Below are positions 1 to 64,000 of a DNA stretch of 64,000 bases, one piece after another (position 1 is the first letter of the stretch; the number at the start of each line of letters is the position of its first letter). Below the pieces are notes generated by a model. That model had not been told where the DNA came from. It did not search any database and saw nothing but the letters and a program-made list of their open reading frames with translations. The stretch covers positions 248,001 through 312,000 of the forward strand of contig BGKB01000037.1 of the NCBI GenBank assembly GCA_003116975.1, given 5' to 3'. Both the position numbers and the translations under genes were made by a program. The DNA is from Aurantiochytrium sp. KH105 (Eukaryota > Sar > Bigyra > Thraustochytrida > Thraustochytriidae).

Positions 1-1
1 G

Positions 2-1357
2 CATGGTTTGTCTGGCCTAAAACGCAAGCTCATCGATCTGAAAACCCTTGATACGTTTGGCCAGACTTCAGCGCAGGCGAGCACTTTGTTGCGGATCTGT
101 CTAAACTCGTCTGCAGGCGAAAAGCTACTCGCGGATCGCATCATCACTGTTCCCAAACTGTTGGCGCATGTTACCACGTCAAGCGTGCTTTCCGTACTTC
201 TCGGAGATCTCGGTAGCGCAAAGTTGCGGGATGGGACGTTGCGCCTTGAAGATCTCGACTCTTCTACATCCCCCACTCAGCTCTTGCGAAAATTGCAAGG
301 CAAGCCGGACACGAAGAAACCGGTGATGGCGAAATCGGAAAGTCGCGCCGGTGCAGCATCGAGTCCCAAGCCTAGGTCGAAAGCTTCGGGATCAATCGCA
401 ACGTGCTCTTCATCAGGCAAGGGGCGCCCAACGTGCGGCACGGACGCTGCGTCTGACGAAGCTCCAGAGGATGTCCTGGAACCCAGGGTAGACTTGCTCG
501 GACGCTTTTGCGCGCAGGTGTCAGAGTCTGTGACCGAGGATGAGGCTCGATTTTACCTCATGCGCAATGGGTGGGCGTTGAGTGCAGCTGTTCGGGATTA
601 CCATGCGGCGGTTAAAGAGCGTTCGGCCGGAGTGGATTGTCTCTACGAGGCCGCAGGTGGGCGTCTGGCCCGCGACCAAGCGCGTGCTTTTCTTTTTCAG
701 TACGATTGGGATCTGAACGCTGCGCTTGACAACTTAGATCAAGAGATCAAGGTGCGATCGGCGGCAGTCTCGCACTGGGATGGGTCAGCGGCACAAGATT
801 TGCACGAAAGAGCGCCGAAGCGAAAACTCGCGGACCTTTTGCGCGAGTCTCGTGCTGCGCGTCAAGCGAGGGGGCTGGGGGATTTTTCGCAAGATCTCTC
901 GTCTCGCTCTTCTGTATCGCTGCAGGCATCGCCTCTCATGCCTGCGGCGCAATCGCGGCTTCAGACCGGTGCTCAAGAGGAGATCACCTCCAGCAGCAAC
1001 AGCAGCAAAACACAATTCGATCAAGACAACATGGAAGCTCGCTTCGACAATGGACAGTGTCTACTAGACTGTGGGAAAGAAGATCGCAGCGCACCATTTC
1101 CTAAGGAGGGCGCAGATGCGAAGAATGATGCGCAAAGAACAGTTGCGCCCGCAGCGACGCTGAATGCTGCGCCTGACGATTTTGAAAGTGTCTTAAACGG
1201 CGGCGGACCGACACGGAAGCAGCTCGACACGTTGCTTCGTTTCATGGATGTATCTGGCGCTCAGACAGAAGATTATTCGGTTTCCGTGCTTCGCATGTGC
1301 GACTGGAACCTTGAACTTGCAGTGCAAACGCATTTAGCATCACTGGCATCTGGGTGA
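2..1357 (+). CDS. Protein with three UBA-like domains (5' end outside the window)
   Basis: The reading frame is open to the left edge and the first in-window candidate codon (nt 8) is TTG, so the true start probably lies upstream. Three short segments share the UBA/TAP-C-like pattern of three small helices ending in W-x-L-x-x-A-V: about residues 162-198 (ending N-G-W-A-L-S-A-A-V), 210-246 (Y-D-W-D-L-N-A-A-L) and 405-445 (C-D-W-N-L-E-L-A-V), counted from nt 8. Such folds usually bind ubiquitin or ubiquitin-like proteins. Between the second and third lies a low-complexity Ser/Lys/Gln-rich linker. The N-terminal 100 residues look helical but I cannot name them. It is convergent with the dehydrogenase gene, 127 bp apart. 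UBX, UAS or other partner domains may lie upstream. The product name rests on pattern recognition only. Confidence 0.7.
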   Translation, partial: HGLSGLKRKLIDLKTLDTFGQTSAQASTLLRICLNSSAGEKLLADRIITVPKLLAHVTTSSVLSVLLGDLGSAKLRDGTLRLEDLDSSTSPTQLLRKLQGKPDTKKPVMAKSESRAGAASSPKPRSKASGSIATCSSSGKGRPTCGTDAASDEAPEDVLEPRVDLLGRFCAQVSESVTEDEARFYLMRNGWALSAAVRDYHAAVKERSAGVDCLYEAAGGRLARDQARAFLFQYDWDLNAALDNLDQEIKVRSAAVSHWDGSAAQDLHERAPKRKLADLLRESRAARQARGLGDFSQDLSSRSSVSLQASPLMPAAQSRLQTGAQEEITSSSNSSKTQFDQDNMEARFDNGQCLLDCGKEDRSAPFPKEGADAKNDAQRTVAPAATLNAAPDDFESVLNGGGPTRKQLDTLLRFMDVSGAQTEDYSVSVLRMCDWNLELAVQTHLASLASG

Positions 1358-1484
1358 CGAGCGAACAAGCAGGAGAGGCCGACTCAATCCTAGGAGGAGC
1401 TAGTCACTCACTCACTCAGTCTCCCACCACCAAGGAAAGACGACAGGCAAGCCAGTCAACTTGCTAAGTGGGTCGTGTACATCA

Positions 1485-2654
1485 TCACAAACCGACCTCT
1501 TCAGACTTGAAGCCCGTCAGCTTCTCTGCCAACTCCCAGAGCTGTGCGCTGGCTACAGCGTCACGCGCGGCATCGTGCTGAGGAACGATTTCGCAGTGCT
1601 CAAAGAACTCGCCGGACACACTGGCAATTTCTGCCGCTGTGGCAACATGAATCGTGGTGTTGGCGCCCGTCCTGACAGTTTTGTTGACAAGGGGAAGGAC
1701 CAGACGTTGACCCCAAATGAGAAACCAATGAAGGCTGCGCGTGATTCCGGTGGCAATCGATCCTGGCGAAAGGGTGTTAACGCGGATCGTGTCGCCCTTT
1801 GCGCGCAGACGGCGATGCAGTTCCGAGCGAAAGAGCTCGAGCCCGAGCTTGCTGTGGCCGTATCGGGGCAGCATGACATATTTTTTGTTTTCGCACATGG
1901 GGTCCTCAAAGTCGAAGCCGCTCTCGTATACGCAGGGAAAGATGTGAACAGTAGAAGATACGAGTACGACGCGGGCACCGGCAGTGACTGTCGATTTGCG
2001 AAGGAGAGGAAGGAGTAGAAGCGTCAAGAGATAAACACTGAAGCAGTTCACTTGCATCATCATATCCAGACCATCGCCGGTTGTCTTGCGCGACGGCAGC
2101 ATGACACCCGCGTTGTGAACGAGTACATCGAGCTCGTTGTGCTCCTTGGTAAAGGCAGCCGCAAAGGCACGAATCGACTTGAAGCTGCCCATGTCCAACT
2201 CCATCACCGAAACGTCCTTGTTGCCAGTCGTCTTGATGATATCCGCACATGCAGCGTCAGCCGTCTTTTTCGTGCGGCATGCCATGATCACCTTGGCACC
2301 CTGGGCGGCGATGCCTCGTGCCGTTTCGACGCCAATGCCCGAATTGCTGCCAGTAACAATCACCGTGCGGCCCTTCATGCCCACCGGCCGGCCTGGTGGT
2401 GGTCCGCGGATCTGCTGCCTCCAAACGAATCGGAAGGAGAGCAGGATGGCGGGCAAGAGCGCCGCGTACGCGAGTTCACCTTGCACGACTGGAGACTTGC
2501 CCGAGCTGAGTGAGAAGATGGCTGCCACCCAGGCAGTGACCCCGAGCGCCTCCTTGCGCGGCATGTACTCGAACGTTGAGAGGCGGTACGCGAAGCATGA
2601 CACGAGGTACCCGACGAGGGCCCGCGAGGTCCACAGACACAGGCTGTCAAACAT
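1485..2654 (-). CDS. Membrane-anchored short-chain dehydrogenase/reductase (retinol dehydrogenase-like)
   Basis: A single-exon 389-residue protein starting at an ATG. The Rossmann cofactor motif TGSNSGIG is at residues 101-108, followed by the structural H-N-A-G (usual form N-N-A-G), a V-L-V-S-S segment that supplies the catalytic serine, and the catalytic Y265-x3-K269 in YGHSK. This is the classical SDR set, and the spacing and sequence style resemble the RDH11-14/WW-oxidoreductase group, which reduce or oxidise lipophilic alcohols, aldehydes or sterols with NADP(H). The first ~90 residues are hydrophobic and probably hold one to three membrane helices, placing the enzyme on an endomembrane. 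The substrate cannot be told from sequence. It is divergent from the gene at 3331 and convergent with the UBA-like gene. Confidence 0.9.
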   Translation of the reverse strand: MFDSLCLWTSRALVGYLVSCFAYRLSTFEYMPRKEALGVTAWVAAIFSLSSGKSPVVQGELAYAALLPAILLSFRFVWRQQIRGPPPGRPVGMKGRTVIVTGSNSGIGVETARGIAAQGAKVIMACRTKKTADAACADIIKTTGNKDVSVMELDMGSFKSIRAFAAAFTKEHNELDVLVHNAGVMLPSRKTTGDGLDMMMQVNCFSVYLLTLLLLPLLRKSTVTAGARVVLVSSTVHIFPCVYESGFDFEDPMCENKKYVMLPRYGHSKLGLELFRSELHRRLRAKGDTIRVNTLSPGSIATGITRSLHWFLIWGQRLVLPLVNKTVRTGANTTIHVATAAEIASVSGEFFEHCEIVPQHDAARDAVASAQLWELAEKLTGFKSEEVGL

Positions 2655-3330
2655 CGTTGCGCGACCGCCTGCTGCTCAGCTCGTACGCCTGCGCACGTGT
2701 TCGCGCGATCCCAGCCAGATCGACGCTGGGCTCCCGCGACCCGAGTCTGCGCTGCGCCGCGCGAGTCTGCTCTTCGCGCCGCGCTGCCCTGCCCTGCCCT
2801 GCCCTGCCCTGCCCTGCGTCGCCTCCGCGCGCCTCGCCTCGCCTCGCCCGTCGCCAGTGCCACGGTCGATTGCGTTCTGGCTGACGCGGCGCCGCCGCCT
2901 CCGCCGACGTGCTGCCATGATTGCGCGCTCACCCACAGCGCCTGTCTGTGTGCCTGTCTCTCTCTCTCCCTGTCGCACACCCCGTGCCCATTTCCTCGCA
3001 CTACGAGGGCTGCTAGGCGAACGCGTACCGCTCGTGGGCTTGGGAACGGACGCGGCGGCGCGCCGCGTACACCCCTCGCGACGCCTGGCGCGCGGCTCCG
3101 CCCCCGGGGGCGCGGCGCGCACCGGGGGCAGGGGCGGAGTGTCGGTCGGGGTGTCAACGGCTTCGAGCAAAGCGGGGCGAGGGCCCCGCTTGACGCGGGA
3201 GCAGCGGAGGAGAGCAACAGGCGAGCAAGCGAGCGAGCCCGAGCAAGTCGAGACGGCTGGCTGGCCTCGGGAGGCCTGAGGCGTCGCTGCTGCGGCCGCT
3301 GCGGCTGGTGCGGCGGAGAAGAGAGCGAGA
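2655..3330. promoter_or_regulatory. Divergent intergenic region, SDR gene / gene at 3331
   Basis: This 676 bp stretch is very GC-rich and lies between two divergent start codons, so it must hold both promoters. It contains six perfect copies of GCCCT (2786-2815) and C/T-rich runs near 2950-2980. Open frames across it differ in every frame, are Arg/Pro/Ala-rich, and show no domain, so I read them as non-coding. No clear TATA box is visible. Confidence 0.6.
2786..2815 (+). repeat. Pentanucleotide repeat (GCCCT)6
   Basis: Six uninterrupted GCCCT units in the divergent promoter region upstream of the dehydrogenase gene. Confidence 0.9.
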
Positions 3331-4718
3331 ATGGGCCTCGCGAAACGAGACCCGCGAGGAACTGGGAAAGGGGGCTCCTACGCTGCAGAGGCCGTCAAGC
3401 GGGGAGACATCCCGAGCATAGACCAGCACCAGGTCGAAGAACTTGCGGACGAACGCAAGGATGCTCCACGGTATCTTCAGGTACGTTTTTCTCTCACGCG
3501 GAGCAAGTCGATGTGCGATCGCTACCGACGTGTGGCATCCAAAGCTGACATAAAAACAAAACTTCTTGGGAACAAACATAGTCCACAACATCCTCGCGCA
3601 TCAAGAGCGCGCCGAAAGACGTGCCGGAATGCAGAGCTACTCCACGATTGAGCGTAGATCTTGGTAAGGAGAACTCTGGACCTTACTCGCGTCGAGACAA
3701 ACAAGATATTAAAACGAAGCGCGAGGCTCGCTCTCGCGCTCGCTCTCGCTCTCGCAAAATAGAGCAAGCTCCAACACAAGATCCCAAGAGTGGTGGACGG
3801 CCGCCTCTGAAACCTGCAGACTCGCACATGAACGAGAACGCGCAGCGAAAGCCGCACGTGTCGAAGAAGAATACTTCTCGCCAACGCAAAAAGGGGGGTA
3901 AACTTGAGCTTCGCACAGCTCTCGATAGCATTGACTCGGACATTTCGCAAGTACAACGCGAGATTGAAGCCCTTGATCCAAATAAGAAGGAAACCCGTAA
4001 CGATCGACGACGTCCTTTTGCCGCAATGACATCCTCGGGGCGGGAAATGGCTTGCTCGACTTCGTCTATGATTTCCCGGGCCTCTTCGTCCTTCCCTCAA
4101 ATGTCGCAAAACGAAGAACAATTCAATGCAGAATCAGCCGACTGGCGCGCGCCGTCTTTGGTTCTTGAGGAGCTCGGCGTGGACTCTATCGAAGCGACGT
4201 ACGCGCGGACTGTCTCAAGAGCTCGGTCAGTAAAACTTTTATCTTTTGTTGAAAGCGAGGATCCGCATCTGGAGGACAATCGTCGCTTCATCGAGAAACA
4301 GAGGCAGCGTCTTGAGCGGTCAGGCTCGTCTGTGCATGACGCCGCCTCAGTCTGTTCCACAGTTCGGTCATCCGCTTCTGCCTGGGCGGCGCAGGCAGGA
4401 AGGTCAACAACGGAATCCGTGTCGAGCTTAATTGCTGAAGAAAAGGCTGTGCAAGTCACAGTCAGCACCGATACGGCAGATGCGCTTTGGGCGGAGCAAA
4501 GACCCAATGCACTTTGGGCGGGACAAAGTCCAGATACTGGGTCTTCACAATCAATCGTATCTCCTTCGCCACAGACAACGAAAGATTTACCCGAGCCACG
4601 CAGATCGCCTCCTTCTGCACCCCCCGGGAGCCCTGGAAGTGTCGTATCGTTCTCGTCGGTGCGTTTCCGGTGCAGGAGAAGAAGGATTATTCTCCGTGAG
4701 GGCGACGCTGCTCTCTAG
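3331..4718 (+). CDS. Unrecognised Ser/Arg-rich protein, two exons
   Basis: Best model: exon 1 3331-3480, intron 3481-3581, exon 2 3582-4718. Exon 1 starts at an ATG and ends CAG before GTACGT, a strong donor. The acceptor is CATAG before nt 3582, and the phase-0 join restores a single frame. The frame upstream of exon 2 is closed by a TAG at 3579-3581, so an intron is needed. The product is about 428 residues: a charged N-terminus, an Arg/Ser repeat stretch (R-S-R-A-R-S-R-S-R), a short predicted coiled-coil around D-S-D-I-S-Q-V-Q-R-E-I-E-A-L, then a long Ser/Thr-rich, probably disordered region. The last ~15 residues are very basic and could instead be read-through of a missed 3' intron. I recognise no family. 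Convergent with the phosphatase gene. Confidence 0.6.
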
Positions 4719-5004
4719 AATTGCAAGGCTCTTCCATCTCGAGCAAGGACAGCAATCCGATAGACACACAGATAATTTTGAAAACTGCAACTACTATTCT
4801 CTACTACCAACAAGTTGGACGGAAGCATGATGCATCTTCTTGTTCAACCTCATGCTGACCATTACTTTTAGCGCTCGATGCGGAAGGTACGGAAGCATCG
4901 TTTGTGACGGGCATGTAAAAGGAAAGTAAAAGAAACCAGTGAACAGAAGGCGAGAGACGCACAGCATGTCATACACGAGGAGATTGATCACAAATAAGCA
5001 CTAG

Positions 5005-6057
5005 CTAGCTACTGATACGTGAGGTGACAATCTTTTGCCGCACCCCTTGTTCGTCAGAGAACGAATTAAAGGTCATGCCAGCCCTGTCGCGGCTGATAAT
5101 CATAGCCGCAAGGTCGCGTTCGGCCTTGCCTCCGCACATATCGAGAACAATTCTACGGCCCGCAACGCGGACAAAGCCATGATGTCCTGAAATGAGAAAA
5201 TAAGGCGGGTTTATAGGCTGCGCATACTCGCGATCAGGAAAGTATGGACGTAGGGATGACGGCATGCGCTCGACATTGGACCTTCCCGATAGAGGTTCAA
5301 TAAAGGGCTGAGAGGCCACGGCCTCATTGCGCTCGCGGAGCCACTCAATAACCTGCCCAAGCTCAGCCTCGCCGGTACATTCCTCGAGGCCAGCATGCAC
5401 GGCAATGACGTGGCCAACACCGCTGCCAATCTCGGCGATCCACTCGAGATTGCGCAAAAACTCTTGATGCGAAGTGGGCATCGCCTTGAGGAGACCCTCT
5501 CGGTCGCCATATGGGACTCCGTACGAAGCAAAAGTGGCGTGCGACTCGTAGACGGACTTGGGCTCTGCAGCGTAGCGCACGCCCTGCAAATGCATGGTTT
5601 CATGTCCCGGGCCCTTGTACATGTTCTCCCCGGGGAGCTTGGCCATGAATGCCTCGCGTGCATTTGGATCAAAGGCCATGTCTGTAGGTGTAGTGCGCAA
5701 GTCGAGAAGGCCGAGGAATGCGCTGAGCGCAAAATCGTGGTTTCCGCAGAGCCAAATGTGCTTCTGCTCCGGGTGTCGCTCCTGAAGTTTCGTCATCCAC
5801 TCGATAACGCCGGCCGTGTCGGGGCCCTTGTCGCAGTAGTCTCCCAAAAACGTGACGGTCATCTTCTCAAAGACGTCCTCCCCGCCGACCGCCGCAGGCA
5901 GCTTGTCCCAGAGCGTCTCGAGCTTGTCCAGGTGTCCGTGGACGTCGCCCACAAAGCAGAGCGGGCCCCTCGCTCTGCGCAGTTTGAGCCAGTCTTCGAG
6001 CGGTCTCCGCAGCCGCTTCCGCATCGACCGCGCCGCCATCTGCGGCAGCGACAGCAT
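5005..6057 (-). CDS. PPP-superfamily metallophosphatase (RLPH2-like)
   Basis: A single-exon 350-residue protein. All core metallophosphatase motifs are visible: GDVHG at residues 37-41, GDYCDKG at 72-78 (usual form GDxVDRG), GNHD at 105-108, then VHAG and a late SGHHG. These residues bind the two active-site metals and phosphate. The compact length, the unusual Cys/Lys version of motif II and the overall spacing resemble the bacterial-like PPP phosphatases of plants and protists (RLPH/SLP groups) rather than PP1/PP2A/calcineurin. Some RLPH2 enzymes act on phosphotyrosine, but the substrate here is unknown. No signal peptide is seen. The gene shares a divergent promoter region with the C2/EF/IQ gene. 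The N-terminal ~20 basic residues may be a targeting extension. Confidence 0.88.
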   Translation of the reverse strand: MLSLPQMAARSMRKRLRRPLEDWLKLRRARGPLCFVGDVHGHLDKLETLWDKLPAAVGGEDVFEKMTVTFLGDYCDKGPDTAGVIEWMTKLQERHPEQKHIWLCGNHDFALSAFLGLLDLRTTPTDMAFDPNAREAFMAKLPGENMYKGPGHETMHLQGVRYAAEPKSVYESHATFASYGVPYGDREGLLKAMPTSHQEFLRNLEWIAEIGSGVGHVIAVHAGLEECTGEAELGQVIEWLRERNEAVASQPFIEPLSGRSNVERMPSSLRPYFPDREYAQPINPPYFLISGHHGFVRVAGRRIVLDMCGGKAERDLAAMIISRDRAGMTFNSFSDEQGVRQKIVTSRISS

Positions 6058-6922
6058 CGTCCCCGCCTCTGCCGAGGGGTCCGCCTGCGCCTGCGCCCGC
6101 GCCCGCGCCGAGTCCGCCGCGCGTCGACTCGACTCGACGCGCAGTCTCGTCGCTCGCGCGCAGTCGGTCGCTCGCCTTGCACCTTTGCTCGCGCCGCGGC
6201 GGAAACTTTGCTTCCCCTCTTCTCTCCCTCCGAGTTCGTTCGCCGTTTGGGCGACTTGCGCGACTTCCTTGCAAGTCGACTTTCCCGCCCGCGCAAGGGC
6301 GCTATGGCGGTCCGCAAGTCCCGCCGGTCAGCCAAGTGCATTGCACTATGACCGTCTCGCCGCCCGCTCCGTCGCGTTTCACGCCGCGAGCGCTCGATCA
6401 CATCTGCCGGCTCCGTCGCATTTGGGGCTACGTGCGCCCATGTTTGCCGGCAGCAGGCTCGTGCTCGGAATGTAGAGGCCTCAGCGAGACCAGAACGAGC
6501 TCGCGCGCGGTACTGCAGGCAAGCACACCTGCGCAACGCAATTTGGATGGAGAGAAGGGGCCCGAACTTGGACGAAATGGCCGTTCACGAAAGCCAAGGC
6601 AAGGCGGCTGGGCGGCGGTCAGGGCCGCGTCGCCAGGGTGACTTGGACAAGAAGAACCGACAACGCTCGAGCGAGCTCGCGCTCGATAAGTGAGCTCATG
6701 CGTCGTGCTGCCTCAACGCTATAAACGAGCGTGCCGAGAGGAGAAGTAGAAGAAGGAAAGTTTGCATAGAAAAGGGGGGATAGCAGAAACGCAAGACGCG
6801 AACAGAGGCGTCTGTCTCTACAAACTTCGGAAGTGGTGACCTCAGCCAATATCAGAAGCCGGAGCGTGAAGAAGAAAAGCCCAGGAGACAAACATAAACA
6901 CGCACACACACAGAAAGGAAAG
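6058..6922. promoter_or_regulatory. Divergent promoter region, phosphatase / C2-EF-IQ gene
   Basis: 865 bp between two divergent ATGs. It has a GC-rich left half and an A-rich right half that probably forms the 5' leader of the rightward gene. At 6253-6277 there is an inverted pair GACTTGC ... GCAAGTC, the same ACTTGC core seen in other promoters of this window. The open frames in it are GC-driven and I support no gene here. Confidence 0.55.
6253..6277. promoter_or_regulatory. Inverted ACTTGC motif pair
   Basis: GACTTGC (6253-6259) and its exact reverse complement GCAAGTC (6271-6277) are separated by 11 bp, about 200 bp upstream of the phosphatase start. Candidate binding site for a dimeric factor. 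Function is inferred only from recurrence in other promoters. Confidence 0.4.
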
Positions 6923-9900
6923 ATGCAAGGCTCGCGAAGAAGAAGAAGATCATCGCTAGCGGCCATGCCTCATCGAAAAACGGGCTATCTCAAGGTGCAA
7001 GTCGAAAAGCTGCTTGTAAACGCCAACAAAGAAAAACGAGACACCCCGTACTCCATGCAAGACCCTCTTCGCGCAGACCCAAGTCAACAGTCGACTCACA
7101 CAGCTCTTTGCTTGCACCTTGAGGCACACACGCGAGCCAGCAAACAAGGTGAACGTCGAGGCGAGTCGAAAGTGGCTCGATCCAACGCCAAACTTGTGGA
7201 ACCAAACACAGTCTGCGAGGGACGAGACTTTGGCCCACTCTTTGTGCCAACCTGTATCGATGACAAGGGTCACTGCGGCCACTTCAATGTGCTCGAAGTT
7301 GTCTTGATGGAACGTAACTTGCTCGCAGGAGACGATTGTGTCTTTGGCCGGGCTTTTGTGGATCTTGACGCGCTGGCTGTTGATGACGATATTCTGCCTA
7401 CGGGAAACCTACAGCGCGTTCCTTTGCTCAATCGTCGTGGCCATGGTCAAAAGGGTTGGCTAGAGTTCTCTGCAGGCTTTGCTGAGACCGTATATCGTCA
7501 AAGCGCCAAGACAGACGCGCTCATTGTCGGACTCTACGTTGGAGAAATTCGGACGCGATACAAGGGCAGTCTGCGTATTATTGCAAGTCGTCTCGACGAC
7601 TCTGGAAAGGAACAGACTCCGGCGCAATCACCACTATGGGACGGACCGCCGGCGGAGACTCGCTCTCATTCAGTACAAGCAACATGGTGGGGAGGTCTTT
7701 TACAATTTGAGGCTGCTCTCGCAGATAAGGTCCGTCTTTTGCTCGTAGACGAAGCAGGAGATATTGTGGCCGAAGGAGCGCCAACTTCTGTAGGCCAGCT
7801 TATTGCGTCTTCAGGATCTGCATGGGTTCATCTCGACGCAACATCGGCGATATGGCTCGTCTCAAGCGTGGAGACGCCCCCAACAACGTCGAAAGGGAAT
7901 GCCTCTAGCGTTGACCAGGCCCTCGTGGCACAGATTTCATGGACGTCTGCAAGGGCAGGCAAATTCTACGTGGTGGCGCATTTGTTTCCTTCTGGAGAAA
8001 CACGAGGTCGCGCCAAGCTTCGCGATGTAGTGCGAACGTTGACGCACGAGACTCAATCTTGGGAGGACGACCTCCGTGTCCCTGTGCCAAGCCTCTCACC
8101 AAAATACGCAGCCGATGCCACGCTACACTTTGTTTTGTACGAGGAAACAGATTTGGGGGCTGAGATGCAAGGATACGGTGCAGTCTCTGTAGCTTTGATT
8201 CTCGCACAAAGCAAGCTGGGTAAACCATGGGCATTGGACCTGCAGGCACTCGCAATTCAAGCCACAGTCCAGGTGTCGGGATCTCTTTTGGCAAATGGCG
8301 CACCTGACACGAACGGAACACATTTGAACATGCCAGCCGAGGCCTTTGACATGGAGACTTCGAAATGTCAAGAAAATGCTGCGGCGAGGCACGCCGTTCG
8401 TACAGATACATTGAGAGACACAGCAATTCCAGAACAGGTTGGCGATCAGCAACCACGGGCAGTGCACGTGGAGATTTTTGTTCATCGTGGCGAGGATTCG
8501 AACCAGGAGGCTAATTCTTGTGCGCACAGCACATTCGAACTGTCGTCTGGGACGTGGAATGCCAAAAACCCTCTGTTAATTGCAAGTGGGGCAACCTATA
8601 CATGCTTAGTACCTGTTCAGTGGTCAGAGAAACAGCGAAAAATTCCAACACTTCGATTCAGGCAAGATGACAGTCACTTTGACGCATTGGATCTGACAAG
8701 CCTGTGTCTGTGGCCTCAAGAAAGCGTTCAAGTGAGCTTTCCCATAAAGACCTTTCGTCGCAATTTCTGCGATTCATGTGCTCTGATCTGTCGCGCAAGT
8801 CTAGGAAGATCCAAGAAAGCGTGGGATCGACCGTTTCCAGGAGGCAAGATTCATGTACGTCTCTGTGATCTCTTGGAGACACGAGGGCGCGCGGATTCGG
8901 ACCATGCCACCGTTCGCGTGCACTTGCGAGGAAGCGAGACACCAGCATGCACGTTCATAAGGGATGCAAATAGCGAGGGTGGGGAGACAGCATGGGATGG
9001 GCATTGTGTGCTCGTGTGCGAAGCGTCGGAAGACGCACCCGTGATCGAGTTCGAGGTCCGCGATGCACGTGCCACGCTCATCGCAGAGGCAAATCTCGTT
9101 CTAACGCCCAGCATAAGTTTTGAGGGACACGTTATGAATGCAAAAATCCCGCTGCGCGCGCCAGGAACCGATATAAAGGTCGCAAAGCTTGCGGCATGCA
9201 TCGAAGTTTTCCCTCAACATGCGGATGACGATGCGAAGACGTCCTTGCGCATTGGTGCCTTTGCGCTCGAGACACTTTCGCTAGAGTCTTATGCATGGGC
9301 GGGTCGAACAGCTCTCTCGCTGCAATTCAACAATACACTGGACGGCTCACAGGTGCAGAGTGTGGCGGCGACGCACGAAGACCGAAAATCGCCTGTCTGG
9401 AATATTCCTCAGAGAATACCTGCTGGACTTTATGAGGTGTCGCTGTGCAACGATGCCGCCCTTGCAGATTCTGGAATGCACTGTGTGGCCAAGGGTCTTG
9501 CGCCTGTTGACTTGAAATCAGGCGCCGAGGTTTCCGTCGAATTTGCCGGGATCGGAACTGTGTGTGTTCGAACAATGAGCAGCAAAAGCGGAGCGATCGA
9601 AACGGATGTAGCATCGCAAGTCCTCAGCGCGCGTTCTTCGTATTCAAACTCGACCACGAAGATAAGTGTGCCATCATCACCTCGACCATCTGCCCGAACC
9701 GTGAGTAGCAGTCGATCAGCACGGTCTGATTCTCACGCAGCAACAATGGTGCGCTGGGCAGTTCTTCAGGTACACGAGGTGAATGGAAGGTTGCATCGCA
9801 TCAGCGACGACGAGTTTCTGAGGGTGAGTGGAGATCAGATCCCCACCTTTACGACGTCTCGCGGACACTTGGGCGCGAAAGTTCGAATTCCGCTTGAAGT

Positions 9901-12133
9901 GACCACTGAGACATTACGGCTGACGCTTTGCCTCGATGACGCGCATGCTTTGGAGAACGAGATTGGACAGAGTGACTTGACACTCGCGCAAGAAGTAGGC
10001 TCGGTGACTTCCTTTTGTCTTCGTCTGCAACACTGCGTGACACAAGCTGACACTGGCATCGAACTTTCGGGCGATGTGCAGGTTTTCGTGCGTCAGCTGC
10101 ATGCTGATGCAAAAGAGACAGACTCGCGTACGGAAGTGGAGCGCTGCATCAAAGCGTGTCGTCTCAAGGCCATCTTTTATACGATTGATGCTGACAAGAG
10201 CGGAACGGTGTCTCGTCGTGAATTTCTCACCGCGTTGCAGCACGATGAAGACCTTGTTCGCGAGCTCGGCGCGAGTAGACCAGAGCGTTTGTTTTCCAGA
10301 CTGGATCTAGATGATGATGGCGTTCTTTCGTGGACTGAGTTTCAACGAATTGTGAATTTTATCGCCGACGGTGCCGTTCTGAATGATGAAATTGAGGACA
10401 GTGACGACGAGGAAGATGACGAGAACCAACTCGTCGCGACGCAGGAAGATGCTAGAGCGGAAAGAGAAGAGGATACGAGTCGAGATGCTCCTGGAAGAAA
10501 ACGGTCGCTTGAAAAGACAATGAAGAAGAAGAAGAAGAAGAAGAAGAAGAAGAAGAGCATGATGAAGACGAGTACAACCAAGAACCTTTCTAAAAACGCA
10601 AGGGCAACAAGAAAGGCTGGCGCGATGGCGGCGGTCGCAGGAACGACGAGACTTCTTCATGACCACAAACGATCCAAGATGGATCGAGGGGACAAGTCTG
10701 CAGGTGCACAGCAAGTGGTCTCACCACCATCTGCTTCTCAAGAGATTGAAGTCGTTGGCGGGGACGAGAGCGTCCCGCCAGTACAAGGGGATTCGGGACA
10801 GGCATTGAACCAATGCGAGAGCGAGCTCGTGGTTCGAGTACGAGAGCTTGAGCGAGCTTTGGAGGTCCAGCAGGAGCTCCACACTCAGGAGAAGGCTTCC
10901 ATAGAGGCAGAAAAGGAGCGTGTGCGTGAAGAATTGGAGCATGTACGAGAGCAGGCAGACACCCTTGATCAAGTAAATGAGCGTCGGATGAAGGAACTCG
11001 AGCTGGAGAAGAAGCGGGGAAGGGATCTGCACAAGCAAATGAGCGACGTTACTGCAGAGTTGACTTCATTTCGCAAACTTGGTGAGGGCACGCTGAACGA
11101 GGAAGCTTGGCAGCTCGTTCGTCTCCAGGCGCTCTCGAAGGAGCAGGATCGACGCCTGGCATGCGCGCGAGAGCAGCGCAAGATAGAACATCGCGCTGCT
11201 GCCAAGTTGCAAGCCTTGGCGCGGTCTGCCCGTGCTCGTTTGGCGTATCGTCAAGAACGTCGAGCAAGAACAAATGCAGCGGTGGCGCTGCAGGCAGCTG
11301 CGCGGGTGCGTATTGCCCAAAGGCGCTACAAACAACAACGAGACGAGGTGACGCGCGGATGTACGCGATTGCAAGCGATTTGCAGAGGTCGGGCAAGGCG
11401 AGCTCAAGTGGCCATGGAAATGTCCTCAGCCACGAAGATTCAAGCTATTTTCCGGGCCCATCGAGGTCGACGCGTGGCACGCAGCAAGGCCCGGGAGCAA
11501 CGCAGCGCGAGTGCAATTCAGGCGCAAGTGCGACGTCTGCGAAGCATGCGAGAATTCGGAGAGCTCAAGTCTGCGCATTTGCGACGCGTTCGCGCTGCAG
11601 TCGAGATCCAGCGTCGTATTCGGGGCATGCACGCGAGAGAGTCTTTTGCCCTTCGGGTCGATGCTCGCCGACAGCAAACCCTTGAGCACGAGAGTGCTAC
11701 ACGAGTGCAGTCTCTTGTTCGTGGTCAATCGGCTCGGAAATCGCGAATTGCTGCGGTGGCGCATCGAGAGGCGGCCACGCGAGCAGCGCGGAGAATGCAG
11801 CGGTGGTTCCTGTGTAAGCGCAAGGAGGAGGCGAGGCAAGTGCAGGCTGCGGTCAGTGTGGCGACCATGGGCACTGCAGGGCCTGGGCAAGTCTTTGGTG
11901 ATGGTGAGTCTCAAGATGGCGTTCGTGTGCCACAAGACCCAATTTCCTATTTGCGCGTGTTCCTCAAGTCCAAGGGTGCGTCGGGGCACAGCGCGCAACA
12001 AGCAAGAGATATTGTCGCTCGGGCAGTCATATCGTTAGGCTCGGAGGACGGCTCGAGACGATCGCTGCGCGCACTCTCCAGTATTGCGCCAGATTTGGTG
12101 CAAACCGCAATGGCTCGGGGACAGCAAATCTGA
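6923..12133 (+). CDS. Giant C2-like / EF-hand / coiled-coil / multi-IQ protein
   Basis: A single exon of 1736 residues. The upstream in-frame GTG is ignored and the first ATG (6923) is used. The first ~1050 residues are beta-rich and contain several C2-like stretches, clearest near residues 15-155 and 620-740 (pattern G-K-I-H-V-R-L then V-x-F-E-V-x-D). Two canonical EF-hand loops follow: D-A-D-K-S-G at 1089-1100 and D-L-D-D-D-G at 1128-1139, each with acid at positions 1, 3 and 12. Then come an acidic patch, a poly-Lys run (~1202-1212), a coiled coil (~1293-1423) and a series of IQ-type helices (~1423-1636) with A-x-x-L-Q-x-x-x-R. Calcium and calmodulin binding on a membrane or cytoskeletal scaffold is the likely role. 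No motor or catalytic domain is seen. The C2 calls are weaker than the EF and IQ calls. Confidence 0.85.
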   Translation: MQGSRRRRRSSLAAMPHRKTGYLKVQVEKLLVNANKEKRDTPYSMQDPLRADPSQQSTHTALCLHLEAHTRASKQGERRGESKVARSNAKLVEPNTVCEGRDFGPLFVPTCIDDKGHCGHFNVLEVVLMERNLLAGDDCVFGRAFVDLDALAVDDDILPTGNLQRVPLLNRRGHGQKGWLEFSAGFAETVYRQSAKTDALIVGLYVGEIRTRYKGSLRIIASRLDDSGKEQTPAQSPLWDGPPAETRSHSVQATWWGGLLQFEAALADKVRLLLVDEAGDIVAEGAPTSVGQLIASSGSAWVHLDATSAIWLVSSVETPPTTSKGNASSVDQALVAQISWTSARAGKFYVVAHLFPSGETRGRAKLRDVVRTLTHETQSWEDDLRVPVPSLSPKYAADATLHFVLYEETDLGAEMQGYGAVSVALILAQSKLGKPWALDLQALAIQATVQVSGSLLANGAPDTNGTHLNMPAEAFDMETSKCQENAAARHAVRTDTLRDTAIPEQVGDQQPRAVHVEIFVHRGEDSNQEANSCAHSTFELSSGTWNAKNPLLIASGATYTCLVPVQWSEKQRKIPTLRFRQDDSHFDALDLTSLCLWPQESVQVSFPIKTFRRNFCDSCALICRASLGRSKKAWDRPFPGGKIHVRLCDLLETRGRADSDHATVRVHLRGSETPACTFIRDANSEGGETAWDGHCVLVCEASEDAPVIEFEVRDARATLIAEANLVLTPSISFEGHVMNAKIPLRAPGTDIKVAKLAACIEVFPQHADDDAKTSLRIGAFALETLSLESYAWAGRTALSLQFNNTLDGSQVQSVAATHEDRKSPVWNIPQRIPAGLYEVSLCNDAALADSGMHCVAKGLAPVDLKSGAEVSVEFAGIGTVCVRTMSSKSGAIETDVASQVLSARSSYSNSTTKISVPSSPRPSARTVSSSRSARSDSHAATMVRWAVLQVHEVNGRLHRISDDEFLRVSGDQIPTFTTSRGHLGAKVRIPLEVTTETLRLTLCLDDAHALENEIGQSDLTLAQEVGSVTSFCLRLQHCVTQADTGIELSGDVQVFVRQLHADAKETDSRTEVERCIKACRLKAIFYTIDADKSGTVSRREFLTALQHDEDLVRELGASRPERLFSRLDLDDDGVLSWTEFQRIVNFIADGAVLNDEIEDSDDEEDDENQLVATQEDARAEREEDTSRDAPGRKRSLEKTMKKKKKKKKKKKSMMKTSTTKNLSKNARATRKAGAMAAVAGTTRLLHDHKRSKMDRGDKSAGAQQVVSPPSASQEIEVVGGDESVPPVQGDSGQALNQCESELVVRVRELERALEVQQELHTQEKASIEAEKERVREELEHVREQADTLDQVNERRMKELELEKKRGRDLHKQMSDVTAELTSFRKLGEGTLNEEAWQLVRLQALSKEQDRRLACAREQRKIEHRAAAKLQALARSARARLAYRQERRARTNAAVALQAAARVRIAQRRYKQQRDEVTRGCTRLQAICRGRARRAQVAMEMSSATKIQAIFRAHRGRRVARSKAREQRSASAIQAQVRRLRSMREFGELKSAHLRRVRAAVEIQRRIRGMHARESFALRVDARRQQTLEHESATRVQSLVRGQSARKSRIAAVAHREAATRAARRMQRWFLCKRKEEARQVQAAVSVATMGTAGPGQVFGDGESQDGVRVPQDPISYLRVFLKSKGASGHSAQQARDIVARAVISLGSEDGSRRSLRALSSIAPDLVQTAMARGQQI

Positions 12134-12247
12134 TTCCAAGTGGAGGGGTATTCATTCTCGTCGACGGAGCGAGCGAGAGTGAGTGACGAAGGAAATAAAA
12201 GTGAAACGTAATAGAAGGGTCACATCAGTAATAACTGTTGTTCTTGC

Positions 12248-12819
12248 TTAGAGACCGATCTTGGTACGGCGCCAGTTCCGGCGCTTCATGTTGTAGCGGA
12301 TCTTGTTGTCCGTGCGGTAGCGGATCCAGTTGGGGATGGGCCTGTTCTGCTTGGCCTTCTTGGCCAGGACGCGCTTGGTGCGCGTGGTCTTAAGAGAGGG
12401 CTGTGTATCGCAAACGGGCGCAGGCAAAAGAAGGTTAGTCATTCATCCATTCATTCCACATATCGTGTTTTCGGGGGAGGTTTCCTTCCCCCCCATCAAC
12501 GACCGTCCAAGCGAGCAGGGAAGCGAGTCACAGGCCACAGACCACGACATCACTCTCCGTCTGACTGTCTGTCTGTGCTTCCCTCGGCCTGCTGGGCGCA
12601 GCGCAGCGCAGCAAGGTCGACGGAGGCCGTCCACCTAGCGTCGCTTTGCCCACTCATCCGGCCTCCTCGTCTCGTCTCGTCGCGTCGCGTCGCATCTCAT
12701 CTGGTCGCCCCTCATCCTCGCGAACCCGAGCGTCTTGCGCGGCGCCGAGGTCCGCCGCGTCTCGAGACGCGGCTGCCCCGCGCTCGCCGGTCGCTCGCGG
12801 CCTCGCGCGCACGTACCAT
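12248..12819 (-). CDS. RPL39: 60S ribosomal protein L39 (eL39), two exons, first coding exon is only ATG
   Basis: Model: complement of 12817-12819 (ATG) joined to 12248-12400, intron 12401-12816 (416 bp). Exon 2 encodes [10 protein letters not shown] through R-R-T-K-I-G-L and matches eL39 over its whole length, including QNRPIP, NKIRYN and RRNWRRTK. The spliced product is 51 residues, exactly the usual eL39 length. The acceptor is ACACAG before CCC. The donor is GTACGT directly after the ATG in a CACC-ATG context. An unspliced start at 12442 would add a foreign N-terminus, so it is rejected. eL39 lines the large-subunit exit tunnel. The gene is head-to-head with ubiquitin-RPS27A and convergent with the IQ gene. 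Confidence 0.93.
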
Positions 12820-13001
12820 GGTGCGAAAGCGGTGGTGGTCGGCGTGCCTGCCTGCCTGTCGCTCCTTCTCTCTTTGCCGTCTGCGCCGCCGCCCCTCGCC
12901 GCCCTCGCGCCCGCCCGTCGCCCTCTCCCGCGCTGCCCCCCCCCCCTCCGCCTGCTCCGCGCCTTTCCCCGCGCCCCGCCCCGCCGCCGCGCCCCGCCTT
13001 G

Positions 13002-13058
13002 CCCCACTTGCGCCGCCGCTTTCCCCACTTGCGCCGCCGCTCGCCCCACTTGCCGCCC
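13002..13058 (+). repeat. Phased ACTTGC array A (RPL39 side)
   Basis: Two identical 19-mers CCCCACTTGCGCCGCCGCT at 13002 and 13023, and a third shorter copy at 13044. The period is 21 bp, two turns of the helix, so the cores face the same side of the DNA. Confidence 0.85.
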
Positions 13059-13117
13059 GCCCCCCGCGCCCCCGCCCCGACTCCCCCGCCGCCCCCCGCC
13101 GCAACCCCGCCCCGCCG

Positions 13118-13132
13118 TACCCTAACCCTACC
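13118..13132 (+). promoter_or_regulatory. Telobox-like element TACCCTAACCCTACC
   Basis: Two overlapping CCCTA units, i.e. TTAGGG-type sequence on the other strand. In plants a similar AAACCCTAA box is typical of ribosomal-protein and translation-factor promoters. Here it sits between the two ACTTGC arrays. Confidence 0.5.
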
Positions 13133-13214
13133 TCGCCCGCGGCGTCGACGGGGAACCGCGGGCTCCCCCTCTCCCTCTGGAAAGCAGAGCGGGGAGGGGG
13201 TTGGCGGCGGGTTC

Positions 13215-13273
13215 GCGCGACTTGCGGCGGGGTTTGCGCGACTTGCGGCGGCGCGTTTGCGCGACTTGCGGCG
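13215..13273 (+). repeat. Phased ACTTGC array B (ubiquitin side)
   Basis: Three exact copies of GCGCGACTTGCGGCG at 13215, 13236 and 13259, with periods of 21 and 23 bp. Same ACTTGC core and same orientation as array A. Confidence 0.88.
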
Positions 13274-13467
13274 CGGCGGCAAATAAGAGGCGGGGAGGGC
13301 GGGGCGGCAGCCACAGACCGTCGGAGGGGCGGGCACAAGGGGAGAGAGCAGAGGGCCAAGCAGAGGCGGGAGAAGAAGGGGCCCAAGCAGGGCGCGGCAG
13401 GAGCGGCGGCGGCGGCGGAGCAGAGCGAGAAGCAGCGGACGGCGAGCACAGGCGCGGCGCAGGCACC

Positions 13468-14572
<1,105 letters not shown>

Positions 14573-15074
14573 GTGGAGAAAAAACCTTTTTTTCCGTATT
14601 CTTCATTTCAATTTCTCTGTTACTTGCTCCGGTGGTTGTACCGAGTCGACCTTGCTCGAGTGATTTCCAAGGTTTGGCCCAGTACACTTTCCGGCTTTCT
14701 CGTTGACTCTTGTTTATACTTTCTCGTCACACGTTAGGTGCTTGAAAAGTTGTCGTTTGCATCATCAGCAGAACTCCGTCTCAGCTGTCAGTCACGCCGA
14801 CTTGCATGCTACAGCTGCGAAGAATTACGGGCGAAATAAACTCAAGCGTGTCCTTTCATCTTCACACGTTTCTCCCGGCCTTGAATATTCAACACAAATG
14901 CAAGTCAACCAATCAAGAGCATCGATTTCCCTCCAGCTCTGCTTGGTGATGGATGAAGAGCCTCGCCTGGCCTGGCCTGGCATATCATGACATGCCATGC
15001 CATGCCATGCCATGGCCTGGCATGACGCCCGCGATCTCGGTCGGTCAGTGACCTTTCCTTCCACCGCCATCAGC

Positions 15075-15194
15075 CAGTCAGTCAGTCAGTCAGTCAGTCA
15101 TAAAAAGTCATTCATTCATTCATTCATTCATTCATTCATTCATTCATTCATTCATTCATTCATTCATTCATTCAATCATTCATTCATTCATTCA
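15075..15194 (+). repeat. Tetranucleotide tracts (CAGT)n and (CATT)n
   Basis: CAGT repeats occupy 15075-15100. CATT repeats occupy 15109-15194, about 21 units with one interruption near 15173. A small apparent open frame over it is repeat translation, not a gene. Confidence 0.92.
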
Positions 15195-15246
15195 CTGTCA
15201 TTCACAATCCTCCGGCGGTTTGTTGCGCCCGTTGCCGCGCTCGCGT

Positions 15247-15306
15247 GCAAGTGTGGTTGCGCACTTGCTGCGGGTGAATTCCGACTTGCACGGCGCCGTC
15301 GCAAGT
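15247..15306. promoter_or_regulatory. Cluster of four ACTTGC/GCAAGT hexamers upstream of exportin-1
   Basis: GCAAGT at 15247 and 15301, ACTTGC at 15263 and 15284. Four hits of one hexamer in 60 bp is far above the ~0.03 expected for equal base use. It lies ~0.9 kb upstream of the ATG. Confidence 0.45.
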
Positions 15307-16158
15307 GCGGAAAGCGCGCCGGGAAAAAGTCAGGAGGGAGAGCGGAGACCGTCCCGCTCGGCGAAGCAAGCATCTCCGCGCGAGAGCGAGAGCGAGAGCG
15401 TGCCCGAGCGCAAGCGTGTCTGGCCGGCCCGCCGCCCGACCTCCGCGCAGCCTCTTGCCGCCCCCGCGAGCGCAGCGGAGCGGAGCCCAGCGCCGCGCGT
15501 CCGCTCGCGTGTGCCTCCGCGAGTTGCGCTCAGGAAATCGAGAGGCAAGAAGGAAAAGAAAGAAAGAAAGAAAGAAAGGAACAAATAACAGCAAACAAAG
15601 CGGAAACCTGCGGCCCAGCCCACCACCCGTCGCTGCTGCCGCCGCCGCTGCTGCCGCCGCTGCCGCCGCCGAGCGCCGAGCGCCGCGCCGGGGGCCTTGC
15701 GCGCCCTCCTCCCTTTCCCTCCGCACGCCCCCCTTCCCGCCCTGCGCGTCTGCGCCGCGGTGGTTGTCGCCGCGGAGAAGGGCCTGCGCGCGGCGAGTAT
15801 CTTTCCCTTCGTTCATTTCCTTTGCTCGTTCGTGCGAGCGCGCGGCGAGCGCGAGGCCAGGCCAGGCAGGAAGCCCAAGGAGGCCAGGAGGCCAGGGCCA
15901 GGCCGGGCCAGGTAGATCGGACAGGCCGCGGCTGCGCTACGCTACGCTAGCGGGCGCTGCTTTCCTACCTCGCTCTCGCTCGGGCTCGTTCGACGCCCGG
16001 AGCCTGCACCTTAGCCTCGCCTGCGGAAAACGAGCAGGCAGGTCCTCGTCAGCTTGGACTTTGACTCCTGCTTCCGCTTGCTCTTTTAATTCTTCTTCTT
16101 CTTCGTCGTCGTCGTCATCGTCGCCGCCGTCGCTGTTGTGGCCGCCACCGTTTTCGCC

Positions 16159-19100
16159 ATGGAACGTTTACTCGACTTTTCGCAGCCCGTGGACGTGGGC
16201 TTGCTGGAGCAAGTGGTCAAGGCTTTGAACACGTCGCTCGATGCTCAAGTAAGGCAACAGGCGAACCAGACGTTGATGGCATTCAAGGAGAACCCGAATG
16301 CGTGGCAGACGACCGCCACAGTCCTAGACAGCAGCAAGGATGGCATGACCAAGTTTTTTGCGTTGCAGGTGCTCGAGGACGCCATCCAGTTCCGATGGAT
16401 GGCTCTGCCCGCGGATCAGCGCGAGGGCATCCGCAACTACGTGGTGAAAATGATCATCGAACTCACCTCCACAGACGGCTACTCGAACGACAAGGACCTC
16501 AAACTCTTTGTGAACAAGCTCAACCTCATTCTTGTGCACATCCTCAAGCAAGAGTGGCCCCACAACTGGCCCAATTTTATCCCCGAGATTGTCGGCTCGA
16601 GCAAGACCAGCGAAGTCCTCTGCGAGAACAACATGAAGATTCTCAAGCTCCTCAGCGAGGAGGTTTTCGACTTTAGCAAGGAGGAAATGACCACGGACAA
16701 GGTCAAAAAGATGAAGAATCAGCTCAACTCCGAGTTTCGGCAAATCTTCGAACTTTGTCAGCTCGTCCTTGCTGAGTCGACGCGGCCATCTCTGGTCATC
16801 GTCACGCTGCAGACGCTATTGCGCTTCCTGGCGTGGATCCCACTCGGATACATTTTCGAGACCCCGCTTGTGGAACAGCTCATGACCAAGTTCCTTCCCG
16901 ACGTCCAGTTCCGCAACGATACCCTTGCGTGCCTTACCGAGATTGCCAGTGTGCGTGACCCCAACTACGACCCAGTATTCAACAACATGTTCGTGGGCGT
17001 CATGCAAATGCTGCAACGGCAGCTGCCTCCGAGCACGGACATTCCGCGCGAATACGAAACGGCGAGCGACCGCGAGTGCCTCTTTATCCGCGGTCTTAGC
17101 CTCTTCTTCTCGAGCTTTTTCTTGAACCACTTGGACATCTGTGAGCGCCAGGAGAACACCCAAAACACCATCACGGCCATGTTTTACCTCGTGAGCATCT
17201 CCATGGTCGACGAAAAGGAAATCTTTAAGATTTGCCTCGAGGTATGGAACAAGTTTGCCAAGGACCTTTACGAGTCAGACCGCCGCAGCGGAGGCAGCAA
17301 TGGGATGGCCTTTATGGGCTCCGCGCAGGGCTCCTCGCGCAAGACCATGTATGCCACGGTGCTGACGCGCGTCCGCTCGGTGATGATTTCGCGCATGGCC
17401 AAGCCCGAAGAGGTCCTCATCGTCGAGGGCGACGACGGGAACATCGAGCGTGAAACCACAAAGGACACTGACGCCATTGCACAGTACAAGACCATGAGGG
17501 ACACCCTGGTCTACCTGACTCACCTGGACTACGAGGACACTGAGAACATCATGTTGAGCAAGCTCGGCCTGCAATGCGACCAGACGCTGAACGAGTTCAG
17601 CTGGAACAACCTCAACACACTGTGCTGGGCCATCGGTTCCATCTCTGGTGCCATGAACGAGGAGGACGAGAAGCGTTTCCTCGTCATTGTCATCAAGGAC
17701 CTTTTGATGCTCTGCGAGATGAAGCGGGGCAAGGACAACAAGGCGGTTGTTGCCAGCAACATTATGTATGTAGTGGGCCAGTACCCTCGGTTCCTGCGGG
17801 CACATTGGAAGTTCCTCAAGACGGTGGTGCGCAAGCTCTTTGAGTTCATGCACGAGCTCCACCCGGGTGTTCAGGACATGGCGTGTGACACCTTTTTGAA
17901 AATATCGCAAAAGTGTCGCGACCAGTTTGTCGTGCTGCAGGCCGCAGAAAAGCTCCCCTTCATTGACGAGCTCCTCGAGGAAATTCAGCAAATCACACGC
18001 GACCTCCAGCGCCACCAGCGCCAGACCTTTTACGAGGCGGTGGGTTACATGGTGCGCGATCAGTCGAACGAGGAAGTGCGAAATGCTCTTTTGGAACGCC
18101 TTATGCAGCCATCCACGGAACAGTGGAAAAAGATCATGCAGCTTGGATCGCAGAATAACCAGGCTCTCACGAACGTGGAGACCATCCGGGAATTGGCTGA
18201 CATTTTGCGCACCAACGTGCGCGTCTGCTCCGCCATGGGCTACAGCTTCCGTCCACACCTCATGGGACTCTACCTCGATATGCTCCACGTGTACAAGTTC
18301 TACAGTGGCAAAATCTCCGAGAGCGTTGTATCTGCTGGCGACGTGGCCATCCAACACCAACACATTAAGGTCATGCGTGTCGTCAAAACTGAGACGATCC
18401 GCCTCATCGAGACTTTCGTCTCTGGCGCCAATAGCAACGCCGACCTCGCCAACAACTTTGTCCCACCTCTCATTGAGCCCGTGCTCGGCGACTACTTGCA
18501 AAGCGTGCCTCAGGCCCGCAACGCCGAAGTCCTGCAGCTCTTTGTTGTCATTATCAACAAGCTCGGGAGTGACGCCGCCGCTGCCATGAACGGCAAGATG
18601 GTCAGCCTCATTCTTAGCCCGGTCTTCGTGCCCACGCTTGAAATGATCACGCAGAACTACACCGAGTACCCGGAGCACCGCATTGCCTTTTACAAGCTTC
18701 TCAAGGCTCTCAACCAGCACTGCTTTGAGCGTCTCTTTGATGTTCCTTCCGACACGCAAAAGAACATTATTGACGCCATCGTCTGGGCTTTCAAGCACAC
18801 CGAACGCAACATTTGTGAGACGGGTCTCGAGATCTGCCTCCGCATGCTCGAGAATGTCGCCTCTGCCCCGGACAATTTTTCGCAGAACTTTTACCAGCAG
18901 TACTTTCTCTCGCTCTTGCAGGAGGTTCTTGTCGTGCTCACCGACCGTCTTCATGTCTCCGGCTTTACGATGCACTGCCACATTCTCAAGCACATGTTCG
19001 GCGTCGTGCAGTCGGGACGTGTCCACGTTCCTCTCGGTCAGCAGCAGGGCGGTACCGACAACCAAAATTTTCTCAAGCAGCATGTTTGCCAGATGATTGC

Positions 19101-19371
19101 GGGCGCATTTCCCAATGTGGCGACCAAGCATGTCGAGGAGTTTGTCGTCGGTCTCTTTGACCCGAACAAGGACCTTGCCACCTTTAAGACTCACGTTCGT
19201 GATTTTCTCATCCGTCTAAAGGAGTTCTCTTCGGACGATGTGGTCAACCAGCTCTACCGTCAGGAGAAGGAGGAGGAGCAGCGCCGGAAGGAAGAGGAGG
19301 TCCTGCGCCAGCGTGCCGCGATTCCCGGTATGCTTACGCAGCAAGAAAAGGACGAAATGGCCGACCTGTAG
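16159..19371 (+). CDS. XPO1: Exportin-1 (CRM1), nuclear export receptor
   Basis: A single exon of 1070 residues, almost exactly the human length (1071). The in-frame GTG at 16138 is ignored and the ATG at 16159 in a CC-ATG-G context is used. The N-terminus (M-E-R-L-L-D-F-S-Q-P-V-D-V) and the importin-beta-type repeat after it are typical, and the HEAT-repeat core is very conserved through the LNTLCWAIGSISGAM and QYPRFLRAHWKFLKTVV segments. The protein exports leucine-rich NES cargo with RanGTP. The NES-groove cysteine that leptomycin B modifies (human Cys528) is present as Cys519 in D-L-L-M-L-C-E. The C-terminal helix is highly charged (E-K-E-E-E-Q-R-R-K). A 639-residue antisense frame inside is a shadow. 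Convergent with the gene at 19923. Confidence 0.98.
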   Translation: MERLLDFSQPVDVGLLEQVVKALNTSLDAQVRQQANQTLMAFKENPNAWQTTATVLDSSKDGMTKFFALQVLEDAIQFRWMALPADQREGIRNYVVKMIIELTSTDGYSNDKDLKLFVNKLNLILVHILKQEWPHNWPNFIPEIVGSSKTSEVLCENNMKILKLLSEEVFDFSKEEMTTDKVKKMKNQLNSEFRQIFELCQLVLAESTRPSLVIVTLQTLLRFLAWIPLGYIFETPLVEQLMTKFLPDVQFRNDTLACLTEIASVRDPNYDPVFNNMFVGVMQMLQRQLPPSTDIPREYETASDRECLFIRGLSLFFSSFFLNHLDICERQENTQNTITAMFYLVSISMVDEKEIFKICLEVWNKFAKDLYESDRRSGGSNGMAFMGSAQGSSRKTMYATVLTRVRSVMISRMAKPEEVLIVEGDDGNIERETTKDTDAIAQYKTMRDTLVYLTHLDYEDTENIMLSKLGLQCDQTLNEFSWNNLNTLCWAIGSISGAMNEEDEKRFLVIVIKDLLMLCEMKRGKDNKAVVASNIMYVVGQYPRFLRAHWKFLKTVVRKLFEFMHELHPGVQDMACDTFLKISQKCRDQFVVLQAAEKLPFIDELLEEIQQITRDLQRHQRQTFYEAVGYMVRDQSNEEVRNALLERLMQPSTEQWKKIMQLGSQNNQALTNVETIRELADILRTNVRVCSAMGYSFRPHLMGLYLDMLHVYKFYSGKISESVVSAGDVAIQHQHIKVMRVVKTETIRLIETFVSGANSNADLANNFVPPLIEPVLGDYLQSVPQARNAEVLQLFVVIINKLGSDAAAAMNGKMVSLILSPVFVPTLEMITQNYTEYPEHRIAFYKLLKALNQHCFERLFDVPSDTQKNIIDAIVWAFKHTERNICETGLEICLRMLENVASAPDNFSQNFYQQYFLSLLQEVLVVLTDRLHVSGFTMHCHILKHMFGVVQSGRVHVPLGQQQGGTDNQNFLKQHVCQMIAGAFPNVATKHVEEFVVGLFDPNKDLATFKTHVRDFLIRLKEFSSDDVVNQLYRQEKEEEQRRKEEEVLRQRAAIPGMLTQQEKDEMADL

Positions 19372-19922
19372 CGATCTGGCAAGCGCGTCTTTGTGCTTGT
19401 AATAGACGCTTTTGGGATGAATACAAAACCATTCGTGAAGTGCTCGGTCGGTCTGTCGGTCGATTAGGTTGATCGACCGGTCGCCTTTCTGTCTGGGATC
19501 AATCTGTGGAACTTTGCATCGATTCCGCAAATTTCTTTGCTGCACCAAGCCTCGCCGTGTGAGCGACGCAGGCAAGCCTGCTCTCCCCTGCATCTCGCAA
19601 TCTTTTACAAGTATGCTGACGACTTTTTTTCGACGACCATTCCTGCTCGTGCGAGGTCACCTTCTCAAATATCAAAAGTCTAAACTCCAACCTCAACCTA
19701 ACTAAAAAATTAAGAATGAAAAGAGATCATACCAAGTATCAACAAGATGTTGGAGGAAGGTTGGGTGTGAAAACAAAGTATCGACCACGTTTCGTCGAAT
19801 ACAGAAAGACAAGCTGACGTGCACACAACGACAAAGGACGACTTGCTAAATCGAAGATTTTACCTTCATACTACATTTTTTAGGTTAGAAAATTATGATG
19901 ATCCTCGGTTTTGCAGCTTCGT
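19372..19922. other. Intergenic between convergent genes
   Basis: 551 bp, AT-richer than the coding DNA, and must hold both 3' UTRs and polyadenylation signals. I see no gene or RNA in it. Confidence 0.6.
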
Positions 19923-20846
19923 TCACATAGAGAGAGAAAGAGCTTCCATACGTTGGGTCTCTCGACGAATGCTCGACAGCAGGCGGCGCACAGTGCGATC
20001 CGTTTCCCGGGGTGCCGCGAGAGGGACGACCGAGCTGCCATCCATGCGGGGTTTGTGCTTGGCTTCCTTATATGCAACTACGTCGAGTTGCGATGGGGAC
20101 GTAGAAATTTGTGCAACAGAGTCGAGATTGGCGCGTGGCCGTCGCTTAGGGATCTCGCAATAGATGGCGTTGCGTTCGCGGTGCAAATGCTTGTCACAAA
20201 GAGTCTGAACGCGGCGCGCATCGTCTCCTTCTGTCCGCGGTCCGTGAGAAAGAGGGTCCAAGTGGTTGTTGGCTGCTGGTCCCAATTCAGCTTTGCGGAA
20301 AGCCTTGCGGATTTCCGCGCGAAAGGTTTTTTTCTTGCGACCATTTGCATAGAAAAAGGGGCCCTGAGCGCCGCTTCCACGGGTCTGAAGATCGTTGGCA
20401 GCGTCTGGTGCGAGCTCTGCCATGGACGTATGCACGCCCGTATGATGCAACGACGGCACGGCTACAGGTTCAACGAGAAGCTTGCTAAAGTCAGACACAT
20501 CGTAGCCTGCGTGCACGAAGTGGAAATGTTGTTAGTTGGTCAAGTCTGCGACTATGAATTGGGGAGAGAAGCATCAACCCTGCGACCTACCTTTGCCATT
20601 GCGCTCTTTAAGGGTGCAAATGTTAAATACGTCGAGAAAGGGCGCAGGTGCGTCGGATTCGCGCGCCACGGGTGGACCGAGCAGTTTTGCGAGCGCTTCG
20701 GGATCAAGCGCATCGGTCATGCCCACCACGGGAACCTGGACTTCATTGTTGCTCCCGCGCTCCTTCGATTCTCCTTGTGCCATGAGCGCGCCCACGTCTG
20801 CGGCAGCGTCTGCCCTAGCGTCCGTGTTTGGGTCCGCGGGGCTCAT
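19923..20846 (-). CDS. Unrecognised protein, two exons
   Basis: Model: complement of 20591-20846 joined to 19923-20506, intron 20507-20590 (84 bp). The donor AAAG before GTAGGT and the acceptor CACGCAG before GCTACG are good, and the phase-1 join keeps one frame, giving 279 residues. Exon 1 is acidic and Ala-rich, with a possible short conserved core P-F-L-D-V-F-N-I-C-T. Exon 2 is basic, with a K-K-K-T-F-R-A-E-I-R-K-A-F-R-K-A helix near residues 140-155 and an Arg-rich C-terminus (T-V-R-R-L-L-S-S-I-R-R-E). No signal peptide or membrane segment is seen. I do not recognise a family. Same strand as the PH-START gene upstream of it, and convergent with exportin-1. The start could be a little upstream (20924), but that leader is low complexity. 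Confidence 0.62.
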
Positions 20847-20854
20847 GTTACCTA

Positions 20855-20879
20855 GCTGGCTGGCTGGCTGGCTGGCTGG
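20855..20879 (+). repeat. Tetranucleotide repeat (GCTG)n
   Basis: About six GCTG units, 9 bp upstream of the minus-strand start codon at 20846, so probably in the 5' UTR of that gene. Confidence 0.88.
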
Positions 20880-21250
20880 TTCGCGAGCGTGGAAAAGTGA
20901 GAGACAGAGAGATGCACTTGGCAAGATCTCGCTGGCGCGCGCGGGCGCACGTGCTGACGCGCGCCCTTCGCGCTCGCTCGCTCGCTCGCTCCCTCACTCT
21001 GTCTGTCGCTCCTGAAGACCCTCTGTTTTGCAACGCGGCAGTGATGGGAGGTGATGGTCACGCGGACCAAGGGGGACACATGGTCATAGTCCCGTGTCAC
21101 AAGGCTGCAACGGATCTGGAGCATAGCTTCCAAGCACGGGCGCATGGTTAGCAAAGCATGCATGCACGCTTGCTTGACGTGAGCGACGGAAAATGATCTT
21201 GACGGGGGGAAGGGGGGTTAGGCAGAGCGGCTGCGTCGGAAGGACCGAAT

Positions 21251-21357
21251 CTTGTTGTTGTTGTTGTTGTTGTTGTTTTATTTGTTGTGGTTGTTGTTGT
21301 TGTTATTGTTGCTGCTGCTGCCGCTGATGTTCTTGTTGTTGTTGCTAGTGCTGCTGT
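21251..21357 (+). repeat. Imperfect (TTG/CTG)n trinucleotide tract
   Basis: About 107 bp of mostly TTG with CTG blocks. It lies just downstream of the PH-START stop codon, so the transcript would carry a CAA/CAG-rich 3' UTR. Confidence 0.88.
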
Positions 21358-21387
21358 TATAAAAAGTATTCAGCCGATCGAACGGGC

Positions 21388-23736
21388 TCAGATGAGCGCC
21401 GAGGCTTCACGGAGCCCAGCGAGACTGGCCAGCATGGACGTCTGAGCCCTCCGATTAAACCACGAAGAAAAAAGCGGAGAGTGCACGTCGACCTCACTCA
21501 GGAAGGAGAGAAGACTTTCGTATCTACCACTGCTACGGAGCAGAAAGGCACAGCGCATGGACCCGGGGGTAAACCCAGAAGGCGAGGGCGCCGAGGGATG
21601 TGCGCTTGGAGTAAAGGTCCCTACGTAGCTGCCATCGTCAAGACGCATCCAGAACCGCGCAACGCAAAAGCAGCGCTTCTGCAAAGGACCGCGCAGAGAG
21701 GTCTCCATGTGCACCACATCCGCACCACGAGCGGCTTCGAGGTAGCGAACTTTGTAAAGCGTCTGGTCCCACTCGAGCTGGGTGCGCACATCGAGCAAGC
21801 GTTCAAGTACAGCACTTGGGTTGGCAGGAATGACCAGAACGCCTAAAGCGCTTTCGCCATGAACTGAGATGCGTACGCCGTTCTCCGCGCTCTCCGGCGT
21901 CCATGTCCGGCCGGCCCAAAAGGGCACTTTCATGTCCATTGCGGCGCACAAATGGTCAAAGTATTCGAGGATGAGCTTTTCTTGTTTTTCGCGGTCGTCG
22001 AGGAAATGCTCCGAGTGAGCGAGTTGCGCCGCGATCATTTCCTTGCTCAGATGCCAGGAGAGCCCGTGCACGAGGCGTGTCGATGCGTGGCCGCGGCCGT
22101 TCGCCTTGCTCACGCGTGTGATAGCCCCCGAGGATGTGCCGCTGGGCAGTGACGCAGAAGGCGCTCCTCGTTCGCCTGATTCTGGCCTTTTCGTCGGTGT
22201 GTGATGCGGATGTTGCTGTTGTTGTTTTTGCTTTTGCTTGTGCTGCTGCAACGAAGAGGCGGTGACAGAAGAAGCTGGCTTGCGCCCATCTCCGTTCAAA
22301 GGTGATGGCGGTTTGTTCGAGCCGTTGCTCTTGCCATTAGTCTGGTGCTTGTCCACTGTTGCTGGAAGCGAAGAGGACACTCCGGGGCCAGGCGCGCTAA
22401 GACTGTGTTGCGAGCGCGTCGGGCGATGACGGCTACCATTCTCGAGACGTTTGATCACGTCAGCGTCCTCGGTGAGAGCTTCGAGGATGTCGCCGGGGAC
22501 CAAAGACGCCCCGACGTCCTCGCTGAGGTCGAGAATACGGTCCTGTGTAACGTTGTAAAGGGCCACGAGATCGGGCGTGGTGGATTCTTCGTTGGCGCTG
22601 CGGCGCATAAAGGTGCGCATGGCCTCGCTGAGCAGCCAAGCGTTGGTGGAGAGATCCGAGCATTGAATGCGAAAGGTTTCGCCGCAGACAACAACCGGCT
22701 GCTTCCAGGAACGCGTTTTGGGTGGCGAGGGCATGGAGGTGGCGAAGGAGGAAGCCCCTCCAACCGCCGAGCCTGCTGACGGGGGGTCGGGAGGTGTGCC
22801 AGTGTTTGCATCACTGTCGCCATTGGCTCCATCTGTGTGGAGCGGGCTGGGTCTCGACCCGCTGTTCGCAGGACTAATGCTGTCTAGATCCTCGCCATTT
22901 TCCGTGGCAAACTCGATGCGCATGCCATTGGGGGCGCCCGTTCCCACGACGGGGCGCAAGGCGTCAATCCATGCCTCGGCCATCGCCGTGGACGTGGCAC
23001 CAAGGTTGAGAATCTTGGGCCGATTATCTTCTTCGGCACGGAGAAAGACTTTCCAGCAGTACAGCTGGCCCCAGGACGATTTATAGCTGATGAGCTCGTC
23101 TTCGAGGCGCGCGGCATGAAGCTGTATGATGGATTTGGGTTCGATGCCGAAGACGTGGCCATCGCGGAATTCGTAGAGACGTTTTCTTTTCGTGTCCAGC
23201 ACGTAGTAATAGAGTTCACATTTGTGCAGCATGGTGAAGTTCCTAAACAGGTATCCGCATGGGGATCCTGCGTCCACGGGCGGGTGTCCGCTGAGCACGA
23301 CGGGCTCCTTGCTGGCTTCGAGGGTCGACACCTTGCTCTGCGCCCCGTTGGCTGCGTCGCTCAGTTGCGGTGAGCTGGCGGAAGAGCGCATCGCGCCGGT
23401 GTGCTTATCCTGCGCTGCCGATGGGATGTGTGCGTGGGGGGCAAAATCGCGCGCCGCGCGTGCGCTCGCGCGCCCGTGCGCGGCCTCGGCCTCGGCTTCG
23501 CCCGCTCGCTCCGCGGCAGTCGCTGCCGAAAATGAGCAAGATGCTTGCTTACTATCTTCGTCCAGGCTCTTTCGCTCGCGCGTACGTTCGCAAGCGCGTA
23601 AGGCCGCAGAGGAGCAGTGGCCGCGTGCGCGCGCGCGCGCGCGTGTCCGTCGACGTGTGCGCGTGTGTGTCGGGGTTATGCGCGTCGCGAGGTCTCTGCG
23701 CGTGCGTATCCGCGCCTTTGGGATTTGCTCTGCCAT
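21388..23736 (-). CDS. PH-START lipid-binding protein (EDR2-like without the EDR2_C domain)
   Basis: 782 residues from the first ATG. A PH domain spans about residues 158-260 (G-Y-L-F-R-N-F ... W-I-D-A-L-R-P-V). A long Ser/Pro/Gln-rich, probably disordered, middle follows. A START domain covers about 589-778 (V-P-F-W-A-G-R-T-W then L-E-W-D-Q-T-L-Y-K-V-R-Y-L-E, typical of START lipid pockets). PH domains bind phosphoinositides and START domains carry a lipid, so a membrane-targeted lipid transfer or sensing role is likely. The order PH then START is that of plant EDR2, but the EDR2 C-terminal domain is missing. The first ~115 residues are Arg/Ala/Thr low complexity that may be 5' UTR; translation from the ATG at 23391 (667 residues) is a good alternative. 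The divergent neighbour carries an EDR2_C domain. Confidence 0.85.
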   Translation of the reverse strand: MAEQIPKARIRTRRDLATRITPTHTRTRRRTRARARARGHCSSAALRACERTRERKSLDEDSKQASCSFSAATAAERAGEAEAEAAHGRASARAARDFAPHAHIPSAAQDKHTGAMRSSASSPQLSDAANGAQSKVSTLEASKEPVVLSGHPPVDAGSPCGYLFRNFTMLHKCELYYYVLDTKRKRLYEFRDGHVFGIEPKSIIQLHAARLEDELISYKSSWGQLYCWKVFLRAEEDNRPKILNLGATSTAMAEAWIDALRPVVGTGAPNGMRIEFATENGEDLDSISPANSGSRPSPLHTDGANGDSDANTGTPPDPPSAGSAVGGASSFATSMPSPPKTRSWKQPVVVCGETFRIQCSDLSTNAWLLSEAMRTFMRRSANEESTTPDLVALYNVTQDRILDLSEDVGASLVPGDILEALTEDADVIKRLENGSRHRPTRSQHSLSAPGPGVSSSLPATVDKHQTNGKSNGSNKPPSPLNGDGRKPASSVTASSLQQHKQKQKQQQQHPHHTPTKRPESGERGAPSASLPSGTSSGAITRVSKANGRGHASTRLVHGLSWHLSKEMIAAQLAHSEHFLDDREKQEKLILEYFDHLCAAMDMKVPFWAGRTWTPESAENGVRISVHGESALGVLVIPANPSAVLERLLDVRTQLEWDQTLYKVRYLEAARGADVVHMETSLRGPLQKRCFCVARFWMRLDDGSYVGTFTPSAHPSAPSPSGFTPGSMRCAFLLRSSGRYESLLSFLSEVDVHSPLFSSWFNRRAQTSMLASLAGLREASALI

Positions 23737-24844
23737 CGCCACGTACTATACTGAACATTCATGAAAAGGCGATGATAGCCAGCGAGCGACCAGCGACGCT
23801 TCTCGTTCATCGTCGTCGTTCTACCCTTCGTTCTACATTCACAGCTACGGCTGTTTGCACCAAGAAGGAGAGCGAGAATAAGCACCGGACGGCCTCTGTC
23901 AGCGTATGCCGGTGCCTCAGTTGCTTCGTCTAAAGCGGATGAGCTCGTACATGGCTTCATTCATCACAAAGAAGAAGAACAAGAAGAAGAAAAAGGAGAA
24001 GAAGGAGGCCACGAATGTCACATCATCAGTGGCGAACGCCTCGGTGGCGAGCCTATGATCGAATGAGTAGTGGCGAGCTTTTTTTCACACGCGCTGCTCG
24101 AAGCCCCTTAGATTTCAAGTTTCAAGGCCACGGAAGAAGTCGCCGAGGCCATCGATCAGGAGCGTCGTCATGCGTACAGTGAGCGATACCTCGCATTTGC
24201 AGAGCAGCACACAAGCAAGATAATCTACATTACAACAAAGCACTCTTTCCACCGAGGCATGGCAAATTCCCTCCCCCTCCCTCCCTTCCCAAGCCTCTGC
24301 CCAGCTTGTCGCGGCTGCTTGTCGGCACTATTTCCAGGCCACCAGTCAGTCCCCTGCCGTGCGTCCTCGTCGCCGAGACTCGCCCACCCGCATCTTGGCC
24401 CCGCACAACATACATGCATGCATGCATGCTCATTCCCAGCGCGTGCGGCACGTTCTCGCCGTCGATGCCGTCGCGCTGCCAAGATCCCGCCGTCGCGCGC
24501 GTTGGACACACGCGGAGGCAACTGCGAACTGAACGGAGGCCGGATCCCCGGTCGGCCGCATCGCCAGCCAGGAACTAACAGTCACCATGGTCAGTGTATA
24601 CGTGCGCGTTCTCCGCCGCCTTGTGCACGGCCGTCTTCGACGTCATCGTCGGGGCGACACCATCGTCTCGAGGGCGAACGAACGACCGCGCGGCAGCGGG
24701 CAGCCGGAAGAACGATCGCGGCGCCGCCACGGCAGCTCCGCGCGGCAGGGCCCCCCCGCGCGGCCAGGGCGAGCGGGCGCGACGCGGAGGGAGGGAGGGA
24801 GGGGTTCCGTGCATGGCCGCCGCGCTGTCTCCTCGATCTTTGCC

Positions 24845-24864
24845 GATCCGATCCGATCCGATCC
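24845..24864 (+). repeat. Pentanucleotide repeat (GATCC)4
   Basis: Four perfect GATCC units followed by degenerate copies to about 24880. Confidence 0.88.
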
Positions 24865-25337
24865 AATTCGATCCAATCCGCCCCGCCGCGCTGGGCGCCG
24901 CGACTCCGACTGACTGCGCCGCCGCCGCGGGCCGCGTCCGTCGCCCACGCGCCCGCCGCGGCGGCAGGGCGGGCGGCGGGGGCGCGCCATGCGCGGGTGG
25001 ATGCGTGCGCGCATTTGCGAGCGGGAGTCGGATAAAGTCCGGCTGAGGATGCTGGAATGCATCTCGCATTATCATAAGCCATGCCGGCGGCTCCAGCGCA
25101 TGGCACCGCATCCGGAGCCGCGGCGCGAGGCTGCGCAAAGCGGCGCGCGCAGTGCAGAGGGTTCGTTGTTTGCGTGGCTGCCTGTTCGATGTCTGTCTGT
25201 GTGTCGCGGGGTTGTTCGTCTGGCCGATGGGCGGGAGGAATTCGACGGGCGGGAGGAATTCCAGGCTCATTCATGGCGCCGGCGCGAGTAGGAAAGAAAG
25301 AAAAAAGGAAAAGCAAGCAAGCAAGCAAGCAATCGAT

Positions 25338-25339
25338 GA

Positions 25340-25434
<95 letters not shown>
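25338..25434 (+). repeat. Homopurine microsatellite (GAAA)24
   Basis: 97 bp of uninterrupted GAAA, preceded by AAGC repeats (25313-25330). It ends about 310 bp upstream of the SEC14-EDR2_C start codon. A pure purine strand of this length can form triplex DNA. Confidence 0.95.
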
Positions 25435-25744
25435 GAGAATGCAGAAGAAGTCGCAAAATTCAAAATTCAAACCCAAAGCAAGCCCGACCCGACTCGAGGC
25501 TCGCGACGCGGCGCGGCGCAGGCAGCGAGACGGACGGACAGGCCTCGGCGCGCAGGCGCGGCCGCGGCCGAGCGGGCCGGCCTGCCGGCGCCGGCGCGGG
25601 CGCTCTCCCTCCCTCCCGCCCGCCCCCGCGCCCGCCCGCGGGTCGCTCCCGCCTTCCCCCGCTCGCCCGCCCGGCCGAGCTCTCTTTTTCAGCAAGGCAG
25701 ACAGAGACAGCCAGGCGGGCAGGCAAAGGGAAAGCAGCGCGGCC

Positions 25745-28700
25745 ATGGCGCACCTGGAGCCGGCGGGCGAGGCGAAGGCCGGCGAGGACGCGCGCAGCGA
25801 GGAGGCGCAGGGGCAGGGGCAGGAGCTGGGCGGGGCCGAGGAGGCCGGCGACCCCGTGGCGCAGGACAAGCTGGATGCCCTGCGCGAGCGCCTCAGCAGC
25901 AACGCCGAGGCGTGCGCCCTTGTGAAATCGAAGGACCTGCAAGATGCCAGCCTCGGCCGCTTCCTCCGCGCACGCGACGGAGACGTGGACGCGGCCTTCG
26001 CGCAGATGCTCAACGTGCTGCGCTGGCGCCGCGAGCACAAGGTAGACCTGATTCTCGAGCGGGACTACGAGTTCGTGGCCCAGGATCGATGGGGCATGGC
26101 GTACTGGCACGGCAAGGATAACTTTGGCCGCCCCATCCTTATCATACGCGGCATCAGGCATGACCCCACGCTCTTTAGCACAGAGACCACCGTTCGCTAT
26201 CTGATCTGGAAACTCGAGACCAAGCTCACGGAGCCCGACGTGGACGATGTCGTCGTCATCTTTGACTTTATCAACATGGGCCGACACAACCTGGACATGA
26301 GACTGGTGCGCATTATGATTCCACTGCTCCTTAACTTTTACCCCGAGCGTCTCGGTGTCTGCCTCGTCTATCCGACCTTGCAAATCATGTGGATTCTCTG
26401 GAAAATGGTCTCCAAGGCCTTTGACGAAAAGACCGAAAAGAAGTTCGTCTTTGTCCGCGAGCAAAAGAGGGACAACAAGTTCCTTCGACTCATTCCCGCG
26501 GATCAGCTGCAAACGCGCTTTGGCGGCACGAGCACAGCGGAATTTGGTACCGACCTGCTCGGCCTCATTCCGCCAGACTCCCTCGTCAAGGGTGAGACAA
26601 GCGAAGGTGCAGATGACTTTGCACATCACCGGCGCCTGCAGCGCGAGATGGAGGACAACGATCCACAAAAGGGGCAAAAAATGTGGCTACTGAACGGTGA
26701 AAACCAAGGAGGAGCAGAACTAGATCTTGGTGGTGAAGATTTGCAACAGCAGGCCAAGACAAGTGGTAGTCGTGGCGCAACGGAGCGGATGCGACCGCGA
26801 GGCTTGTCGCAAGACTGCGTGGGCCCCCGCGCATTCGCATCTCTCTCCTTGGACGCTGAGAGTGGTGCCTTTGACGCAGACGTGGCAGTGCGCGAGTACG
26901 AAGGACCCATCATCGACGAGGACGATGACTTTCGCGCCTTTATGGATGCCCGAGACCAGGACATTGACAGATTCCAGGTGCGGCTCAGGTATCAAGTGTC
27001 GCACCTCTGCATGGATAGCCCCGACTCTAATTCGGATGATGCTTCGTCGACCATTAGTCCTGCGAGTGACAGCCACACGTATGGTGCCAATAACATTCAC
27101 GTGTCCATGAGCGACGTAGGTACCGTGGCAACCTCTCGGACGACGGGAGCGAAGCGCGCCAGAATCAAGCAATTCTTCCGCCGCAAGGTCTTGCGTCGCC
27201 GGTCTGATCAAACGACCAAAAAGAAGAAGAAGGAGCTTGCTGCGACATCTTCATTGGATCAGCTTTTGACCAAACCACCCAAGGACGAGTCCACGATCGC
27301 GTCTGAGATTGCCGAGGCAGCCGAGGCTGCCGCCGCTTTGCAGGCCGCGCGCGCGCAGGCTGAAGAGGACGCTCGCATTCTGTACACGAGGTTGCGCTCT
27401 ACTTCTGGTTCCACAAGCCAGCAAATGCACGAGCAACATGTCAAGGCCCAAAGCCGGCCTCGCATGGAGGGCATGGAGCATCGGTCGCTGTCGAGCTCCA
27501 ATCTCCTGCCGCAGTCCCCGTCTCGTCGTGGCGTCGGTACGCCGGGGCGAGCGACGTCTTTCCGACGCTCTCGCCGACACCGTGGTTCGCGCGAAGAAAA
27601 GGTCGCCTCGCTCGGGTTCACGCCAGACAAGATCAAGTTCGTCATGGAGGCCGGCGCTTCAATGAAGCGCGTCCCGTACGAGGATCCTGGACGCGAATGC
27701 AACACGTGGTCCCCATGCTCTGCTGCTCGCTTCATGACCCGTATCGGGCCGGACTACAAGCGCAAAAAGCTTAAGGAGCCCTCCGGTTCTGCGATTTACG
27801 ATTGCGTATGTATGGACGTCTGGTCGCTGCAGAGCAAGCGTCCGAACATTGGGAGTTACATGCAGCTTCCCACGCAGCATTCTCAATCAACCTCTGGTGC
27901 GGGACCGGGGGCACCTGACGCTGCGGCACCTCTTCCAGAGCTTTTGATTGTCAACATCATGATGCCTGGGTACCCGCCGAGCGGTCCGTTTTCCAAGAAG
28001 CGTATCGACGGACCGGGCCAGAGCATTGTCCTTTTCGCCAAACTAAGCAATTGGGCAAAGGAAAACCCCGAGGACCCCAGCGTGCAGTTGTGGAGCCGTT
28101 TCGTGCACGTCTATGATGGCGACAAGTTTCGCGAGCGACTCAAGATGATCACACGACTCGAAAACGCTGACGAGATCAATTTGGGGCGCATTGAACGCGC
28201 CCTTTTGACGAAATATAATGGAACACCCTGGCTCGTGCGGCCCGAGTACGAGTTTCACAAGGGCGAGGGTTACTTTGAGATTTGCATCGACTTTCATCGT
28301 TTCGCGTACTTTGCCCTTAGTAATGCGATGCCTGTCCTGGATCGCGTGTTCAACGCCATGATCGACTGCGCTCTCATTGTGCAGGCGGAGAAGGACCAGG
28401 AGATGCCGGAACGCGTCCTTGTGTGCGCAACACTTCGATGTTTGAACCTTAAAGAAGCCCCGGAGATTGATCTCGTCGCGCTTACCGACGAATCGAAGCG
28501 CAAGTCTTCGCGCCTCCACGGGGTTGGCACCTCCTTCATCGACCGGGATGGCCGCGTGCATAGCTTAGCTAAACATTCCCAAACGCCGACCTCCGCGCGC
28601 CGCGTAAGCGACGTCGCCGAGGGCAATGAACCAAGTCCAGAGACGAGCCCTGCAAACATTAGCAATCGTAACAAGGAGAGCTCTGTGCGGTCTGATGCTA

Positions 28701-28936
28701 CGACGTCTCGTGCTGCACCCGAAGGAAAGCATGCTCACGATAGAGCAGGACTGGCGGCATCAGGCAAGGCCACATCCGCTGGGAAGTCCTCTGGCTCGGC
28801 TCGAAAGCTTGCGCCAATGCTCATGACGTTCGTGCTTCTGACGCTCTTGGCGTTTCTTTTGGCGTCACTCTACGGCTCACCCTCGAGACCATCGCTTGTC
28901 GAGGAGGAGACGGAGGTGGTGGAGATTTCTGAATAA
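25745..28936 (+). CDS. SEC14 (CRAL-TRIO) - EDR2_C (DUF1336) fusion with C-terminal membrane anchor
   Basis: A single exon of 1063 residues. The ATG at 25745 (GGCC-ATG-G) is chosen because the upstream frame is repeat and GC-rich leader. A SEC14-type CRAL-TRIO lipid-transfer domain spans ~45-262 (R-F-L-R-A-R-D-G-D-V at its start, Y-P-E-R-L-G-V and F-D-E-K-T-E-K-K-F in the lipid gate). A disordered Ser-rich linker carries a basic K-K-K-K-K stretch. An EDR2_C/DUF1336 domain covers ~620-907 (N-T-W-S-P-C, N-I-M-M-P-G-Y-P-P, L-I-V-Q-A-E-K-D-Q-E-M-P-E-R-V-L). A single hydrophobic helix at ~1022-1043 lies near the C-terminus, as in tail-anchored proteins. It probably moves or senses phosphoinositide/sterol-type lipids at a membrane contact. 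The Pfam-style names are by recognition. Convergent with the GTPase gene. Confidence 0.92.
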   Translation: MAHLEPAGEAKAGEDARSEEAQGQGQELGGAEEAGDPVAQDKLDALRERLSSNAEACALVKSKDLQDASLGRFLRARDGDVDAAFAQMLNVLRWRREHKVDLILERDYEFVAQDRWGMAYWHGKDNFGRPILIIRGIRHDPTLFSTETTVRYLIWKLETKLTEPDVDDVVVIFDFINMGRHNLDMRLVRIMIPLLLNFYPERLGVCLVYPTLQIMWILWKMVSKAFDEKTEKKFVFVREQKRDNKFLRLIPADQLQTRFGGTSTAEFGTDLLGLIPPDSLVKGETSEGADDFAHHRRLQREMEDNDPQKGQKMWLLNGENQGGAELDLGGEDLQQQAKTSGSRGATERMRPRGLSQDCVGPRAFASLSLDAESGAFDADVAVREYEGPIIDEDDDFRAFMDARDQDIDRFQVRLRYQVSHLCMDSPDSNSDDASSTISPASDSHTYGANNIHVSMSDVGTVATSRTTGAKRARIKQFFRRKVLRRRSDQTTKKKKKELAATSSLDQLLTKPPKDESTIASEIAEAAEAAAALQAARAQAEEDARILYTRLRSTSGSTSQQMHEQHVKAQSRPRMEGMEHRSLSSSNLLPQSPSRRGVGTPGRATSFRRSRRHRGSREEKVASLGFTPDKIKFVMEAGASMKRVPYEDPGRECNTWSPCSAARFMTRIGPDYKRKKLKEPSGSAIYDCVCMDVWSLQSKRPNIGSYMQLPTQHSQSTSGAGPGAPDAAAPLPELLIVNIMMPGYPPSGPFSKKRIDGPGQSIVLFAKLSNWAKENPEDPSVQLWSRFVHVYDGDKFRERLKMITRLENADEINLGRIERALLTKYNGTPWLVRPEYEFHKGEGYFEICIDFHRFAYFALSNAMPVLDRVFNAMIDCALIVQAEKDQEMPERVLVCATLRCLNLKEAPEIDLVALTDESKRKSSRLHGVGTSFIDRDGRVHSLAKHSQTPTSARRVSDVAEGNEPSPETSPANISNRNKESSVRSDATTSRAAPEGKHAHDRAGLAASGKATSAGKSSGSARKLAPMLMTFVLLTLLAFLLASLYGSPSRPSLVEEETEVVEISE

Positions 28937-29174
28937 CAACATACCTAATTCTGATTTTGTTGCTGGTTGTTCGCATGGCATGCATCTCAATGCACGCAAT
29001 AATGCATGCCTGCATGCCTGCATGCGAGCGATCAGCGTTTTGAGAGACTACTAATTTTGATTTCCAACTTGGCCCTGATTTGCTTTTACACGAGGAGACA
29101 GACGGAAGAGACAAGAGATCGGTATTTTGGTTTTGAGCTCCTAAAGATGATGCAGAACAACATTATGTATTGAA

Positions 29175-30722
29175 TTAGAATGACATGGCCGAGAAGGAAA
29201 GCGCATTCGCGTCGGTGTCAGGAAGGCGCTCCACGAGCTCGGACTGCTCCTTGGCCAACAAGGCGTCAATGTCGAACTCCTTGGCCCACTCGGTCACGAC
29301 CTTGGTGTTTTCGCGCGAGATCATCTTGTCCTCGATAGACTTGCCGGCCTTGGGCGGCGCCACGTAAAAGGGAATCTTTCCGGAATTGAGGTCCTGCAGA
29401 ATGATGCGCGAGGCCGCCTTTTGGTCCGGCACACCGCCCTTGGTCAGCTTGCCTCGCTTGGTAGCAACAGAAACAATAAACTCGGTCGGAGTCTTGAAGC
29501 GCGGAACGCGGTAGAGAACCATGAGAACCTCGCGGTTGCAGCGCTCAATGAGCTTGCTGACGGGCTCAACAACGTCGTCAATGTCGGCGGGACTGAGGCA
29601 GTTGCGAAGAACGAGACGAGCCGAGTCCTTGGTCTGGGTGCTGTCCTGGAAGAGAACACCGGGAGAGTCAATGAGCTTGACCTTTTTGTCCAACTGGACA
29701 ATCTGCAGCGATTTAGTGAAGCCAGGAGTGGGAGAAACACCGACGGCGCGGCTTCGCTTCAGCGAGTTGATCACAGAGCTCTTGCCAACGTTGGGGTAGC
29801 CGACAACGCCGACGGTGATGGAGGTCTTGATGTTGCGGTTGCGCGAGTAGTTCTTGAGAAGCTGAAGCAAAGTGTCAGCGCCGACGCAGATGCTGTCACC
29901 CACGGTGGAGGCGCCCTGTTCGGTGGAGGTGGAGGAAGTGCCAAGAGCGATCGAGTCCTTGCTAGCTCTTCCGAGATTAGAACGCTGCTCCTGCGTGGAG
30001 GCGCGAAAGGCGACGGTGGGGTACTCTTTGCGCAGTTCGGTGAGCCAGCGCTCGGCCACCTGCTTAGGTACGAGGTCAATCTTGTTCATGACGACGACGA
30101 GACGTTTGTTACGTGCGTTCTCAAGGACCATTTTCTCGGCCTGGGGCGCTCTGCAGCCCATGGGATCACGTGCGTCAACCACGAGGAGAATGACGTCGGC
30201 GGAGTCGACGACGTTGCGAAGCTCCTTCATGTAAACGCGCTTCTTTCCCTTGTTAATGACGGAGGATGAGCTCGGGTCCCCGTCCTCATCGGCCTCGGCC
30301 TCGCGGGCCTCGAAGGCGGCGCCGCGGGCGGCGGCAGAAGCAAGGTCGTCTGCCGAAGGACCGGCGCGCTTGCGCTTGCGACCAGAACCCCCCGAGGGGT
30401 CAGCATCTTCCGCGGGCTCCTCGTACTCGTCCTCCATGGCGTCACTTTCTCTTTGGGCACGCATTTCAAAAAGCCGACGTTGACGCTGCTTGTCGCGCTC
30501 GTGTTCGCGCTCCTTGTCCTCCATGGCCTTGCGCAGGAACTGCTCGCGGAAAGGCATCAGGTTCGGGAGACCAGGGTCCTTCTTTGGCTTGGGGGCGCGG
30601 CCTTCGCGAACGGCCTTGCGCTGCTCCCTGCGCTGCTTGCGATGGTGCTCGGTGACCTTCTTGATGGCCTTGTACTTGTCCTTGAAGGTCGTCCGCTTGG
30701 ACTGCCGCTTCTTCTTGACCAT
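29175..30722 (-). CDS. Nucleostemin/NUG1/Grn1-type ribosome-biogenesis GTPase
   Basis: A single exon of 515 residues. The GTPase motifs are in circularly permuted order: G4 NKID at 213-216, then G1 GYPNVGKS at 308-315, then G3 DSPGV at 352-356, the hallmark of the YlqF/YawG family. The N-terminus (M-V-K-K-K-R-Q-S-K-R) followed by a long basic coiled coil is the Grn1/GNL3 N-terminal domain that directs the protein to the nucleolus. The C-terminal D-L-N-S-G-K-I-P-F-Y region is also typical. These GTPases act in 60S subunit maturation and export; yeast NUG1 and animal GNL3/GNL3L are relatives. An insertion of Ser/Thr-rich sequence (~245-285) sits between G4 and G1. Convergent with the SEC14-EDR2_C gene. 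The exact orthologue (NUG1 vs GNL3L) is not settled here. Confidence 0.93.
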   Translation of the reverse strand: MVKKKRQSKRTTFKDKYKAIKKVTEHHRKQRREQRKAVREGRAPKPKKDPGLPNLMPFREQFLRKAMEDKEREHERDKQRQRRLFEMRAQRESDAMEDEYEEPAEDADPSGGSGRKRKRAGPSADDLASAAARGAAFEAREAEADEDGDPSSSSVINKGKKRVYMKELRNVVDSADVILLVVDARDPMGCRAPQAEKMVLENARNKRLVVVMNKIDLVPKQVAERWLTELRKEYPTVAFRASTQEQRSNLGRASKDSIALGTSSTSTEQGASTVGDSICVGADTLLQLLKNYSRNRNIKTSITVGVVGYPNVGKSSVINSLKRSRAVGVSPTPGFTKSLQIVQLDKKVKLIDSPGVLFQDSTQTKDSARLVLRNCLSPADIDDVVEPVSKLIERCNREVLMVLYRVPRFKTPTEFIVSVATKRGKLTKGGVPDQKAASRIILQDLNSGKIPFYVAPPKAGKSIEDKMISRENTKVVTEWAKEFDIDALLAKEQSELVERLPDTDANALSFSAMSF

Positions 30723-31760
30723 CTTGCCTTACGAGCGCTAGGCCTTGGCCTGCGCAAACAAGAGCTCTGCGCTGCGAGACTTTGCCTGCTCGCGAGGGCG
30801 CGCTATCTCTCTTTGCTTCGCGGCGTGCTCTGGCCTCGCGAAGCCTTTCCTCGCGCGCGCGCCCGAGACCCAACCAGTTCTGTCTTGTATGGCTGCCGGC
30901 GCCACTCACCGCCCGGCCCACAATTTATATCTGACCCAAATGAGCTTTTCCATTATTGGGTCTCTTTTGATTTATAGACCCCAAAACTTGGCCGCTGCCG
31001 GTTGCGTTGCAGACGTGACTCGGCTTGACCACAAGTTTGGCGGAGAGTGCTGATGTTTCGAAAGAGACGTAGCATCCAGATCTGGGTTGACAAGAAAGAC
31101 GGAAAATAAGAGAAACATGCATGGGGACGCTGCATCACGCCAGCAGCAGCAGACAGACCTTCTGGGCTTGTAGACTTTTGCTCGAGATCTCCCTCTCTCT
31201 CTCTCTTTGGGCTGGCTGCAAATCATTCTCTAGTCCGCACATGACGTGGAGAACAACTTTTTGGCAACTTTTTCCATGAACGGGAGTCTAACTTTCTGGT
31301 CACCCAGCATCCTATGCTTACTCATCCCGTATCTTTACATTGAAAATAACTATAGCTTGTGCCATAGGCGGCTTTCTCACCCGAATCGGTCTCACCCACT
31401 CAACACATTGCTCATGATTCTCGTTCACATCGACCACGGCCGCCCGCTCGGCAGCACAGAGAACTGCTATCTGTCTCTCAGGATGCGCAGGCCATGCCAG
31501 CTATGCTGCATTCGCCGTGCGTCTAGCCATGTGACCACGCCAAGTCCTGGCCCCTTCTGTCAGCGGCAGCACACGGCGGGACGCTCACCTCGGGCCGACA
31601 GCGACACTCACTGACTCACTGACACCTTTTCGGGCCTGGGAGCGTTCCCCGCGCTCCGCCCTTTCCGCCACCGACATTCCGCTGCGGCTGCGAGCAAGAA
31701 CCGACAGTGAAGGCGCAGACGGAAGCCCGCAACGCCTCCTCGTCGGGCCCGACATCGCTT

Positions 31761-31811
31761 CGCATCGCATTGGCATCGCATTGGCATCGTCGCATTGGCA
31801 TCGCATTGGCA
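31761..31811 (+). repeat. Minisatellite-like GCATTGGCATC repeat
   Basis: About four copies of an 11-bp unit, one pair separated by an extra CGT, followed by GGCATCGATCGCAC copies to ~31840. Confidence 0.7.
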
Positions 31812-33259
31812 CGGCATCGATCGCACGGCATCGATCGCGCGGCACCGCCCCCGTCGCAAGGCGCCGCCATTGCGTCACCGTGATCTCGACCGTGGCTAGC
31901 CTGGGCCTAGCTAGGACTCCGGTGGGCAGGTTTCTCCGTGTTAAACTCGCACGCTGGTCCCTTGGGAGGTGGGCGCGATCCGGGCATGGGGTTCTCGACG
32001 GGGGTGGTCGGGGCGTTACGGCGTTAAAGGACGCGCTTGCCCGTTATGCGTGCCGGCGGCGGCGCGGCGGACTCGCGCATCCCACGGAAAGGGGGGCCGC
32101 GGATGCGGGCGGCGCCGCCAGTGGCTCAGGAGGAAGAACGCCGGCGCGAACCGCGGGCGCGGGTCGCGTGCCCTCACAAAGGTGCCGAACAGGGAGGGGA
32201 CGTAGAGCTGCAGAGGTAATGAGAGTAGGAACTGCCCGCTGCGGGAAAAATTGGCTGGACGGACCGAAAGAACTCCCGCAGTATAAGATTTCCCGACACT
32301 GCATGCTGCGCAGGGGTGCCCCGTGAGTACTGCTCGCTGGCGAAGGGTGATTTTAGGCTCAGTGGAGAGGAGGGGAGTTTTGGCTCCGTGGGCCCAAGAC
32401 ACCCATAAGGTAAGAGGTCAAAGGTTTTACCGAGGGGAGAGCTAAGAACAGTGTGTAAAGACGACCGGCCAAAGTTTGTCGGCTAGTGATGATTCTGCCG
32501 ACACTAGAATTCCTGCCCACCACGAGTCGGGGCGACTTCAGAACACCCGCATTTTCATTCTTGCATCATTCGTCTTTCCCGCCGGTTCCCTCTTCGCCTC
32601 TGCCCCAAATTCTCCAAGCCTCCCCTCCACAAGTACCTCTGTGGACTCCCCTTCTCTCCACTGCAGTGTTCACTCTACTACCCGTATTTATTTTCTGTAG
32701 GCCTTTCCCGCGGCCTGCGTCGCGTGCCCCGGGACCTTCACTGCACGCTCTCTTTCTCACCCTCGATACGAATCCACTGCGCTTTTTCAGTCGCAGTGTG
32801 TGTCTTCCTACTCATTCCCATTCTGTACGCGGCATCAGCGGTTCTTCACTGGCATGGCACGCCCCCCTATGCGCCAGTGGAGGTCCGGAGTTCCTCTTTC
32901 CGGGCGGCGCGGCGGCTCGTGAAAATTGTTAAAAATTCTCGCGCCAACCCCGTCGCGCGGAGCAGCCGGCGGCGGCGCAGGCCCCGCTTCTGCTGCTTCT
33001 GCTTTCGCTGCCGCTGCTGCGGACGCGCAGACCGGCAGCCAGGCTGCGGCTTTTGCGTCCGTGCGCGCGGCCAAGGCCGGTTTCCTTCCGCGCTGGCCGG
33101 CTTGCTGCGTCGCTGGCCACTGGCTGGTCGCCGGCCCAGGCCTGGCTGCGCCTTCTTTCGCGGGGCGGCACGGGAAAATGAAATAAAATGAAATAGAGGC
33201 AAAAAACAAACAAAGTGAAACAAGCAAGGGAATAAGCACTTGGAGGGCGTCCGAAGTTG

Positions 33260-33281
33260 ACTTGCGGCGCGGTGCGCAAGT
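33260..33281. promoter_or_regulatory. ACTTGC/GCAAGT motif pair upstream of MYB gene
   Basis: ACTTGC at 33260-33265 and GCAAGT at 33276-33281, an inverted pair with 10 bp between. Same core and arrangement as upstream of the phosphatase. About 1.05 kb upstream of the MYB start. Confidence 0.35.
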
Positions 33282-34046
33282 TGGCGATCGCGGAGGCGAG
33301 GCGTTAAGAATGTTTATTTCAAGAAATGTTTTTTATTGGGGGGGAGAGAGAGAGATGGAGAGAGAGAGGCGTCTCAGAGTTTTTGAATTCAAATTCAAAT
33401 TCACGCAAGCTCGAGCAGTCCGTCTCGTCTCCGGCTGCACGGTCGACGCCCCGCGCCGCCGCACAGCGCAGCGCAGCGAGGAGCAGCCGCGCGCGCCGCT
33501 GCGAGACCCGCGACACGCCCTGCGAGCCGCGCCCGAGCCGCAGGACAGACCCCGCGCGCCCAACGCTCGCCGACGCCTGAACAGCGCGAAGCTGGCGGCT
33601 TGGACCTGTGAGCTCCAAGCGAGCAAGCAGACATTCAGGCATTCTCGCGCCGAGCGCGCCTCGCCTCCGCCCGCCTCGCACCCCCGCGCGCCTCTCCGCC
33701 CGCGCCTGTCGCGGCAAGCCGTCTCGGCGTCCGCCCGCGCCCGCGCAAGCCCGAGTTCTTGCCGCGAGACAGCCGCGCCGCCGCCGAGGAGGTCGTTGAC
33801 GCACGCAAGCCGCCGCTCTCGCCGCTGCCGCTGCTGCTGCTGACTCCGAGCGCATCGTCCATTTCGCATCGCGCATCGCCTCCCTCGCGCCCGCCCTCCG
33901 CCCGTGCCTCCCGCGCGAGCGAGCGAGCGACCGCCGGCAGCGGCGCACGCGCGCAAGCACGCAGGCAACCAGGCAACCAGGCAGTCCCGGGTCCCGCTGC
34001 GTCCCTTGCCGCTTGCGCGTGCCAGGAAACGCGCCGCGCACCAACC

Positions 34047-34086
34047 GTGAGTGAGTGAGTGAGTGAGTGAGTGAGTGAGTGAGTGA
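34047..34086 (+). repeat. Tetranucleotide repeat (GTGA)10
   Basis: Ten uninterrupted GTGA units about 250 bp upstream of the MYB start codon. Confidence 0.93.
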
Positions 34087-34338
34087 GCGAGGAGTGCGCC
34101 TGCTCGCGCCCTTCCTTTCTTTCTTTTCTTTCCCTCTTTCCGTGCCCTTTCCCGCCTTTGCGCTGTTCTGCGACGGCGCTAAGAGAGGAGAAGGGAGACG
34201 CACAGAACCGCCTCGCCTGGACTCGAGCGCGAGCAAGCGAGCGGTAGCGGGCGAGCAAGAGAGACCAGAGGAGAGAGAGAGAAGGAGGAGAAGAGAGACG
34301 CGAGGCCGATCTCAGGGATAATAAAACAGGAAAAGAGG

Positions 34339-35346
34339 ATGATGATGCAAAAGGTGAACGCGGTCGCGACGGGACGGTTCGCCTCGCTGCAGCTGCTGGC
34401 GTCCAGCCTGCTCATGAGCGAGGATCACAAGTTCCCGAACCGCCCGCTCACGCCCGTGGGATACCCCGCGGGCAAACGAAGCTTCTCCATGTCGCCGTCC
34501 ATGTCCATGAGCCGTCAGCAGCTCTTCAAGGACGGAAACTTTAGCAGCAGCAGCGATTCCGGGTCCATGACCACCTCGGTGCGCTCTGCTGACAGCGAGA
34601 GCGGCAGCACCTACGATGAGCCCTCTCTCAAACGCGCGCGCACCGACGACAGCGCCGCCAGCAGCGCCAGCACCCTTGCCACGCCCACCAAACGCCGGCC
34701 CGCCATGCTCGCCAACACGGACAGTCCTACGTTTGGCGCTGTCGAGCCCGAATTCGACGCCAGGTCGCCTACTGCCGCTCTTTGCAGGGCAGTCAGCTTC
34801 GTCTCCGGGCACCCGGAAGCCGCTCGCGACGAGGACGCCGACGCGTCCGCCGTCGGCGGCAAAAAGAAGCGGGCGCGCAAACCCAAGGGCCTCGAGACGC
34901 ACGCTGGCGCACCTGCCGACGAGCCTGCGCATGCCGCGGGACTCATGGCAAACAGCGCCGCGCCTCCTCTTTCGCCTGCTTCGCTTGAGCGCCACCGACG
35001 TGCCACGATTAAAGGCACCTGGACCGCCGAGGAAGACAAGCAGCTGTGCCAGCTGGTCGAGCGCTTTGGCCCCAAAAAATGGAAGGTTATCGCTTCCGAA
35101 CTCCCGGGCCGCATTGCCAAACAGTGCCGCGAGCGCTGGTGCCACCACCTTTGCCCGGGCATCCGCAAGGGCCCGTGGACAAAGGAGGAGGACAAGACAA
35201 TCATCGCCGCGCACCAGCGTCTTGGCAACCGCTGGGCCGAAATGGCTAAACTTCTTCCCGGTCGCACTGACAACTCTATCAAGAACCGCTGGAACTCGTC
35301 ACTGAAGCGCATCGTGCGCAAGGAGGCCATGCTCGCCGGGCCGTAA
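34339..35346 (+). CDS. R2R3-MYB transcription factor
   Basis: A single exon of 335 residues starting at the first of three consecutive ATGs. The C-terminus holds two MYB repeats: R2 at about 223-274 (K-G-T-W-T-A-E-E-D ... W-K-V-I-A ... K-Q-C-R-E-R-W) and R3 at about 275-325 (K-G-P-W-T-K-E-E-D ... R-W-A-E-M-A ... [10 protein letters not shown]). Each has the three regularly spaced tryptophans, and the R3 recognition helix is almost identical to that of animal c-MYB, so the DNA site is probably of the AACNG type. The first ~220 residues are Ser-rich and disordered, with a basic stretch K-K-K-R-A-R-K-P-K that could be a nuclear signal. The position of the MYB pair at the C-terminus is unlike plant R2R3 factors. 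A GTGA repeat lies in the leader. Convergent with the channel gene. Confidence 0.95.
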
Positions 35347-36241
35347 AGAATTCACACGTTTGTACGCCAAACCAAACTATCGAACGAACAAACGAACGAA
35401 CGATCCAAGCAGCCATCCGTCCATTTCTTTACGCCAAGTCAATCGTGCTTGTGCACGTATGCCTCTTTGCCGGGGTTCATTTCTCTTCGTCGGCGGCACA
35501 ACTCATATTCGCGGTTGGAATTCACGATTTCTCCGCGTGCCCAACCAAACTCGCACGCAAGGCGGTACATGCATATCATACAGGCAAAGCTTCCACATTC
35601 AGTCCATGAGTCTGTGCTTCCCTCTCTCTCTCTCTGGACTCGACTTTGCTTCCATGTTGACCCTCTTTGCGCGCAAGCCTTGCCACATAGCAATAAGCCC
35701 AACGACAAGATCAACCCTTTGACAAAGAGTCTACAAACAGAGACTCCGTCCGTCTTCTCACTATATGTATCACGCGTTTAGCGCAGGCTAAACGAGGTCG
35801 CGTTCACACCATTCAGCAACCTCATTACAACAATCGCACAGAAATAAACAACAATTTTCAACTGCTGTGTCAAATGAATCAAATCCGTTTTTCTTTGGTT
35901 CCTGCTACTGGACTTTCAAGTTTGTCCCTCCTCTTTTGGCTGGCGATCCCTATCCCCTAGCTCATTGTGCAAACGCTACATTGCGCTGCAGCTCTTACAT
36001 AAATACTTGTCATGCGACTGCAAAGACAAGACTGGCCACATTTGGTGGCTTGTCATAAAGACGACCCCTTCTGAGGCGGCTCTACCTTGCTGTCAAACTA
36101 ACGCGTTCGGTTGATCGATCGGTCGATCAGTCGATCAATCAGTCAATATTCTTTCCCCCAAAAAAGTCCATGAACGAGAAATAAGAGGATGACAGAGCAT
36201 ACGCACACGCTAAAGATCGCCTGTTAGCGTTGCATCTTGGA
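35347..36241. other. Intergenic between convergent MYB and channel genes
   Basis: 895 bp, AT-richer, with GAAC/CGAA runs just after the MYB stop and GATC/CAAT runs near 36110-36145. It should hold two 3' UTRs. Nothing else is supported. Confidence 0.6.
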
Positions 36242-36319
36242 TTATTCTTGCTCTTGCTCTTGTTCTTGTTCTTGTGTTTGTTCTTGTTTGTGCTGCTCTC
36301 GTCCTGCCTGAAGTGGCAC

Positions 36320-36353
<34 letters not shown>

Positions 36354-39025
36354 AAGGTTTGGTGGTTCTCTACATGCCCTCCTGAAAGCAACGTCTTTAT
36401 GTTGCTCAAAAGCTCGTTTTGAAAGCTTGAGAGCTTTTGGTCAATAAGTGCTTCCATCATCTCCGTAGGAAATTCCTGCCCATGCAGCCTGCTAGCTTTT
36501 TCTGACGCGGAGCGAAGGTCCATGGACTCGTACAACGATCCCAACTCTCGTTGAAAGAGAGTCATGGTGATAGTGTCTCCATCCTTGACAGACGTTGCCT
36601 TTTCACCAATCGACATTGTCTCTTGTGTCCTCGATGCCATTAAGGTCTCTTCAATCATTGAGGCGTTCGTGACCCGCATTGCTTGCCCGCGCGCTACGTT
36701 ACCACGATACGTGGAACTGACGGGAGATGTATGGAGAGCGTCAGCAGCATCGCTTTGCCGCTCTGGCGCCCTGGACCGAGCGTAGTCCTTGCGCTGCACA
36801 ACTACGACATTTGCAGCCTCATCCTCGTCCTCTTCAAACCATCGCTCCGTTCCTTGGTTTGCCAGATGAGGCGAGCTCAAGTGCAAGCCATTTCTCGTCT
36901 CGACCCTCTTGGGAGAATTCACTGACAAATTAGGAATGGGCTGCGCATCGTCTCCGAGTGGAGGACCGAGCTCGGCAATTTGCTGCTGACGAAGCGCAAG
37001 GATTCTCTTGCGATCGACGTACGGACGGTGCTCCGTACGCTTTCGGTAATCATCTGTGATGGCGCTCATGCGTTCGTTGGCATAACCACGCATGAAATAA
37101 TTGATGAACTCACGATAGTCAACAGCGCCGTCTCCGTTGATGTCAAACCTCGTGAGCATGACCTCCATGAGCGACAGAGGCCCGCAGTATCCAAGTTCGC
37201 GCAAGGCCGCGAGAAATTCTCGACGACTGAGCTCATCACGACCGCACATATCGTGCTTTTTAAATATTTGCGCGACGTCAAGCCCAACACGGGCTGCGTC
37301 GGAGGCGATTTGATGCATCACCTTGCGACCAATACGCAGCCGTGTGGCATAACGAATAAAGCTCTTGCGCAGAGCAATCCAAAGAGCTGATGCGCGAATA
37401 CGCGCGTGCTCTTGCGGGAAGACCTCGAGAAGTTCCTCGAGGGTATTCTGCTGAAGACAAAGCACCTGCGCAAAGGTAAGTGCTCGTGATGGTTTCTTGT
37501 CGCGGAGTACGTCCGAGTGCACGATCATGTCAATGCCCCAAACACTTCCCCGCGTGAATATACGAGAATTACGAGCTACAACACCCCGAGTGAGGACACG
37601 GAGCTGAGGCCCCGTAATAATCTCCTGCGGTGCATAGAGCTCGTGCTCCAGAGCGATTGCAACGGAGGCGATGAACCCAAGAGATCCTTCATTAAGCCAT
37701 GGTACGCGTGCCAGCCACTCTTTGCTCACGGTGCGCGCCACCTCGCCGCGAAGCGTTGGAGACATCTTCTCCAGCAGGATAGCGTAGGTACTGTCTTGCT
37801 CCATCTGTCTTCGGGCCCGAAAGTAGCTTCGCAGGCGATGGCGCAAATCGGGTGGCATGCGCTTGGACTCCATGTAGGCGTTGAGGCGGTCCATTTGTTC
37901 TGAAAATTCAAGGTCCTGCAAGTTGAAAGCAGAAACAATCGAAGTGATACCACCAATAATGCGCGCCCAGACGAGGGCTCCAAGCAACATGGTCAAAACC
38001 GCCACAAAGCGCTCCGTCTCCGTGCCCGGGTTTGCAATATCCCCGTAACCAATTGTTGTGATGGTGGTGCTCGCCCAGTAGATGCACACCACATATTGCT
38101 CCATAGCGCCAGCATGCAAGAGATCCTCCTTGACAATCCAGGTTTCTTCGAATTTCCCGTCCGACTGCTCGAACATGGGAACGAGACGCCAAACGCATGC
38201 CATCCAGTGGACGAGAGAAAGAATAATGACGAGAAATTTGAACAGGCTGAGGCGATTGTACGTCCACTGGTCGCCGCGAAATAGATTCAAGTAGTCGAGG
38301 GTTCCCGACATGAGTTCGCTGAAACGCAGGAGCTTGCAGAATCGCAAGAGACGACCGGTCTCAAGAAGCTTGCCCGACTCCAAATCGTCTTCACTCGAAA
38401 GCGCAGCGAGATCGAGCGCGAGGCTGCCGAAGCCAGCGAGTGCATCGAAAACCATGCGCGTTCGTGCATAGCGCCAGACAATGGCGCGCTGGTCCCGCAC
38501 CCAAGCACCCGAGAGTGGATCCTCGTAGCAAACGAAGAACTGAAGGCCAAAGTCGACAATGAAGAGGAAGTCCACGGCACGATTCACCACGAACCGGGCA
38601 TCGTATTGGAGAGGGACGAAAGCAACCTCAAAGGGTGTCCAGGTTGCGGTGAGCAGGAGCGCTATGAGTATCAATCCATTCCAGCGCCGAAGTGCGGACG
38701 TTGTTGGAATGAATCGCAAGTCCACGTTGCGATAAATTTCATCAACGCGCTTTCGCACGCGCTCAATTTCGGTCTGGATCTCAATTCGTTTTTGCGTTGC
38801 GACACGTGGCGGAATCTTTCCCACCCATGATAGCTCTGATGAGCTATAGCTTTTCCTGTTGCGCTCCATAGAGCTCCCAGACTCATCTGGCAAAGGGACC
38901 ACGGAGTTTTTCCAGCTGCGCATCATGGCGTCTTTGATGTCTTTTCGCTTCTTTGATGACGACGAGTTGCCCTTGCTGGACGACATCTTGTCGGACCCGT
39001 CAATGCGTTTGCGCGAGAACTGCAT
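36242..39025 (-). CDS. CNG/EAG-family potassium channel with EF-hand and poly-Gln tail
   Basis: A single exon of 927 residues. Six membrane helices lie between ~115 and 375. S4 is weakly charged (R-L-L-R-F-C-K-L-L-R-F), and the pore carries T-T-I-T-T-I-G-Y-G-D with GYGD at 326-329, so it should pass potassium. A C-linker of the HCN/EAG/CNG type follows (M-P-P-D-L-R-H-R-L-R-S-Y-F). The next region corresponds to a cyclic-nucleotide-binding domain, but the usual phosphate-binding cassette (G-E then R-T/S-A) is degenerate, only S-R-A-L being recognisable. Then come a degenerate EF-hand (~591-602) and a canonical one, D-I-N-G-D-G-A-V-D-Y-R-E at 628-639. The C-terminus has 11 consecutive Gln encoded by CAG and a Q-E repeat. 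Calcium rather than cAMP may gate it (inference). Confidence 0.92.
36319..36354 (+). repeat. (CTG)10 tract encoding poly-Gln in the channel
   Basis: Ten CTG units on the plus strand, i.e. CAG codons on the coding strand, giving 11 Gln with the neighbouring CAA. It is followed toward the stop codon by a CAA/CAG-GAG hexamer repeat encoding Q-E. Confidence 0.93.
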
Positions 39026-41704
39026 TTTGCTCGTTATTCCTTTTGTGATGTAATCAGGCGAGGTTGCCGAGCGTCAGCCACAGCCGCCAGGGCCGTCTCG
39101 CTGCCCGCGCAGCAGCGCGCAGCAGCACCAGCAGCGGCGCCGACCGGCGCGCAGTCCAGACCTCAAACCAAAAGACTGTCTGTTTGTGCCGAGGCTACGG
39201 AGTCATTCGGACAACTAGCTAGCTACCTGCCTGATATTATAATTACACTCCCGCTTTTGATCTCGAGAACCACAAGCCTTGCTAGCGCTGCAAGCAAGGT
39301 GAGCAGGGTGCGAAGAGTTCAGCCCCAACGATCCGTTGAGCACCTGAGAACATTATACCGCTCGCTCGCGCGCCAGTGCCACTTATGTCTCGTCGCGTTC
39401 TGTTCCTTTGAACCGTATCTGTTCTTTCCTTGTCATTTTTAATTTTTTACCACCAGGCCTAGCCCCAACCTAGCCATGATGCACAAGAGCGTTGATGGCG
39501 ATTGGGAGCAATCGCGGCAAAACGACGGGCGAGACAGAGTGGTGGACGTTATGTTTCCACTCTTCTTCTTTTTTTTTCTTTTTCTGGAGCGACAGCGACC
39601 ACTAGGCCTGTAGCGAACCACTTAGACTACTGATGGGACGGCCGCCCGCATGAGGATTGCCTGGAACTGCGACGTGCATCCATGCCTTGCGATTTCCGTC
39701 GCAGATTGGGTCCTCCAAGGTGAAATCGCTCAAGATGCAAGCAAGCAAGCCAGTGTGCGCAAGTAAATTTACTAAACAAGTCGAGCAAGCAAGGGGTGTT
39801 GGAGGGCCAATGTGTCCGGGATGCACTTAGGGACAATGACTCCAGGCTTGGCGAGGGCCTGTGATGACGACGAGATGCATCACATTGTTCCGTATCACAT
39901 CGCACCGCAACGCACCGCGCCGCGCCGCAACGTCTTTCATGGGGAGATCCTCTCCATGACTGGCCTCGCTCGCCGTCTTCGATTGGCGTGGAGACCGTAT
40001 GCAGGATCGACGGTGGCGCAACTTGTGACCATGGTGACTGTCATGTCGCTGGCAGTGAGAACGACACGTTCGCGGCAAGATCGAGGCGGCTCGCGCGCGC
40101 TGCAGCTGCAGGCGCCGATAATGGTACCACGACTTTGCGTCTCGTCTTGTCGCATCACGGCAGCGGGCGGCCCGACCGGTCTTGAACGCACATCGCATGA
40201 CCTCGATGATTTTGCGTCTTCGCGCGGCAGCCCGTTTCCGGTCTCTTTACTGCGTAGCTACGCACCGGTCACCTGCCCATCTCTGCCGATGGCGAGCCCG
40301 AGCTCGAGAACGCTCGCAGTCGTGTCGCGACTGCGATATTGTTGCTTCGAGAGAGTCGTCGTAACAAGGCATCCCAGGAATCCCGCATCCCAATCCCTTT
40401 GGCATCTCGCATTCGCTCGTCGCAGCTGCACTGCTGGCCGCGCGGACCCTGCTGCCGCAGACAGCCGCAGCGCAGCTGGCACGCTTGGCCCTCCCGGCGC
40501 TGGACATTTGCGCGCAGATCAGCAGCAGCAGCTGCAGCTGTCAGAAGAGGGCCGCGAGCGGCCAGTCGAAGACTTCTCCCCCGCGCCATCTCGTCGTGCA
40601 AGCACTCCCTCCATCCCTTGACATCATTCACGGCCAGGTCTCCACGTTCGAAAGTCGCCACGCGCGAGCTCCTCCGGCGCAGCGCCCACCGCGGCTGCGA
40701 GCTGCAGGTGGTTCCGCGACGCCTGCGGCGCGACGCTTCGCCGCGGGTCTGCCCGGCCCTCGAGCTGGCCAGCTGGCCCGTCCGCACCGTTCGAGGCTCG
40801 CTGCGCCCCTCGCGGCACCGCGCAGCGGCTTGACCCCCGCCGCCGAAACCCGCGCCGCGCGACGCTCTGCCCGCGCTCGCGCTCGCCCGCGCCGTCGCCG
40901 TCTGCGAGCGTGCGAGCGAGGCCGCGAGCGCGCGTCAGAGCGGCGTTGCGCGCTTCTGCAGGCCGGCATCCGTCCATCCATCTGCGTGCGACGCGGCCAT
41001 GCCGCAGCAGCTGCAGCAGCTGCAGCTTCTCTCGTCTCGTCTCGTCTCGTCTCGTCCCGTCCCGTCCCGTCCCGCCTCGCATCATCTCTCCGCTCTGCGC
41101 GGCCGCTCTGCGACGCGACGCGACTGCCGCTGCGGCGCGCCACCACGGCACGCCGCGGCAGACCTGCTGCTGCAGCAGCAGCTCCGCGGCTCTGCGCAAG
41201 CAAGGCTAGGCGAGGCGAGGCGTTGGGGGCGGCTCGCCGACGCGCCGCGCGAGCTGGCTGGTGAACGGGGATCACGATGCCTGAAAGATGCGTTCGTTCG
41301 CGCGGCAGGCAAACCGGCAGGGGTTCATTTATGCGCGCACGAATGGGTTGCGGCCGCCGCCGAACAGCTCGCTGCTGCGGTCTCGCTCTCGGCCACAACC
41401 GCGGAGACAGACTGCTCTGCTGCTCCTGCTCGGCAGCGAGGCATGAACGCTGGCCACCGCCCGGACCGAATCAGGGAGGGGGGGAGGGAAGGGAAGGAGG
41501 AAGGCCCCTGTCGGCCCAGCCCAGCTCAAGGCGAGCAAGGCAAAAGCTGGGAGTGGCAAACCCGAAACGCGGTGCACAGCTCAAAGAAACTCGCGAGCGA
41601 GTGTGCAAGCAACGCAGCGCAAAGCAAACCAGCAAGCGAATCTGCAAAGAAGCAACAGCAAGCACATCAGACGCGGAGGAAGAGTCAGAGTGAGACAGAA
41701 CATC
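39026..41704. other. Divergent intergenic region, channel / cysteine-rich gene 1
   Basis: 2.7 kb. It holds a CTCGT/CCCGT repeat (41031-41074), many GCAGCTGC-type palindromes, and a GC-rich right half next to the secreted-protein gene. Frames of up to ~270 codons cross it in both directions but conflict with each other and are Arg/Ala-rich. No gene is supported. Confidence 0.55.
41031..41074 (+). repeat. Pentanucleotide repeat (CTCGT)n(CCCGT)n
   Basis: About five CTCGT units grade into about four CCCGT units. Confidence 0.85.
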
Positions 41705-43168
41705 ATGACCAAGATGCTCGCGATCGTGGCGACGCTGGCACTAGGCCAGGTCGCGGCGAGCGCCGCTGCAGAGGCGGCCTACTACGGTTCCGCGTACGGG
41801 TCCGTGGAGCTCGAGTGGATCAACTCGACGTGCGTCAGCGAGAAGATCGGCGACTCGTGCGATGCGTGCAGCGATGTGGCGGAAAATATGACGGCCGCGC
41901 AGGACTGCTACGAGTGCCTCGAGGGGCAGAGCGACGCTCTTCAGGACTGCACCAACGATGAAATCGTCTCTGATGCCTGCTTTCAAGAAGCCAAGGGCTG
42001 CATCATTGACGACTGCGTCTATTCCGGAGCCTCCGACATGACGACGTGCATCGACGACTGTTTTGCCAACAGCACGGGGTGCAGCGACACTGGCGCGCGG
42101 GACGACTACGAGGAGATTGAGGTCCTCAACGGCACCTGTGCAATGGACCTTGTCAACCAGTACTGCCCTATTTGCACGAGCCAAGACTCGGAGAGTGTGG
42201 CTGACTGTCTGAGCTGCATCGAAAACAACACCGAGGTGGCGCAGACTTGCGTCGACAGCGAGTACATCTCGGACGAGTGCTACCAGGAAGCTTCCTCGTG
42301 TATCTTTGACAACTGTACCGCAGAAACCTGGGACACCATCTCAGACTGTGCCGATACGTGCATCTACAGCTCGTCGTCTTGCGATATGGACTCGAACAGC
42401 ACGGAGATTGAGCGCGGCGGCACGACTTCTCAGACGTCGGTCGCAGTGGAGGCCAACGGCACGAGCTCTGAGATCTGGAATGAGACTTGTATTGAGAATA
42501 TTCTCACCGGCGACTGCTCTCTGTGCATTGAAGATGATGCCGAGGTCGGTTCCTGCATCGATTGTCTTGGCGACAACAGCGAGGAACTGTACTCGTGCCT
42601 GAACTCGGACTTCATCAATGAGACCTGCTACATTACGGCTGGTGACTGCACCATGAGCTCGTGCTCGGAAGTTTCGTGGGATAACCTCACTTCGTGCGTG
42701 AACGAGTGCATTGCTAGCACTTCTTCGTGCCCCGAGATCGAGTTTGAGGATACCATGTCCTCGGAAAAGGAGATCGACAATCTGTCGACCGACTCGAACA
42801 GCACGGCTAACTTGACCGAGTCCTCCGTCAACATGACCTGCCTTCAGGAGGCAGTTGAGCAGGACTGCAGCTCGGAGTGCATTGAGGCAGGCTCGAACTC
42901 TAGCGAGTACGCTAGCGAAGAAACACTGTACTCGAGCAACGGCTGCATGGCTTGCGTTGACGAGAGCGTTGCTGTGGACATGTGCATGCCTGCCGACTCG
43001 TCGTGCATGGCTGATCAGCTCATCCAATGCCTTGTCAGCACGTGCGGGACGGACTCTTGGGACTCGGAGTGCGGCACCACGTGCGAGGAGAACTGCGCGG
43101 GGGATTCTTACTTTTCCAGTGGCAGCGATTACTCTGCCTCGGGTGCGCGTCGTCTTCGCGGCAACTAA
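41705..43168 (+). CDS. Secreted protein with four twelve-cysteine glyco-modules (paralogue 1)
   Basis: A single exon of 487 residues. The ATG at 41705 opens a signal peptide (hydrophobic L-A-I-V-A-T-L-A-L-G, cleavage near A-S-A ~22). Four modules begin at residues 40, 142, 259 and 376, each with a sequon fused to the first cysteine (N-S-T-C, N-G-T-C, N-E-T-C, N-M-T-C). In the first three modules the gaps between the twelve cysteines are 8, 2, 9-12, 2, 10, 9, 6, 4, 10, 3 and 6 residues. The fourth is divergent, with a longer third gap. Inter-module linkers are acidic and Ser/Thr/Asn-rich. No membrane anchor or GPI signal is seen; the tail ends R-R-L-R-G-N. A disulfide-rich extracellular or cell-surface role is likely. 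I know no named family. Codon use is normal for the window. Confidence 0.88.
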   Translation: MTKMLAIVATLALGQVAASAAAEAAYYGSAYGSVELEWINSTCVSEKIGDSCDACSDVAENMTAAQDCYECLEGQSDALQDCTNDEIVSDACFQEAKGCIIDDCVYSGASDMTTCIDDCFANSTGCSDTGARDDYEEIEVLNGTCAMDLVNQYCPICTSQDSESVADCLSCIENNTEVAQTCVDSEYISDECYQEASSCIFDNCTAETWDTISDCADTCIYSSSSCDMDSNSTEIERGGTTSQTSVAVEANGTSSEIWNETCIENILTGDCSLCIEDDAEVGSCIDCLGDNSEELYSCLNSDFINETCYITAGDCTMSSCSEVSWDNLTSCVNECIASTSSCPEIEFEDTMSSEKEIDNLSTDSNSTANLTESSVNMTCLQEAVEQDCSSECIEAGSNSSEYASEETLYSSNGCMACVDESVAVDMCMPADSSCMADQLIQCLVSTCGTDSWDSECGTTCEENCAGDSYFSSGSDYSASGARRLRGN

Positions 43169-46110
43169 AGATGTGATTCGCGTTCTCCAGACATTCTTTT
43201 CTCCCCCCACCCCCAAAAAAGACAAACATCAAGTTGTCTTCGCGCCTCCAGATCAGTACTCTATATCATTAGTTCTGGCGTGTACGCAACTGTAGAACCA
43301 ACCAGCCTTTTAGAACAACTTAACCCCGGTAACTTGACTCAGGATTTGCTTTTATATAGAACTTTCTTGTTTGCATGGCTTCTTGAAGATCAGCAATTCC
43401 TAATTTTGATTCAAGCACACTTTTCAAGAGCGCACTGCAAATGCAAGAGCATGGTATGCCCCAAGGTGACGAGGTCGTGCTTGCTCGCGCGCTGCAAATG
43501 CAAAAGCATGGCATGCTCCGAGGTGACGAGGTTGTGCTCGCTCGCTTCTTGCCCATCATTCATCACAATCAAGCTCAACAGCCTGTAAATTTGATGTGGT
43601 ATGAATGTCAACTTGGTTAATGGCAAAAAGTTGAGCGAGGGATCTCTTGCAATTCAAAGCCACTGTCTGTCTGCCAGTGCTTAAGGACTCGCGCATGACG
43701 GACTAGCTTTGAAACCAAGAGAGCCATCAACCAAGTCGGACCTGAACAAAGGGTAACAATTGTCTACAAAGAGACAACTGCGCAGGTGACTGTGTCCCTG
43801 CAGGTCGGATTACCGATTCTTCCTTGGGTTAAGTTCCGACGTAAAATCCATGAGATGGGCGGTAATCGAGCAGCCAGACCGGAACATTGGCCATGGCGGT
43901 TGTAGATGCGACTGCAGCCACCGCGGGTGAACTCTATAATTGCGAGCACGGTTGGAGTGTCTTTCTTTCCAACTTTGGACCTTAACGAACAAGCCGCTGG
44001 GGCACGCGGCTCGGTCGCCGAGTGTGCTATGGCGAGGCGTTTTCCATCTCCCACCCCCCGACGACCATTTCGAGTCGTCGGGTAGTTCTCATGCACACGC
44101 TTTTGGCTATTTTAAAAGTTGTCCATCCGTAGCGGCGCGGGCCCCTTACGCGTTGGACTTTTGGCTTCCATGGAACGGCCACATGGTCGCATCTCTGGTG
44201 AAACTGGAAGAAGAGTGAAGTGCTGCGGTATGGTTTTGCCAACGCTTCCTTCGCCGAGGCTTGTCACACTCGTTTGCCGACTCTAAAATGACGTTGCGCA
44301 GGCTGGCTCGCGGCTAGGGCCAGCCTCTGCATACGGCCGCCCCGAGGTTTTCGCTTCGCTCGGCAGTTGATCACGACGGCCACATCAAGCAGTGGTGTAG
44401 TACAGCCAAGCAAAAGAGAGCCACCAGAAGGCGTGCAAATCTCGCCGCCGCTCCGCAATCTGGTTTCGTTGTTCCCACGCTGTCCTGGCGCATGGCCAGC
44501 ACCGCGATTCGATTCGCCCCGACTCGATTCGACTCAACTCGAGTCCCCTATGAACGCTCGACAGCCAGCTAGCTAGATGAATGGCCGACGTCAGCCAGCC
44601 ATGTCCGGCCCGCTGACAGCCGAGTTACGGCACGCCACCTGGGCGTTCATTCAGCTTCACGTGCACAAGCAGCCATCTCAGCCACCTTTCTATACTGTCG
44701 CGCTTCGCTGGTTGTCGACTTTCCCTGGTGGTGGCCGGTGTAGCTTGTGAACAGACGTCTGTCTGAACGAAGGGCGAGCCGCCATCGAGGCTTGCCATAA
44801 GGGTAAGGCAGCCGCGGAAAAAGCCCTGCATCCATTTCGGCCGCAAAAAACCGACGCGGCGGCCCGAACGACAAAAGCTTTCTCTATTCTTTCCGCCAGG
44901 CGGGGCCAGCGTAGATGGCCCGCTCCGCTCGCCAGGTAAGTAGTAATCTTGGCTCCATTCTTCGCCCCGCCCTCGCTGTCCGCGTTGTCCTCCTCCTCCT
45001 CCTCCTCCGCGCCGTATACTACTACATACATCTACACGACGAAGACGCCTTTCGACGGAGATAAGCCCTTCGGACAACTCACTCCTTCGGCCTCGCGATC
45101 GATGCCCGCGCGCGCGGCCACGATTCTCGCGCGCCGGGCGAGGCCGAGGCGGGGCCGGCCTGGCTGGGAGGAGCTGAGCGCGGGCCGGCGCGCGGCGGCC
45201 AGGCCCGAGGTGGGAGCGGCGCCGGGAGAGAGCGAGTTTGCGGTGCATGGCCGTCTCTCTTCCGCCGAGGCCGAGGCCGAGGCCGCTTCTCTCTCCGCCA
45301 AGGCCGCTACCGCCGCTGCCCCTGCGGCGGCGGCGCGCTTCCCCCGCCCGCGGCGGCGCAGCTTGGCTTGGCTTGGCGGGGCGGGCAGCGAGCGCATCGC
45401 GGAAGGATACCGAGACTCGTCGGAGACCGCCCGCGGTCCGGCACGATGGACGGCGGTTGCTGGGGCTGCGCGGGAGGGCGGCGGGCCAGTGTCTCACGGC
45501 GGACGGCGGCGGCGCGCGGCGCGGGGCTCCCGCCGAGGCACGGCGCGGGGGAGAGGAGAGGAGAGGAGAGGCGGGGAGAGGAGAGGAGCAAGGCGCGGAA
45601 AGGAAGGGGAGAATACGCGGTGTCAGGCGCCGCTCCGACCAGCCGCAAGCGCCGCGCTGGGCCGGTTCAGTGGCCCCCCGCAGCCAAGTTCGTTTGGCCA
45701 TAATCTCCCACAGCGCGAGCCGCGCAAGCTGTGCACGCGCGGAGAGGAGGCTCCGAGATGAGGAGGAGGAGGAGAGAGTCTTTCGCCAGCCAGCAGCAGC
45801 AGCTGCAGCTGCAGCTTCTTTGGAGTATGAGCCGGCTGGCTCGCGCTCTCTCGCGATGTCGCTCGGGTTTCCAGAAAGAGGAAGAGCCAACTCCCCACTC
45901 CCACTCTGCGCGTGAGAGCTCTAACCGCCCTCTGACTGGCGGCCGGCCGGCCAGGCAGGCAGGCAGGCAGGCAGGCTGCTTGGCGTGAGCGATGTGATAA
46001 GGCAAGCAAAACCCGAACGCAAGAGACCCGAGCTCGGGAAGTGAAGAGAAGAGCAAGGGAGGAGGGAGAGAAAAAGACGTAAGCAACCAGCCGAAAGAAG
46101 CGGAGTCACC
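43169..46110. other. Intergenic between the two cysteine-rich paralogues
   Basis: 2.9 kb. The left 1.3 kb are AT-richer and contain a 57-bp tandem duplication (43430-43543) and an 8-bp stem hairpin (44057-44082). The right 1.2 kb are extremely GC-rich, with GAGAG repeats near 45560 and a likely promoter for paralogue 2. The largest frames (421 codons minus, 225-270 codons plus at 44.6-45.9 kb) are mutually overlapping low-complexity frames. I call no gene. Confidence 0.55.
43430..43543 (+). repeat. 57-bp tandem duplication (two copies)
   Basis: Copies at 43430-43486 and 43487-43543 differ at only about six positions and share CTGCAAATGCAA and GGTGACGAGGT. The unit is 19 codons long, so a small frame crosses both, but it has no other support as a gene. 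Confidence 0.9.
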
Positions 46111-47616
46111 ATGAAGCACCAGATTGTGTGGGTCCTCGCGACCGCCGTCGCTTCGCTCGCAGCAGGAGCCGAAGCCGGCCGCGCCGGCAGTGGCGGCGGG
46201 CGAGGCGGCAACGGCGGTCGCGGCGGCGGATCGGGCCGCGGCAACCACGGTGGCGCCATTAATGCGACGTGCCTCGAGCTCGTCGATGATCTTTGCGGCG
46301 ACGCGTGCGATCTGAGCTGGGGCGCAAACGTGACCGACCTGGAGACCTGCCTCGAGTGCTTTCAGGAGAACGCGGGGGAGCTCGGAGACTGCGTCTCGGA
46401 TCAGATCGATGATCTCGAGTGCATTGTCGAGGTCCAGTCGTGCGTCGACGACTCGTGCCGTGCTTTCCCGGGCAATGGCCGCATCGCAGAATGTGCCCAA
46501 GACTGCTACCAGTCCGCCGCCTCTTGCCCGAACAAGACCATTGGGGGCCATGTCCCTGATGGCCTCAATACCTCGTGCGCGCAGGATGTTTACGATACCT
46601 GCGAGACCTGTGTCTTGGACGATCTTGACGCGGACGCTGCGGAGGAATGTCTCGCGTGCCTCGCGGAGAACGTGGACGACTTTGTCGACTGTACTGACCT
46701 CGACGTCTTCGGGTGTGCCGCCGAGACGGCCATTTGCTATGAAGACGAATGTGACGACCTCGAGGGCTTGGAGCTGGCCCAGTGCGCGCGCGCTTGCATG
46801 GCTAATGCCACGTCCTGTGATTCCAAGAACGTCGGAGGAGACTGGGGCAGCGGCCGCGGACGCGGCGGGCGCCACCTCGGCGGTTTTGGTGGCGGTTCCA
46901 AGGGCCGATTCAACGGTGGATGGCACAATCACACTGGCTTTGGCGGTCGCAACCGCACCGACTTTGATGGACATAACCACACCGACTTTGGCGGACACAA
47001 CCACACACAAGGAGGTGGACGTGGAGGCCGGCACCGTGGCCTCCGCGGCGACAAGCCAAACTTTTTCGATGTAATCACCGGCAACCACACCTTTGGCGGC
47101 AACCATACCTTTGGCGGTAACCATACCTTTGGTGGCCACCATGACGGCAACAACACCTTTCGTGGCCACCACGGCGGTAACTACACCTTTGGCGGCAACC
47201 ATACCTTTAGTGGCAACCACACTCTCGGTGGCAACCATACCTTCAGTGGCAACCACACCTTTGGCGGCCACCACGGCGGCCAGGCCGGCGGACGCGGACG
47301 CCACCTCGGCAAGCATGGCCATGGCGGGCACGGAGGCGGCTTCTCCCATCTGAACATGACGTGCATCTCCGAGATCGAGGAAACGTGCGAGGCGTGCGCG
47401 CAGGTTGGCCATTTCAACCTGACTAGCGCGGAGACGTGCATCGAATGCCTCGACGCGAACGAAGACAGCCTTGGAACGTGCGCTGAAGCCTTTGCTGACA
47501 AGCTCACGTGCAAAATCGAGGTGCAAACTTGCCTCGAAGAGACTTGCGCTGACCTCACCGGCAAGGAGCGCAGAACCTGCAAGAAGGAATGCCGCGAGAG
47601 CGCGACTTCATGCTAA
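46111..47616 (+). CDS. Secreted protein with three twelve-cysteine glyco-modules and a His/Gly/Asn sequon repeat (paralogue 2)
   Basis: A single exon of 501 residues, ATG in a CACC-ATG context. A signal peptide (cleavage near A-G-A ~20) is followed by a Gly/Arg-rich stretch. Modules start at residues 51 (N-A-T-C), 153 (N-T-S-C) and 415 (N-M-T-C). Cysteine gaps are 7, 2-3, 12-13, 2, 10, 7-9, 6, 4, 10-11, 3 and 6, the same plan as paralogue 1. Between modules 2 and 3 (about residues 270-390) lies a Gly/His/Asn-rich linker of G-G-N-H-T-F hexapeptides with 13 N-x-T sequons. It should be heavily N-glycosylated and could bind metal through its histidines (inference). The protein ends five residues after the penultimate... 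cysteine run, with Cys as the very last residue. Convergent with the methyltransferase gene, 92 bp away. Confidence 0.9.
   Translation: MKHQIVWVLATAVASLAAGAEAGRAGSGGGRGGNGGRGGGSGRGNHGGAINATCLELVDDLCGDACDLSWGANVTDLETCLECFQENAGELGDCVSDQIDDLECIVEVQSCVDDSCRAFPGNGRIAECAQDCYQSAASCPNKTIGGHVPDGLNTSCAQDVYDTCETCVLDDLDADAAEECLACLAENVDDFVDCTDLDVFGCAAETAICYEDECDDLEGLELAQCARACMANATSCDSKNVGGDWGSGRGRGGRHLGGFGGGSKGRFNGGWHNHTGFGGRNRTDFDGHNHTDFGGHNHTQGGGRGGRHRGLRGDKPNFFDVITGNHTFGGNHTFGGNHTFGGHHDGNNTFRGHHGGNYTFGGNHTFSGNHTLGGNHTFSGNHTFGGHHGGQAGGRGRHLGKHGHGGHGGGFSHLNMTCISEIEETCEACAQVGHFNLTSAETCIECLDANEDSLGTCAEAFADKLTCKIEVQTCLEETCADLTGKERRTCKKECRESATSC
47082..47270 (+). repeat. In-frame 18-bp repeat encoding G-G-N-H-T-F
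   Basis: About nine units of an 18-bp repeat (GGCAACCATACCTTTGGC type), some diverged at synonymous sites and some interrupted by H-H-G-G. Synonymous drift suggests the peptide is maintained by selection rather than a fresh slippage event. Confidence 0.85.
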
Positions 47617-47708
47617 CACCCCAAGCTTGACGCCGCCATGCTCGGCCTACGATCCACTGTCCATACGTCAGAGACACTTTTCTTTTTCTGACTGAAAATG
47701 CCATTAGA

Positions 47709-48593
47709 CTACAGAAAGCAACCTCTAAAAATCCTGACTGACTTTTTGACATGTTCCCGTGCCAAAGCAAGACCTTGATCAGACTCATCTGCAGGAAGCT
47801 CGCGCAGCTCAAGACCCGCGGATTTTGCCTGACTCAGAAAAGAGGCCACCACGGGAGCTGCGTATGGATCATCCTTGTCCTGCTTGGTGACATCAAAACG
47901 AAAGTCGATCGCCACATAAATGTCGCCAGTGGCGCCCGCGAGCGCTCGCAGCGATTTGAGCAAGGCAGGGTTGGCCTCCTCATGATAGATGCAACCGCTG
48001 GCCAGGACAATGTCAAAGGGCGCGTGCTCGGCGATTCCCGCTTTGAGTGGATCACCCCAGCTATGCGGTACAAAGCAAGCACTTCCGCCTTGTGCTGCAA
48101 TGCAAGCTTTGTTGACCTCGACGTTTTGCTCGATTAATGCTCGCATCACCTCACGATCCGTAATGATTACGTCCGCTGAGCATCCATGTGCGACTGCAAG
48201 ACCGAGGAAACCCGTTCCCGCGCCAAGGTCAATTACGGTTTTGCCACGCAGTGAAGCAGGGAAACGCGCGACCAAATGACGGGCTAGCATGACGGCGTCG
48301 TCCCAAACGACAGCTCCGGTTTGATCATTGTCCTTGGTGTGGCAAAAGGCGCCCTGTTGGACCTGGACGCCGAGAAGATCAAAATTGTTTGCACGGTGAT
48401 TTGTAAAGGTTTGCGGGTCCAGCCAGTCCTGAAAGACAAAGTCGAGTCCAAAACCTCCTTCATCTTCTCCTTCATCTTCTTCTTCTTCGTCTTCGTCTAG
48501 CTCCTTCTTTCCGCCACCCTCCTTTTCGTTTCGCTTGACGGGCGTCGCGGACGACGTCTCCGTTCCCGCAAAAGGCCCAGTTTCTTCTGCCAT
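47709..48593 (-). CDS. METTL21-like protein-lysine methyltransferase
   Basis: A single exon of 294 residues. The frame extends to a GTG at 48617, but the first ATG is 48593 (GAA-ATG-G) and is used. After an acidic E/D-rich N-terminus comes a seven-beta-strand methyltransferase domain: motif I V-I-D-L-G-A-G-T-G with D122-G128 binding SAM, an upstream T-G-A-V-V-W-D (the W-x-x-A/D signature of the METTL21/Methyltransf_16 family), and S-G-C-I-Y-H, which matches the post-motif II D-x-x-Y position but with Ser in place of Asp. Family members methylate lysines of chaperones, eEF1A or eEF2; the substrate here is unknown. Divergent from the WASP gene and convergent with paralogue 2 of the cysteine-rich pair. 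Confidence 0.9.
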   Translation of the reverse strand: MAEETGPFAGTETSSATPVKRNEKEGGGKKELDEDEEEEDEGEDEGGFGLDFVFQDWLDPQTFTNHRANNFDLLGVQVQQGAFCHTKDNDQTGAVVWDDAVMLARHLVARFPASLRGKTVIDLGAGTGFLGLAVAHGCSADVIITDREVMRALIEQNVEVNKACIAAQGGSACFVPHSWGDPLKAGIAEHAPFDIVLASGCIYHEEANPALLKSLRALAGATGDIYVAIDFRFDVTKQDKDDPYAAPVVASFLSQAKSAGLELRELPADESDQGLALAREHVKKSVRIFRGCFL

Positions 48594-49140
48594 TTCCTGT
48601 GCTCGGCAACGCGACACCAGCGTAGAGGCGAAACACGTTTCCGGAATACAAGACCACTGGCTCAGCTCTCTCCGCTGCCGTCTCGGCCAAGGTCGCGCGA
48701 TCGCGTCGAGCGTCAGCCAGCAAAGTGCCGCAAGCTGGGCTCACGCGCCACGCCAGGCCACCTCTTCGTCTTTGACGCCGACAAGCAGGCGCGGGCGACC
48801 GACCATTGAAGCATGGGCTGCTGGGTGGAGATACGGGAGTGGCTGAAAAACGACCAAGGCCACTTGACTGCGCACCATGGACCGACCGTCAACGGACAAT
48901 TTGTTCTTCAAGCTCTGGCGGGCACACCCGGCAGCGAGCATGTGTGCGAGGATGGAGGAGAAGGAGTGAAGTGCCTCGAGATACAGTGCTATCCATTTCG
49001 AGCAAGGCAGCAAGGCCGCAAGCAAGCAAGGCCGCAAGCAGGCAAGGCCGCAAGCACACGAACGAGAAGGCGGCCGGCGCGAAGGCGCGGCCCCTTTTTG
49101 GCAAGGCCTTCAGGGCGTCGTCAGCCTGGGTATCGAGAAG
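48594..49140. promoter_or_regulatory. Divergent promoter, methyltransferase / WASP
   Basis: 547 bp between divergent ATGs. It contains AAGCAAGGCCGC repeats (~49000-49055). No clear TATA box and no gene. Confidence 0.6.
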
Positions 49141-51363
49141 ATGGCGCTCACAACGCAAGAGCTCGCAGATCTGGCCGAATGTGGAGGACCGCATCGAACA
49201 ATCCTCGCCGGTGCCATTGGCGAGCTATTCCTGGCGAATCCTGCGGCCGAGATTGTAGCCGGCAAGTCTTCAGACATTGCTGCACAGTTTCCAGACATTC
49301 TTGTGAGCCGGGACGAATGGGTGCCAACTGGCGTAAGAGGTGCCGTGATCTTTGTCGTGGACCGAGAGATGGACACCTTTTTATTCCAGATATTTGATCT
49401 TGATGGCCTTGTGCTTCGTTTCCAGTTTGAGGCATATGAAGACCTCGAGTATCAGAAACTTGAACCGCACTTTCATGCCTTCGAGCTGGATGATTGCGTC
49501 GCTGGCCTCAATTTCTCAGACGAAAAGGCAGCAAAACACTTCTCCAACAAAGTTATTGGAATCTTATCAAATTCTACGACAACACAAGCAAACGAAATAA
49601 CCAATGCGAACAACATGGATATTGTATTGGAAGCAAGTGAAAGTCTTCCGACGCGTCGCCGCGGACTTGCGACCTTGTCGCGCTCGCCACCGCTCGCGAC
49701 ACAAAGTGTGGGTGAACAAAAGATGGTCTCTTGCTCATCGCCACGTCCGGCGTCGCCTCCTGTGTCCCCGCCAACACGTCCAGCGTCTTCACCATCCTCG
49801 CCGTCTTCATCGTCTTCGATACGAACATCGGTGATCTCGAGCCTTTTCACAATGCGCGCGACTGCCAAGGCGCGCAAATCAAAAAAGCACATGTCCGCAG
49901 CAAAGACCTCAAAGGACGATGATCTCATGTTTGCCCAGTATGCAAAGAGCGAAGCAAAGGCGGAGACGATGGTCTTCCAAGTGAGTCCGCTGGCGCAGGG
50001 AAAGCCGACGCCAAGACCACTTGTGGATGCGGAAAACGCCGGGCCCAAAGACATTGGCGCGGCCACAAACGTGGTACGAACAGGCCATGTAGGTGTCAAT
50101 GCAGATGGTTCTCTCGATCTTTCGGAAATTCCTGCGGAGTGGAAACATCTCTTCCGACAGGCAGGGCTTCGCAAATCTGATTTGAGCGACCCGCACGTAA
50201 AGGATCGGATCCGCGACGCCATGGCCAGCGCAGGGATTAAAACGCGCAGTCGTACAATCACGCGCACATATAGCAGAAATCTTCACGAGGATGAGCTTTG
50301 CGATGCGCCACGTCGACCGAGCATTTCTCGCAAGTTCATGGCGGAGCAGATCCGTCTCCAACAGCAACGCGAGCAAGTCCACCTTGCCGAAGAAAAATCC
50401 AGTGATGCCGAAACAATTGCGCATCAGGCAGCTCGCGCCACAATTTCGAATGCAGTGCTCAAAGAGGAAGAACGCGAAAGTCTGCAGCCATTGAAGAAAG
50501 GAGCGGGTGCCGCCGCCGCCGCCGCCGCCGCCGCCGCCTCACGAAGGTCAAGAAAGGCATCGCGCGGCGCTTCACAGAAAAGATCGCCCAAGAATAGAGA
50601 CGTGGACAGATCGGTGACTGAGTCAAAAACAGACAGTGTAGAAGGTGATACTTTGAACCTTTCTGACGAGACTGTGACCGAGATTCTCGTATGCAAGCCG
50701 GCAACGCCAACAAGAGCGTCGCATCTTGCTGTCTTGCGTGAGATCGAAGACCGTCGCGGACGAAGGCGCGGTAGCAAAGCAGCAAAGGAGAAAGAGAAAG
50801 AGAAAGCGAAAAAGAAGGCAAAAGGGAGAGAGATGGAAGCAAAAATAAAGGAGAAGGAACAAGCGGCTCGCACGCAAAAGAGTGCGAGTCCGAGAACTAT
50901 TACGAAAGCCAAGGCGCAGCAGTCAAGCCCTGAAAGCGCTGCAGACGAGCACGAGCAACAGCGGCGCGAAGCAAAAAAGTCGCAGAGATCAAGCACAAAA
51001 GAGCCTGGCAACACCAAGGAGCCAAAGCCGATGGCAGGCTTTTTGGGCGCAATTTCACAAGGCGACTTCAAGCTGCGCAAAGTTTCCGTCAATGAAAAGG
51101 ACGAGGCCGAGAAGAAAAAGAAAGAACGCGAGGATCGTCGTCCTGCGTTTCTTCGTGAGATCGAGACGGGTGTGGTGAGTCTCCGCCGACTTAGCGAAGT
51201 GGAGGCTCTTCCTGAGCTCGACGACAAGAGCAGTGGGGTTCAAGACTCACTCCTTAGTATTCTCAAGACCTGCGTGCTGGAACGTCGAGACCACGTACGG
51301 CAAGACGAAGCCGATGCCACAAGTGTGAATGGAGACGAGTGGTCGGATGATGGCTGGGATTGA
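49141..51363 (+). CDS. WASP-family actin nucleation-promoting factor (WH1-GBD-WH2-WH2-C-A)
   Basis: A single exon of 740 residues. A WH1/EVH1 domain occupies ~15-140 (V-V-D-R-E ... F-Q-I-F-D-L-D-G ... F-H-A-F-E-L-D-D-C-V-A-G-L-N-F). A CRIB/GBD follows at ~305-352 (G-H-V-G at 315-318, then L-D-L-S-E-I-P-A-E-W-K-H-L-F), the WASP site for Rho GTPases and autoinhibition. The C-terminus has two WH2 actin-binding motifs (634-648 F-L-G-A-I-S-Q-G; 670-684 F-L-R-E-I-E-T-G), an amphipathic connector (702-719) and an acidic end with W734 and W739 (D-E-W-S-D-D-G-W-D) for Arp2/3. It should drive branched actin at membranes. Unlike animal N-WASP, there is no long polyproline segment between GBD and WH2; a short Pro/Ser stretch sits before the GBD and a K/E/Ala-rich linker with poly-Ala after it. 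Confidence 0.92.
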   Translation: MALTTQELADLAECGGPHRTILAGAIGELFLANPAAEIVAGKSSDIAAQFPDILVSRDEWVPTGVRGAVIFVVDREMDTFLFQIFDLDGLVLRFQFEAYEDLEYQKLEPHFHAFELDDCVAGLNFSDEKAAKHFSNKVIGILSNSTTTQANEITNANNMDIVLEASESLPTRRRGLATLSRSPPLATQSVGEQKMVSCSSPRPASPPVSPPTRPASSPSSPSSSSSIRTSVISSLFTMRATAKARKSKKHMSAAKTSKDDDLMFAQYAKSEAKAETMVFQVSPLAQGKPTPRPLVDAENAGPKDIGAATNVVRTGHVGVNADGSLDLSEIPAEWKHLFRQAGLRKSDLSDPHVKDRIRDAMASAGIKTRSRTITRTYSRNLHEDELCDAPRRPSISRKFMAEQIRLQQQREQVHLAEEKSSDAETIAHQAARATISNAVLKEEERESLQPLKKGAGAAAAAAAAAASRRSRKASRGASQKRSPKNRDVDRSVTESKTDSVEGDTLNLSDETVTEILVCKPATPTRASHLAVLREIEDRRGRRRGSKAAKEKEKEKAKKKAKGREMEAKIKEKEQAARTQKSASPRTITKAKAQQSSPESAADEHEQQRREAKKSQRSSTKEPGNTKEPKPMAGFLGAISQGDFKLRKVSVNEKDEAEKKKKEREDRRPAFLREIETGVVSLRRLSEVEALPELDDKSSGVQDSLLSILKTCVLERRDHVRQDEADATSVNGDEWSDDGWD
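50509..50540 (+). repeat. (GCC)n encoding poly-Ala in the WASP gene
   Basis: About ten GCC codons in a row, in the linker between GBD and the WH2 motifs. Confidence 0.9.
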
Positions 51364-51583
51364 GCAGTAAAGTTCAGGCAGCATTTTGTCAATGCTGTCT
51401 TGGACGTAAAATTGTTAAGAGATATATTAGAACGTGCTGTTGGCGTGTCAGATCGCTGGAAAGGGCGGCGCGCAAAGGAGGAAGGAGGATTGCCCTTCGA
51501 CGATCGATGTAATTGAAAACCCTTTTTCTTTCATTCTCTTGAATGTGCGCACTTGGACGGGTGTCATTTCTTCGACTGGTCGC

Positions 51584-52978
51584 TTATTCGACAACCGCGA
51601 GCGAGGGAACGGCAAAGGCGGAGGAAGTCCCGGCCGTATGCGCACCAACGGCACAGACACGACGAATGGCTTCGACAACCTTGTACGGCCCCCGACCCGC
51701 GAATCGCTCGCAAAGGGCCTCGAGCGTGGCAGAGTACTTGATCGAGTAGTCTGACCAAGCGCCGTCTTCCGTGCATGCGTTTTTGTACGCAGAGTTGGCA
51801 GCACGATGGCACTCGTACTCTTGGGGAGACTCTTCACCACGCGCCGTCAGGACGGCATCAATGTGACGCGGGTCGTCAAGAAGTTCTGCAGCAAGCTGTG
51901 CAAAGGTGGCGTCAACGGCACGGCGATGTTCGACCTCGGCCTGGAGTTGGACGGCATTCTCTTGGGTGGGTTCGCTCGCATACATGTAGAATTTGGAAAC
52001 AAGGGCGACATCGCGTGAGTCGACCTGTGAGTCGCGAGCAGCTGCAGAAATGCGCGGCAATTCACGAACAGAGCTCCCGTCCGACGCGGGAGCGCCGAGG
52101 AACTCGTCAATGGCGTCCTTGGACATGGTGGCGAGATCGCCGAAATCGAGGACGTGGCTTTTGGTGGTGGCATTTTGAACACGCGCGAATTGCTCCTCGA
52201 GCGTTTCGTCCTGACCGGGGCGCTCGGCGTCCGTGTCTTCCATCCAGTGAACGCTAAATTCGTCGCCAAGGCAGGTGTGAAGGTGCTTGCCGTTGACGAG
52301 ATCACCGGCAGGGGGGCAGTAGGTTGCAAACGATGACTCGTGGGCGTTTGCAGCCGTGACGGCCCAGACGTTGAGATGCGTGGGCAGCTTGCGGAACATG
52401 CTGCCGGATTCGCAGGCTTCCATGTAGAAGACAAGATTGCGAAACATTTTCTTGTCATGCATGCGTTGGATGGAGCGCATGAGCTGGCGCGCATGGAGCT
52501 CGCCGCGCGGGAAAGCGACAAGGTTTGGAGCACCGTGGTCGACGAAGTTGATAAAGACGTCGTCCTCGGCGGTGGACTTGAGCACTGGTCCGCCCTCGGT
52601 TTCATCTTCGTTGCCCTCAATGACGTTGAGAAACATGGTCGGCGTGACTTGATACTTGGTGTAGTCCTTCTTGCAGTCCTTGTAAACGTCAATCGCCTGG
52701 GCGCTGTCCTGGTCGTTGGGACGATTGAATAGCTGGCCAGGAAAGGGGTTCATGCGGCTGTCGGCAACATCGTCGTACATCATGGTGATGATGTGATCGT
52801 CGGGAATGCCGCGCTCGCGGAGAGAATGGTACGCGTGGCACACATCGGCGTGATGCCGGTAATTGAAATACCCGCGCGATCCGCACACCAGAATCGCCCA
52901 GCGATCAGCGTGAGTGCGTTCAACCAGAGCCGCCAACGCGGTCGCTAGGAGCGCCTGCACAACGTTGAGCTTGACCAT
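51584..52978 (-). CDS. Legumain-type (C13) asparaginyl endopeptidase
   Basis: A single exon of 464 residues. A signal peptide (L-L-A-T-A-L-A-A-L-V, cleavage ~24) precedes the mature W-A-I-L-V-C-G-S-R-G-Y-F-N-Y-R-H start. The catalytic pair is intact: His148 in N-F-V-D-H-G-A-P and Cys189 in Y-M-E-A-C-E-S-G-S-M, the same numbers as in human legumain as I recall. D-D-V in M-M-Y-D-D-V and the G-S-M-F segment are typical. It cleaves after Asn in lysosome/vacuole-like compartments and needs acid activation. The C-terminal ~130 residues, with four or more Cys, match the legumain stabilisation/prodomain. No membrane anchor is visible, which argues against a GPI8 transamidase subunit. Convergent with the WASP gene. 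Confidence 0.95.
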   Translation of the reverse strand: MVKLNVVQALLATALAALVERTHADRWAILVCGSRGYFNYRHHADVCHAYHSLRERGIPDDHIITMMYDDVADSRMNPFPGQLFNRPNDQDSAQAIDVYKDCKKDYTKYQVTPTMFLNVIEGNEDETEGGPVLKSTAEDDVFINFVDHGAPNLVAFPRGELHARQLMRSIQRMHDKKMFRNLVFYMEACESGSMFRKLPTHLNVWAVTAANAHESSFATYCPPAGDLVNGKHLHTCLGDEFSVHWMEDTDAERPGQDETLEEQFARVQNATTKSHVLDFGDLATMSKDAIDEFLGAPASDGSSVRELPRISAAARDSQVDSRDVALVSKFYMYASEPTQENAVQLQAEVEHRRAVDATFAQLAAELLDDPRHIDAVLTARGEESPQEYECHRAANSAYKNACTEDGAWSDYSIKYSATLEALCERFAGRGPYKVVEAIRRVCAVGAHTAGTSSAFAVPSLAVVE

Positions 52979-55017
52979 CTTCGCTTCCGTTGGATATTCT
53001 TCTTTGAAGAATGCAATGCCTGCGAAGGAGCCGTCGACGAGGGTCGGCTGCGGGTGCCGCCCGACTCCTGTCGCGACGTTCCCCTCGCTCGCTCACCCGA
53101 TCGCTCGCTCGCTCGCCCGCTCGCTCACCCACTCGCTGGTAGCTCGTCTTTGTGTTGCAAGATTGGGCGCCTCCGATCTCCGATCCACTCGGAAACTTCA
53201 TCATCATCTTCTTCTTCACGTAGTGCTACTGGGCCTAGTAATTTCTACTAGAAGGCTTCAAAACCCTCAAAATCCTCGCATGGTACTATGCTCGTGCCTG
53301 CGACGATCTCTACAATGAACAACCTTGTTGCTCAGGTGTGATGCGTTTCCCCGGTTCACATGCACGCAAACTGAGCTCGAGAATGAGCGTACTGCCATAC
53401 TTTACGCTAGAACCGCTTGGGTTACTTTCAGTTCTTGAGACGAGTGAAAGTCTCGCCACCTTTAAGGTTCGTCTCGAAGATCTAGATGCCACATGCTTGG
53501 AGCGCTCTACAACTTACTGTCATGTTGCATGAAATGGACCAAGGCAGCGGGCGTTAAGATGGGGTGGTCGTCGGCTCGGCAACACTACAAGAGACTTTCC
53601 GTGCGTGCCATTTGATCGCACCACTTTTGAGGCGGCCATGTCGTTTCCATTTTCCATTTGTGATGTATCAAAGCGCTGCGAGCTCTTCCGTGCGTTAGTT
53701 GACTTTGGCATCACCATTGTCTTGAACTTCAAGGGGATCGAAAAGATTATTTTTCGATATGTTCACGGTGCAAAATGGCAAAAGATCAGGAAAGCTTGCG
53801 TCCGAACTGCTTGCCTTCGGGTTCGACGATTGCCGATATTCAGATTCTCTCCTTAGCCTTCATGCACCGCGTTGTCCTCTGATGGATGACGACCTGCATC
53901 ACCAGATGTGCATTGCAATCCCAATGCCGCATGCGCCGCTGGATAGCAATCATATTCAAGAACGGCGGCCATGACGATCATGGGTCCATGATCAACATAA
54001 ATGCATTAGCGTGCACCGAACATTTTCGCAACAAGCTATGCTTCACATGCCAATATGCATTGAATTTCCACTCGATGATAAGTGGCAAACATTGAGTCTC
54101 GATCCCGGCACCAGCATATTCACACAAAATTCCGAAGGCAGGAGCACATTATCGATAGCACCTTGGTGGTCATGGGCAGGTCACTCTGGACTCGCGACTG
54201 AGGCCGAGTGCGCCTCTTTTTGCACTATTTTGATATCTTTCATTTCATTTTGGAGAGTACGAGGGGCACAAGCAGTTTCGAAAGAACAACACTTCTCGAA
54301 GGAGAACACTGACAGCAGCGAGGGACGAAAGCAGGTTCGAGAGAACGAAGGTTCCCAGATGAGAACGCCGCGCGCTTGAGCAACGAACGTGTGCAAACGT
54401 CGTGTTTCTGCTCGCAACTTTGCTCAAATGAGATGGTTTACGTTTACAGCATTCCATTCATGATTGTTGCTGTTGATTTTAAAGTAAAAAGCGCTATGCA
54501 TGGACACCATCAACAAATGGGATGGCTAGGTCTGGAAACTCTCGTCATATCTCTCGCCTTCACAATGCAAAAAAGAAAAGAAAGAAAACGTTTGACATTA
54601 ATCATTCGAATGTTTGGAGCTGAGATGATTTGCATGATGATCTCGACAATTTTTTGGAAAAAAGGCTGCTGAGGTCACACGATTGCGCAACGCGCATCGA
54701 CTCAAACGGACATAGAGAAGAAAAGGCTGGAGTCACTGGGATGCCCAGGCTTCCTCGTGGTTTTTGGAATTTTTACAAGCAGTCCAGCCATGCGTGCAGG
54801 GCCATTCCCATAAAAAGAAAAGAAATTATGCCTAGGTGGCAGTCTGGAAAGAAAAGATAAAACACAACTCTCGCGCTCTACATCAAAGACGAAAGGAATG
54901 TGATTGCGAGCCAAAGCAGAAGAAAAACTTTTTTTGTTCACTTTTGTCCCTTTTGCTGGAGCTGCGAAGGGTGCTTTCCCTGTCCGAGTCAGCCAATGAG
55001 CAGGTCAGCCTGGCAGC

Positions 55018-55043
55018 CTCTCTCTCTCTCTCTCTCTCTCTCT
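55018..55043 (+). repeat. Dinucleotide repeat (CT)13
   Basis: Uninterrupted CT run, 21 bp before the perfect hairpin at 55065. Confidence 0.93.
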
Positions 55044-55064
55044 GCCCCTCTTTTCAGCCATAAA

Positions 55065-55113
55065 TCAGGGACGGCATAGGAATCATCTGCAGGTGCGGCT
55101 TTGCCGTCCCTGA
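55065..55113. other. Perfect 12-bp inverted repeat (hairpin)
   Basis: TCAGGGACGGCA (55065-55076) and its exact reverse complement TGCCGTCCCTGA (55102-55113), with a 25-nt loop. It lies outside any gene. It could be an RNA stem, a processing signal, or a paired binding site. Confidence 0.75.
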
Positions 55114-56241
55114 ATCCCCAGTGAGCTGTCCTCATTCAAGCAAGGTCTAGCCCAGTGCGTGCGTTCAGCCGGTACCCACTCTCTCTAATCTTCACAAGCT
55201 CCCCATTGCTAACCGAGAAGCGGCCGCAAAGTCAGACGTCTTGCAGCAGTGCTCTCCACTTTCTACTCCTTTTCTTCGTGCTTGCGCGCGCGTAAATGCG
55301 CAGTTGCGTGCGTGCAGTCGTTGAAGACGAGGCTGGAGCGTTCAATAGCCCGTCTCTGCGGCCCTGGATGCTGCGCTTCGCTAGATAGCTTTTGCCTCGT
55401 TTTTTTTGCGACGAGATTTTTTCTCGTTCGCGCGCAATCTCGAACTGTCAATCTCGGTGGATCTTGTCCTCGATGGCTGGAGCGTTTTCATGTCGCGCTC
55501 CATTTCTCCACCCTCTCCATCTGCAGCTGCATGCCGCGCGTCTTCCTCGCAGCCTGCATCCACTCCATCCCGTCCAGGCCTCCCCCCTGCAGCAAGCTAG
55601 CTAGATCTCTGGAACCGACTCAATCGCAATAGCGGGTTCCCTCGAGTTGCCTTTCCTCTTCGTCCCTTCTTCTCGTCTATCTGCGGCGCCGAAGTTCTTT
55701 CCTGAACTCCACTCGCAGCAGCTGCAGCAGCAGCAACTAACCCTGGCTCCACTCAGGAGCTGCTCTTGCGTTGCGCGTGATCTCGCTCGTCGCTGCCGGC
55801 CCTGCCCTGCCCGGACCGGACCCCGCCTTTCGCGCAACGCTCCAGGCCGCACTCGTTCTGCCAGGGCTTCCTGTGTTATTTGCTGCTGCTGTTAGGCCCA
55901 CTACTACTGGCTGATACAACCCACCAGCAGCAGGAGGACGACGTAGCGTGTATAATAAAGAGTTCGACGCTGTACGTATAACCAACTTCCGCGGGGCCCG
56001 ATCACTTGCCGCGTCGAGGGGCGTTGCCGTTGGCCCATGAGGGAGCGAGGGAGGGAAGAAGGCGAGGTGGGTCATTAGAGGTCGCGGGCGCAGGAGTGGT
56101 TCAGGACGCGCCGCTCAGCGGCCGCGCGGTGAGGCGCCCTCGTCGCCGCACTCTGTCGCGCATGCATTGCGAGCCTCGCTTTCTGATTGATTGCCGCAGC
56201 GGGTTGTGAATAAGCCTAAGCCTACACTGGCGGCATGATGG

Positions 56242-56249
56242 TATAAATA
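56242..56249 (+). promoter_or_regulatory. Isolated TATA box TATAAATA
   Basis: A textbook TATA element in GC-rich DNA with no gene recognised within 1 kb downstream. It may be chance or mark an unrecognised transcript. Confidence 0.3.
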
Positions 56250-56430
56250 GGCCAAGGCCCTATACTGTAGTGGAGTAGCGAAGATTGAAAGATCGGCCAA
56301 GATGGCGGGCGATCTCGCCGTAGTTCACGTTCGCTCGCCGTACCTTCGCTCGCGTGCGCACCTCCTTCCTCGCGCCCGTGCCTCGCGCGGCTCCGGAGCG
56401 GCGGGGTCTCTGCAGTTGCCAGCGTCGCAG

Positions 56431-56457
56431 CGCATCGCATCGCATCGCATCGCATCG
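56431..56457 (+). repeat. Pentanucleotide repeat (CGCAT)5
   Basis: Five CGCAT units. The reverse-complement motif GATGC recurs at 57442-57465. Confidence 0.88.
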
Positions 56458-57441
56458 TGCCGAGGGGAAAAAACCTAAGAAACAAACGCGCGCGGCAGCG
56501 AGGACGAGGCGCCCTCCTCTACCCGTTCCTCGCAAGCGTGCGGCGCAGGAGCCGGGGCAAGGATGGCGGGCCGGCACAGGAGCCGATCTGCGGGAGCAAG
56601 CTGCGGGATATGTCGGGAGCCCTCCCTCCTTCCCTTACCCACACCGCCCACACACTTGCGGAAGAAGTGCCCGGCGAGGGGACCAACCGACTCGATTGAC
56701 TCTGTGAAGCTCACTGGAGAAGCCGATCTGCCTTCGTCGCTCGTCGGAGCGACGTGGCTGTGGGCGCTGTTGGACCGGACCTGCGCAGGCAGCAGCCTCA
56801 CAGTGAGTCAGGGGCAGGAGCGGCAACACAACCTACGGCGCGGAGGGAAGTCCTCCGCGTCCGCCCCCGAGCCAGCCTCGACGCTCTGTCGGAGGACACC
56901 CTGCCGTGCTAGGCTCCGTCTGGCTCGGCGCCCGTCGTGCCAACCGCGCCAGCCGCAGTGGTCGCTGCCGTCAGTGCGTGAGTGCGACCGACCGACTGGA
57001 GCGAACCAACCAAAGTGCGAGCCGAAACAATATGGCGGTCCCTTTTCCATCGCCATCTTTTTTTTCCCCTTGTGTCTCCCTTTCAAAGTAGAGACTTTCT
57101 TTTATTTTATTTTTCTCTATTTTTTACAAAGGCGCGGCGAGATCATCGATCATGGCCAAGTTTGGCTTGCTTGCGAAGATCGAGCGGACTGCTCCGAACG
57201 TCGAGCCGGACGCCAGAGAGGCGCGTGACGGAGCGCGCGTGGTGCATCGGATCGTCTGCTGCACCGCTTCTCTACGTTCGAGTCTTCTTGAAAAATCAGT
57301 TTTGGGCAGCGAGATCGATCGGCGAGCACATTTGGAAGGGATTTCTCAAATAGGGCAGTAAGTACTAGTACGTCCCGGGGTTATTTGACTTGCTAGTCGC
57401 CTAATGAGGCAGACATACACAGCAGGAAAGCGCGGCGACGT

Positions 57442-57465
57442 GATGCGATGCGATGCGATGCGATG
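57442..57465 (+). repeat. Pentanucleotide repeat (GATGC)n
   Basis: About five GATGC units, reverse complement of the CGCAT repeat 1 kb to the left, so the two could pair as an inverted repeat. Confidence 0.85.
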
Positions 57466-60400
57466 AGAGACTCGAGATGGTCGATGTCAAACGCCGCACG
57501 CCATGCGCGGTCGCGTCGTGAAGCGTGAGTTTGCTCGCCATCTTGCGCCTCTTTCTCTCTCCATTCTCGGCCAGGATGGTCTGAATTCGAGCAGAGCGCG
57601 TCTCGCAGTCCACGCCCTTCTCGCGATCCTGGCGCGTGCGTGCGTAAGTGTATGCAAGCACGGATAGATAGCATAGTATACGAGCGTGCGTCGCAATCGG
57701 TTCATCCCGGGCGGGGAGCCTCCGCCTCGCAGCCAGGTGCAGCTCGAAAACGCTCCGGGCGCTCGATTGCAGTCACCACTCGCGCGTCTCCGCGACGGAC
57801 GGCCGCGCCTCGACCTGAGAGGCAATCTTTGCCGAAGCTCTCCGCGCTCGCCTACAGCTGCAGCTGCTGCAGCAGCATGGTGCGGCTGCATTTGGCATCC
57901 CAGGAATGCACGCGCGCATCGATCGGCACGTCTCAGCGCGCGGAGCTGCAGCGCTTGCTGTTACATCTCGACCTCGACTCGTTCATGCCCTCGGCGGATG
58001 CACGTGCATCATGATGGCAGTCATGCCGTCTTCGCCAGAGCCAAGAGTGCCGCCCGCGCACCACACCGGCAGCGCCGCAGTGGCGGTCGCATCGGTCGAC
58101 GCGGCCGCAGCGCGTGCCGCTCTTCGGGAGGCGAGTGAATTCGCACGAGTGGTTTAGCTGCTGCAGCTGCAGCTGCTGCTACAGCCAACAATTCCTTGTA
58201 GGAGGGCGGTTGCGCGACCGCGTTGCTCCTGCCGCGTTGGAATGCATGATGATGGTAATGATGATCAGTACGATACCCAGGCAAGCTATGCAGGCATGCA
58301 GGCGAGCAGGTAGTCTGGTTGGCGAAGTGGCTCTCTGACGGCATGGCAAATGACATGTCTTGCTTCTTCTAACCCGGCTGCGCAAAGCTGTCTTTACCTA
58401 CCGCCGCCCTCAAGATCATTCGCGCGCGAGACGGCAAGACCAACTTGCCAACTCTAGCGGCTGGCGCGCGGCTCGCAAAAGTCAGGGTCCTGCACGGGCG
58501 CGTGAACTGAGCCGCGGCAGAGACGCGCACCGCCTAAAAGCCAATAAAGCCACGAAGCCAAGGAAAGCAATGAATGATGGAGAGAAAGTAGGGCAGCCGT
58601 GTCTTCACCGCCGCACCGCGCCGCGCCGCGTCGAATAAAAGAAGGAAAGAAAGAAGGAAAGAAAAAAAGGAAGAAAGAAAGACCCGCACCGACAAGCAAG
58701 AGAACGAAAAGAACGGCTAAAAACTTTGAAACTTTGAAAAAAAATGATAAATAAAAAACTTTCACCATAAAAGTATTTTCTTTTTCCTTTACTCTGGCGT
58801 TCTGTTCTTTTCCGGCCTCTCTGCTCCGCGCTGCCTCGGCTCGGCTCAGCAACTCGCGGTTCGCATCGAGCGCGTGCCGCACGTGCTACGGAGCCGCGCC
58901 GCCGCACCCGCGCCAGGACGCCGCGTGCGTGCAGGACTGCGGCCAGCCGCCGAACCGAGGCAAACGAAGCCGACCCGAGCCGAGCCAGGCCGAGCCAAGC
59001 CAAGCCGAGGCGAGACACGCAGCACCGTCGCGGCGCCGCGCAAAGACAAGGTGGGACGCGGGGTCGGTCAGTCGCGGAGCCGCGCAGGAAGGAAAGAACG
59101 AAGGCGGGAAGAAAAGACTCGGAAGGAAGGAGAGAGACGAGAATTTGAATTCGAATTTTCAAGAAGAAGAAAACCAAAAAAACAGCAAGAAAGCAAGCAA
59201 GAGAGCAAGAAAATATAGCAAGCAGGCGGGCAAGCGAGCTTTCCCGCGCTCGTCTCGGCTCGACTCGACTCGCTCCGCCCTCGATTCCTCTCTGTGCGCG
59301 GGCCCGACTGCAGCTCGAGCCTGCCGGCCACCACCGCGCCGAGCCTTGAGCGCGCGTGTCGACCACGGCGGCGCGCGAAAGAGGCGAGTGAGCGAGCGGG
59401 CACGTGCCGCCTCGCCGCCGTGCACCGACTCCGACTCGGTCGCAGGGTGCGGTCCCACCCGCCAGGCCGTTACTTTCCGCCGCCGCGCCCGACGCCGCCG
59501 CGCCCCGCGGGTTGCATCCCCGGTAGACAGACAGCCAGGCGGGTCGCCAGGCCCGCGAGCACCTTCCGCAAGCAGCGCGGGCGGCCGCGGAGGCCGCCGA
59601 GGGTGGCCAGAATCTGCTTCTTCTACGATTTCGAAAAGTAGCAGCCATGGCAGCTAGCTGGCAGGCGAAGGGGCTCGGAGACCGTTGGGTGCACATTGTG
59701 CTACGCCAGCCAGGTGCGCACGTCCGTTGTGCACCGACCGCAAGCGAGCGGCCACTGGAGACCTAGCTAGCTCCTCCCGCGACCATGCTGCATGCTGCGC
59801 TGCCGCCGCTTCCCTTCCGCAGCTGCCGCGAATGCTCGAGGAGGACGGACGCGAGCGAGCGAGCGAGCGAGCTCTTGGAGAGTGCGGAGCTTGGGCGGTG
59901 CTGCTCTCTCTTCTTGTGAGAAATAAAGGAGGAACGGCGTAACCGTTTCGAGACGTCGAGAGGTAGAGAGGCCGTGAGCGAAAAGCAAGCAAGGAAGGAG
60001 GGAAGCCTTAGGAAGGCAGCTCCCTTCGTTCAGGCGGCAGCGGGACGCTGACGCAGCAGGAGACGGCTGCATCGAGAAGATTGGAGTTCAAGCTGGCCTT
60101 CCGCAAGCCCGCCAGCCGGGAGGAGAGCTACAAACGGTCGCCTGCATGCCTGCAAGCCAGCTGCCAGGTGCACGCCTTGCGCTAGGCAGCCACACTGACA
60201 GCTTGCACCGGTCGCTGTCTCATCGCTTGCAGGGATCTCTCTCTACCTCAGCTAAGACGGACGGACGATCGGAGCGGAGCACCTTGGCCTTCCGTCCACC
60301 GATGCAGTGCTATACGCGCTTAAAAGGGGAACAACTTTATGCAGTAAATTCTATTCTTTTGCGATCATTCTCGCGTCGCTTTCGTTCTTTCGCTCGCGCG

Positions 60401-60997
60401 TGCGCGGCAACGGTTTTGGCCGAATGAGCGCGAGAAGCTGTTTGTTTTCTTGCGTGCTCCGTCCTCGCCAGCCTAGCTTGCACATGGCGTCTTTCGCCTC
60501 GCGCTCCCGCGCCTCGGGTGTACACCAATGGCCCGCTCGAGGGTCCGGTCCGGACGCCCACTCGAAATGCGTCTTCCGCAAGCTCTTTTTCGAAGTCAGA
60601 TCTGGCCTGGACGCATCTGTGGCAGGCCGCAAAGCGCCGCCCGCAGTGCCTTTCTCATTTCGATTATACTTACAGCCAAGCGTGATTTGCTGCACCTCAC
60701 GGTCGAATTCCCTGCGCCAACTGCACCGCAACGCACGCGCGGCAGCTCGAGAGCAAGCTTCGAGTCGCTCACTCTGCGTGATGGAGCGCGCGCCCAGCAC
60801 AGCGTGCTCGGGACGCTCGCTTCATTTGGAAAAACAGAAAAAGAAAAATTGGTCCTCCTGGGCGTCGAGATCTCGGGCCTCGCGACACGTGCAGGCGGGC
60901 CCCGTCCCTTTCCCTCTCTACCTCCTCCTCCGTAGTGCCGCGTCACAGCTGCCCTCTCTGCTCTGCACTCGCAGTCGCAGTCGCGATCATCGTGATG

Positions 60998-61017
60998 AGA
61001 TTAGATTAGATTAGATT
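60998..61017 (+). repeat. Pentanucleotide repeat (GATTA)4
   Basis: Four GATTA units. Confidence 0.85.
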
Positions 61018-61236
61018 GCGGGCGTTCGCGCGCGAGCGAAGCACGTGCAGGCGCTGGGTCTCTCTCTCTCTCCCTTTTTATTATTTATTCGCAGCAGCAG
61101 CCGCAGAGGACTCTTTCGTGCCGCCCTCCTCTTCCTCCCGCGCTGACTCAAACGCACAAGAAAGACAGGCAAACAAAAACGTGGCACAGCCTGTGCCCCG
61201 ACCTTGCTCGCCTCTGCGCGGGGGCAGCTGGGATTC

Positions 61237-61310
61237 GATCGATCGATCGATCGATCACTCGCTGCGTCTCAGGGCGCGTATGGCTGGCTGGCTGGCTGGC
61301 TGGCTGGCTG
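61237..61310 (+). repeat. Tetranucleotide tracts (GATC)5 and (GGCT)n
   Basis: GATC x5 at 61237-61256 and GGCT x7 at 61282-61310. Confidence 0.9.
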
Positions 61311-64000
61311 CGCGGGGCCGGTGAGAGAGCAGGAAAGCGGTGGCCACAAGTGCGAAAAGGCGATGCGCCAGGAGTCAGGCCAAACTGTCGCCGCGCTTCC
61401 CGCGTCGCGTCGCGCCAAGCAAGCAAGCGAGCGGGCGGCTGCGGCACGCACGCACGCCGCGTTCTTTTTTGCTTTCCATGCCAAGCCATTTTAAGTCGAA
61501 TCAAGCCAAGCTATTTGAAGCCAACCATCTCTGTGGCGAGCTAGCCGACGTGTTCATGCATATCAAGAAGTTTTTTTTGGCTTGATGGTCTTCTTCTTCT
61601 TTTTTTGCTTTGCCTAAACATGCGCGCGCGCTGCTTTATGCTTGCACGCTTTCAAAAAGATGCACGTGCGCGCGCACACGATGCAATGCGATGCGGCGCG
61701 ATGCGGTGCGACTCGGACTCGTCGGAAACGGCGCAAGCAGGAAGCGGCCTTCGCCCCAGCTTGGGTCCGTCCCGGTCGGAGCGTCAGGCCGCGAGAACGT
61801 TCACACCAAGCCAGCAAGTAAGTAAGCAAGTAGGCAAGCAAGTATTCGTTGCCGCGCGCGCTCATTCTCGCTCAACACGAGCCGAGCGTGGCGACCGGCT
61901 CGCGTCTCGTCGCGTACGTGCGGGTTCTGAAGCGCAAATTGCGGCGGCTGGCTGGCTGGCTGGCGGCGCAGCACATAAAGGCCAAGGCTAAGCCGCAATG
62001 TTGCTAATCAATCAGCGCGACTCGAAAAAGCGCAGAGCGAGACAGACATCGTCTCGCTCTTTGATCTCGAGCCTGGCCAGTTTTTTTCTTTGAGGCGCGG
62101 CCTGCGAGGAGGCGGCGCGGTGCCCGCTTCTTGCCGGCCGACCGTTGACCGTTGGCTGGCTATGCTATGCCATGCCATGCCATGCGCGTCGGGCCGGATC
62201 TCGCGCACTCGCTCGTAAACTTTTGCTTGCTCGCTCCAGGTCTCGACGCCAGCCACCGTGGCCAGCCTCGACCTTGGTTGGAGAAGAGTTCATTCTTTCC
62301 CAACCTCATGGCATCCAGCTTGAACCCAACCGACCCAATCCGATCGACCGAGGCCTAGGCAGACGACTGACTGGGAGCGCAGCCTCGCCGCCGCCACAGT
62401 TGGCGCGGTAGGTCGGGCGGCGGCGACCAGCTTTCGCGACAAACTAGCTAGCTTGAGTAACGCCCGTCCTTCCCTCCGGGCTGCATTTGCAGCTTTGACC
62501 TTCACTGTCAAGCATCAGCGATACGTTGGATTTGGGCAGCGAGAAGAAATGAAGTGTGCTTCACAGGCAGTCCACCGGGCGGCCGCGACCGACCCGGCCT
62601 GCGTGGAATGGAATGCCGACGATCGATCGAGCGAGAAATTCATTGCAGCGCACGGGAAGGAGGCTCGCGCAGCGCAGCGCAGCCCAGACGTGCGAATGGA
62701 GAGGCGTGAGACGGACGGGAGGTGGTCGACTCGAAGTCGTTCAATGTGGCTAGCTGGCCGCGACGCGCAGGCGAAGGGACGTGCGGGCAAACAGCCGGTG
62801 CGCCTCTCGCCTGGCCTCCTCGATTGCCACCGTCGCGCCGAATCGACAATTTCGTCTTGCGTTCGGTTTTTTTGGCTGCAGCTTGTGGCTTCTTTACTGC
62901 GCTGGCTAGGTTGGTGCGATGCTCACGCATCGAATCAAACAAAAAATTATTTACCCATAAATAAAAAACGCGCTCCCTTTTTTTCATTCTCGCACACACG
63001 GCACAGTTCGGACGGCCCGTCCGACGCGTGGCGATTGGCGGGCGGAGGGGCGAGTTGGAAAAACCAAATCTCGGCGCGGCGCGCAGCCGAACGCGCTGCA
63101 GATGCAAACGCGCGCTGCACTACCGCCGCTGCGCTCGTCGCAGCCGCCTTTGTTTCTTCACCCTCCCACTTGAGCGATGCAGGTCGCAGTCCGCCCGCCC
63201 CCCTCCCTTCTTCACTTATTCCCACAGTCGCTGATCGCACCTCGCCCACAGCAGATAGGAGGCGGCCGGCCCTGCTTGGAAGGGGTAAATAAAACAATGC
63301 GTGGAGCGAATCGAGGCCATCGACGAGGCAGGCGCCTGCCTGCCTGCCCTTTCGAGACCTGGCCGCCTGCAGCTGCTGCTGGCCGCCTGGCTCGGGCGGA
63401 GCGGCTGCTTTTTCGCTTGTCTGTCTCGCTCGGGCGCAGACCTGGCAGCTTTAACGCTCAGCTGACCGCCGCCGCGGCGCTGAGCCTGCAAGTGCCGCCT
63501 CTAGGTGCGGTGTTCGTATTCAGATAACCTAACCTAAGCAGCCGGATTTGGTCAATTTATTTGTTGCCTTTGGTTGGTTGATTTGCCAATGGTTGGTTTT
63601 CTAGTTGTGAGCTGAAAGAAGAAGTGGTGGTATAGCGAGAAAGCTGCTACTGAGCGAGAAAAGGGGAACAAAACGAAGCAGCAGCTGCAGGTGTGCTGAG
63701 CTGAGCCAAGCTGAGCGGAGCGGAGTAGGCCGCGGCGGCTTGGTCGGAGAGAGAGGAAAACACGCGCCGCGCCAGCAGCACGATGCGCGACGCGCCGACA
63801 ATACTTCGTTCGACCGTGGGCGAGTGAGTGGAGCAGGCAGGCAGGCGGGCGAGCGAGCGAGCGAGCAAGGCCCAACAGGGGGGGAACGATGGGAGGGAGG
63901 AAAGAACAAGCGCACAACGAAACAGCCTGAGCCCAACCTGCTTGTTTTTAGTTTCCCCCTTTTTCTTTTTAATCCATGCCTTACCTCATGCGATCGTGCG

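Follow-up and report, generated by a model that had tools for sequence, protein, structure and literature searches.

Two adjacent genes of the thraustochytrid Aurantiochytrium sp. KH105, here called P1 and P2, encode predicted secreted proteins assembled from seven copies of a twelve-cysteine module, each opened by an N-glycosylation sequon fused directly to its first cysteine (Cys1). Within what was searched, the module appears to fit no named Pfam, NCBIfam or PDB sequence family, and the two genes are probably paralogues forming a small, lineage-restricted family. We propose, with about even confidence, that P1 and P2 are disulfide-clamped, N-glycosylated structural proteins secreted to the cell coat or extracellular matrix. 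This explanation starts from the module, its cysteines, the conserved sequon and coding constraint, all of which were observed, and adds to them a modelled fold and predicted disulfides and secretion.

Cysteine-rich secreted repeats are common. A repeat whose strongest non-cysteine signature is a sequon joined to Cys1 would suit tests of the order in which N-glycosylation and disulfide formation occur. Thraustochytrids are single-celled marine organisms related to diatoms, and P1 and P2 offer concrete candidates for the little-known protein part of their extracellular coats.

A pair of modular genes

The window, meaning the whole 64-kb stretch analysed here (C37:248001-312000), belongs to an assembly of 76.0 Mb in 367 contigs, which served as the genome for all genome searches. 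P1 and P2 adjoin on its forward strand with 2,942 bases between them. Their features, in positions of the window, are as follows.

P1, 41705-43168, + strand: 487 aa, 48 Cys, four modules, acidic, predicted secreted
P1 module 1, 41822-42082, + strand: aa 40-126, NSTC, 12 Cys
P1 module 2, 42128-42382, + strand: aa 142-226, NGTC, 12 Cys
P1 module 3, 42479-42730, + strand: aa 259-342, NETC, 12 Cys; second NETC at Cys7 (Cys308)
P1 module 4, 42830-43096, + strand: aa 376-464, NMTC, 12 Cys, divergent spacing
P2, 46111-47616, + strand: 501 aa, 36 Cys, three modules, predicted secreted, modules 2 and 3 separated by a spacer
P2 module 1, 46261-46527, + strand: aa 51-139, NATC, 12 Cys
P2 module 2, 46567-46818, + strand: aa 153-236, NTSC, 12 Cys
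P2 spacer, 46819-47352, + strand: aa 237-414, Gly/His/Asn-rich, 13 N-x-T sequons
P2 module 3, 47353-47613, + strand: aa 415-501, NMTC, 12 Cys; AlphaFold mean pLDDT 89.2

All 84 cysteines of the two proteins sort into seven sets of twelve. A recount (48 in P1 and 36 in P2) thus bears out the original prediction of four plus three copies at these coordinates, and the cysteine spacings that it gave also proved correct. In the six regular modules, which are about 85 residues long, the successive gaps are 7-8, 2-3, 9-13, 2, 10, 7-9, 6, 4, 10-11, 3 and 6. The divergent module 4 of P1 retains its twelve cysteines in order with altered loops, its gaps being 8, 3, 21, 2, 9, 6, 7, 4, 8, 3 and 3. Each module is taken to contain six disulfides. 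The N-termini of both proteins are hydrophobic and, judged by eye, resemble signal peptides. Beyond residue 20, P1 is strikingly acidic, with 96 Asp and Glu against 8 Lys and Arg. A six-frame scan of the window for cysteine-dense segments (at least nine cysteines per 80 residues, keeping the top stretch of each open segment) returned 14 stretches, among which the module pattern was seen by eye in none besides P1 and P2.

A second contig, C105, carries copies of P1 (98% protein identity) and P2 (97%) in the same order and on the same strand, and this pair is probably the other haplotype of the window genes. Between the two contigs, the P1 modules differ by 3 replacement and 15 silent nucleotide changes (pN 0.004, pS 0.073), and the P2 modules by 12 and 13 (pN 0.019, pS 0.079). 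Outside the modules, the corresponding numbers are 12 replacement and 6 silent changes in P1 (pN 0.037, pS 0.060), and 3 and 9 in P2 (pN 0.006, pS 0.054). These are simple counts, in which gapped columns are excluded and every change in a residue-altering codon is treated as a replacement. Per site, silent changes in the modules therefore exceed replacements. Because both genes also occur on C105 with this excess, P1 and P2 look like real genes.

As a side observation, the genes flanking the pair are eukaryotic in type. PUFA synthases of the PfaA type mark thraustochytrids among eukaryotes, and a profile of this type matches the genome strongly, scoring 930 bits across positions 6-1035 of its 2582, yet below its cut-off of 1010; the same profile also responds in 11 of 14 control genomes, in none of them above the cut-off. 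The match agrees with a thraustochytrid source.

The P2 spacer has a character of its own. Among its 178 residues are 59 Gly, 26 His and 17 Asn, and its 13 sequons, ten of which read N-H-T, compare with a mean of 1.9 in shuffled versions; none of 20,000 shuffles reached 13. Most of these sequons lie within tandem arrays of 18/36, 24 and 30 bases. In the C105 copy of the spacer, 16 consecutive residues are absent, and two of the sequons with them. If the spacer sequons are used, P2 would be very rich in N-glycans.

Conservation of the sequon before Cys1

The quartets ending at Cys1 are NSTC, NGTC, NETC and NMTC in P1, and NATC, NTSC and NMTC in P2. An N-x-S/T sequon thus stands directly before Cys1 in all seven modules, as originally claimed, against one of the 77 other cysteines (Cys308 of P1). 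The corresponding Fisher p of 1.8e-9 is descriptive only, because the module copies are related by descent. When the non-cysteine residues were shuffled, N-x-S/T-C motifs numbered 0.61 on average in P1 and 0.25 in P2, compared with 5 and 3 observed; the observed number was reached in 7 of 20,000 shuffles for P1 and 39 of 20,000 for P2.

This regularity is set within modules that otherwise share little. Excluding the shared cysteines, pairs of modules are on average 16.5% identical (range 7.4-26.0%). In an alignment anchored on the cysteines, in which loop gaps were placed mechanically, 64 non-cysteine columns are gapless, and only these were counted. The sequon Asn ranks first among them for conservation (7/7), followed by its Thr/Ser (six Thr, one Ser). 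The next three columns reach 5/7 each. The middle residue of the sequon reads S, G, E, M, A, T and M across the modules. At the nucleotide level, the sequon codons vary silently: Asn is encoded by AAC four times and AAT three times, Thr by ACG three times, ACC twice and ACT once, and the single Ser by TCG. Between the window and C105, all seven Cys1 sequons are identical in their residues.

By this comparison of aligned copies, the sequon is conserved beyond its neighbouring residues. The best kept columns are precisely the Asn and the Thr/Ser, with the residue between them free to change, which favours selection for a glycan at this site. Column conservation is strong yet non-independent evidence, since it comes from seven related copies in one genome. 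The proposal that selection maintains the glycan consequently stands as regards the rank of the sequon columns, the free middle residue and the silent codon changes, and stands less firmly in that helix capping may share the cause.

Structure models and the capping alternative

The structure prediction that had been suggested as a check was carried out with AlphaFold2 for P1 module 1 and P2 module 3, using an alignment of the six regular modules of the window from which P1 module 4 was left out. Both models are all-helical, with helices at like positions. The P2 module 3 model reached a best mean pLDDT of 89.2 (range 86.0 to 89.2), and that of P1 module 1 is weak, with a best-of-five mean of 79.1 (range 64.1-79.1). 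Neither model had a Foldseek match in the PDB at E <= 0.001, so no convincing structural relative emerged there. Helical bundles commonly reach VIA-align scores like the 5.6 and 5.1 obtained here, and the PDB neighbours of the two models differ.

The models do raise an alternative for the sequon itself, in which Asn and Thr/Ser are kept to cap or pack the first helix and the sequon is incidental. Helix 1 starts directly past the sequon Asn in both of them, at residue 3 for P1 module 1 and residue 2 for P2 module 3, and capping could therefore be part of the cause of Asn conservation. An internal comparison is provided by the column seven residues before Cys4, which is another helix start in both models and reads N, D, D, T, N, D, N; the lone Thr comes from P1 module 4, where the loop is poorly aligned. 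This column mixes Asn and Asp three to three, whereas the Cys1 column is Asn in 7/7 modules and is followed by Thr/Ser in 7/7, although the sample is small and its members related. Furthermore, where the column before Cys4 holds Asn, Thr follows at +2 in three of three cases; where it holds Asp, Thr/Ser follows in none of three. This is the pattern predicted for glycan sites that are gained and lost as whole units. Given that a capping position accepts Asp, and that the Cys1 position never does and keeps its Thr/Ser, we consider glycosylation substantially likelier than capping as the cause of conservation at Cys1, and a purely incidental sequon unlikely.

A proposed glycosylated coat protein and its rivals

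On our preferred reading of P1 and P2 as structural coat proteins, each module of about 85 residues would be an acidic, all-helical and rigid unit, clamped by six disulfides. An N-glycan would be attached to the Asn at position -3 relative to Cys1, just where the first helix is entered, and its addition would precede or accompany closure of the Cys1 disulfide. The glycan would thereby mark the N-terminal edge of each module, and might contribute to solubility, to folding control in the ER and to shielding from proteolysis. Flexible spacers would join the modules; that of P2 could bear as many as 13 additional N-glycans and form a hydrated brush. P1 and P2 would most likely act in the extracellular coat or matrix. 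A narrower placement in the cell wall, scales or ectoplasmic net, as originally guessed, is speculative; in the available text of a study of the Aurantiochytrium ectoplasmic-net proteome (PMC12221091), no such protein is mentioned.

A bolder version, which we put forward tentatively and regard as rather doubtful, makes the glycan obligatory. Here the Cys1 sequon would be glycosylated before its disulfide forms, so that N-glycosylation orders oxidative folding, and the family would represent a stramenopile matrix of disulfide modules and N-glycan brushes. Two observations bear on N-glycosylation itself and favour the preferred reading. A profile for STT3, the catalytic subunit of oligosaccharyltransferase, matches two places (C104 and C113), which are probably one locus per haplotype. 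The available text of PMC3634000 describes Schizochytrium secreting a recombinant glycoprotein that bears Man5-9GlcNAc2 N-glycans. Counting against a glycan-before-disulfide step, no Ost3/Ost6-type subunit was recognised among the three inspected of the six places that an Ost3/Ost6 profile matches. Since these three look PDI-like or like thioredoxin-reductase fusions, we treat a MAGT1/TUSC3-type link as a hypothesis.

Small cysteine-rich secreted families often act in interactions with other organisms. P1 and P2 might accordingly be secreted interaction agents (effector-like, defensive or anti-predator) in place of matrix proteins, a reading that agrees with their signal-like N-termini (by eye), many cysteines and tandem arrangement, and with the searches having turned up no wider family. 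However, the modules are not fast-evolving, the two contigs indicating strong constraint in P1 and moderate constraint in P2, and the multi-module build with its long, sequon-rich spacer would suit a structural role better. We therefore find an interaction role improbable.

We judge it similarly improbable that P1 and P2 are acidic extracellular proteins binding calcium or other metals, in which Asp/Glu clusters carry out the function, with disulfides and glycans there only for stability. Each module holds 16-23 Asp and Glu, with 0-2 Lys and Arg in six of the seven and 8 in P2 module 3. Moreover, two of the ten best kept non-cysteine columns are mainly acidic (five Glu and one Asp of seven; four Asp and one Glu of seven). 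Both columns are nevertheless less conserved than the sequon, and no EF-hand or other metal-binding Pfam family was matched.

Searches for relatives and comparison with known systems

The expectation that the module would correspond to no named domain held in the databases covered. Pfam returned no family for P1; P2 drew a single one, Gly_radical, at E 0.059 and 14.3 bits, under the cut-off of 22.2, and the seven modules drew four weak families, the best at E 0.034 and none credible. In NCBIfam, P1 had one match at 9.5 bits against a cut-off of 409, and P2 none. The PDB sequences were queried with P1, which had no match up to E 10, and with a module profile, which gave one chance-level row at E 5.8; the alignment behind that profile misplaces part of P1 module 4.

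P1, P2 and a consensus served as queries against the genome itself, as did four single modules (P1 modules 2 and 4, P2 modules 2 and 3), and they yielded no convincing gene beyond P1 and P2 on their two contigs. These searches were six-frame, scored the best candidates and used no intron model, such that a highly divergent or intron-split paralogue could escape them. A low-complexity match on C60, and a weak match on C57 and C77, were judged to be chance.

Several known systems invite comparison. The GLG1/ESL-1 repeat (PF00839) is helical and lumenal, with four cysteines per repeat, and has a representative elsewhere in the genome, the protein L042. By eye its cysteine pairs are similarly spaced: L042 has Cys-x7-Cys and Cys-Leu-x10-Cys, and the modules have Cys-x7/8-Cys and mostly Cys-Leu-x9-Cys. 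That a module is two fused, remote GLG1-type repeats is nonetheless highly improbable, as the 58-position profile matches neither P1, P2 nor any module, finds only two other places in the whole genome (C49 and C90) at E up to 10, and hhalign, with thin alignments, gives E 0.62 for modules against two GLG1-like repeats and 0.16 for one module half against the other.

The plant DUF26/Gnk2 domain (Stress-antifung) recalls the Cys-x8-Cys-x2-Cys that opens P1 modules 1-3. It differs in its alpha/beta fold and its fewer cysteines, and its Pfam family matches neither P1, P2 nor the modules.

The diatom cell-wall proteins (frustulins, cingulins, silaffins and SAPs) are, like the coat proteins we envisage, secreted proteins of stramenopile coats, yet no domain was found common to them and P1 or P2. 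R-x-L, proposed in the available text of PMC5647440 as a biosilica processing site, occurs three times in P2 and once in P1, counts that are not above chance.

The closest parallel to the proposed order of events lies in the sites handled by MAGT1 and TUSC3. In mammals, sequons near cysteines need one or other of these oxidoreductase subunits, which hold on to the cysteine until glycosylation has taken place (available text of PMC7563561 and PMC8998389). Such sites are known from mammalian cells, with yeast Ost3/Ost6 as the orthologues of the subunits (PMC7563561, in the same portion). The likeness to the Cys1 sequons of P1 and P2 is that a sequon stands beside a cysteine; at the mammalian sites its disulfide is delayed until glycosylation (PMC7563561), an order that would be followed in each module of the proposed coat proteins.

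The P2 spacer and the acidity of P1

The Gly/His/Asn-rich spacer of P2, the probably secreted 501-residue protein with three twelve-cysteine modules, contains 13 N-x-T sequons (window 46819-47352), lying largely within tandem arrays. These arrays differ in length between the copy on C37, the contig of the window, and that on C105, the contig read as the other haplotype, with the C105 copy carrying two fewer sequons.

P1, the neighbouring, probably secreted protein with four modules (window 41705-43168), is extremely acidic, with 96 Asp and Glu residues against 8 Lys and Arg, counted after residue 20. Immediately 3′ of its gene lies a pair of 57-bp direct repeats (window 43430-43545; 88% matches).

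Flanking genes

The following genes lie upstream of P1 (first two) and downstream of P2 (last two):

25439-28936, CRAL-TRIO lipid-binding domain fused with an EDR2 C-terminal domain in one protein, from domain matches
36242-39025, minus strand, ion channel domain protein, with EF-hand matches just under their cut-offs
49141-51363, WASP-like protein with WH1 and P21-Rho-binding domains, from domain matches
51584-52978, minus strand, legumain-type C13 peptidase gene (match E 5e-97)

The peptidase gene is approximately 4 kb from P2.

Loci elsewhere in the genome

On two other contigs of the assembly, C57 (locus L021) and C77 (L022), there is a 3,028-residue open frame, whose product is cysteine-rich, with stretches that by eye look EGF-like (1,055 residues inspected per locus). 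A PDI-like gene lies approximately 6.4 kb from the gene for STT3, the oligosaccharyltransferase catalytic subunit, on C104 (L035, L039) and likewise on C113.
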